In this document: positions 1-34,437 of the stretch, piece after piece
How the letters are laid out: each line of letters opens with the position of its first letter
Position numbering within the stretch: the first letter of the stretch is position 1
DNA from: Pyrinomonadaceae bacterium
GTDB lineage: Bacteria; Acidobacteriota; Blastocatellia; Pyrinomonadales; Pyrinomonadaceae
NCBI GenBank assembly: GCA_025922875.1
Contig: JAICGZ010000023.1
Coordinates: 1 to 34,437 of the forward strand
DNA: 34,437 nucleotides
Direction: 5' to 3'
Translations under genes and position numbers: made by a program
The notes under the pieces: generated by a model
Seen by the model: the letters and a program-made list of their open reading frames with translations, nothing else
Database searches by the model: none
Told to the model about the DNA's origin: nothing

Positions 1-300
1 CGGATAAGCCCCGGTCATCATAGTCCCATGACCCGGAGCCGTGTAGGTCGGCATATGGTCGTAGTTGGAATTTGTCCACGATGCGCCGTCGCGCAACAAG
101 CGTCGCAAACCGTTTGGGCCAAAAAGATCTCCGAAGCGTTCAAGATAATCGTAGCGGAATTGGTCCACGACGATTAACAGCACCAGCCGCGGTCGTTTTG
201 GTGTGGGTGGCTGAGACCGTCTCTGAGCGAAAGTAACGGAAGCTAAAACAAGTGTGACTGTTAGAGAAAGGACCAGCGGAGTCCGGCGCATGCGGCGCAT
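1..300 (-). CDS. PafA-like alkaline phosphatase, N-terminal part (cut by window edge)
   Basis: Only the first 100 codons lie in the window; the gene continues past position 1. The translation starts MRRMRRTPLVLSLT, a signal peptide ending near a TFAQ site, so the product is probably exported to the periplasm or outer surface. Residues around 40-60 read LVLLIVVDQFRYDYLERFG, and residues 85-100 contain TYTAPGHGTMMTG. In the alkaline phosphatase superfamily (PafA/PhoV branch) the first motif supplies a metal-binding Asp and the Thr of TAPGH is the nucleophile. The likely reaction is hydrolysis of phosphate monoesters. Two in-frame ATGs (298-300, 289-291) are possible starts and neither has a clear Shine-Dalgarno sequence, because a hairpin repeat abuts the start. 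It lies on the same strand as, and just downstream of, the MacAB-type permease gene. Confidence 0.85.
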   Translation of the reverse strand, partial: MRRMRRTPLVLSLTVTLVLASVTFAQRRSQPPTPKRPRLVLLIVVDQFRYDYLERFGDLFGPNGLRRLLRDGASWTNSNYDHMPTYTAPGHGTMMTGAYP

Positions 301-305
301 GGTAA

Positions 306-351
306 CACGGATAACACGGATTTTAATCCGGATCTATCCGTGTTATCCGTG
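306..351. repeat. Perfect inverted repeat, CACGGATAACACGGAT family
   Basis: The left arm CACGGATAACACGGAT (306-321) and right arm ATCCGTGTTATCCGTG (336-351) are perfect 16-bp complements around a 14-nt loop. The arm itself contains a direct repeat of ACACGGAT-like units. It fills the gap between the permease stop and the phosphatase start and could form a strong RNA hairpin. Related copies occur at 2465-2502, 25384-25415 and 26712-26752. Confidence 0.9.
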
Positions 352-359
352 GTCCGGCC

Positions 360-1583
360 TTACTCGTAGCGCAGTGCGTCGATCGGATCGAGCGCCGCGG
401 CTTTGCGTGCGGGATAGTAGCCGAAGAAGATGCCTACCGCGGCGGAGAAGAGAACTGAGCCGACGATAGCCATCATCGAAACCAATGTGGGCCAACCGAG
501 AAACGCTGGTATGGCCAACGAAAGAACAACACCGAGAATGATGCCAATCATTCCACCCGTCACGCTCAAAACAATTGACTCGATCAAAAACTGAGTACGA
601 ACCGCGGATGAGCGCGCGCCGATGGCCATGCGAATACCAATCTCGCGTGTACGCTCAGTGACTGACACGAGCATGATATTCATGATGCCGATGCCGCCCA
701 CCAGCAATGACACGCCTGCAATACAGGCCAACAGAATGGTCATTGTCTTGCTGGTCTCATTCGCCGCCTCGGCCACGTCAGTCATGTTCCGAACGGTAAA
801 ATCGTTTGGCTCATTCGCCGTCAGCTTGTGACGCTGGCGGAGTAAGTCTGTGATCTGCGATTGGGCCGTGTAAGTTGCATCCTGTGAAATCGCGGAGACG
901 AAAGCGATCTGAATGCGGTCTCGTCCCAGCACCTTCTTTTGCACGGTCGTGTACGGTGCAAAAGCAACGTCATCCTGATCGCGGCCTTGCGGATCCTGTC
1001 CTTTCCTCGCCATCACACCAACAACTCGAAACGGCAGGTTCGCCACACGGATGTCCTGGCCGATCGGATCAGTGCCCGGATACAGATTGTCCGCGAGAGT
1101 TTGTCCAATGACGATGACTCGAGCGGCAGTGCGAACTTCGGCGTCAGTAAAAAACGATCCGGTCGCGACCGGCCACTTGCGTATCTCTGGATACTGTTCA
1201 CTGACACCTGTTACTGAAGTGTTCCAGTTCATGTTGCCGGCGACCAGTTGAGATCTGGCATTGACGTTGGGGGTAACCATCGAAACGCTCGGCACTTCGC
1301 GCTTGATCGCGTCGAGATCCTCGACGGTTAACGTGTTGGTGCCGGTGTCGCCCGTGCCGCTGCGCACACCGCCGACGTTCTGCGCACCCGCGCTTACGAA
1401 GAGCAGATTGGTGCCGATACTTTCGATTTGAGCTTGCACGGAGGCCGATGCACCCTGGCCGATGCTCACCATCGCGATCACGGCGGACACGCCGATGATG
1501 ATGCCGAGCATGGTCAACGCTGCACGCATTTTGTTGCGAACAAGTGCGCGAAAGGCGACGCGAATGATCATTAAGAGAGTCAT
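360..1583 (-). CDS. MacB-type ABC transporter permease (FtsX domain)
   Basis: This 407-residue protein is the membrane subunit of a MacAB-like tripartite exporter. The first membrane helix is near residues 20-42 (LTMLGIIIGVSAVIAMVSIG), followed by a periplasmic MacB-core domain of about 230 residues. Three C-terminal helices follow, with the FtsX-type signature VSVTERTREIGIRMAIGA near residue 305. Unlike E. coli MacB, the ATPase is a separate polypeptide, encoded 26 nt upstream. Such permeases act as mechanotransmitters that move peptides, lipoproteins or small toxic molecules from the periplasm outward. It is the last gene of a three-gene operon (adaptor, ATPase, permease). No TolC-like outer-membrane gene is present in the window. 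The substrate cannot be told from the sequence. Confidence 0.93.
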   Translation of the reverse strand: MTLLMIIRVAFRALVRNKMRAALTMLGIIIGVSAVIAMVSIGQGASASVQAQIESIGTNLLFVSAGAQNVGGVRSGTGDTGTNTLTVEDLDAIKREVPSVSMVTPNVNARSQLVAGNMNWNTSVTGVSEQYPEIRKWPVATGSFFTDAEVRTAARVIVIGQTLADNLYPGTDPIGQDIRVANLPFRVVGVMARKGQDPQGRDQDDVAFAPYTTVQKKVLGRDRIQIAFVSAISQDATYTAQSQITDLLRQRHKLTANEPNDFTVRNMTDVAEAANETSKTMTILLACIAGVSLLVGGIGIMNIMLVSVTERTREIGIRMAIGARSSAVRTQFLIESIVLSVTGGMIGIILGVVLSLAIPAFLGWPTLVSMMAIVGSVLFSAAVGIFFGYYPARKAAALDPIDALRYE

Positions 1584-1609
1584 ATCATTTCCAATTGCCG
1601 ATTGCCGAT

Positions 1610-2440
1610 TTACTCCTCGTCGTCGTCATCGTCGCTGATGACCGGCAAGTTTTTTAATTCCTCGGCGGCGTTGCGCGGGTTTTCGACCGCGTGGTCCGAC
1701 TTGATCTTGCCGTCCTTGAAAACAATTATTCGATCAGCGTATTCGGCGATGTCATGTTCGTGCGTAACCAGCACGAGCGTGATGCCTCGCTCGCGATTCA
1801 AACGTTGAAAGATCTCCATCACTTCGACTGAAGTGCGCGAATCGAGGTTACCCGTCGGTTCGTCCGCGAGGATCAACGCCGGATGGTTGACGAGTGAACG
1901 CGCGACCGCGACACGCTGCTGTTGTCCCCCCGACAGCTGGTTTGGGTGATTCTGCTCACGGCCGGCGAGGCCGACCGCAGCCAGTGCTTCCATTGCACGC
2001 GCATGCCGCTGGGCCGAGTCAACGCCGAGGTAAAGCATCGGCAGTTCAACGTTCTCCAGCGCCGATGTGCGTGAAAGCAGATTGAAACCCTGGAACACAA
2101 ACCCGATCTTCTGACAACGAATATCGGCGCGTTCGTCTTTCGACATCTGCGAAACGTCTTCACCGTCGAGAATGTAAGTGCCACGCGTCGGACGATCGAG
2201 ACAACCGAGAATGTTCATCGTCGTCGATTTTCCCGAGCCGGAAGCACCCATGATCGCCACAAACTCACCCGGCCTAATCGTCAGGGAGACGCCGCGCAAT
2301 GCGTGAACTTCGACGTCGCCCATCGTGTAGATCTTATGAATGTGGTCCAACTGGATTACGGGTTGAGCTTCGGGCACCGGCATCGCTAACGCGACTCCCG
2401 GTTGTAACTCCTGTGGCTCAACTGCAAACGTAGTAGACAT
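1610..2440 (-). CDS. MacB/LolD-type ABC transporter ATP-binding protein
   Basis: The ATPase subunit has Walker A GASGSGKS (residues 65-72), signature [15 protein letters not shown], and Walker [13 protein letters not shown] followed by the switch His in LVTHEHD. All catalytic motifs look intact. I chose the ATG at 2438-2440, giving 276 residues, because AGGAGA lies a few bases upstream; a longer reading to 2476 would run into an intergenic repeat. The protein has an N-terminal extension of about 28 residues and an unusual acidic tail (SDDDDDEE). It sits between the adaptor gene (71 nt upstream) and the permease gene (26 nt downstream), and should power conformational changes of the permease during export. 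Confidence 0.94.
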
Positions 2441-2464
2441 CGCTTCTCCTGAATCGTCATTAAC

Positions 2465-2502
2465 CACGGATAACACGGATAAAATCCGGATTTACATCCG
2501 TG
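2465..2502. repeat. Imperfect hairpin, CACGGATAACACGGAT family
   Basis: CACGGATAACACGGAT (2465-2480) is followed by complementary ATCCGG and ATCCGTG segments ending at 2502. It is a decayed relative of the 306-351 repeat and lies between the adaptor and ATPase genes, where it may affect mRNA stability or relative expression. Confidence 0.75.
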
Positions 2503-2511
2503 AAATCCCCG

Positions 2512-4194
2512 TTACCGCCTTCCGCCACCCGTCCGCGGCGCGTTACCGAATCCTGGCGGTCGCGACTGCGTGTTTGCGTTCGCGGATGCGCCGGACAATG
2601 TTTGACCCGTGATGACCATATCGCCTTCTCTCAGATCACCATCGACAACCTCAGTCGCGGCGCCATCACTCAGACCAACAGTGATCCTGCGGCGCTCGGG
2701 CTTATTGTCCTGGCCCAACACCCACACAACGCGGATCTGACCCGGCAGGACTGGCGCTGATGCCGGTGCAAACCGGTTCTCACCACTGTCACCCTGAGCG
2801 GCGTTATCGCTCTGCTGCCGCCTGCGTCCCTGACCCTGACCCTGCTGACGCTGACCCTGGCCAGCACCTGCGTTCGTCCGCTGTCTATCCTGCGGCGTAA
2901 AGCGAAGCGCGGAGTTTGGAACCTTCAACACGTTGTTACGCTCGTCAATCGTGATCGTCAGATTAGCCGTCATACCCGGCTTCAATTTCTGTTCGGGATT
3001 GTTGACGTCAATCACCACGTTGTAAGTGACCACGTTCTGCACGTTCACCGGATTGAGCCGCATCTGTTCGATCTGCCCGTCAAACTCCTTGCCCGGAAAC
3101 GCGTCAACTGTAAACCTCACTGACTTCGCCTGCTCCACCAAACCGATGTCGGCCTGGTCGATATTTGCAATCACCTGCATCTGCGTCAGGTCGTTCGCAA
3201 TCGTGAAAAGCGTCGGAGCCGACAGGCTCGCAGCGACAGTCTGACCAACGTTCACGTCGCGCGAAACCACAACGCCATCGATCGGCGAGGTGATGGTCGT
3301 GTGACTCAGATTTACTTGCGCCACACTTAACGAAGCCTGTGCTTGTTGCACTTGAGCCGCAGCCTGCTGCACCTGGGCCTGGGCTTGCTGCACCTGCGCC
3401 TGCGACTGTTCAACTGCCGCTTGCGACTGCGCGATACCTGCGCTCGACGCCGATTGCTCAGTCAGCTTCGCCTGGTTCAGTTGGGCCACCGCCTGGTTGT
3501 AGCGTGCTTCAGCCGTCCGATAAGCGGTCTGTGCGACCTCGTAATCTCTCTGGGCGATAACGCCCGCTTTGAGTAACGACTCCTGTTGTTTCAGGAGACT
3601 AAGCGCGTCGTCCTGTTGCGCCTTCAGCACGGCGACGTTCGCTTCGGCTCCCGACACGCCGGCTTGATTGTTTTGCACTGTCGACCTGGCGGCGAGACCC
3701 TTTGCCTGCGCATCACTTACACCCGCGCGAGCATTAACGACTGCTGCGCGAGCCTGCGCCAAACTGGCCTGTGCGTTTTGGAGGTTTGCACGAGCCTGAT
3801 CCACCTGCGCTTTGGCAGTGGACGGGTCGAGCTGGGCTATGACCTGGCCCTTCTTAACGACTGAATTAAAGTCAGCATACAGTGCGGAAATCGTTCCCGA
3901 AGCCTGACTGCCGACTTGCACCGTCGTTACTGCCTGGAGTGTTCCGGTTGCAGTGACTGTATTACGAAGATTGCCTCGCTCGATGCGGGCGGTCATGTAT
4001 TGCGGAGTGCTCGACTCGCTGTTCCAAAAGTAAAAACCGGCGAACACAATCGCCGCCATAAAACCGCCGCCGAGCAGCAGTTTCTTTTTATTTGCGAGCA
4101 GTCTCGTCCAATATAGTTTTAACCAACCAAGACTGCGGCCGGTTGTTCCAATTCCTGTGACCAGCGGTGGATGTTTAATTGTTTGAGTCGACAT
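2512..4194 (-). CDS. MacA-like periplasmic adaptor (HlyD/RND membrane fusion protein)
   Basis: This 560-residue adaptor should link the MacB-type permease to an outer-membrane channel. A membrane anchor lies at about residues 38-54 (LLLGGGFMAAIVFAGFYFW). It is followed by a lipoyl half-motif (VGSQASGTISALYADFNSVV), a long alanine/glutamine-rich coiled-coil hairpin (about residues 130-310, with repeated QAQVQQA units), the returning lipoyl half (TTITSPIDGVVVSRDVNVGQ) and beta-barrel/membrane-proximal domains. A Gln/Arg/Gly-rich low-complexity insert (GQGQRQQGQGQGRRRQQ) lies near residue 450 and is unusual for MacA. Start: ATG at 4192-4194 with GAGGA 9 nt upstream. A candidate ECF promoter lies only about 20 nt before the start. 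First gene of the operon. Confidence 0.93.
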   Translation of the reverse strand: MSTQTIKHPPLVTGIGTTGRSLGWLKLYWTRLLANKKKLLLGGGFMAAIVFAGFYFWNSESSTPQYMTARIERGNLRNTVTATGTLQAVTTVQVGSQASGTISALYADFNSVVKKGQVIAQLDPSTAKAQVDQARANLQNAQASLAQARAAVVNARAGVSDAQAKGLAARSTVQNNQAGVSGAEANVAVLKAQQDDALSLLKQQESLLKAGVIAQRDYEVAQTAYRTAEARYNQAVAQLNQAKLTEQSASSAGIAQSQAAVEQSQAQVQQAQAQVQQAAAQVQQAQASLSVAQVNLSHTTITSPIDGVVVSRDVNVGQTVAASLSAPTLFTIANDLTQMQVIANIDQADIGLVEQAKSVRFTVDAFPGKEFDGQIEQMRLNPVNVQNVVTYNVVIDVNNPEQKLKPGMTANLTITIDERNNVLKVPNSALRFTPQDRQRTNAGAGQGQRQQGQGQGRRRQQSDNAAQGDSGENRFAPASAPVLPGQIRVVWVLGQDNKPERRRITVGLSDGAATEVVDGDLREGDMVITGQTLSGASANANTQSRPPGFGNAPRTGGGRR

Positions 4195-4215
4195 CTATTA
4201 TTTTCCTCGTTTCCA

Positions 4216-4244
4216 TAGACACCCCGTGTTTGAGATTAGTTACA
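4216..4244 (-). promoter_or_regulatory. Candidate ECF-sigma promoter for the MacAB-type operon
   Basis: Reading the minus strand, TGTAAC (4244-4239) is followed by a 17-nt spacer and TGTCTA (4221-4216), about 20 nt before the adaptor ATG. The same two hexamers with the same spacing face the other way at 4369-4397. TGTAAC resembles the AAC-containing -35 boxes of ECF promoters such as sigma-X. The predicted start of transcription would give a leader of roughly 15 nt that still holds the GAGGA ribosome site. Inferred from sequence only. Confidence 0.5.
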
Positions 4245-4368
4245 ACCATTGTGCCGAATTGCTGATTTCTGATTACTAATTGAGATTTTTAAAACAAAAC
4301 AAACTGGCAATCGACAATTAACAACAAATTGGCAATCACAACCGGAAATCGGCCAATTTCCACAATTC

Positions 4369-4397
4369 TGTAACCATGCACGGCGAAAAGGTGTCTA
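4369..4397 (+). promoter_or_regulatory. Candidate ECF-sigma promoter for the Spy-like/sigma operon
   Basis: TGTAAC (4369-4374), a 17-nt spacer and TGTCTA (4392-4397) precede the Spy-like gene by about 60 nt. The hexamers, spacing and the flanking GG before the -10 box (GGTGTCTAT) match the oppositely facing copy at 4216-4244. The rest of the 4195-4454 divergent region holds AT-rich sequence with ATTGGCAATC-type repeat fragments. Confidence 0.5.
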
Positions 4398-4454
4398 TCG
4401 CTTCGGGACACTCCCCTGGATAAATAAGGAACACTTAGGAGTAAGAACATAGAG

Positions 4455-4979
4455 ATGAACAAACTAGGACGGTTTAAGGTATTGGCAATAGCTACTCTCT
4501 CGGCGATTGCTTTGGCTGCCTCGATTGCCGTTGCACAGTCGGTTACACCCGATCAGGGCAACGCTCAAGGGACACGCACTGAACGGCGTGGCGGTCGAGG
4601 TCAACACAAAGGACATGGCTGGGGAGGAATGCGTCAGGGTCGCATCTTCAAACAGCTTAATTTAACTGAAGACCAGCAGGCTAAGATGAAGCAGATCCGC
4701 GAAAGCTTTGCCGAGCGGAACAAACCCCTGCGCGAACAGCTTCGAGCCAAGCGCCAGGAGTTGCGTCAGGCGAACGAAGGCGGTACGTTCAACGAAGCGC
4801 TGGCTACTCAGAAACTGACGGAAATGGCGAGCCTCCAGGCGAAGCTGATGGGCGAGCGAGCCAGATTGCATCAGGAGATGCTTTCCGTTCTAACTGCTGA
4901 GCAGAAAGCCCAGCTGGAACAGTCGAAAGCGCAGTTCAAAACACGACGTGGCGAAATGCGCAAACACGACAATCAGTAA
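4455..4979 (+). CDS. Spy/CpxP-like periplasmic LTXXQ-motif protein
   Basis: This 174-residue exported protein has an N-terminal signal peptide (residues 1-28, ALAASIAVAQS cleavage area), a Gly/Arg-rich linker, and a helical Spy/CpxP-like domain. Two LTXXQ motifs are visible: LNLTEDQQAKMKQI near residue 74 and LTAEQKAQLEQ near residue 147. Between them lies a highly charged helix rich in Arg, Glu and Gln. Spy and CpxP are cradle-shaped periplasmic proteins that bind unfolded proteins or damp envelope-stress signalling. Here the gene heads a plus-strand group with an ECF sigma factor, an anti-sigma factor and a second LTXXQ protein. The start is ATG 4455; TAGGAG lies about 13 nt upstream. It may be a chaperone, a sensor or both. 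Confidence 0.85.
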   Translation: MNKLGRFKVLAIATLSAIALAASIAVAQSVTPDQGNAQGTRTERRGGRGQHKGHGWGGMRQGRIFKQLNLTEDQQAKMKQIRESFAERNKPLREQLRAKRQELRQANEGGTFNEALATQKLTEMASLQAKLMGERARLHQEMLSVLTAEQKAQLEQSKAQFKTRRGEMRKHDNQ

Positions 4980-4989
4980 GCGTTCCCCC

Positions 4990-5032
4990 ACGGATTTGGC
5001 GGATTCGACGTTATGAAGAGTCCGCCATCCGT
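4990..5032. repeat. Imperfect hairpin between Spy-like and sigma genes
   Basis: ACGGATTTGGCGGA (4990-5003) pairs with TCCGCCATCCGT (5021-5032) apart from a TT bulge. The element follows the Spy-like stop codon directly and could partially terminate transcription or set the ratio between the Spy-like gene and the sigma factor. There is no T-run, so it is not a classical terminator. Confidence 0.6.
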
Positions 5033-5052
5033 TAAGCCGATGAGGACAGCAA

Positions 5053-5664
5053 CTGGCGACGAGTGGGCTCGAACAGGTTTTAGACCTGGACCTGGCGCGT
5101 CAAGCGCAGGCCGGTGATGAGTCTGCCTTCGCGGAGATAGTAAGGCGCTACAGTCCGCGAGTGTTTAGTGTAGCGAGCCGGTTTTTCCGGCAGCGAAGTT
5201 TGGTTGAAGAAGCGGCGCAGGAAGTTTTTTTGAAAGCATATACGCAGCTTGGGAGTTTTGAAGGCCGCGGCTCCATCGAAGGCTGGTTGACGCGAATCGC
5301 TACAAACACTTGTTTGAACATGATTCGCGGAGCCAAACGGCGACCGGAGCTTTCAGTTTCTGATCTCTCGGAAGATGAGCACGGCTGGCTGGAGCAACAA
5401 TCGGGTGATGGAAATGAGCAACGTTCCATCGAGAACAGTTTGGTAGCAACGGATCTCGCGGATCGATTGCTCGCGGTTTTACCTCCGGAGGATCAACAGG
5501 CGTTGTTGATGATCGATGGTGAGGATGCATCGATTAAAGAGGTGGCGGAAGCGACGGGATGGTCGGAGTCGAAGGTTAAAGTAAGGGCATTTCGAGCCCG
5601 ACGTAAACTTCGTGAGGCAATGGAGAAGTTGTTGAGTTATAAAAACGGAAAGCCGGCTGAATGA
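5053..5664 (+). CDS. ECF RNA polymerase sigma factor (sigma-70 family)
   Basis: Region 2 reads DESAFAEIVRRYSPRVFSVA through EEAAQEVFLKAY to IEGWLTRIATNTCLNMIRG. Region 4 reads LPPEDQQALLMI through IKEVAEATGWSESKVKVRAF. These define an ECF-type sigma factor that directs RNA polymerase to alternative promoters. The start is uncertain. The first ATG/GTG/TTG in frame is GTG 5161, but homology to region 2.1 clearly extends upstream to about 5110, so that start would truncate the protein. No ATG, GTG or TTG lies in frame between the stop at 5041-5043 and 5161. I favour CTG 5053, which has GAGG 7 nt upstream and gives 203 residues, normal for the family. The anti-sigma gene follows 14 nt downstream, the usual arrangement. 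It is the natural candidate to recognise the two promoters at 4216-4397. Confidence 0.88.
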   Translation: MATSGLEQVLDLDLARQAQAGDESAFAEIVRRYSPRVFSVASRFFRQRSLVEEAAQEVFLKAYTQLGSFEGRGSIEGWLTRIATNTCLNMIRGAKRRPELSVSDLSEDEHGWLEQQSGDGNEQRSIENSLVATDLADRLLAVLPPEDQQALLMIDGEDASIKEVAEATGWSESKVKVRAFRARRKLREAMEKLLSYKNGKPAE

Positions 5665-5678
5665 GCAGGTGATCAAAG

Positions 5679-6155
5679 ATGAAAGACAAGTGCATCACTG
5701 AGATTTTGGACAACACGCCGATCGCGAACCTTTCAGAGGGCGAACTGCATGAGGTTCGGGTGCACGTGCAAGATTGTGTTTCGTGTCGCGGTGCTTACGA
5801 GGCTGCAAGGATTTCGGCTGTGGTCATCAGGACCCGCGCGCAAACTACGATCGAACCATCTCCCTTTTTCCAGACACGGGTGATGGCCGCGTTGCGGGAA
5901 CAGCAGGCGGTGGAAAGCGTGCCGGCAATGTTGCGGCTTTGGAGGGCGTCGAAAGCGCTCGTCTCTTCCATGGCTGTTACGACCGCAGCGCTTGCAGTAC
6001 TGAGCTTCGTGCTTCCGGCGTCCCCAACGCCAGTGGTGGATCAAACGGCGTCGGCATATTCGGCCGAGTCAGTAATCATGGGCCAGAGTGAAGAGCAAAT
6101 GACATACGATCAGGTGCTGAGCGCAATTTACGCCGATGACGACGAGGCAAGGTAA
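5679..6155 (+). CDS. Membrane-bound zinc-finger anti-sigma factor
   Basis: This 158-residue protein starts MKDKCITEILDN and has an N-terminal ZAS-type zinc motif HVQDCVSC (His-x3-Cys-x2-Cys) near residue 30, the mark of zf-HC2 anti-sigma factors. A single hydrophobic helix at about residues 92-112 (SSMAVTTAALAVLSFVLPAS) would anchor it in the inner membrane with a short periplasmic tail of about 45 residues. The upstream Cys5 may contribute to the zinc site. It should hold the ECF sigma factor of the preceding gene inactive until a signal is received. A ribosome site (AGGTGAT) lies just upstream of the ATG. The next gene starts 3 nt after its stop, so co-translation with the second Spy-like protein is likely. 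Confidence 0.85.
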   Translation: MKDKCITEILDNTPIANLSEGELHEVRVHVQDCVSCRGAYEAARISAVVIRTRAQTTIEPSPFFQTRVMAALREQQAVESVPAMLRLWRASKALVSSMAVTTAALAVLSFVLPASPTPVVDQTASAYSAESVIMGQSEEQMTYDQVLSAIYADDDEAR

Positions 6156-6158
6156 GTC

Positions 6159-6551
6159 ATGAACAATGTTGCTAAAAATAAATGGCAGGTACGGGTAGCG
6201 GCTGCGATCATCTTTGTGCTCGGATTTACCGCGGGCATCCTGGCGCTGAACGTGTATCGAGGCCTGGGTTTCGCACACCGCGGGCCGGGCAATCGAATGG
6301 ATGAACTGGCGCAGCGGTTGAATTTGACTCCCGATCAAAAAGTAAAGGTGCAGGAGATTTTCAGCGACACGCGTGAACAGTTGCGAGCAGTGCGCAGGGA
6401 GTCGGAGCCTAAGGTCGAGGAGATTCGTCGCCAGGCGGATGGACGTTTGCAAACAGTGCTGACGCCTGAGCAGTGGCAACAATTCCAGAAGATTAAAGAG
6501 GAGAGACAGCGGCGCGGTGGTCGTGGTGGTCCAAGAAGGAACGGAAGGTAG
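6159..6551 (+). CDS. Membrane-anchored Spy/CnrX-like LTXXQ protein
   Basis: This 130-residue protein has an N-terminal hydrophobic helix (residues 11-31, VRVAAAIIFVLGFTAGILAL), followed by a periplasmic helical domain with two LTXXQ motifs: LNLTPDQKVKVQEIF and LTPEQWQQFQKI. The C-terminus is Arg/Gly-rich. The fold class covers Spy, CpxP, ZraP and the metal sensor CnrX; no His/Met-rich metal site is obvious. Its position directly after the anti-sigma factor (3-nt gap) suggests a role in sensing, as CnrX does for the CnrY/CnrH pair. This functional role is inferred from gene order. The convergent dehydrogenase gene ends 14 nt beyond its stop. Confidence 0.82.
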   Translation: MNNVAKNKWQVRVAAAIIFVLGFTAGILALNVYRGLGFAHRGPGNRMDELAQRLNLTPDQKVKVQEIFSDTREQLRAVRRESEPKVEEIRRQADGRLQTVLTPEQWQQFQKIKEERQRRGGRGGPRRNGR

Positions 6552-6565
6552 TATTTGATCCTGAA

Positions 6566-7642
6566 TTACGGTCGGATTAGAGCTTTCAGCACGCGTCCGT
6601 GCGCAACATCCGCCAGCGCTTCGTTAGCATCCTTCAAGCCATACGAATCCAGTTTCATTCCTGACCACACTTCCGATCTTTGCGACACGATCTGAGCGCT
6701 GCGATAGAAGTGGGAAAACTCAGATCCCCAGCAGCCGCGCACGTCGAGGTGTTTCTTATTGAGATCCAGATGAGGATTGAATGAAGTAAGACCGTGGTCG
6801 GTGTATTGCCCAACGACAACTACCGTTCCGGCGTCGCGAGTAAAGCGCATCGCCTGGACGACAGCCTCCGGCGCGCCGGTAGCTTCGATCGTGACATCCG
6901 CGCCGCGTCCCGCGGTGTTTTCCAGTACCCAGTCTAATCGTTGACTTTCATCATGCGTTTCGATGTTGAGCGAGGCTGCGGCGCCGGCATGAGTCGCCGC
7001 GTCGAGTCTTGTCTGTGGCGCGCCGATGCAGAGCACGCGTAGCGCGCCACGCATCAGCGCCAGAACGATCGCATTGATACCCACTGGCCCGGAGCCGAGT
7101 ACGAGAACCGTGTCGCCGATCTTTATGTCTCCGCGTTCGACAGCGTGAAGGGAAGTAGGCAATGCACAACCACCTGCCATAAACGTTTCCGGCGTGGCAT
7201 CAAGCCTGATGCAACGAGTGCCTGGCTTGAGATAAACGTGAGTGGCCCAACCGCCGGAGAGTCCATCGTCGAGACCGTAAGTTATTCCATAAACTTTGCG
7301 CTGCGGGCATCGTGTTCCGGCTTTAGCGACAAGGCAATACCAGCAGGCATTGCAGGTGCGATGAACGTCGAGAAAGGTAACGAGGTCGCCTTCGCTGAAC
7401 CGCTTGCCTTCAACGTCGAATAACTCGCCGCGTATCTTCTGCAAACGTCCAACCGAAACGTGACCGGGAATTAAAGGATACGGCACGCCTGCTAACCGGC
7501 CCTGCTGCACGTGAACGTCAGTGCCGCAAACTTCGGAGAGTTCAACTTCGAGAAGCGCCGAATCACGCTCGAGCTCAGGCTCAGCAACTTCGCGGACTTC
7601 AACCGGCGCGTGTGGTTTGGGGATTACGGCGACGAGTGGCAC
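6566..7642 (-). CDS. Zinc-binding medium-chain alcohol dehydrogenase family protein
   Basis: This is an MDR-superfamily oxidoreductase of about 358 residues. Visible are the catalytic-zinc Cys in SEVCGTDVHV, the His in IPGHVSVG, the structural-zinc loop with four Cys (CNACWYC, then a Cys seven residues on), and a Rossmann motif VLGSGPVGINAIV. The canonical GHE motif reads GHV here, so the Glu that normally helps position the catalytic zinc is missing. It should oxidise or reduce an alcohol/aldehyde with NAD(P)H; the substrate is unknown. The frame is open to 7702, but those extra residues are translated from a CGCAAAGG intergenic repeat. I therefore favour GTG 7642, giving PLVAVIPKPHAPVEVREV as N-terminus. 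It is divergent from the FKBP gene. Confidence 0.85.
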   Translation of the reverse strand: MPLVAVIPKPHAPVEVREVAEPELERDSALLEVELSEVCGTDVHVQQGRLAGVPYPLIPGHVSVGRLQKIRGELFDVEGKRFSEGDLVTFLDVHRTCNACWYCLVAKAGTRCPQRKVYGITYGLDDGLSGGWATHVYLKPGTRCIRLDATPETFMAGGCALPTSLHAVERGDIKIGDTVLVLGSGPVGINAIVLALMRGALRVLCIGAPQTRLDAATHAGAAASLNIETHDESQRLDWVLENTAGRGADVTIEATGAPEAVVQAMRFTRDAGTVVVVGQYTDHGLTSFNPHLDLNKKHLDVRGCWGSEFSHFYRSAQIVSQRSEVWSGMKLDSYGLKDANEALADVAHGRVLKALIRP

Positions 7643-7665
7643 ATTGAAAGAATAGAATTTTTTCC

Positions 7666-7718
7666 CGCAAAGGCGCAAAGGAGCAAAGGTTCGTCTTCGC
7701 ATCCTTTGCGCCTTTGCG
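7666..7718. repeat. Inverted repeat, CGCAAAGGCGCAAAG family
   Basis: CGCAAAGGCGCAAAG (7666-7680) is perfectly complementary to CTTTGCGCCTTTGCG (7704-7718). It sits between the divergent dehydrogenase and FKBP genes, so it is not a terminator here and may overlap their promoters. A longer copy is at 21562-21643 and a half copy is near 18140-18160. Confidence 0.88.
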
Positions 7719-7742
7719 CGAATATGCTGTATAAAGCGTCTC

Positions 7743-8291
7743 GTGCCTCAAAGCCGACACCGAAAAATAAACAAGGCCAGGAAGCGACCGAGAGTCGCGT
7801 CTTCAACTGTAAACGCTAATCCTGGACCCGCTTCAGCCAATCGAAATCTCAGAATCGGCGCGATGATTCTGATCGCTGTGATTGCACTGGGTGCGGTCGT
7901 CTACGTCATAACTCGCCGTGCCACGCAAGCCGGCTCCGAGATCACTACTCCTTCGGGATTGAAAATCCAGGACCTTCGCGTCGGCGACGGACCAAGCCCA
8001 CAGCGCGGACAAACGGTCAGGGTCCATTACACCGGCTGGTTGTCGAATGGAACTGAGTTTGAAAGTTCGTATAAAACGAATAGACCAGCAGAGTTCCCGG
8101 TTGGCGTCGGCGGTCTGATCAAAGGCTGGGACGAGGGCCTGATGACTATGAAGTTGGGCGGCAAGCGCAAACTGATCATCCCGAGCAATCTTGCCTACGG
8201 GCCACAGGGCAAGCCCGCTCCTCCTCCGAAAGTCAGTATTCCTCCGAATGAGACATTGACCTTCGAAATCGAGCTATTGAGCATTAAATAA
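7743..8291 (+). CDS. Membrane-anchored FKBP-type peptidyl-prolyl isomerase
   Basis: This 182-residue protein starts at GTG 7743 with a very basic N-terminus (PQSRHRKINKARKRPR). A membrane helix follows at residues 39-59 (IGAMILIAVIALGAVVYVI), then a single C-terminal FKBP domain of about 110 residues. FKBP signatures include VRVHYTGWLSNGTEFESS, FPVGVGGLIKGWDEGLMTMK, LIIPSNLAYG and TLTFEIELL. These give the catalytic pocket (Tyr, Phe/Asp equivalents, Trp, Tyr) and point to an active proline isomerase that helps fold periplasmic proteins. The positive N-terminus suggests the domain faces the periplasm. A weak ribosome site precedes the start. It stands alone between two repeats and is not clearly part of an operon. 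Confidence 0.92.
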   Translation: MPQSRHRKINKARKRPRVASSTVNANPGPASANRNLRIGAMILIAVIALGAVVYVITRRATQAGSEITTPSGLKIQDLRVGDGPSPQRGQTVRVHYTGWLSNGTEFESSYKTNRPAEFPVGVGGLIKGWDEGLMTMKLGGKRKLIIPSNLAYGPQGKPAPPPKVSIPPNETLTFEIELLSIK

Positions 8292-8346
8292 AGTAGTTGG
8301 GCGCCCCTCCGTTCACGCCCCCTCTGCGTCTTACGCAGTAGTGGCT

Positions 8347-8389
8347 CAGTTTGAATTACGCACTCCAAGGAGGGGCGTAATTCAAACTG
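8347..8389. repeat. Perfect inverted repeat CAGTTTGAATTACGC
   Basis: CAGTTTGAATTACGC (8347-8361) and GCGTAATTCAAACTG (8375-8389) are perfect complements around 13 nt that can also pair internally (CTCC with GGAG). The element lies between the FKBP stop and the start of the glycine-rich protein. An upstream CGCCCCTCC at 8302-8310 could compete for the GGAGGGGCG strand, giving two alternative folds. Confidence 0.8.
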
Positions 8390-8478
8390 TCGCCTTTCAT
8401 CAGCTGAGTGTAGTAGACTCTTAACCCTCTCCCTCTTGTTCCATCCCGCAAAATGGAATTCATCTAAGGAGGCGTGCA

Positions 8479-9063
8479 ATGAGCAAGTTGGTTCAAAAAG
8501 GGACTTATTTAGGCCTTCTGGGTCTGCTCGTGCTGGTGTTGGCTACAGGAGCTTTCGCACAAGGCAAGGGTGGCGGCAAGGGAGGCGGCGGCGGACGTGG
8601 CAGTGGCAGCGGCAGCGGTCGTGGCGGTGGTCCACCAAGCAGTATCGATGTCGATCGCGGACGGGGTAATGCTTCTGAGCGTTCAGGCGGTCGCTCCGAT
8701 GCCGGACTCGAACGTGCACGGCGTGCGAGTTCGAATTTGCGTCGAGCTGATGACGATCTGCGAGACCATCCGGGGCTTCCGCGAGCGTTACACACCAATG
8801 CCAACGATCTGCGCAGCGGTTACGAGGCGGCGCTCGCGACCAATCCCGATCTGAAGTTTGGCAATTACGTTGCAGCCACCAGGCTGAGCCAGAACCTGAA
8901 TCCACGATTTCCGAACGTCACACGAGATGCGATTCTCAGCGGTTTGGCTTCGGGCAGAAGCTTAGGCCAGACGTTGCAGGACCTCGGTTTGCACGAGCGC
9001 GAAGCGAAAGAAGCTCGCAAACGCGCGGACGCAGAGATCAAAGCAGCGCGCAAGAACAAGTAG
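8479..9063 (+). CDS. Secreted glycine-rich protein of unknown function
   Basis: This 194-residue protein has a clear signal peptide (residues 1-28, ending ATGAFAQ), a Gly/Ser/Arg low-complexity stretch to about residue 55, and a charged alpha-helical C-terminal half. I recognise no named domain. The C-terminal part has DDLRDHPGLPRALHTNANDL and a lysine/arginine/alanine-rich tail (REAKEARKRADAEIKAARK). It has one of the best ribosome sites in the window (AAGGAGGCGTGCA before ATG) and a strong intrinsic terminator right after the stop, so it is a monocistronic, probably well expressed gene. The N-terminal repeat might bind surfaces or nucleic acid through Arg; that is speculation. Confidence 0.75.
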   Translation: MSKLVQKGTYLGLLGLLVLVLATGAFAQGKGGGKGGGGGRGSGSGSGRGGGPPSSIDVDRGRGNASERSGGRSDAGLERARRASSNLRRADDDLRDHPGLPRALHTNANDLRSGYEAALATNPDLKFGNYVAATRLSQNLNPRFPNVTRDAILSGLASGRSLGQTLQDLGLHEREAKEARKRADAEIKAARKNK

Positions 9064-9090
9064 TTAGAACCTCAGGTACCCATATAGTTT

Positions 9091-9120
9091 GGGCGCCTCC
9101 AGGGAGGCGCCCATTTTTTT
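9091..9120 (+). terminator. Rho-independent terminator
   Basis: GGGCGCCTCC (9091-9100) pairs with GGAGGCGCCC (9103-9112), followed by a run of seven T residues to 9120. This is a textbook intrinsic terminator 28 nt after the stop of the glycine-rich protein gene, and it insulates the citrate synthase gene downstream. Confidence 0.95.
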
Positions 9121-9158
9121 GTTTGATTACAAATTGTTGCGGAGTTACTCTCCTAGTC

Positions 9159-10454
9159 ATGAGCCAAGACACGTTGACGATCACCGATAACCGCACCGGA
9201 AAACAGTATGAGTTGCCGATCCAGGACGGCACGATCAAGGCCATGGATCTGCGTCAGATAAAACTCTCTGACGACGACTTCGGACTCATGACGTACGATC
9301 CCGCATTCATGAATACGGCCTCATGCAAGAGTCGTATTACGTTCATCGACGGTGACAAGGGCATTCTCGAGTATCGTGGTTATCCCATCGATCAGCTTGC
9401 CGAGAAGAGCACTTATCTCGAAGTCGCTTACCTGCTGCTGTACGGCGAACTACCGACCTCGTCGCAGCTCGCCGAGTGGACCAAAAACATCACCTATCAC
9501 ACTTTCATCAACGAAAACATCAAGAAGGTAATCGACGGGTTTCACTACAACGCGCATCCGATGGGCATGTTCGAAGCGACCCTGGGTGCACTTTCGACTT
9601 TCTATCCGGATGCAAAAGATATCTTCAATATCGAAAGCCGTTGGAAACAGATTTATCGCCTGATTGCCAAAGTACCGACGATCGCCGCCTTCGCTTTTCG
9701 TCATCGCCTCGGTATGCGGTATTCGTATCCGGATAACGATCTGAGTTACGAAGGCAACTTCCTCAACATGATGTTCAAGACGACGGAGTTGACGTACAAG
9801 CCTAACCCTGTGCTCGAACGAGCGTTGACGGTGCTTTACATACTTCACGCCGATCACGAACAGAATTGCAGCACGAACGCGATGCGAAGTATCGGCAGCG
9901 CGCACACCGATCCGTTCTCGTCGCTGGCCGGCGCGGCGGCGGCGCTTTATGGACCATTACACGGCGGCGCAAACGAGATGGTGTTGCGAATGTTGAAGGA
10001 GATTGGATCAGTGGCGAAGGTGCCGGATTACATCAAGCGAGTTAAGGCCGGCGAGTTTCGTCTGATGGGTTTTGGTCATCGCGTTTACAAAAACTACGAT
10101 CCGCGCGCACGGATCATCAAGCAGGTTGCGTACGAAGTGTTTGAAGTGACCGGCAAGGATCCGCTGTTGGACATTGCGCTCGAACTCGAGCGAATTGCAC
10201 TTGAAGACGAATACTTCGTCAAACGCAAACTCTATCCGAACGTCGACTTCTACTCGGGCATCATTTATCAGGCGATGCGTTTTCCGGTAGATATGTTTCC
10301 GGTGATGTTCGCGATTCCACGAACGTCTGGTTGGCTGGCTCAGTGGATGGAGTTACTGGACGATCCCGATCAAAAGATCGCGCGCCCACGGCAGATCTAC
10401 CTCGGTCATAGAACCCGTGATTACGTCCCGATCGATCAGCGAAAAGATAATTAA
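9159..10454 (+). CDS. gltA: Citrate synthase
   Basis: Citrate synthase condenses acetyl-CoA and oxaloacetate to citrate at the entry of the TCA cycle in the cytoplasm. The 431-residue length matches the large bacterial (type II, hexameric) form. Conserved blocks are ITFIDGDKGILEYRGYPID, AHTDPFSSLAGAAAALYGP, the catalytic His in PLHGGANE and GFGHRVYKNYDPRA, and the catalytic Asp in YPNVDFYSGI. The C-terminus (YLGHRTRDYVPIDQR) is also typical. I use ATG 9159 (MSQDTLTITDNRTGKQ), since family members start near this point and the frame upstream has no homology. It is separately transcribed, behind the terminator at 9091-9120, and converges with the agmatinase gene. Confidence 0.96.
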   Translation: MSQDTLTITDNRTGKQYELPIQDGTIKAMDLRQIKLSDDDFGLMTYDPAFMNTASCKSRITFIDGDKGILEYRGYPIDQLAEKSTYLEVAYLLLYGELPTSSQLAEWTKNITYHTFINENIKKVIDGFHYNAHPMGMFEATLGALSTFYPDAKDIFNIESRWKQIYRLIAKVPTIAAFAFRHRLGMRYSYPDNDLSYEGNFLNMMFKTTELTYKPNPVLERALTVLYILHADHEQNCSTNAMRSIGSAHTDPFSSLAGAAAALYGPLHGGANEMVLRMLKEIGSVAKVPDYIKRVKAGEFRLMGFGHRVYKNYDPRARIIKQVAYEVFEVTGKDPLLDIALELERIALEDEYFVKRKLYPNVDFYSGIIYQAMRFPVDMFPVMFAIPRTSGWLAQWMELLDDPDQKIARPRQIYLGHRTRDYVPIDQRKDN

Positions 10455-10487
10455 TCTTTTTGTGCTTTATGTGCCTTTTGTGGCTGC

Positions 10488-11285
10488 TTATCCCTTGAGC
10501 ATTCGCGCGGCGATCTCTTTCAAGATCTTCGCGCAAACTGTGCCGGTGATATGAAGTGGATCCATGCGTGGATTGAACTCCACGATATCCGCACCCACCA
10601 CTTGCCCTTTCAGTTGTTGAATCAACTCAATCACCTGTCGCGTTGACAAGCCACCCGGCTCGCGGTGCGACACTCCAGGCGCGAACGCCGGATCGAGCGC
10701 ATCAACATCAAACGAGATATAGACCGGCGAGTCGAATTCGAGTTTCAGATCGCTTCTCAAGTGGCGCATCTCGATCGACTCAACGCCAAACCTTTTCACC
10801 TGTTCGCGCTGGTGCGAGGTAAACGTCCTGATGCCCACCTGGACCAGCCGCTTTACGAGTTTCTGCTCCATGATCCGCGCAAATGGCGATGCATGAGAAT
10901 TACGATTTCCCTGGTAGCTGTCGTAAAGATCCGGATGCGCATCGAAGTGAAGCACACTGAGATTATTGAACTTTCGCGCGAAGGCCCTGACGATCGGATA
11001 CGTGATCGAGTGATCGCCACCGAGCGAGATTGGCGACAGACCATCCGCGAGCAGCGTATGGATCGAGTTTTCGATCAGCGCAGGCATCTCGCTGCCTGCT
11101 ACCGGCTGGATATCGCCGGCGTCGAAGAACGTTGAGTCGTCGGACAGATCCGTGCCGTCTTCGCTCGTCAGGTTCCAGGCTTCGGAACGCAACGCAGCGC
11201 GAATCTGCGGCGGCGCATCGGCTGCGCCTTTTGTGAACGACGAGTTTTCGTCGTAACGGATGCCTATAAGTGCGAGTTTAGTCAT
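10488..11285 (-). CDS. speB: Agmatinase/arginase-family ureohydrolase
   Basis: This 265-residue ureohydrolase has the complete binuclear manganese signature: SLGGDHSITYP, LHFDAHPDLYD and ISFDVDALDPAFAPG. It probably hydrolyses agmatine to putrescine and urea. Formiminoglutamase, guanidinobutyrase or arginase activity cannot be excluded, because the substrate loop is not diagnostic by eye. It is short for an agmatinase (usually about 300 residues), with a trimmed N-terminus. Its ATG directly follows the TAA of the upstream small membrane protein gene with no gap, so translation is likely coupled. It is the last gene of the string that starts with the 170-residue membrane protein, and possibly with the STAND protein. 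Confidence 0.88.
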   Translation of the reverse strand: MTKLALIGIRYDENSSFTKGAADAPPQIRAALRSEAWNLTSEDGTDLSDDSTFFDAGDIQPVAGSEMPALIENSIHTLLADGLSPISLGGDHSITYPIVRAFARKFNNLSVLHFDAHPDLYDSYQGNRNSHASPFARIMEQKLVKRLVQVGIRTFTSHQREQVKRFGVESIEMRHLRSDLKLEFDSPVYISFDVDALDPAFAPGVSHREPGGLSTRQVIELIQQLKGQVVGADIVEFNPRMDPLHITGTVCAKILKEIAARMLKG

Positions 11286-11618
11286 TTAGGTACGATAAGC
11301 AGCGATAATGAAATAGATTGTAAGTAAGATCGGGCCCCAATACTCCATCCGGATCCAATAGAGCGTGTGTCGCGGTCGCAATACTCTCACCGGACCCGTC
11401 TTTTCATAAGTAGTTTCTTCAATCATGTTACGGTTCGCGCGCCAGCCAATCACGAATGTCAACACTGCTCCGAGCACCATGAGTGAATGAAGCGGCCACA
11501 ACGAACTTGTGCCCAGCACATCGACACCAAAGCCCCAGTTCAGTATTGCACCGAATACTACAAGCGGCGCAATAAACAAAACCAGGACAAGATATCCAAG
11601 GCCTGTGTAGAAAATCAT
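11286..11618 (-). CDS. Small three-helix membrane protein of unknown function
   Basis: This 110-residue protein has three predicted membrane helices: about residues 5-27 (TGLGYLVLVLFIAPLVVFGAI), 44-61 (HSLMVLGAVLTFVIGW) and 91-107 (YWGPILLTIYFIIAAY). A polar loop lies between helices two and three (EETTYEKTGPVRVLRPRHTL). No named family is recognised. Its start overlaps the stop of the upstream gene by ATGA, and its own stop touches the agmatinase start, so the three genes are translationally linked. A role with the upstream PH-like membrane protein is plausible only from position. Confidence 0.75.
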   Translation of the reverse strand: MIFYTGLGYLVLVLFIAPLVVFGAILNWGFGVDVLGTSSLWPLHSLMVLGAVLTFVIGWRANRNMIEETTYEKTGPVRVLRPRHTLYWIRMEYWGPILLTIYFIIAAYRT

Positions 11619-12127
11619 GAACGGCTTCTCATCTCGTCTTCAAAATTTTGCTGGCCCACCGTCTCGCAACCCTGGTGAATCAATCGCAGTAGAGCGGCAC
11701 GCTCCATGTCCAGACCGTTGGTGCTGATGGCTATCGGACTCATGCCGCTGAGGCGCTGCGTCTTGGCGGCCAGCCTCAGCCACACGGGCCTGCGACCCTC
11801 ATAGGTGTTCAGATTGTGAAGGTCCAGTGAGATGTACTCCGCGCCGGACAGCGAATGAAGAGTGATGCGGCGAATATCTTCCCAGCGGATGACACCACAC
11901 TTGAGTCGCCGGTCAAACACGCCTTTCTCATCGATGACAATACAAGGGTCTGTGCTCTCGCCGCGTAACGCGTTAAAGAGAAGAACAAGTGCGAGCACTC
12001 CCCCGGCGACAAGGATGGTAAGGGGCAAGTAGCCGAGATAAAGGTAAAGTGCGACCATCGCGACAAAGGCGATTAGTCCCAGCTTCCATGGATAGTTTGG
12101 TTGAGCGCGTATTTCTGTGGGAGACAT
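11615..12127 (-). CDS. Two-helix membrane protein with C-terminal PH-like (STM3941-type) domain
   Basis: This 170-residue protein has two N-terminal helices (residues 14-32 and 36-53: LGLIAFVAMVALYLYLGYL and LTILVAGGVLALVLLF). A cytoplasmic beta-rich domain follows, with CIVIDEKGVFD, IRWEDIRRI and SLDLHNL segments. This pattern resembles STM3941/YcxB-type PH-like proteins, whose function is unknown; the assignment is tentative. It overlaps the next gene by 4 nt (ATGA) and lies 71 nt downstream of the STAND-TPR gene on the same strand, so all four genes may be cotranscribed. Confidence 0.7.
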   Translation of the reverse strand: MSPTEIRAQPNYPWKLGLIAFVAMVALYLYLGYLPLTILVAGGVLALVLLFNALRGESTDPCIVIDEKGVFDRRLKCGVIRWEDIRRITLHSLSGAEYISLDLHNLNTYEGRRPVWLRLAAKTQRLSGMSPIAISTNGLDMERAALLRLIHQGCETVGQQNFEDEMRSRS

Positions 12128-12198
12128 TTTTGAGGGACCTCTGGGCTAACGCAGCGAGTCTATCTATTACAATCTGATTAGTCTACTTAATGGTGTTG

Positions 12199-15100
12199 TC
12201 ACAAGTTTGTTTCCATTGCAGGTACACGAGAAGCCGTAATCGCATTTTCGACTCCCAACTCATCTTCATCTTCGTCTTCGTCATCGTCATCGCTCTCTTC
12301 CTGCCTAATCAACTCCGGGTGAGAGATCACTATTAAAATGCGTGCAAGGGCGGTTGCTCTTCCGGCCTCACTGCCGAAATGCGAGGCGAGTGAACGCAAA
12401 CTGGCGATATCCGTGACAGCAAACTTACTGGAAACGATCGCGGCGAGTACGACGTCTCTACCCTGATCACCCTGGAGCCCTTCAATGAGACGAAAAGATT
12501 CCCGATAGAGATTACGGTCATTGGCTGATTCGGCGAGTTTAACGTATGCCTCAGCAATAGTTCCACGAAGATCCGCTTTGTCAAAATCGCGCTCGATTAA
12601 CGCTGACGCCGTGACCGCCTCAGCCAACAGTGAGGTCGCTTCAGTCGTATCCCCTAATTTCCCAAACGACTCAGCAATTGTAACGAGCGCAAAGGCTTCG
12701 CTGGCCTTATCACTGAGCGTCTCGGTGGTTTTGATAGCGGTTCTTAGCTGCTCGCGAGCCTGTTCTTTATCTCCGAGCTTGTCATATAACTCAGACAGTG
12801 TCTGCAAAAGAGGAATATCTTGGGATCTCGCGTTGCCTGGTCCGACTGTGTTAGCGACTTGCGCCAGAACCGCGCTTGCCTGCTCCTTATAGTCCAGCTT
12901 TAAGTACGATTCGGCGATTAAGCGCCAAAGAGGAATCTCTTGGGAATTGGTAGTGTTAAGGTTCGCATTTTTTTGAGCTTCTGTTAAGAGGGCGTTAGCC
13001 GCCTGTTTTTCTTCCAACTTAATGTACGACTCGGCGATCTCTTGCAGCAAACCACCCTTAATCGATTCGTGATTAACGAGCCTCGCCGTAGTCGCGGCTT
13101 CGCTCAACAGGGCACGGTTTTTCGTCGCTTCTCCAGCGGCCAGGTACGACTTAGTTATTGCGCTAAGCGTGCCAGTCCGTTGGGAATCGTCTGTGATCAA
13201 CAGCGCTATCCTAACGGCTTCAGAGAGCAAGCTGAGATCTCGCGATGTCTCCCCTAGCTTTGCGTAAGATTCGGCAACGTCGTCTATATAAAATGTGCGG
13301 TATCCGGGTCGAAAGCGTTCTACTTGTTCGATCGCCTGGGCAATAAGGCTTACATCATTCGTCGTTTCAGCAAGCTTGAAATACGAGGTTATGATTTCAA
13401 ATAGTCCTCGGTTCTGGTAGGACTTTTCACTGATCAGCAACGCCGTCTTGATTCCCTCGGCAAGCGCTACCCTATCGTTTCCTTTTTGTCCTATTTTCGC
13501 GTAGTGCGTAACGATGTCGCTCAGCGCATCGTTCTTGCTGCGGTTGTCCTTTATCAGGATTGTATTTTTAACCTCTTGTCCAAGTACCGCACGCGCCGCC
13601 TCATTATCTCCAAGTTCACTGTAAGACTCTGCAATCGCGGCAATCGCGTGCAGTAGCAAATAGCTGTCTACGACTGGCTCATTCAAGGATGGAGAACGCA
13701 AAGAATCCACTTCGTTAGTTGCTTGCGCCAGTAAGGCTCGAGCCTGCTCTTTGTGTCCGAATTTGGCATAAGAATCAGCTATGGTGGTCAATGTGATGGA
13801 GTGATCGTAACCAGGATAAATCAATTCTAAAGCTTTCACGGCATCAGATAACAACGTGTGGTCGCTCGTACATTCGGCCACTTTTATAAAAGAATCTATG
13901 ACCGGATCTAACACCTCGCTCCTGTCAGCATCATGCGTAACCAGCGCTGTTGTCTCGACAGCTTTCGCTAACAGAGTTCTGTCACTAAGTGTCACTCCGA
14001 GTTTGGAGTACGACTTTGCGATCGCACGCAGCAAAGACGTATCCAGGGGTTTTAATCTGACCTTCTCGTCTGTCTTAAGTGCTTCGGCCAGTAGTACGCC
14101 TTGTCTTTCTTTGTCTCTGAATTTAACGTAAGCCTTACCTATCGCAACCAATGCTTTCGGCTTACTGAAGGTCTGACTCAAACGACCAACAACGTGATCA
14201 ACTTGTTGTGAATCTCCAGCATAAACGAAAGCCTGTGCAACGTTGTAAAGGGCCTGATTGTCGTTCAAACTATCCCCATAGTTTCTCAGTTCTCGCTTGA
14301 TCAGGAAGGTCTGCCACTGATTGCTCTTCCAGCTAACCCATCCCACAAGTACGAGCAGCATTGCTACACCGGCAGCCGCATACCTCAAATGGAAACGACG
14401 CTGGCTCCAGGCCAGCAATTCTTCCTTTGCGGCTCGGTTCGTTCCCCATGAGATCAAAAGGCGTTGCTGGTTAATCAGCCGCAGTTCAGACCATGAAAAT
14501 AAATATCGCCCTGCACGTCCGCTCCCAAGCCATTCGTTCGTACGTCGATCGAGTAATTGTTCAGCGCGGCCAACATCGCCAAGTTGTTTACCTGCAATTC
14601 GCCGTAATGGTGGAATTAGACGTTCGTGCGCAAGTTCATAGCCATGGGACTCCTTCTCGACAGAACTGCTGCGCTTAACAGGCGCGATCAAGCGAACGTC
14701 TCCGCGTGACAGCCACTCGATGCACTCCGAGATTTCCGCAGGTTGCAGGTAACCGCGCAATTTGTCCTGCAACTCCGTTAACGTGAGTACGCCGGCGCGC
14801 GTGTTGCGCTCGAGATCAGTGAGTCCAAGCAATACTTTTATTGTCGCCTGTCGCCGCTGGTCAGTTTCGCGAGCATCCAGGGCACGGATCAAAAAGCGCT
14901 CCAGAAGACCCTCGACACCGCCAAGTTTTCGGAACGTCTTCTCGTCGAACGCACGCTCAGTCTTGCCTTTCTGGCCCATGACCATCCATGCAAGCACCTG
15001 TATATCAACGGGAGAAACAAGCCCATCGGTTGCGCCAGCCAACTCCTCAACAGCCATTTTTTCCACAAAGCCGGGGTCATAACTGAGCTTTTCGTGCTCG

Positions 15101-16035
15101 GCGATTACGCGGAAGATCTCTGCAGCTTGGGAGGGAGTGAATTTGTCGAGTCGAAAGCTCTGGTGTGGCCCCAACGAGTACCCCAACACCTTTTGCAGTT
15201 CAATGAGACGGTCCAAAAAATCGCTACGAAGACAAACGAGTACTTTAACGAGAAATAATTCGTGCGCTTTGTACCATTCTTCCATGGAGGCCAGAAACTG
15301 GGTTCGATCTCTTCTGCGTGGACGATGCACAAAGAACTGCTCAAATTGATCCACTATTAGGACCAGTGGTGTTGGCCCCTTCCCAAATGGTTTTAGAATT
15401 TCAGGAAGACTTTGAACCGATTTGACGCCGTCGGCGTCACCGAGTTGTTCCACCAATGCCTGTCCAATTGCTTCAACTGGATCTAACTCAGTGCACTTGA
15501 CATATACGCATCGGTAATTGTTTTGCTGTAAGGCAGGCCAAAGTCCGGCTTGCAGAAAAGACGTCTTGCCGTTGCCGGAATCACCACATAAGACGCCGAA
15601 GCGAAAATCCATGGCCATGATGGCTTGGAGACAATCGCTCAAGTCTTGTTCGCGTTGCAACCGTGCAAAAAGCGCAGCATCTTCTTTGCTATAGGGAAGC
15701 AGGCCTTTTACGGCGCTGCGCGCTCCCAGATCGCGGCCGAGCTTATCTTTCAACTGCGACCGCCATGCGACACTCAGTGCGGCGACAAAGATTCCGCAGA
15801 TCACCAACCAGAAATATAGTGGGTAGTGCGCGGGAAGATCCTTGAGACCAAATAGCTGAAGAATCTTGGAGAAAGAAACTGGGTTAAAGACCGCGAACAA
15901 TAACACGTCAAGCAGTAGGAGCTTGACCGTCCAATTCTTGCCTTTAAGAACGTTGACCAGGTACGCAACAAACTGGTCCAACTTACTCACAGTGTCTTTG
16001 AGGATTTGTGGATCGGGTGGCTGCTCGTGCGACAT
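12199..16035 (-). CDS. Membrane-anchored STAND-type P-loop NTPase with C-terminal TPR-like repeats
   Basis: This 1278-residue protein has two N-terminal membrane helices (about 37-51 and 72-91). A STAND-like NTPase module follows: Walker A GDSGNGKTSFLQAGL from residue 151, Walker B LVLIVDQFEQFF at 224-235, and a CLRSDF sensor near 268-273. A helical/winged-helix region extends to about 480 and ends in YELAHERLIPPLRRI, as in nSTAND proteins. A third membrane helix lies at 553-569. Residues 590-1235 form about 15 TPR-like repeats of 40-45 residues, with the recurring core IAESYxKLG followed by RALLAEA. The end is acidic (DDDDEDEDEDE near 1250). STAND proteins are signal-dependent oligomerising ATPases used in immunity, regulation and programmed death. 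Here no separate effector enzyme is fused, so the membrane helices may be the output. Start ATG 16035. Function is inferred from architecture only. Confidence 0.85.
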   Translation of the reverse strand: MSHEQPPDPQILKDTVSKLDQFVAYLVNVLKGKNWTVKLLLLDVLLFAVFNPVSFSKILQLFGLKDLPAHYPLYFWLVICGIFVAALSVAWRSQLKDKLGRDLGARSAVKGLLPYSKEDAALFARLQREQDLSDCLQAIMAMDFRFGVLCGDSGNGKTSFLQAGLWPALQQNNYRCVYVKCTELDPVEAIGQALVEQLGDADGVKSVQSLPEILKPFGKGPTPLVLIVDQFEQFFVHRPRRRDRTQFLASMEEWYKAHELFLVKVLVCLRSDFLDRLIELQKVLGYSLGPHQSFRLDKFTPSQAAEIFRVIAEHEKLSYDPGFVEKMAVEELAGATDGLVSPVDIQVLAWMVMGQKGKTERAFDEKTFRKLGGVEGLLERFLIRALDARETDQRRQATIKVLLGLTDLERNTRAGVLTLTELQDKLRGYLQPAEISECIEWLSRGDVRLIAPVKRSSSVEKESHGYELAHERLIPPLRRIAGKQLGDVGRAEQLLDRRTNEWLGSGRAGRYLFSWSELRLINQQRLLISWGTNRAAKEELLAWSQRRFHLRYAAAGVAMLLVLVGWVSWKSNQWQTFLIKRELRNYGDSLNDNQALYNVAQAFVYAGDSQQVDHVVGRLSQTFSKPKALVAIGKAYVKFRDKERQGVLLAEALKTDEKVRLKPLDTSLLRAIAKSYSKLGVTLSDRTLLAKAVETTALVTHDADRSEVLDPVIDSFIKVAECTSDHTLLSDAVKALELIYPGYDHSITLTTIADSYAKFGHKEQARALLAQATNEVDSLRSPSLNEPVVDSYLLLHAIAAIAESYSELGDNEAARAVLGQEVKNTILIKDNRSKNDALSDIVTHYAKIGQKGNDRVALAEGIKTALLISEKSYQNRGLFEIITSYFKLAETTNDVSLIAQAIEQVERFRPGYRTFYIDDVAESYAKLGETSRDLSLLSEAVRIALLITDDSQRTGTLSAITKSYLAAGEATKNRALLSEAATTARLVNHESIKGGLLQEIAESYIKLEEKQAANALLTEAQKNANLNTTNSQEIPLWRLIAESYLKLDYKEQASAVLAQVANTVGPGNARSQDIPLLQTLSELYDKLGDKEQAREQLRTAIKTTETLSDKASEAFALVTIAESFGKLGDTTEATSLLAEAVTASALIERDFDKADLRGTIAEAYVKLAESANDRNLYRESFRLIEGLQGDQGRDVVLAAIVSSKFAVTDIASLRSLASHFGSEAGRATALARILIVISHPELIRQEESDDDDEDEDEDELGVENAITASRVPAMETNL

Positions 16036-16330
16036 TTTATCTGAACGGTCTTTACGTGAGATCTGAGCCCTAGTGAGATGCCAAGTGCTGGATCGTATAA
16101 GATGTTGACTTCATGGAGCCGAGGGCAGAGTCAACCCAGCATGTTTACGGACGACGGATTCTAAACCTTTAACCATCAAAAGCGCAAAGCTTTTGTCGGA
16201 CACTTTTGCAAAGACAGAGAGCAGCGTGGAACTTACTGATCTTACAAACGTTGAGTGGTTGGCGCCTTGGACCATCTGGACGTCTACAGATTTCGACGAA
16301 GGGTTAAGAAAGGAAGTGAACTTGGATCAT
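16036..16330. other. Intergenic stretch upstream of the STAND gene
   Basis: About 295 bases hold no gene I can support. The 5' leader and promoter of the STAND-TPR gene must lie here, but I cannot pick convincing -35/-10 boxes. A short plus-strand frame from GTG 16226 to about 16384 has a normal-looking composition but no recognised homology, and it overlaps the decayed Crp/Fnr gene on the other strand. Confidence 0.5.
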
Positions 16331-16684
16331 CCATTTTTTATATGGATGTCGAGCCATTACGGTTGGCCGGAGAGAAGATTGTGAGGATGTGCTTGTAATA
16401 CTCCGGCTGCAACACTAATCCCAGCACGACGAGCACCAACTCTTGAAGCGACCATCTCCTGCGTCATTGTCAAATTGTCCGTGCTATTTCGATCGTGCAT
16501 CATCAGCAACCAACACGACAGCCTTTCAAGAATCGTGTGCGTCGTATTGCAAATGCATCGCTGAGTCACTTGTGTATCAACGATCGGTAATAGCTCAGCA
16601 GCAACTTCAGAGCAGCTTCGTCATTAACGATGAATCTGTCCAATGTTTTCGTCTCAAGCTGAACTGCGTCTTCAACCAGCTAGC
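16331..16684 (-). pseudogene. Remnant of a Crp/Fnr-family transcription regulator
   Basis: The minus strand encodes the end of a cyclic-nucleotide-type domain and a Crp/Fnr helix-turn-helix in two frames. The first segment (16679 to 16566) reads TKTLDRFIVNDEAALKLLLS and then YYRSLIHK before a stop. The second (16569 to 16357) continues VTQRCICNTTHTILERLSCW with LTMTQEMVASRVGARRAGIS and VAAGVLQ, the Crp/Fnr recognition-helix pattern. The frames meet at CACAAGTGACTCAG with a one-base shift. After GVLQ the frame breaks again, and ILTIFSPANRNG in another frame resembles the family's end. About 120-150 N-terminal residues are gone; the remnant runs directly into the 3' end of the glycosyltransferase gene. 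It is a dead gene. Confidence 0.75.
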
Positions 16685-17748
16685 ACTTCACGGTAAACCC
16701 GTTCCGTGTCGCTTGCCATCCGCGTGAGAGAGTAACGCTGGCGCGCCGCGAGCAGGGCGTTGTGCCCGAGTCGTGAACGCTCCAGAGGGTCAGCTAGTAG
16801 ATTGTCGATGGCTGTGGCTAACGACTCAGGGTCACCCACGGGCACGAGTTTTCCACTGTGCCCGTCCTCGATGATTTCCAGGGCGCCCTCGGACGCCGCC
16901 GCTACGACAGGCAATCCGGCCGCCATTGCCTCAACAATGGATAGGCCGAAGGGCTCGGAGCGCGCCGCGGAGACAAACAATGTAAGGGACGAGAGCACAC
17001 TGGGAATGTCGTCCTGCCAGCCCGGCATCGCGACGCTCCCGTTCAAGCCGAGTTCGGTAACGAGGCTCTCCAGGAATTTTCGATAGGCCATTTGAGCAGA
17101 CTTGTCCTCGCCGATGACAACGAAATGCACTCCCTTGCGCCGCGTGGAGATTAGCGCCGCGGCGCGCAGAAAAACATCATGTCCTTTGATGGGCGCGAGG
17201 TGTCCTACCGTCCCGACCACGACGGGGATGTCGCCGCCTGCAGTGGCATGCGGCAGGGCGAAACGATCGATGTCGATTCCGTTGTGGACGACGGTTATCC
17301 TTGAAGACTCGATGACGCCATTCCGTCGCAGGCTTTCCGCCACAGCTTGAGAGACCGCTATCACGCGACTTACGCCTCTCAGTAGTGGTCTGTTGATACG
17401 TCGTAGTGGGAAGAGCGCGTGGCGGGTGAGCACGAGCCGGCCGCGCGACACCAGTCTCACGGCCAGGGCCGCGAGATGGTAATCCCTGGCCGCGTGCGCA
17501 TGGACTATCTCGATATCATGTGCATGCATGAACCTGGCGAGGGCTATCAGGTTCTTCACGTAGTTGACCCGGCTTAACGCGAGGGTGCTTTCTTTTTTCA
17601 GGAACGACAATTCGGACCAGAGCGGTGAACCGGGGACGGCCGCTGCGTAGACTTCGTGTCCGAGATCAGACAAGCACCGAGAGAGGTCCGCTAAGTGCCG
17701 TTCGCCGCCGCCGAACGTGGTCACGGAGCATACCTGCAAAATCCTCAT
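16672..17748 (-). CDS. GT4-family (GT-B fold) glycosyltransferase
   Basis: This glycosyltransferase has about 358 residues. The N-terminal domain begins MRILQVCSVTTFGGGERHLA, where GGGE is the acceptor-domain glycine loop, and IEIVHAHAARDYH follows. The C-terminal nucleotide-sugar domain has VGTVGHLAPIKGHDVFLRAA and the E-x7-E motif in EPFGLSIVEAMAAGLPVVA. It transfers a sugar to a lipid-linked or surface glycan; donor and acceptor are unknown. I favour ATG 17748 over GTG 17775 because GT4 proteins typically begin with MRI; neither has a strong ribosome site. Two 60-base samples (16861-16920 and 17401-17460) are about 70% G+C, well above neighbouring genes. With the adjacent tRNA and pseudogene this suggests acquisition by transfer. 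Confidence 0.9.
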   Translation of the reverse strand: MRILQVCSVTTFGGGERHLADLSRCLSDLGHEVYAAAVPGSPLWSELSFLKKESTLALSRVNYVKNLIALARFMHAHDIEIVHAHAARDYHLAALAVRLVSRGRLVLTRHALFPLRRINRPLLRGVSRVIAVSQAVAESLRRNGVIESSRITVVHNGIDIDRFALPHATAGGDIPVVVGTVGHLAPIKGHDVFLRAAALISTRRKGVHFVVIGEDKSAQMAYRKFLESLVTELGLNGSVAMPGWQDDIPSVLSSLTLFVSAARSEPFGLSIVEAMAAGLPVVAAASEGALEIIEDGHSGKLVPVGDPESLATAIDNLLADPLERSRLGHNALLAARQRYSLTRMASDTERVYREVLAG

Positions 17749-17880
17749 TTCACGTAACCGTTGAGTAGCCGACACGCTCGCGCCACTTTTGCGGGTCTTG
17801 TGAGCAGTGAAATACAGAGTCGATAGTGATGTTATCGACAGTCAGCTCGGGCTCAAACTCGGCATTTATCGCGATATTGC

Positions 17881-17957
17881 TGGTGCACCCGGCAGGGCTC
17901 GAACCTGCGACCTTCTGATTCGAAGTCAGACGCTCTATCCAACTGAGCTACGAGTGC
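17881..17957 (-). tRNA. tRNA-Arg (anticodon TCG)
   Basis: The minus strand folds as a standard tRNA. The acceptor stem GCACTCG pairs with CGGGTGC, the D-arm includes AGCTCAGTTGGATAGAGC, the anticodon loop is CTTCGAA (anticodon TCG, reading CGA codons), and the T-arm is GCAGGTTCGAGCCCTGC. The 3' CCA is encoded (17881-17883). Its 3' end points toward the GC-rich glycosyltransferase gene. I found no second copy of the tRNA 3' end that would mark an att site. Confidence 0.97.
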
Positions 17958-18055
17958 ACGATGGGGAATGGTAAATGGTTCGCGACGAATGGTAAAGCGA
18001 AAAGCTTGCCTCAAAATGTTTGAGCCACAAAGAAGCACAAAAGCAAGTTAGACCC

Positions 18056-18110
18056 GCTTTGCCCGAAAAGTGGGGCATACAACAAGCGAAAATAGACTTT
18101 CGGGCAAAGC
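18056..18110. repeat. Inverted repeat GCTTTGCCCGAAA plus decayed CGCAAAG-type arm
   Basis: GCTTTGCCCGAAA (18056-18068) is complementary to TTTCGGGCAAAGC (18098-18110) across 29 nt. Just beyond, CTTTGCGCCTTTGCGGGA (about 18144-18161) matches one arm of the CGCAAAGG family without a clear partner. The 17958-18200 gap between the tRNA and cytochrome c genes otherwise holds nothing I can name. Confidence 0.75.
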
Positions 18111-18200
18111 CAGTTAGGCCTTTAGATCTTCTTTGCCACCTTTGCGCCTTTGCGGGAAATCGCGTCCTGCGTTTTTTGTACCTTCTTGTGGCTCGCCCAC

Positions 18201-18611
18201 TCATCTCCCCTGAAAATTCGTGCGGATAAATCTCACCATTTCCGTGATCTCTTCCGGTGTCAATTTGTCTTTGAAGGCCGGCATCTCCTCTTCACCGCCG
18301 GTGATTACTTTAGCAAGCTGGTCGTCGGTGTGCTTGATAGCATGCTCGGCTTTCAACGAAGCAACCTTGATCTGTTTGTTTTCCACTTTGACGAGGCCGC
18401 CCTCGCCGGTTGGACCATGGCACGGCTCACAATGCTTCGCGTAGTTGGCGCGAGCTGTCGCCAACGGATCTATTGGTGCTGTTGGAGCAGCCGGTGCTGG
18501 TGACCCGGCCGCAGTTGGTGTCGATGTGTTGGTTGGAGTTGCCGTTTCAGTGCACGCAGTGGCGATCAATGTAAGCGCAATGCAGGTTAGAGCAAGCGAG
18601 ATTAGTTTCAT
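18201..18611 (-). CDS. Monoheme cytochrome c lipoprotein
   Basis: This 136-residue protein starts at ATG 18611 (GGAGA about 10 nt upstream) with a lipoprotein-type signal (MKLISLALTCIALTLIATAC), probably lipidated on Cys20. A Thr/Pro/Ala-rich linker of about 30 residues follows, then a small class I cytochrome c domain. The heme site is CEPCH (residues 61-65) and the likely sixth ligand is Met110 in EEEMPAFKDKLT. It is anchored on the outer face of the inner membrane, or the outer membrane, and would accept electrons from the Rieske/cytochrome b-c complex encoded immediately upstream (66-nt gap). An open frame to 18701 exists, but the extra residues come from an intergenic repeat. Confidence 0.92.
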   Translation of the reverse strand: MKLISLALTCIALTLIATACTETATPTNTSTPTAAGSPAPAAPTAPIDPLATARANYAKHCEPCHGPTGEGGLVKVENKQIKVASLKAEHAIKHTDDQLAKVITGGEEEMPAFKDKLTPEEITEMVRFIRTNFQGR

Positions 18612-18676
18612 CAGACAGTTTCTCCGGTATTGTTTTTCGGTCCACAGATTACACAGATTATACCGAGCAGAGAAGT

Positions 18677-19954
18677 TTACTTTTTCAACTTCACGATCCA
18701 CTCACCGATTTCTCGCATTTGCGGTTCCGTAAGTTTGTCGGAAAACGATCTCATTGGAGGCTCAAGACCGTAAGCTGCCGGGTCTTTTAGTAAACCGACG
18801 ATGTCGTCGACAGTGCGGCGCGGTTTGGCAGACACATCAAGCAGCGGCGGAAACCTCAATGGACCCTGTTGTGCTCCTTCACCACGCTGGCCATGGCAGT
18901 TTACGCAAAACTTTGTATACATGACGGGCGGTTCTCCCACGTCCTGACCCGCCACCGGCGCCGCGGCAAGCCTGATCGCTGTTGGTTTGAAGGGCTCGCG
19001 TCGCAATAATTCCTCCTGTGCTGCTTGTCGCGAAAGCTGTCTCCACGTTTGTTCATGTCTGCGATCGCTGAGATACGCAGCACTCGTCATGAAACCAACC
19101 CACACGACGATTGCTCCCAGGACCGCAGTGCCGAACATTCTTTGACGTTTCAGCCATGGCAACAACAACAGAACCAGCAGCACGACGCCCGGAAGCACTA
19201 ACCCCGCTAACGATCCCAATCCTCCGGGAATGTACTTCAGAGTTTGATAAAGCCAGAGGAATTGTAATCCGGGCCGAGGCAGATACTCCGCCGTCATCTC
19301 CGCTACGGCTGGACCAAGCGGCGCCGGATTTTTCAACGACCAAACCGCCAGCGCTACGAAAACCAGACCGCCGGCAATTGCGTGGCGCCACATGTTGGAC
19401 CAGTACGCGCGAAAGCCTGAAAACCTCCAAACAACCACCGCCACAATACACGCGGGAATCAACAGCACATGCAGCGCAAAGAACCGCGAAAGCGTGAGTG
19501 TTGAAATGTTGCTGCCGCCGAGTAACCAGAATCGCGAGTTGCGCCCGACAAACGGAAGACCACTCATCAGACCTTCCGCTACACGCGTGCTGAAAAATGC
19601 GCGCGCATCCCACGGAAGGGAATACCCAGTACCGCCCGCAGCCATGATTAATCCCAAAAGCAAGACGGCCGCGATCCAGTGAACTCTCGCATAAGCGTAG
19701 GTCTGAAACAGAAACAGTTGAATAACGTGAAGGAAGGCAAAAACCGTGAGCCACTGCGATCCATAGTGATGCAGTGAACGAATCCATGAGCCTGACGACA
19801 CAACCTTTTCGATGTAAGAAACGGTCGTGTAAGCGTGGTCCACTGAAGGCACGTAATAAAACGCCAGCAACACTCCAGTCAGAAATTGCACCAGCAGGAG
19901 AACGAGGACGATGCCGGTCGTTGTTTGCAGCCAGGCGCGAGCCTCAGGAGTCAT
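18677..19954 (-). CDS. Cytochrome b (b6/subunit IV-like) fused to a C-terminal cytochrome c domain
   Basis: This 425-residue protein fuses a cytochrome b N-terminal half (helices A-D), a subunit-IV-like part with three further helices, and a soluble cytochrome c domain with CVNCH at 350-354 and likely ligand Met401. Helix B has the normal heme ligands His62 and His76, and the motif GYSLPWDARAFFSTRV is intact. Helix D has His162 but Trp176 and Arg177 where the second bH ligand should be (14 or 15 residues on). The Qo-site PEWY motif reads PGLQ (228-231) in the otherwise well conserved context YLPRPGLQFLWLYQ. Both changes are codon substitutions with no frameshift. The start ATG overlaps the Rieske stop (ATGA). 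Quinol oxidation and cytochrome c reduction are the family role; activity here may differ. Confidence 0.93.
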   Translation of the reverse strand: MTPEARAWLQTTTGIVLVLLLVQFLTGVLLAFYYVPSVDHAYTTVSYIEKVVSSGSWIRSLHHYGSQWLTVFAFLHVIQLFLFQTYAYARVHWIAAVLLLGLIMAAGGTGYSLPWDARAFFSTRVAEGLMSGLPFVGRNSRFWLLGGSNISTLTLSRFFALHVLLIPACIVAVVVWRFSGFRAYWSNMWRHAIAGGLVFVALAVWSLKNPAPLGPAVAEMTAEYLPRPGLQFLWLYQTLKYIPGGLGSLAGLVLPGVVLLVLLLLPWLKRQRMFGTAVLGAIVVWVGFMTSAAYLSDRRHEQTWRQLSRQAAQEELLRREPFKPTAIRLAAAPVAGQDVGEPPVMYTKFCVNCHGQRGEGAQQGPLRFPPLLDVSAKPRRTVDDIVGLLKDPAAYGLEPPMRSFSDKLTEPQMREIGEWIVKLKK

Positions 19955-20439
19955 GCGGACTCCTTCGAGACATATTGCACTTGAAGTTTCCCGTCCTGAA
20001 CACGCGCGGGCATTGCATCAAGACCGCGCGCTGCGGGACCGCTGATGCGCGCGCCGTCCGCCGCGAAGTAACTCTCGTGGCAAGGACATGAAAACCGGTT
20101 TGCATTTTGCTCCCATGCGACTTCACAGCCTTCGTGCGGACAGACTGCGGACAACACCTGGTTGTTCTTCGCAGGTAACACAAAAACGCTGTGTTCTTCG
20201 GTTGTAACGGCCCAGCCTGCGATGTGCTCCGCAACGATCTTCCGGCTGACAGGATGTGGTCCAGTCAATTCAGTGAGCGACGCCACGTCAAGCCAACGAT
20301 CGCTGGCGACGCCGATTCTGGGCCGCAGAAAACGAAACGCGGCTCCGCCGATCGAAGCGAATACGCCGGCCAAAACGCCGAGCGGCAGGATCTGTAAAAA
20401 CGAGCGACGTGATTTGTTCATAGGTGAATTATTTGTCAT
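19951..20439 (-). CDS. Rieske [2Fe-2S] iron-sulfur protein
   Basis: This 162-residue protein has an N-terminal twin-Arg-like sequence (NKSRRSFLQILPLG) and one hydrophobic helix, so it is probably Tat-exported and membrane-anchored, with its cluster domain outside. The cluster motifs are CPHEGC (Cys100, His102, disulfide Cys105) and CPCHESYF (Cys118, His121, disulfide Cys120), complete for a high-potential Rieske centre. The usual CTHLGC/CPCHGS pair is altered at non-ligand positions, which could shift its potential. It would carry electrons from quinol at cytochrome b to cytochrome c. The gene is directly coupled to cytochrome b by a 4-nt overlap. A second Met (MNKSRR) is an alternative start. 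Confidence 0.94.
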   Translation of the reverse strand: MTNNSPMNKSRRSFLQILPLGVLAGVFASIGGAAFRFLRPRIGVASDRWLDVASLTELTGPHPVSRKIVAEHIAGWAVTTEEHSVFVLPAKNNQVLSAVCPHEGCEVAWEQNANRFSCPCHESYFAADGARISGPAARGLDAMPARVQDGKLQVQYVSKESA

Positions 20440-20463
20440 ATATCATTTGACATTTATCATTTG

Positions 20464-20646
20464 TCATTTATTGAGGTTCGAAGCGAACACTAAATGAAAA
20501 ATGAGAAATCTCAAATGATATATGACCAATGTTCTCTTCACGCATCCTTTGACGCAGAACTGGTCACCTTTCTTCCCCCGGTTTGCATTCAGCCCGCAGA
20601 CTGGGCAGAATAACTTCGCATCGTTGAATCTTCCAGGGTCAGTCAT
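20464..20646 (-). CDS. Possible tiny zinc-ribbon protein
   Basis: A 60-codon frame starts at ATG 20646. Its first 38 residues contain two Cys pairs, FCPVCG and FCVKGC, a pattern consistent with a small zinc ribbon. The last 22 residues are translated from ATTTGTCATTTATC-like intergenic repeat sequence and end close to the Rieske gene, so the C-terminus may be added or eroded. It lies upstream of the Rieske gene on the same strand and 27 nt from the divergent HemQ start. A role in assembling the bc-type complex is conceivable but unproven. Confidence 0.4.
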   Translation of the reverse strand: MTDPGRFNDAKLFCPVCGLNANRGKKGDQFCVKGCVKRTLVIYHLRFLIFHLVFASNLNK

Positions 20647-20673
20647 CTTTATCCGAACCGAGGTTTAAACAAA

Positions 20674-21444
20674 ATGAGTAGCGATAAGGATCCAGGCAAT
20701 GCCGCACGCGGTTCCCTTCGTCTCGCACCCACCAACTCAGAGATCGAAATAGAAAAGGCAAGACTCCCTCGCCAGTTCGTTAATTTCACCTTCTATCACG
20801 CGCGACCCGAATGGCGGTTGCTCTCAGACGGCGACAAACAACGTTGCCGCGATGAGTTTGTTAATACTGTCGATGAATTTCGCCGTTCATTGTTGATTCA
20901 CTCTTATTCGACTATCGGACTTCGCTCAAATGTTGATTTCATGATCTGGCGCATCGGTTACGAGCTCGAACCGATTCAGGAGATGACCGCTCGACTCAAC
21001 AAGACCGAGATGGCCAAGTACATCGAGCCTTCGCAATCGTTTCTCTCCATGACCAAGCGATCGATGTATATCGATAAGGACAATCCCGAACACGTCGAAG
21101 ATCGGCTGCACATCGTTCCCGGCAAATCGCAGTATCTCTTTGTTTATCCTTTTGTGAAAACGCGCGAGTGGTATTCGCGGCCTGCGGAGCAGCGACAGGA
21201 GATGATGGATGAGCACATCCGGATCGGTTCGAAATACCGGTCGGTGAAACTTCACACCACCTACTCCTTCGGCCTCGACGATCAGGAGTTTGTAGTTGCT
21301 TTTGAGACCGATTATCCGGCTGACTTTCTCGACCTGGTCCAGGAGCTCAGGGAAACGAAGGCGAGTTCTTATACACTACGCGATACCCCGATGTTCACCT
21401 GCCGGCAACGAACGCTGACTGAGTGTCTCGAGGCCCTTGGATAA
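20674..21444 (+). CDS. hemQ: Coproheme decarboxylase (HemQ/ChdC, chlorite dismutase family)
   Basis: This 256-residue protein belongs to the chlorite-dismutase fold, HemQ branch. It converts coproheme III to protoheme b with peroxide in the coproporphyrin-dependent heme pathway. Diagnostic segments are YLFVYPFVKTREWY, with the catalytic Tyr (Tyr158), IGSKYRSVKLHTTYSFGLDD, with the proximal His (His194), and SSYTLRDTPMFTC. The missing distal Arg and the FGLDDQEF context fit HemQ rather than chlorite dismutase. The N-terminal 30 residues are polar and variable. It is divergent from the Rieske/cytochrome operon, a sensible pairing of heme supply with heme-using proteins. Two inverted repeats follow its stop. 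Confidence 0.92.
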   Translation: MSSDKDPGNAARGSLRLAPTNSEIEIEKARLPRQFVNFTFYHARPEWRLLSDGDKQRCRDEFVNTVDEFRRSLLIHSYSTIGLRSNVDFMIWRIGYELEPIQEMTARLNKTEMAKYIEPSQSFLSMTKRSMYIDKDNPEHVEDRLHIVPGKSQYLFVYPFVKTREWYSRPAEQRQEMMDEHIRIGSKYRSVKLHTTYSFGLDDQEFVVAFETDYPADFLDLVQELRETKASSYTLRDTPMFTCRQRTLTECLEALG

Positions 21445-21451
21445 AGTTGGT

Positions 21452-21494
21452 CCACAGATTACACAGATTCCACGGATATCCGCGTAATCTGTGG
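21452..21494. repeat. Inverted repeat, CACAGATTACACAGATT family
   Basis: CCACAGATTAC (21452-21462) pairs with GTAATCTGTGG (21484-21494), and the interior contains CGGATATCCG. It lies just after the HemQ stop and may serve as a weak terminator. A half copy (CCACAGATTACACAGATT) is at 18641-18658. Confidence 0.85.
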
Positions 21495-21561
21495 CTTCTT
21501 CTGATCCTCACCACGCCTGTTTATTCGCAAACCGAGTATCTTTGGTATGAAGCAAATGATT

Positions 21562-21643
21562 TCTCCCGCAAAGGCGCAAAGAAGAAGGCAAAGGAAGATC
21601 AAAGGTTTCCTTCGCGCCTTCTTCTTTGCGCCTTTGCGGGAGA
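21562..21643. repeat. Long inverted repeat, CGCAAAGGCGCAAAG family
   Basis: Two arms of 28 bp (21562-21589 and 21616-21643) are perfect complements. Each contains the CGCAAAGGCGCAAAG core and an added GAAGAAGGC. The element sits between two convergent genes (HemQ and the haloperoxidase-like gene), where a hairpin could stop transcription from both sides. It is the largest copy of this family in the window. Confidence 0.92.
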
Positions 21644-21650
21644 CCACCTC

Positions 21651-23315
21651 TTAAACGATCACAGTCGTCCCGTCGAATTTAGTTAGGCTGAAGCCATTGA
21701 ACACTTCGTTGTAACAAGCTCGCTGGTCTCTAAGGATCCCAATCGCTATTTGCTCGCCGAGCTTCATTGACTCCGCTGCATCCGAACGCCAGTGGACGCC
21801 AGCCGTGTTTCTCCCGAGCGCCACGTTTGCGGCGACCTTATTGAGTTCGCCACCTACTGTCAGATCTCCGGCGTCGGAATCGACGTAAGGCGCCAAACTT
21901 AATCCATCATCCGCCGGTTGCACGGGCGCTAGTCCGATGTCGACCAGACGTGTACTCTCTTTGAACCACGCCTTCAGAATCGTCACGCACGCGCCGGCGA
22001 CGGTCGCGTGTCCCGCGCCGTACGCCGGATGTGTTGGCGAACCTTCCGGAAACGCCATCGGCAGCAGCGCACTGCCCGCGGGCATGAACCCCTTCAATCG
22101 ATTAGTGTCTGAGAACGAATTCAGTATCTCCGGATGCACCGGATAATCCGCGCCCGCGAAAAGTGTCCGGTGAACTCGCGCCGCCTGCACTTCAGGTCGC
22201 AAACGTCGATGCACAAACCATTTCTGATACCAAACGGCTTTCAGAGCGCGAGTCGAGACTTCGCACAGGAGCGTTGCGATGTGTGGACCACCAAACGTGC
22301 CGAATCCTATTTGGCTCGAGTTGCCGTTGTACGGATTGCCGTCGTCGAAAGGCGCGCCTGCTCCGGCGAGGATCAGGAAAGCATGGAAGTAGGCTTGGAA
22401 CAAAACGTCGATGTGCACCCATTGCCCGATGTCGCGGCCGTTGCGCATGTAGCGCGGCACGGGATCGAAAGCATCGGGCGGTTGTGCAATTCCCCGCTGG
22501 ACCGCAAGCCACGTGTTGAAGTCGGTCATGTAATTGACGCCGGGCAGCGTCGTTGTGATCTTCTGCTCGATCTTGTTCGCGCCGAAATTGCAGTCTTGAT
22601 AAAAGAATTGAGACAGATACGGTCCCACTCGATCGCCAGGAGTCAGACCACGAAATAATGTGGCTGTCGTAACTGCGCCGCCGGTTTTTGGCCCGCCGAA
22701 ATCAGCACCGTACAACGTGAGATCCGCAGCCGCCGCGTTGGCGATTGGGTTTGCTGCGTACTGCGAATACGGAACATCTCGCAGCAGCGCCATCCAATAG
22801 TTTTCTGAAATCTCAGCGGCTTGTGCACGGCTTGCAAACGCGGGCGCCGGTGGTTGCACCAGCGCGTGTGCGTCAGGACCTTCCATGTCGAAAGCCAAAC
22901 CCGATTGAGGATTTGTCAATCGTGTGCTGCCGCCGAGTGGAATTGCATCGAAGTCCGCTGGTCGACCGCTGTTTATGGCCTGGAGCAACGCTGCGTAAGC
23001 GCTGAGATCAACGGTGCCGTCGTCGTTGTGGGGCAAGCCTTTCGAATAACTACCGAGTTTGTTTGGGTAGAGATCCTCATCCTGATTCGATGGGTGTGGC
23101 AGGTTCTGTGGTGTGGCTTTTAGTCCGGCGGTTGCTGCATCGCGCCGGAGTTTTGCGCAGTCGTTGGCGCGTTGGTTCGATCCGTCCGCGGCGTGGGCTT
23201 CGGATCTTTCGGTTTGTAACAGGGGTTCGACGCCGATGACGCTTGCAGCGATCGTTGCGGCGCCTGCTCGGGTCAGAAATGTACGTCTGTTGGGGTGTAA
23301 AGATTCTGGGCTCAT
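21651..23315 (-). CDS. Vanadium-dependent haloperoxidase-like (PAP2 superfamily) secreted protein
   Basis: This protein of about 554 residues has a twin-arginine signal (NRRTFLTRAGAATIAASVIG), so it is probably folded with its cofactor before Tat export. The vanadate/phosphate pocket motifs are present in order: KWFVHRRLRPE (K-x6-RP type), SPTHPAYGAGHATVAGA (GH motif) and GRNTAGVHWRSDA (R-x6-HW region). The family includes vanadium chloro/bromoperoxidases and related acid phosphatases; halide oxidation with peroxide is possible, but which metal or ion it uses cannot be told. I start at ATG 23315, since the Tat motif follows within ten residues and the longer reading begins in intergenic repeat sequence. 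Single gene between repeats. Confidence 0.85.
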   Translation of the reverse strand: MSPESLHPNRRTFLTRAGAATIAASVIGVEPLLQTERSEAHAADGSNQRANDCAKLRRDAATAGLKATPQNLPHPSNQDEDLYPNKLGSYSKGLPHNDDGTVDLSAYAALLQAINSGRPADFDAIPLGGSTRLTNPQSGLAFDMEGPDAHALVQPPAPAFASRAQAAEISENYWMALLRDVPYSQYAANPIANAAAADLTLYGADFGGPKTGGAVTTATLFRGLTPGDRVGPYLSQFFYQDCNFGANKIEQKITTTLPGVNYMTDFNTWLAVQRGIAQPPDAFDPVPRYMRNGRDIGQWVHIDVLFQAYFHAFLILAGAGAPFDDGNPYNGNSSQIGFGTFGGPHIATLLCEVSTRALKAVWYQKWFVHRRLRPEVQAARVHRTLFAGADYPVHPEILNSFSDTNRLKGFMPAGSALLPMAFPEGSPTHPAYGAGHATVAGACVTILKAWFKESTRLVDIGLAPVQPADDGLSLAPYVDSDAGDLTVGGELNKVAANVALGRNTAGVHWRSDAAESMKLGEQIAIGILRDQRACYNEVFNGFSLTKFDGTTVIV

Positions 23316-23367
23316 AGGGGCGGTATTCTTACCACATTGGAGAGGTGGAGAGGAAGAGGAAAGAAGG

Positions 23368-23437
23368 GACAGGATTACAGGATTTATCAAGATGAACAGG
23401 ATGAATCTTGTAAATCTTGAAAATCTGTAATCCTGTC
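23368..23437. repeat. Inverted repeat, ACAGGATTACAGGATT family
   Basis: GACAGGATTACAG (23368-23380) pairs with CTGTAATCCTGTC (23425-23437), and looser complementarity continues inward (ATCAAGAT with ATCTTG). It separates the haloperoxidase-like gene from the upstream FecR-like gene on the same strand. A half copy (GGACAGGATTTCAGGATTT) is at 28242-28260. Confidence 0.87.
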
Positions 23438-23447
23438 TAAGGGTTAA

Positions 23448-25280
23448 TTAAGGCTTCTTGCCCTTACTACCTCCACCGCCTTTTGACGGAGAAGCCTTGG
23501 CTGGACCCTTCTGCTTTTGCTGAGCCGGCGCTGGGCGTTCGGCCTTTGGTTGCTGTCGTCGCTGCTGCTGTTGGGGCGCTGCGACGCGTTCGCCCTGCGC
23601 CTCCTGGCGTGCCGGTCTCACGGGACGTTCAGTCTGCGCTGCTCTCGGAGAACGATCTGCTCGCGGTTTCTCGCGTTGCTGTTGAGCCTGAGGCGCAGAT
23701 TGCGGCGCCGGCTGTGCGACACCTCTGCCCGGCCGCTCGGCTTGTCGCTCATCGCGCACTTTGAACTTCTGACCCTTAGCACGATCAGAAGCCGTTTCGA
23801 CGCGCATCGATTTGGCGACATCACGCCGGAACGGTCGCGCTTCCGGCGTCGTGCTGGTAATCACCGTGGTGTCGTTCAGTTTTTTGGCGATTCCCGGAGG
23901 AATGTCTTTCTTCCCGCGACCCCACGCTGAATTCACTACGGCATTCCTTAGCGGCGTCAGCAGCAGTGGATCCAACACCGGATTCACTGACGCGAGCATG
24001 TTTCGATCGGCTTTCCTCGCACGGCGCCAATCCGTGCCCCGCATGAAGTCGTCAAAACTCACGACGGTCACTGCTCCCGGTACGTCCAAATTCACCACGC
24101 GCTGGTTCAGATCGTCACGGGTCAGGTAGTAAGGCTGCCACGACTCGTTGTAATAACGAGGCACGTAAACATCGCCTGGACCAAGCGGCACCCAGCCAAT
24201 CTCGTTTTGACCAAATGGCACAAACGCGACCAGGGCCGGGGAATAGACCGGTGCGGTCCTCACATTGTCAGGCACCCAATACCAACGATCTCCAACGAAG
24301 GCCCAGCGGCCGTAATGATACGGCGCATAGCCCCAGGGTTCAGATGAGACCCACGTTGGACCATACGGATAGTCGTTGTACCAGTAACCTGCCTGGTAAG
24401 GCATCCAGCCACTATCGACTCGCGGCGCCCACGCATATCCGTAGTTGTCGATGTTTCGCCAGTCGCCGTAGTAATCGAGATCATACAGGCCGGGAATGTA
24501 CGAGTTGACATACTGGTAACTGACGGTACGACGATAAGGATCGAAATAATATGGATCGTTTAGATAGGTGTTGTAATCGCGATAACGGCCGTCGTAGTAC
24601 TGCGGATACTGGGAGCCGTAATAATCGTCAACCAGGTAACCAGCGTCACGGCCATCGATTTGTGAAAGCACGACATCAGCGGCGGTTGTGCCGACCAGAG
24701 TCAGCAACTCACCCTTGCTGATCTGCCCGCTGCCGCCCATGCCGACGACTTGCGCCAGACCACTTAACACGGAAATCAGCACCTGGCCATCGTCGATGCC
24801 GACGTTGTACAGGCCAGGTTGCTCAAAATCGACAGCGCCGTACGGTGTTGCTACCTCAAACAAGTCGCCTGAATTCAGGTAACCGACGTCGAAGATCGCT
24901 GAGCCGTCGCGCAGCGCGAGCTGCGTGCGTCGATCGCTGAGTGAAAGTACGTCCAGCGAAGTGTTTGGATTGAGTCTCGCGAAGTTGCGTCCGCTAAACG
25001 CCAGACTCGCGCGCGAGTTGTCGCGCGTGTAGATGCGATCGCCGACTGAGAAAGGTTGATTTTCAGTCGCGGCGATCCACTGATCGCTTTGGACATTACC
25101 TGCTTCAGTGTTGTTGAGTGCGACGTCTCCTTCGACGCGTTGAATACGAGCGGCGTTCGGCAACGCCTCGGCTGAAGTAGTCTGCTCGTTCTTCATCCAA
25201 AGGGCCACGCCGACGCCCGCAAGAACGGCGCACACCACCGCCACGATTGTCAGGTGCGGCCACACTTTCAGATTGTTCAT
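23448..25280 (-). CDS. FecR-domain protein with tyrosine/tryptophan-rich DUF6600-like region
   Basis: This protein of about 610 residues has an N-terminal membrane helix (residues 8-27, HLTIVAVVCAVLAGVGVALW). A FecR-like beta domain follows (IQRVEGDVALNN to LLTLVG, about residues 48-200). Next is a region extremely rich in Tyr, Trp, Asp and Pro with repeats such as GYAPYHYGRWAFVGDRWYWVP, the hallmark of DUF6600-type proteins. The last 140 residues are Gln/Arg/Pro/Lys-rich and disordered. Start: ATG 25280, with GAGGGGGC upstream. It is anchored in the inner membrane with an exported body. FecR-like domains are often peptidoglycan- or polymer-associated or signal to sigma factors; the exact role is unknown. 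The divergent neighbour is a Gln/Arg-rich secreted protein. Confidence 0.8.
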   Translation of the reverse strand: MNNLKVWPHLTIVAVVCAVLAGVGVALWMKNEQTTSAEALPNAARIQRVEGDVALNNTEAGNVQSDQWIAATENQPFSVGDRIYTRDNSRASLAFSGRNFARLNPNTSLDVLSLSDRRTQLALRDGSAIFDVGYLNSGDLFEVATPYGAVDFEQPGLYNVGIDDGQVLISVLSGLAQVVGMGGSGQISKGELLTLVGTTAADVVLSQIDGRDAGYLVDDYYGSQYPQYYDGRYRDYNTYLNDPYYFDPYRRTVSYQYVNSYIPGLYDLDYYGDWRNIDNYGYAWAPRVDSGWMPYQAGYWYNDYPYGPTWVSSEPWGYAPYHYGRWAFVGDRWYWVPDNVRTAPVYSPALVAFVPFGQNEIGWVPLGPGDVYVPRYYNESWQPYYLTRDDLNQRVVNLDVPGAVTVVSFDDFMRGTDWRRARKADRNMLASVNPVLDPLLLTPLRNAVVNSAWGRGKKDIPPGIAKKLNDTTVITSTTPEARPFRRDVAKSMRVETASDRAKGQKFKVRDERQAERPGRGVAQPAPQSAPQAQQQREKPRADRSPRAAQTERPVRPARQEAQGERVAAPQQQQRRQQPKAERPAPAQQKQKGPAKASPSKGGGGSKGKKP

Positions 25281-25599
25281 AACAGCCCCCTCAAATTTGT
25301 TTTGCGGGTAATTTTGGCAAGCATCGTGCCTACTCTTTTCTTGTCGCTTAATCGCTATGGAATCGCAACACAACAGGAATACCGGACACGGATGAACACG
25401 GATTTTTTTACGGATCAGTAAAGGTAGGTGTTCATTGGTGGCCCAATTTTCTATCCCATATCGTTAATTGCTGAATCAAATCGTTTCGTAAGCCTACATT
25501 GCTACACCGCATTTTCCAGCGATTTCTGCATGGAATACCGCTTGCGAAATACGCCCCACGTCGACCTCTCTCCCGCCTCGGTCAGTACTGAAAGGAAAC
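25281..25599. other. Divergent intergenic region with a half CACGGAT repeat
   Basis: These 319 bases separate the FecR-like gene (minus) from the Gln/Arg-rich gene (plus). They include a partial repeat, CACGGATGAACACGGATTTT (about 25386-25405), with only a short complementary ACGGATC. Promoters for both genes must lie here, but I cannot identify them with confidence. No riboswitch or RNA gene was recognised. Confidence 0.5.
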
Positions 25600-26703
25600 T
25601 TGAAAGAAGTGAAACACATAAAACGAATCGGATTGTCTTTAGCGACAGCCGCCTTGTTACTCGGCGCAAGCGACCTCGCGAGTGCGCAGGGCAGGCGTGG
25701 CCGCGGTGAGGAGCGGAGGCAGGAAAACCAGGCTGAGCGCGAGCAGCGCCAACAGCAGCGCCAACAAGCACAACAAAACCGCGAGCAGGAACGGCAACAA
25801 CGTTGGGAACAACGCCGGCAGGAGCAGCAGAACAATAACCAGGAACGACAGCAACGTTGGGAACAACGCCGGCAAGAGCAACAGCGCGAGAGCCTGGAAC
25901 GACAGCAGCGTTGGGAACAACAGCGACAACAGCAGCAACGCAACGAACAGCAGCGCCAGCAGCAGATCCAGCGGTCGCAGGAACGCGAACAGCGTTGGCA
26001 GCGGCAGCGCGAGGATCAAATCCGGCAGTCGCAGGAGCGTGAGCGACAGTGGCAATTGCGACGACAGCAACAGCAGAACAATCGCGACTGGGACCGCAAC
26101 CGCGACGGCCGTAACGATCGCGACCACAACTGGCGCCAGCGTAACTGGCGACAGGAGCAACAGCAGCGTGCCGAACGCTATCGCCAGGATTGGCAACGAC
26201 GCCAGAACTACCTGCACCAGCGACAGCGATTGCTCGAGCAGCAACGACGTCTAAACCAGTTGCGCTACCAGCAACGTTATCTCGAACAACTGCGTCGCGA
26301 TCGGTTGCGGCTACAGCAGTGGCGCTATAACGATTACGGGCCGTACAACTATCGCTATCGTCGTGGCAGCAGCTACTACGAAACCAACAGGTATGGCGCG
26401 GAGATGTTGCAGCGCGCGATCAATGATGGTTATCGAGAGGGCTACTACGCCGGACAGGCTGATCGCGAGGACGGCTATCGCTTCAGTCCTGAAGACGCTT
26501 ACGGCTACCAGGACGCGAGCTACGGCTACAACGCTTACTACGTCGATCTGAACGAGTATCAGTATTACTTCCGTGAAGGATTCAGGCGCGGGTATGAGGA
26601 CGGTTACTACAGCCGTTCACAATACGGCCGGTATTCTAATGGAGGCTACAGCATCCTCGGTGCGATCCTCGAGCAGATCCTTGGACTCCAGTTACTGAAC
26701 TAA
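25600..26703 (+). CDS. Secreted Gln/Arg-rich repetitive protein with tyrosine-rich C-terminus
   Basis: This 367-residue protein starts at TTG 25600 (AAAGGAAAC just upstream) or GTG 25609 and has a signal peptide ending near residue 29 (LGASDLASAQ). Residues 30-250 are almost entirely Gln, Arg, Glu and Asn, probably a long charged helix or coiled coil. Within it are three near-identical 18-residue units with the core QQRWEQRRQEQQ. The C-terminal 110 residues are a distinct Tyr/Gly-rich domain with repeated GYREGYYAGQADRE and GFRRGYEDGYY motifs. No enzyme signature is seen. It may be a surface or matrix-interacting structural protein. The high Arg/Gln content and single exported copy suggest binding to anionic polymers, but that is a guess. 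Confidence 0.78.
   Translation: MKEVKHIKRIGLSLATAALLLGASDLASAQGRRGRGEERRQENQAEREQRQQQRQQAQQNREQERQQRWEQRRQEQQNNNQERQQRWEQRRQEQQRESLERQQRWEQQRQQQQRNEQQRQQQIQRSQEREQRWQRQREDQIRQSQERERQWQLRRQQQQNNRDWDRNRDGRNDRDHNWRQRNWRQEQQQRAERYRQDWQRRQNYLHQRQRLLEQQRRLNQLRYQQRYLEQLRRDRLRLQQWRYNDYGPYNYRYRRGSSYYETNRYGAEMLQRAINDGYREGYYAGQADREDGYRFSPEDAYGYQDASYGYNAYYVDLNEYQYYFREGFRRGYEDGYYSRSQYGRYSNGGYSILGAILEQILGLQLLN
25795..25956 (+). repeat. In-frame tandem repeat, three 54-bp units
   Basis: Three units of 54 bp each encode 18 residues starting QQRWEQRRQEQQ (the third reads QQRWEQQRQQQQ). The second and third units contain base changes. The length keeps the frame, so copy number could vary without breaking the gene. 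Confidence 0.85.
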
Positions 26704-26711
26704 TATTTCGC

Positions 26712-26752
26712 CGCGGATGAACACGGATTTAATTTATCCGCGTTCATCCGCG
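26712..26752. repeat. Inverted repeat, CACGGAT family
   Basis: CGCGGATGAACACGGAT (26712-26728) pairs with ATCCGCGTTCATCCGCG (26736-26752) with one mismatch. It lies 9 nt past the stop of the Gln/Arg-rich gene and before the convergent hydrolase end, fitting a bidirectional terminator role. Confidence 0.88.
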
Positions 26753-26764
26753 TCAATCCGCCGC

Positions 26765-28228
26765 TCAAAATTTCAACGCAAATCCTCTTCGCCGGATGGT
26801 CTTCACGCAACCGGTGTCGATGCCTTTAGTCGTTCCACGTTCGACAAAATCGGTCACGATGTTGAGGATGCAGCCGGCGTTCTCCAGTCCGCCGAAACTG
26901 TGCGCGCCATGCGGTACGACGATGTGCATACTGTTCGTTAAAGTCTTTGCCACTGCATCGCCATTCGAAGGCGGTGTAACGGGATCCCACTCTCCGGTCA
27001 GCATCAAAACAGGTACGTCTGAACGAACCGGCTCGTGATAATCGCGTTCGATTTCGGCGCGGGGCCAGAGCGCGCATGCTTCTCGTTGTTGGCGCAAACG
27101 GTAATCACCGAGGAACGTGTTAGTGGCCATCAGTTCACCCTCACCGGGTTTGATCCACGGCAGATCTTCGGCGCAGGTGATCGAGAGGTACATGCCATTG
27201 CCGCCGCTACCTACGATATGTATGCGATAGTGGATGGCGGTCTCCGCCAGAGGAACAAAATTGCCTTGCGCAGCGAGATGTATTACCAACGGCATCCGGC
27301 TTGTGGGCACAGGGCTGTACAACATGTAACGAATCGCTTCCGCGGCCAGGTCTCGAGAGAGTTTCACCTTCGCGCGTTCCGTCGAGTTGGGTTTCCGCAC
27401 CTCAACCTCAACTGGTCCCTTGATGAGTTGGGCCAACACTGCCTTTGCTTCTTCCTTTAGATTCGGAAACGCTTTGTTGCAAGCTTCATCCGCCGCGCAC
27501 TCCGCAATCACCCCCTGAAGCGCGCGTTCATTATTAATCGGAAAATCGCTGGGCATGTGAGAATTCGTTGGCGCGACGCCTTGGAGTGTCGCAGTGCGGA
27601 CGCGTTTCGGATATCGCTTGAGGTAAGTCAATGCTGCTCGCGTTCCGTAAGAGCCGCCGAAGAGATTGACTTGTTCGTAACCGAGCGCTGCCCTGACTTC
27701 GTCCATATCGTCCATCGCGATGGTGGTCGTGTAGAGCTTCAGATCGGCTACGGCTTCGAGCTGCGGGCGGCACTTGCGAACGTCTTCGAGCGGAAAGAAG
27801 TAGCCGAGATAGCTTTGCGGATCGGCAGGATTATAGAACTCGCAGTTGAGCGGGTGCGATTTGCCTGTTCCGCGCTGGTCCACAAACAGCAGATCACGAT
27901 GTTCACGGATCTTCGCAAATTCCTGGGCGATGCCGGGAGCATCTTCCGAGGCCGCGGCGGAACCTGGTCCACCGGCGAAGTAAACGAGAGGATCGGGCTC
28001 GCGTTTCTGGCCGGTTGCGGGCAGGACGAGGATGTTCAGGCTTATCATCCTGCCTTTTTTAGTAGCGCGATTCTCGTAGACTTCGAGAGTGCCGCACTTT
28101 GCTTTGCCGACGCCCTGGATCTCGCAATCCTTTAAGGTGATTGTCTTCGCGGCAGGAGTTTGACGCACCGCGCTAGAGGTTTGAAGCGAAAGCGCGAGTA
28201 CAAGAATAGCGATCTTCGCTTTGGTCAT
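26765..28228 (-). CDS. Secreted TAP-like alpha/beta hydrolase (tripeptidyl aminopeptidase type)
   Basis: This 487-residue protein has a signal peptide (MTKAKIAILVLALSLQTSS) and a complete alpha/beta hydrolase core. The oxyanion region is VYFAGGPGSAA with DQRGTGKS, the nucleophile elbow GGSYGTRAA (Ser), the acid GEWDPVTPP (Asp) and the base VPHGAHSFGG (His). The C-terminal TAP-like segment is typical of proteins related to Streptomyces tripeptidyl aminopeptidase, which remove short peptides from N-termini. Several Cys pairs (for example ITCAED, ENAGC) suggest disulfides outside the cytoplasm. Substrate is unknown. It lies downstream of the pilin operon on the same strand, separated by a perfect hairpin. 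Confidence 0.88.
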   Translation of the reverse strand: MTKAKIAILVLALSLQTSSAVRQTPAAKTITLKDCEIQGVGKAKCGTLEVYENRATKKGRMISLNILVLPATGQKREPDPLVYFAGGPGSAAASEDAPGIAQEFAKIREHRDLLFVDQRGTGKSHPLNCEFYNPADPQSYLGYFFPLEDVRKCRPQLEAVADLKLYTTTIAMDDMDEVRAALGYEQVNLFGGSYGTRAALTYLKRYPKRVRTATLQGVAPTNSHMPSDFPINNERALQGVIAECAADEACNKAFPNLKEEAKAVLAQLIKGPVEVEVRKPNSTERAKVKLSRDLAAEAIRYMLYSPVPTSRMPLVIHLAAQGNFVPLAETAIHYRIHIVGSGGNGMYLSITCAEDLPWIKPGEGELMATNTFLGDYRLRQQREACALWPRAEIERDYHEPVRSDVPVLMLTGEWDPVTPPSNGDAVAKTLTNSMHIVVPHGAHSFGGLENAGCILNIVTDFVERGTTKGIDTGCVKTIRRRGFALKF

Positions 28229-28264
28229 CCTGCCTAACTTAGGACAGGATTTCAGGATTTACAA

Positions 28265-28299
28265 CCTCCCTGGAGTGCGGCCTCCGCACTCCAGGGAGG
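28265..28299. repeat. Perfect hairpin CCTCCCTGGAGTGCGG
   Basis: CCTCCCTGGAGTGCGG (28265-28280) and CCGCACTCCAGGGAGG (28284-28299) are perfect 16-bp complements with a 3-nt loop. It follows the last pilin gene. No T-run follows in either direction, so it may be a mobile-type palindromic repeat or an RNA-stabilising stem rather than a classical terminator. Confidence 0.85.
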
Positions 28300-28311
28300 A
28301 GCTTTGACTCT

Positions 28312-30036
28312 TTAGAACTCTCTTACACCGGAGACGTTCATCCCCGAAGCCACCGCATTTTTCACCGCTGAAGAATCGTATTGCACGTTTGAGTTGCCGC
28401 CGCCATTGGTAGTGAAAGTCGGAGAAGTGAAATTACCGGACGTACGGCCAAACGCCGCGATCGTGATTCCTCCGAGGATCTCGCCGTTACCGCCACCATC
28501 ACGAACCAACACGCCCTGGCCCAGCACGAGAATCGCGCCTTTGAAGTCGGTGTTACCACGCATGGTCAAAGTCCCGGTCACCACGAGAAATCCTGAGCCG
28601 CTGACCACCGTGCAATCACCATCGATAAACGTAAACATCGGAATGTTGAGCGAGTCGGTGATCGTCGTAGCCGTGGTGGGTTTGAAGTATCGGCCGGTTG
28701 ATTGTGCCTTGGCTTGCAAGCTGTTGAGATAAGCGCGAGCCCTATCGGCTGTATCAAGAAACGACGGTGTATCTACCGTACCCGGAGTAGTGTCGTCGTC
28801 TCCGAGAATACCAATCTCAGGATCCGCAACTGTATCGTGTTTGATGATGCCTGCATTCGCCTCCTCCTGATCGCAACCGCTTACTGCAAAACTCGGCCGC
28901 TGCGGATCGACGCCGGCCTTGTCGACACCTGAATACCATTTGGTGCCGCTGCTTCCAGTGTCGAGAGTCAAAGGCGTGCAGTCGTCAGCACCACGGATCG
29001 TAACGCCTGCCGGCACCTCAAATTCAAAATTGGCCTTCGTGATCATCAGCTCCAAACGCTTTTCAGCTCCCTGTGGTCCAAAGCCGTAAGCCTTCAACAG
29101 CAATCGTTTCGGATCAGGAGAAGTAACCCGCGCGGGAACCGCGGTCGCACTCGGAGAAGCGGTGTACGACAAATCAAGAACACGGGTGCCGCTTGCGAGA
29201 TTGAGAGCGTATGTCGTTCCGTCAGCCCTGACTGACGCTTTATCAAACGTCACCTTTACAGTGGTCGCTGTACTATCGACTTCACCTTCGAACGTTCCTT
29301 CGAGATACGTCGTCGCGGCCCATGGCAGAGTTTGAGTGATGGTCAATTCGAATCCGGTCTTCGGTATTACGACATTGTCCTGCGTGCTCGTGATTGGTCT
29401 TTCAATCACGAAACTGCCGAGTGCTGAATCGAGAGTCAAAGGAAAGGTATTCTGATCGGGAGTCAGTGTTGTTGCTGTCTGGCCGGCGTAGCGGATCGTT
29501 ACTTCGTCAACTCCGCCAACCGTGCCAAACGTCTTTTGTGATGGTGTGCCGGCGGCGCTTCCGTCGATCGTTCCGGAAGTCTGAAACTCGACGATGTGAC
29601 TGTTCGGATCCAGGTTCTCGACAGTTACACGATAACCGCCAGTGATCGAACCGATAGTGACCGGTACGAGGCTGGCCGGATCTGCGGGATTGTTGTACGG
29701 AAGCCAACCCGCGAGGCGCAGTGTGCCGGCGTTACCGCCATTCGAGATGCTCGGAATGATCGCGGCGCGAAAACTCATCCGATCAGTGTCGTTGACGAGC
29801 GGCTTCGTATTTCCGCGCAGCACGTTGAGCGCCGATTGCATTCCCGACTCGGCAACATAGAAGGCCTGCATCTCCGCGGTTGAGCCAACGGCGTTGTTGG
29901 CCGACATCATCGTCGTCATGATCAATGCGCCACCAGCGCCCAGCAGAAGCACGGAGACCAGCAACATCGTGATCAGCGCTGCGCCACGTTCACCGGCGCG
30001 GCGGTTGTTTGTATTCATTGTCGAATCGAGTTTCAT
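28312..30036 (-). CDS. PilX-like minor pilin with large beta-rich C-terminal domain
   Basis: This 574-residue protein has a prepilin-type N-terminus, GERGAALITMLLVSVLLLGA, with the PilX/GspK-like segment that lacks the Glu at position 5 of the mature helix. It continues FYVAESGMQSALNVLR, the classic PilX motif. The body is far longer than usual PilX (about 200 residues) and beta-rich; the last 120 residues (SLNIPMFTFIDGDCTVVSGS and following) resemble a stacked beta or bactofilin-like polymer domain. It is the last gene of the four-gene pseudopilin operon, 18 nt after the PilW-like gene. A likely role is at the tip of a type IV pilus, or as a cargo-presenting subunit. Start 30036 has AAGGAG 13 nt upstream; 30018 is an alternative. 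Confidence 0.82.
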   Translation of the reverse strand: MKLDSTMNTNNRRAGERGAALITMLLVSVLLLGAGGALIMTTMMSANNAVGSTAEMQAFYVAESGMQSALNVLRGNTKPLVNDTDRMSFRAAIIPSISNGGNAGTLRLAGWLPYNNPADPASLVPVTIGSITGGYRVTVENLDPNSHIVEFQTSGTIDGSAAGTPSQKTFGTVGGVDEVTIRYAGQTATTLTPDQNTFPLTLDSALGSFVIERPITSTQDNVVIPKTGFELTITQTLPWAATTYLEGTFEGEVDSTATTVKVTFDKASVRADGTTYALNLASGTRVLDLSYTASPSATAVPARVTSPDPKRLLLKAYGFGPQGAEKRLELMITKANFEFEVPAGVTIRGADDCTPLTLDTGSSGTKWYSGVDKAGVDPQRPSFAVSGCDQEEANAGIIKHDTVADPEIGILGDDDTTPGTVDTPSFLDTADRARAYLNSLQAKAQSTGRYFKPTTATTITDSLNIPMFTFIDGDCTVVSGSGFLVVTGTLTMRGNTDFKGAILVLGQGVLVRDGGGNGEILGGITIAAFGRTSGNFTSPTFTTNGGGNSNVQYDSSAVKNAVASGMNVSGVREF

Positions 30037-30054
30037 TGCGGGTATCAGACTCCT

Positions 30055-30801
30055 TCAGTAAACGATTGAGTTGCGCAGAACTACGTCAGAGGTCAGTTGT
30101 ACTTGAGAGGGGGGCTGATAACCTTCGGCGCCAATCTGGCCGACTGCCGGAAGCGTCACGCCAACGGCGATCACGACAAACTTGGCGGATCCCGGAGACA
30201 CTTCCGCTTCCGCAGTGCCCAATGCGTTTACTACATTCGTAATGTCGCAAACACCGTCGACGACAGTCGTGTCGTAAGTAACCTTCTCGTCGTAATAACG
30301 GAAGACTAATGAGTCGATGCGATTGGCGAGCACGGTGGTTTCATTAGAGGCGTTCTTCTCGTAACGCACGATGTAACGCTGGCCCAGAGCGGCATCCACG
30401 TACATCAGAAACTTGACGTCTTCATCCGCGTCATCCACGTCAGTATCTTCAGAATAGCCATTGGCCGGGTCGGGTATGCCGTTCAGGTTAGAAACGATGC
30501 GCAGCTCCAGGCTATTGCTGTCGCCGGCCACAACACCGTTGCTTGACACGGTCGGGAGACCGCTCGGCACTTTCAAACCAGCGTTGCTGATTTCGCGAGT
30601 CATGATATTCAACGCACGCTGCACGTCGGCGATCGCGTCTGACTTGCGATCTTCGCGCGAGCGCACGCGGAAGGAGCCCGCGAGTAAGCTGCTTGCCATG
30701 CCCATGATGGCGATTGTGATAGCCATAGCCAGGATCACTTCGAACAGCGAAAAACCAGCTTCATTTTTTGAACGTCGAGTTTCCATGGGTCTTTGCCTCA
30801 T
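30055..30801 (-). CDS. PilW-like minor pilin / prepilin-type protein
   Basis: This protein of about 248 residues has a class III prepilin leader and helix: KNEAGFSLFEVILAMAITIA, cleaved after Gly, with Phe+1 and Glu+5. The segment VQRALNIMTREISNAGLKVP is typical of PilW-like minor pilins. The body is a beta-rich domain. The start overlaps the upstream PilV-like stop (ATGA, 30798-30801), supporting translational coupling; the second ATG at 30786 (METRRSKNEAG) is a possible alternative with GAGG upstream. PilW, PilV and FimT-like proteins prime assembly of type IV pili or type II secretion pseudopili. Confidence 0.85.
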   Translation of the reverse strand: MRQRPMETRRSKNEAGFSLFEVILAMAITIAIMGMASSLLAGSFRVRSREDRKSDAIADVQRALNIMTREISNAGLKVPSGLPTVSSNGVVAGDSNSLELRIVSNLNGIPDPANGYSEDTDVDDADEDVKFLMYVDAALGQRYIVRYEKNASNETTVLANRIDSLVFRYYDEKVTYDTTVVDGVCDITNVVNALGTAEAEVSPGSAKFVVIAVGVTLPAVGQIGAEGYQPPSQVQLTSDVVLRNSIVY

Positions 30802-31253
30802 TGACTGACGGCGTAGCTGCCGTTGGCGAGTGTCGAACGGAAGGAAACGAGCACGACGGGTGTGCGCATCCAGTTTGGACCAGCGGTTTGCGGCGTCACG
30901 GTAATGGTGATTCTCTTCAACTGCTTTGGAGTGTTGTCGAGATTGGTTTCGTGGGCGACCGTTTTCTCCACTGTGTAGTTGCGTTCACCGCTTCTCAGCG
31001 TCGAGGTAATGGTGCCGATGGCGAGCGTCGTATCATCGTAGTTGACGCTTCTTATCTGCTCCAACTGTTGCTGGGCCACGGCCATCGCGAGGGCTCGCTC
31101 GCCGCCGCCGACGTTGTTCTGTATCGAGAAGACGAACAACGAGGAGCAAGCGAGCGCGCCTACCATCATTACCAGCGAAGCGATCGTCGTTTCGATCAGC
31201 GTGAAACCGCGCTGGCTCTCAGCCTTTTGGTTTTTGGTGTTTCTGGTTTTCAT
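30798..31253 (-). CDS. PilV-like minor pilin / prepilin-type protein
   Basis: This 151-residue protein starts MKTRNTKNQKAESQRGFTLI and carries the methylation motif RGFTLIETTIASLVMM, with Glu+5. The family uses prepilin peptidase cleavage between Gly and Phe. The remainder is a short beta-rich domain (EQIRSVNYDDTTLAIGTITS). It overlaps the upstream GspH/FimT-like gene (ATGA at 31250-31253) and the downstream PilW-like gene. Order FimT-PilV-PilW-PilX matches minor pilin operons of other bacteria. Confidence 0.87.
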   Translation of the reverse strand: MKTRNTKNQKAESQRGFTLIETTIASLVMMVGALACSSLFVFSIQNNVGGGERALAMAVAQQQLEQIRSVNYDDTTLAIGTITSTLRSGERNYTVEKTVAHETNLDNTPKQLKRITITVTPQTAGPNWMRTPVVLVSFRSTLANGSYAVSQ

Positions 31254-32326
31254 AGCAGTTTAGGAAGGACAGTGACGGCCACCACTTTCGTGGCGCAGCT
31301 CGAACTGAAAGTTACTGTGTAAACGCCGGCTTTTTTGCCCTTGATCGTGAAGGTAGTAAAACTTCCTGATCCGAGCGTTTGGGCTCCGCCAATTACCTGG
31401 AGGTCAGAGGGTTTGCTCGAACTTCCTGTGATCGATACGGTCCCGTTTGAAGTAACGCCGACTTGAATGGTGGCGGTTTTATCCTCGCGCACGATGACCA
31501 ACTCCAGATCCGTCGAGAGAGTGCAAACCAGAGGAGTTGGATCGGACGGTGTTGTCGGCGTCGTCGGGGTCGTTGGAGTCGTCGGAGTCGTTGGGGTCGT
31601 CGGGGTTGTGGGGGTTGTCGGCCTTGCCGGGTCCGTAGGTGTGACGCCGCCCACTTCTGTTGATGGCGGCGTAACCGGGACCGGCTCCGTGCCTGGCGTT
31701 TCAACGGGAGTCTCTGGAGTCGTGTCTATCGTTTCAGATGTTGGAGGTGTCGCGCCGGCGGCAAGATCACCGACTCTTAGACTGACGTCAGGCACCTCAT
31801 CGTCAAAGACTCGGCTGTCGATCGTGATATCGCCGGAACCGGTAACGTCGATCGAGATCGTGTCGTTAGGTCCAACCATCGTGATTGATACTTGAGCGTT
31901 GGACCTGGTATCGCCATTGACGGTGTTCCAGGTGCGACCGCGCCAATCGAAACCAATCGTTTCAACCGTATCGAAGGTAATACCTTCAGGCAGCGGAATC
32001 GTTCTGGTGTCCATACCACCATCGCCGTCGAGGTCCATGGTTACGTCGTAACTGGTCTTATCCGCACTGATCGCGACGTTGGCTCTTTCACTCGCTTCGT
32101 CGGCATGACGGCGAATGGAGTACATGCGCGCCTTCTCGATATACGAGGCGTATTCGCGAGCAGCACCTGAGAGGCGAACGGCAGCGCGGGCGCGAGTAAT
32201 TCCCATCAGGCCAAACCCGGTGACAATCGTCAGCACTGTCGCAGTGATCAAAAGTTCGATGGCTGAGAATCCGCCACCCTTGCGTTGTGTCTTAAAGTTA
32301 GCTTTGCTCATTTGCATGTCCATCAT
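31250..32326 (-). CDS. GspH/FimT-like pseudopilin with PTT-repeat linker and C-terminal beta domain
   Basis: This 358-residue protein is a prepilin of the GspH/FimT type: GGGFSAIELLITATVLTIVT with Glu+5, followed by ARAAVRLSGAAREYASYIEK. Ordinary GspH/FimT proteins have about 170 residues. Here residues from about 200 onward form a Pro/Thr-rich linker with eight PTT units, then an extra domain (LVCTLSTDLELVIVREDKTA and following) that looks like an Ig-like sandwich with a conserved Cys pair. The linker resembles spacers that present adhesive or catalytic domains from a cell surface. The start is one of several ATGs (MMDMQMSKAN); I use 32326, though 32311 is possible. First gene of the pseudopilin operon. 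Confidence 0.8.
   Translation of the reverse strand: MMDMQMSKANFKTQRKGGGFSAIELLITATVLTIVTGFGLMGITRARAAVRLSGAAREYASYIEKARMYSIRRHADEASERANVAISADKTSYDVTMDLDGDGGMDTRTIPLPEGITFDTVETIGFDWRGRTWNTVNGDTRSNAQVSITMVGPNDTISIDVTGSGDITIDSRVFDDEVPDVSLRVGDLAAGATPPTSETIDTTPETPVETPGTEPVPVTPPSTEVGGVTPTDPARPTTPTTPTTPTTPTTPTTPTTPTTPSDPTPLVCTLSTDLELVIVREDKTATIQVGVTSNGTVSITGSSSKPSDLQVIGGAQTLGSGSFTTFTIKGKKAGVYTVTFSSSCATKVVAVTVLPKLL
31550..31621 (-). repeat. Nine-base tandem repeat encoding (PTT)8
   Basis: Eight 9-bp units in frame encode repeated Pro-Thr-Thr in the pseudopilin linker. Base differences occur mainly at third codon positions. Repeat-number changes would alter linker length without a frameshift. Confidence 0.88.
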
Positions 32327-32505
32327 TATTGGGGCAGAAAAAGTTTATGGTCCAAGTAGAATGACCACGGATGGACCATTGAGCAATCGTGGTGCCACGA
32401 AAGTTCTACAGACAAAAATCCGCAATGCGATCCGCGGGGATGACAGAAGATCAATCAGATTGGTCCAAATTCGGTTATGGTAAGAGTCACATTGATTGAG
32501 GGATT

Positions 32506-32597
32506 GTAACTGTAGAGGCGGCCCTCCGTGGCCGCCCCTCTCGCGAAGAATGCGCAATCAACGAGGGGCGGCCACGGAGGGCCGCCCCTACAGTTAC
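32506..32597. repeat. Long GC-rich inverted repeat (MITE/REP-like)
   Basis: The 35-bp arms 32506-32540 and 32563-32597 are complementary with one mismatch. They begin GTAACTGTAG and contain GGCGGCCCTCCGTGGCCGCC, which is itself nearly self-complementary. The 22-nt loop is AT-richer. It sits in the 468-nt gap between the pseudopilin operon and the small hydrophobic gene. The rest of the gap (32327-32505, 32598-32794) has scattered TGGTCCA motifs but no gene I can support. Confidence 0.9.
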
Positions 32598-32794
32598 GAC
32601 CCTAAGGATTCAATTTGCTTTGAGGTTCAGCAGACTGACCGATGTTTACTGCGAGCCGGTTGGTCCATCAGATCGGTAAAGTTAAGCAGCACAGCAGCTT
32701 CCGCATAAGTCTCGGTGAGGCATAACGCTTGCTTTCTCAATCAATGCCCGCCTCTCACACGCTCTCCCAGAGCACCTGATTGGAGAAATCGGCT

Positions 32795-32974
32795 ATGAAG
32801 AAAAATGAATTCTCAGAATTTGCTTCCAACCTGCTTATCGCCGGTTCAGTATCACTCGCCTTTATGCCGTTCCTGCTTGGCGACCGCCTGGTCATGATTG
32901 TCACAGGGTTGATGACAGAGGGTGGAGTTATGATCAATCAGTTTAGCAACTACGTGAGCTGGCTCGTCTCGTAA
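32795..32974 (+). CDS. Small hydrophobic protein, function unknown
   Basis: A 59-codon frame starts at ATG 32795 with GGAG 9 nt upstream and reads MKKNEFSEFASNLLIAGSVS followed by LAFMPFLLGDRLVMIVTGLM. It has one or two hydrophobic helices and a short polar end. I know no named family for it. The ribosome site and the absence of an overlapping better gene make it plausible. A palindrome follows the stop. It converges with the M16-like gene. Confidence 0.5.
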   Translation: MKKNEFSEFASNLLIAGSVSLAFMPFLLGDRLVMIVTGLMTEGGVMINQFSNYVSWLVS

Positions 32975-32986
32975 GTAGAGATCAAG

Positions 32987-33008
32987 CATTGGTCATATTT
33001 GACCAATG
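32987..33008. terminator. Short palindrome between convergent genes
   Basis: CATTGGTCA (32987-32995) and TGACCAATG (33000-33008) form a 9-bp hairpin with a 4-nt loop between the convergent small gene and the M16-like gene. There is no long T-run, so termination is possible but unproven. Confidence 0.45.
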
Positions 33009-33017
33009 ATCCAGTCG

Positions 33018-34424
33018 TTACTTACTAATGGCGTTGCCCTCCGCATCGTAGATCGTCACATCACCAAACGGCGTAACCTGGTCCTTAACCTTTTCCCAGT
33101 CGCCCACGATCACGATCGCCGCGCGATAAGTGTCGAAGTATTTCGCCGCTGCTTTTTGAATGTCCGCCGCCGTCAACGCCTCAATCTTCGGACGAAAGTC
33201 GTTGATAAAACTCTTGTCGAGATCGAATGTGTAAATCGTGTTGATGCGGCCGGCCAGGCCGAACTGGCTCGCGAGCTCGACGGAAAAGTTGCCCGTGCTG
33301 TACTCCTTCGCCGCGCTCAGTTCCTCATCGGTAACCGGCAGCACGCGCATACGATCTAATTCGTAAAAGATCTCGAGCAACGTTGGTCCGGTAACTTCAT
33401 TACGCACAAAAGCGCCGGCCAGAAACGATCCCGTCTTCGCGCGCGTATTCGCCGAACTGAAAGGCGAGTAGGTGTAGCCCTTAGTTTCGCGGATGTTGCG
33501 CGTGAGTCTCGAGTAGAACGAACCGCCATAGATCGTGTCGGCAGTGCGAATCGCGAAATAGTCTTTGTCTTTACGCGGGATGCTTACATTGCCGAGATAG
33601 ATTGCCGACTGAATTGAACCCGGCCGGTTCACAAAATAGATGTGACGTTTGTTTCTCCTGGGAACTGGGGGATTTTCATCGGGCGGAACGGCGCCACTCT
33701 TCCAACCGCCAAAAGCCTTCTCGATCTCCGCAAACGTTTTTTCAACGTCGATGTCGCCGACGACGATCAGATGAGCAGCGTTGGGAATGTAGTACTTCGT
33801 GACGAATGCTCGTAGATCGTTGCGCGTCAGTGCGCTGATCGATTTCTCATCGGGCACTACGAAACCGTACGGATGGTTTCCGAAGATTGCCTTCTGAAAA
33901 CGTTCGTTGGCGAGAAAGTTCGGATCGGCGCGTCCCGCGCGAATCTGCTGGATCGAGTTTTCCTGGGCCAGCTTTACTTCCGTTTCGGGAAACGACGGGT
34001 GTTGGGCTATGTCGCTCATCAACTCAAACAGCCGTGCGGAAAACTCCGAGAGCGCAGAAGCACTCATCGTTGTCGAATCTGCATCACTGCCGAGGTTTAG
34101 TGTGCCGCCGATCGAACGAAGTTCTTCCTTGATCTGTTTGCTGGTGCGTGTGTCCGTGCCTTCGTTTGCTACTGCCGCGGCAATCTGCGCGATGCCGGGA
34201 TGAGCAGTGCGGTCGCTGGCAGTCGTCGCGGATCTAAAAGCAAGTATCGAAGAGATCTTTGGAACGTTTGGCAGCGGAGCGAGCACGACAGTCAGCCCGT
34301 TCGGAAGTTTCTTTTCCGTAATCTTTGGAAGATTCAACGGCCGCGCCGCACCGGGAGGCGGCGGAGTCTTTTGCTGTGCGATTGCAGTGGTTGTTAACAG
34401 GATGATTGCGAGTAGAGTTTTCAT
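33018..34424 (-). CDS. M16-family peptidase-like subunit lacking the zinc motif
   Basis: This 468-residue protein has a signal peptide (MKTLLAIILLTTTAIAQQ) and the two-lobed M16 fold: PNGLTVVLAPLPNVPKIS at the N-terminus and the later RLTRNIRETKGYTYSPFSSA with the R/Y-type motif. The catalytic HXXEH of active M16 enzymes is replaced by QIAAA (residues 80-84, in HPGIAQIAAAVANEGT), so this is the non-catalytic subunit. In bacteria such subunits pair with an HXXEH-bearing partner, usually encoded next door; that partner probably lies upstream, beyond the right edge. The pair would degrade peptides in the periplasm. AAAGG precedes the ATG. Confidence 0.9.
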   Translation of the reverse strand: MKTLLAIILLTTTAIAQQKTPPPPGAARPLNLPKITEKKLPNGLTVVLAPLPNVPKISSILAFRSATTASDRTAHPGIAQIAAAVANEGTDTRTSKQIKEELRSIGGTLNLGSDADSTTMSASALSEFSARLFELMSDIAQHPSFPETEVKLAQENSIQQIRAGRADPNFLANERFQKAIFGNHPYGFVVPDEKSISALTRNDLRAFVTKYYIPNAAHLIVVGDIDVEKTFAEIEKAFGGWKSGAVPPDENPPVPRRNKRHIYFVNRPGSIQSAIYLGNVSIPRKDKDYFAIRTADTIYGGSFYSRLTRNIRETKGYTYSPFSSANTRAKTGSFLAGAFVRNEVTGPTLLEIFYELDRMRVLPVTDEELSAAKEYSTGNFSVELASQFGLAGRINTIYTFDLDKSFINDFRPKIEALTAADIQKAAAKYFDTYRAAIVIVGDWEKVKDQVTPFGDVTIYDAEGNAISK

Positions 34425-34437
34425 ATTTTTACCTTTC

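Follow-up and report, generated by a model that had tools for sequence, protein, structure and literature searches.

Predicted paired ECF-type promoters conserved between a sigma factor operon and the genes of a MacAB-type exporter or RND-type pump

The window, the whole 34,437-nucleotide stretch of Pyrinomonadaceae DNA analysed here, contains two divergently oriented copies of TGTAAC-N17-TGTCTA between the genes of a predicted MacAB-type exporter and an ECF sigma factor operon. These are very probably twin promoters of the sigma factor encoded at 5053–5664, starting both its own operon and the exporter genes, and the pair would define the core regulon of an ECF clade in the Acidobacteriota. 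The initial annotation had proposed this joint control of operon and exporter, and the proposal is supported by conservation at orthologous loci, by co-occurrence of site and sigma factor, and by the contrasting CGTCT element of sister ECF loci. The positions and the spacing of 17 given there are exact on both strands, and the GG before and AT after the −10 region are present at both sites (GG-TGTCT-AT). No paper on an Acidobacteriota promoter pair or on this ECF clade was found in literature searches judged mostly from search entries. The type of operon is already known; the sigma start codon, a hairpin and the change of pump are what differs. The features of the region are:

360–1583, minus strand: MacB-like permease (MacB_PCD, FtsX)
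1610–2476, minus strand: MacB-like ATPase, a separate ORF
2512–4194, minus strand: macA-like periplasmic adaptor (HlyD_D23; RND_mfp above cut-off, MacA model below cut-off)
4216–4244, minus strand: predicted ECF promoter towards macA (−35 TGTAAC 4244–4239, N17, −10 TGTCTA 4221–4216), 21 nt before the macA ATG
4369–4397, plus strand: predicted ECF promoter towards the sigma operon (−35 TGTAAC, N17, −10 TGTCTA), 57 nt before the ATG of the first gene
4455–4979, plus strand: secreted Spy/CpxP-like LTXXQ protein, first gene of the sigma operon
4990–5032, plus strand: intercistronic hairpin between the LTXXQ and sigma genes (core stem 4997–5006 / 5018–5027)
5043–5046, plus strand: AGGA, likely ribosome-binding site, overlapping the in-frame stop TGA at 5041–5043
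5053–5664, plus strand: ECF sigma factor, proposed CTG start at 5053
5679–6155, plus strand: zinc-type anti-sigma factor (C5, H29, C33, C36), membrane-anchored (one TM stretch, by eye)
6159–6551, plus strand: Spy-like protein with an N-terminal hydrophobic helix, candidate periplasmic sensor

The sigma factor has Sigma70_r2 at residues 29–97 and Sigma70_r4_2 at residues 136–186 of 203 aa, and phmmer matches it to E. coli sigma-E over 7–193. It contains sigma2 and sigma4 only, joined by a short linker, and has an AAC-type −35 element upstream of its own operon, as expected of the ECF group (group IV); passages of PMC8103513 list an AAC −35 box, a co-transcribed anti-sigma factor and positive autoregulation as ECF hallmarks. 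The first gene of the operon passes the LTXXQ profile (54.6 bits; cut-off 24.3), and the last gene falls below the curated cut-offs for both LTXXQ (23.4; cut-off 24.3) and Metal_resist (27.1; cut-off 29.2), although a profile built from its alignment matches Spy chains (best E 4.9e-5). The anti-sigma residues H29, C33 and C36 are invariant in all 29 aligned orthologs; the Hx3Cx2C motif and a position adjacent to the sigma gene place the protein in zinc-type class I (ASDI), these features fit the class as described in parts of PMC7406223, and the alignment profile matches RsiW (E 1.5e-4). Residue 5, a nearly invariant histidine, is a cysteine in the window alone among the 29. The leftwards genes supply homologs of the MacA adaptor, the MacB NBD and the permease, which together form the predicted exporter; all three score below the NCBIfam MacA/MacB equivalog cut-offs and are thus homologs rather than equivalogs of the E. 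coli proteins. No TolC gene was recognised by eye among the ORFs adjoining the exporter genes in the window; the contig starts at window base 1, so a gene further left would be out of view.

The evidence for a conserved pair comes from 29 non-redundant loci: the window, L004–L026, and L092, L094, L095, L096 and L098. L004–L026 are the 23 of 78 search loci with at least 57% identity (L027 was inspected and excluded; L028–L081 fall outside the sample), and 11 of 16 further loci (L083–L098) were treated as duplicates since their matches agreed. The 2.6 kb upstream of each ECF gene, or less at contig ends, contain 54 exact TGTAAC-N17-TGTCT sites and five more with one mismatch, and just one exact match occurs at any other spacing from 13 to 21. 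There are 16 one-mismatch matches at other spacings, nine of them at N21, and these nine are re-matches of N17 sites because each shares its −35 box with one. With N17 and at most one mismatch, the operon-side site is present at all 29 loci (28 of 31 such sites are exact) and the divergent site at 25 of 29; the initial annotation had staked its promoters on conservation in orthologous divergent regions, and this is what is found. No divergent site was found at L022, L094, L095 and L096, the one at L026 reads CGTCT, and the one at L098 is doubtful, with a mismatch in the −35 box. The operon-side −35 box of L094 is TGTGAC, with GAC in place of AAC. Column information sits in TGTAAC(C) and G-TGTCT, and most spacer and flank columns vary; the C of the −10 box is invariant (59/59 sites), and the sixth −10 base is A in 22 of 28 divergent sites and A, T or G in 10, 14 and 7 of the 31 operon-side sites. 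On these alignments TGTAAC-N17-TGTCT is a conserved pair of predicted ECF promoters. Several loci have leader hairpins directly 3′ of the operon-side promoter, as judged by single-sequence folding.

Site presence also tracks the sigma clade. TGTAAC-N16-GTGTCT is present in 15 of 17 genomes with an ortholog of the ECF factor versus 9 of 42 without one, and of the 10 matches in genomes without an ortholog, 9 fall within ORFs of 95 codons or more. All 29 orthologs group in a single clade (support 100/99), which the sister ECFs of CGTCT type do not. Sisters with 37–47% identity have TGTAAC-N17-CGTCT instead (8 sites at 7 of 33 loci, with C at the first −10 base in all eight), and the TGTCT form occurs at none of the 33; as 26 of the 33 are without any pattern match, the T/C contrast in the −10 box rests on seven loci. 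The classical CGT −10 box is absent from the clade, which has TGTCT throughout bar the L026 divergent site; parts of PMC8103513 treat CGT as a hallmark from early work by which the ECF family is no longer defined. A few sigma2 positions separate the ortholog clade from the CGTCT-type sisters; notably, residue 89 is N in 29/29 orthologs and D in 7/7 CGTCT-type and 25/26 other sisters. The numbering against N84 of sigma-E and the roles of the sigma-E residues are those we take to apply to the proteins as aligned here. Specificity through a single residue (N89 or T80) was set aside as a claim, this being correlation only.

The sigma factor at 5053–5664 would itself read both promoters, which agrees with the ECF hallmarks of PMC8103513. 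It is improbable that the sites, as real ECF promoters, are read mainly by another ECF sigma factor of the genome and that this one only co-resides. The host genome has 25 ECF-like matches, sister loci share the −35 box, the L026 divergent site is of the sister CGTCT type, and in G007, a genome without an ortholog, a BON-domain gene is preceded by a promoter-like site, so that another sigma factor may read similar sites; however, the distribution of the sites follows the clade, and the first −10 base of the sister sites is C instead of T. Still less credible is a mirrored operator of a conventional activator or repressor in place of promoters, for which two similar copies in a divergent region could serve as an operator pair. 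The element lacks symmetry, its N17 spacing is kept, and in the listed pairs it is oriented towards the flanking genes, and where an extra gene intervenes (L005, L010, L015) that gene carries a copy of its own; moreover, the opposed −35 boxes lie from 1 nt (L005) to 248 nt (L007) apart, a range ill-suited to a composite operator. In L005 the two −35 boxes abut back to back at 1673(−)/1674(+) (GGTTACATGTAACC), and both promoters could therefore hardly be occupied together.

The initial annotation had also judged agreement of 12 bases at equal spacing unlikely to arise by chance. With N15–19 the exact motif matches twice in the window and in none of 100 dinucleotide shuffles, but when N17 is kept and up to two mismatches are allowed, the window gives 3 matches and the shuffles 1.34 on average, and its excess thus depends on exactness. 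The genome scan it had suggested finds exact TGTAAC-N17-TGTCTA only at these two sites (6.8-Mb genome, 93.5% complete). At this scale the bare letters are not rare, since N15–19 gives 3 matches (the third, N18, lies elsewhere) versus 6 for a reversed-pattern control and TGTAAC-N17-TGTCT gives 5 versus 4, and conservation therefore had to decide. What goes beyond chance, to judge from the sequences, is the pairing within one intergenic region, the same spacing, the orientation to both genes and the conservation in orthologs. Chance agreement, favoured by the control counts, is the least tenable reading of all, refuted by 54 exact orthologous sites at one spacing and by the empty shuffles.

The gene downstream of the divergent promoter is macA in the branch of the window and an RND-type adaptor in L019–L021, L023–L026 and also L098. 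Where the sequence extends far enough, an RND pump ORF is next, of ~1,100 residues in L019, L021, L024 and L025; that of L026 is split and that of L023 truncated. A Pfam scan covers both genes of L021 (ACR_tran E 3e-279) and the adaptor of L026, and the remaining RND calls are by likeness. By tblastn an LTXXQ gene precedes the sigma gene at 18 of 29 loci, with none found in the RND-linked branch or in L008, L009 and L016. Of 59 genomes, 11 encode a MacA with 69% identity or more, and each of these has an ECF ortholog (at most 23 candidates were scored per genome); exact TGTAAC-N17-TGTCT precedes macA in 10/10 family-f1 genomes with an ECF ortholog, macA at that identity and readable upstream DNA, with the site beginning 36–93 nt ahead of the aligned start. 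In G040, G048, G055 and G056 more distant MacA genes have one-mismatch variants, three of CGTCT type; those in G040 and G048 fall just after the inferred MacA start, reflecting either a wrong start or chance. With the same promoter pair before an ABC-type or an RND-type pump, the locus would offer a clear example from nature of a regulatory cassette that persists while its target changes.

The extra gene between macA and the operon in L005, L010 and L015, each with its own site (L010:4307–5050(−), L015:4285–5040(−), L005:1023–1661(−)), encodes a secreted protein with a long alpha-hairpin, the tip of which (DGLVARNEL) resembles membrane-fusion adaptors. Its C-terminal domain has conserved H/D and HIH motifs and is zinc-peptidase-like by eye, with no such Pfam match. 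A model (pLDDT 67, pTM 0.37) places helices at 37–77 and 83–139, and a fold search gives hairpins of EmrA, HlyD and MacA, several at ~2–3 Å over 80–100 columns, and also those of Vipp1/PspA, all at E >0.06. Matches at E 0.001 occur in 50 of 59 genomes, some weak and partial. The protein may be an enzyme of the cell wall docking onto an efflux channel. Between the two promoters of L007 is an open remnant of 52 codons (G005:C229:12832–12981(−)) that shares 74% identity with the end of the hairpin protein; its place between the macA-side and operon-side sites suggests a three-promoter layout reduced to two.

The proposed start of the sigma gene is unusual. Its coordinates in the initial annotation (5053–5664) are right if translation begins at CTG 5053, and they fail with ATG, GTG or TTG starts. 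The frame contains none of these three codons between the stop TGA at 5041–5043 and GTG 5161, a start at which would remove conserved region 2.1; CTG 5053 follows AGGA by 6 nt. The aligned start is CTG at 20 of 31 loci (the 29 plus L248 and L249, with the window, L026 and L249 shifted by hand by 1–2 codons) and TTG at 11, these being the RND-linked branch and L009, and at no locus is it ATG or GTG; the anti-sigma start is ATG at 29/29 loci. Leucine codons elsewhere in the sigma genes are CTG or TTG in 59.5% of cases, and against that background 31/31 is unlikely by chance, though the loci are related. Under a lenient definition, a Shine-Dalgarno-like tetramer ends 4–8 nt upstream of the start in 26 of 31 (at 12–14 nt only in L008, L009 and L017; none in L019 and L020). 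Seven loci (the window, L005, L011, L013, L014, L022, L092) have no ATG, GTG or TTG in the stretch examined; in-frame upstream alternatives exist in, e.g., L006, L007, L010, L012 and L094, and in L017 and L018 a TTG lies two codons past the aligned start. Among sister ECFs, 22 of 33 show an ATG, a possible start codon, in the stretch examined. No CTG or TTG start on a sigma gene was found in literature searches at the level of search entries, and CUG is described as not common as a bacterial start codon in parts of PMC11497404. With such a start, ORF finders based on ATG, GTG and TTG would shorten the sigma factor, as in the ORF list for this window.

A stem of ~10 pairs between the chaperone and sigma genes is visible at many loci. 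In 12 loci, 6 of the 10 pairs change on both sides while keeping pairing (covariation term −1.1 of −17.3 kcal/mol), a figure biased upwards because these loci, with a visible stem, were hand-picked from 19 aligned. The z-score of the 78 nt before the sigma start is below −2 in 13 of the 19 (single-sequence, mononucleotide shuffles) and lies between −1.1 and +1.5 in L006, L013, L014, L016, L022 and L096. The hairpin could serve in partial termination, in processing or in stability.

The proposed mechanism builds on what is directly visible: the sites, their spacing, orientation and conservation, their co-occurrence with the sigma clade and their retention under another type of pump. An envelope signal is probably sensed via the membrane-anchored Spy-like protein and the zinc-type anti-sigma factor, and the freed sigma factor would start transcription both ways. 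The rightward transcript would provide the Spy-like chaperone, more sigma factor, anti-sigma factor and sensor, and the leftward transcript the MacAB-type exporter. Hairpin and weak start would leave the chaperone abundant and the sigma factor scarce, and the CTG or TTG start, plus the hairpin at many loci, probably holds sigma synthesis below that of the anti-sigma factor, such that the positive loop shuts off. According to modelling (PMC5207722), the relative synthesis of sigma and anti-sigma factors shapes such loops. We place at about even chances a broader reading, in which the conserved CUG/UUG start (AUG for the anti-sigma factor), often behind a covarying hairpin, is the governor that sets this ratio, and one sigma factor, whose promoters carry T in place of C as the first base of the −10 box, thereby serves as a control cassette that can be transferred between unrelated efflux pumps and that in some genomes extends to enzymes of the cell wall with hairpins like those of pumps.

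Autoregulated ECF operons are a textbook kind, with SigW-RsiW, RpoE-RseA and ChrR as examples. The window system shares with these the sigma2-sigma4 architecture, the AAC −35 box, the C in the −10 box and an adjacent Hx3Cx2C anti-sigma factor, and its anti-sigma profile matches RsiW and its sigma factor both sigma-E and SigW. It differs in TGTCT in place of CGT, in the non-ATG sigma start, and in the Spy-like proteins, one before the sigma gene (the 18 loci above) and another after the anti-sigma gene. CnrYXH of Cupriavidus metallidurans has a sigma factor, a membrane anti-sigma factor and a membrane-anchored periplasmic small helical protein near an efflux pump, and the window has the same layout adjoining its pump, but its small protein is without conserved His or Cys and its profile matches Spy, not CnrX. 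A CnrX-type metal sensor was rejected, as no His or Cys falls in columns conserved at 90% or more (28 of 29 sequences, L009 omitted); no CnrX chain is among 18 profile matches up to E 1. The sensor model is of middling confidence (pLDDT 73, pTM 0.52) and has no fold match below E 0.001, with CnrX chains only at E ≥1.7, so that the fold speaks neither for nor against. As in MacAB-TolC there is an adaptor with MacB-type ATPase and permease homologs, here with ATPase and permease in separate ORFs. In Listeria a non-canonical start codon of RsbW shifts the balance of sigma factor and antagonist (PMC13068326); in that case the change was a mutation of the anti-sigma gene that appeared under selection, whereas the weak start described here belongs to the sigma gene and is conserved.

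A wide regulon was rejected: outside the locus the 12-base pattern is near background, with 9 matches in the 17 genomes with the ECF factor (92 Mb) versus 10 in the 42 others (206 Mb). Matches outside ORFs number 5 of 9 versus 1 of 10 at an 80-codon threshold (p 0.057) and 7 of 9 versus 1 of 10 at 95 codons (p 0.0055), p values that are generous because the 95-codon threshold was picked post hoc and several of the nine are orthologous to each other. One match in the genome of the window (G000:C129:11780) lies ~200 nt before a TolC-family gene (OEP E 7e-37), with the same in G004; the site is present in only 2 of 11 genomes with the ECF factor and readable upstream DNA (12 are listed, G012 being left out with 12 nt upstream) and absent from the aligned G010 and G015 regions, which points weakly to TolC as a lineage-specific member.

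At a small secreted-protein locus an exact site occurs in G000, G004 and G010, where conservation starts sharply at TGTAACC and runs into a long hairpin with a T run. In L114:1501–1620 and its equivalents in L131 and L130, the exact site is followed by a long inverted repeat and T run before the genes for the small secreted proteins, and this repeat may be an attenuator or a short RNA. An exact site also lies 17 nt before the start of an SLT lytic transglycosylase (E 3e-27) in L135:1501–2358 (G017 contig 15, separate from the contig of the sigma locus), which by eye has a similar coiled-coil tip motif.
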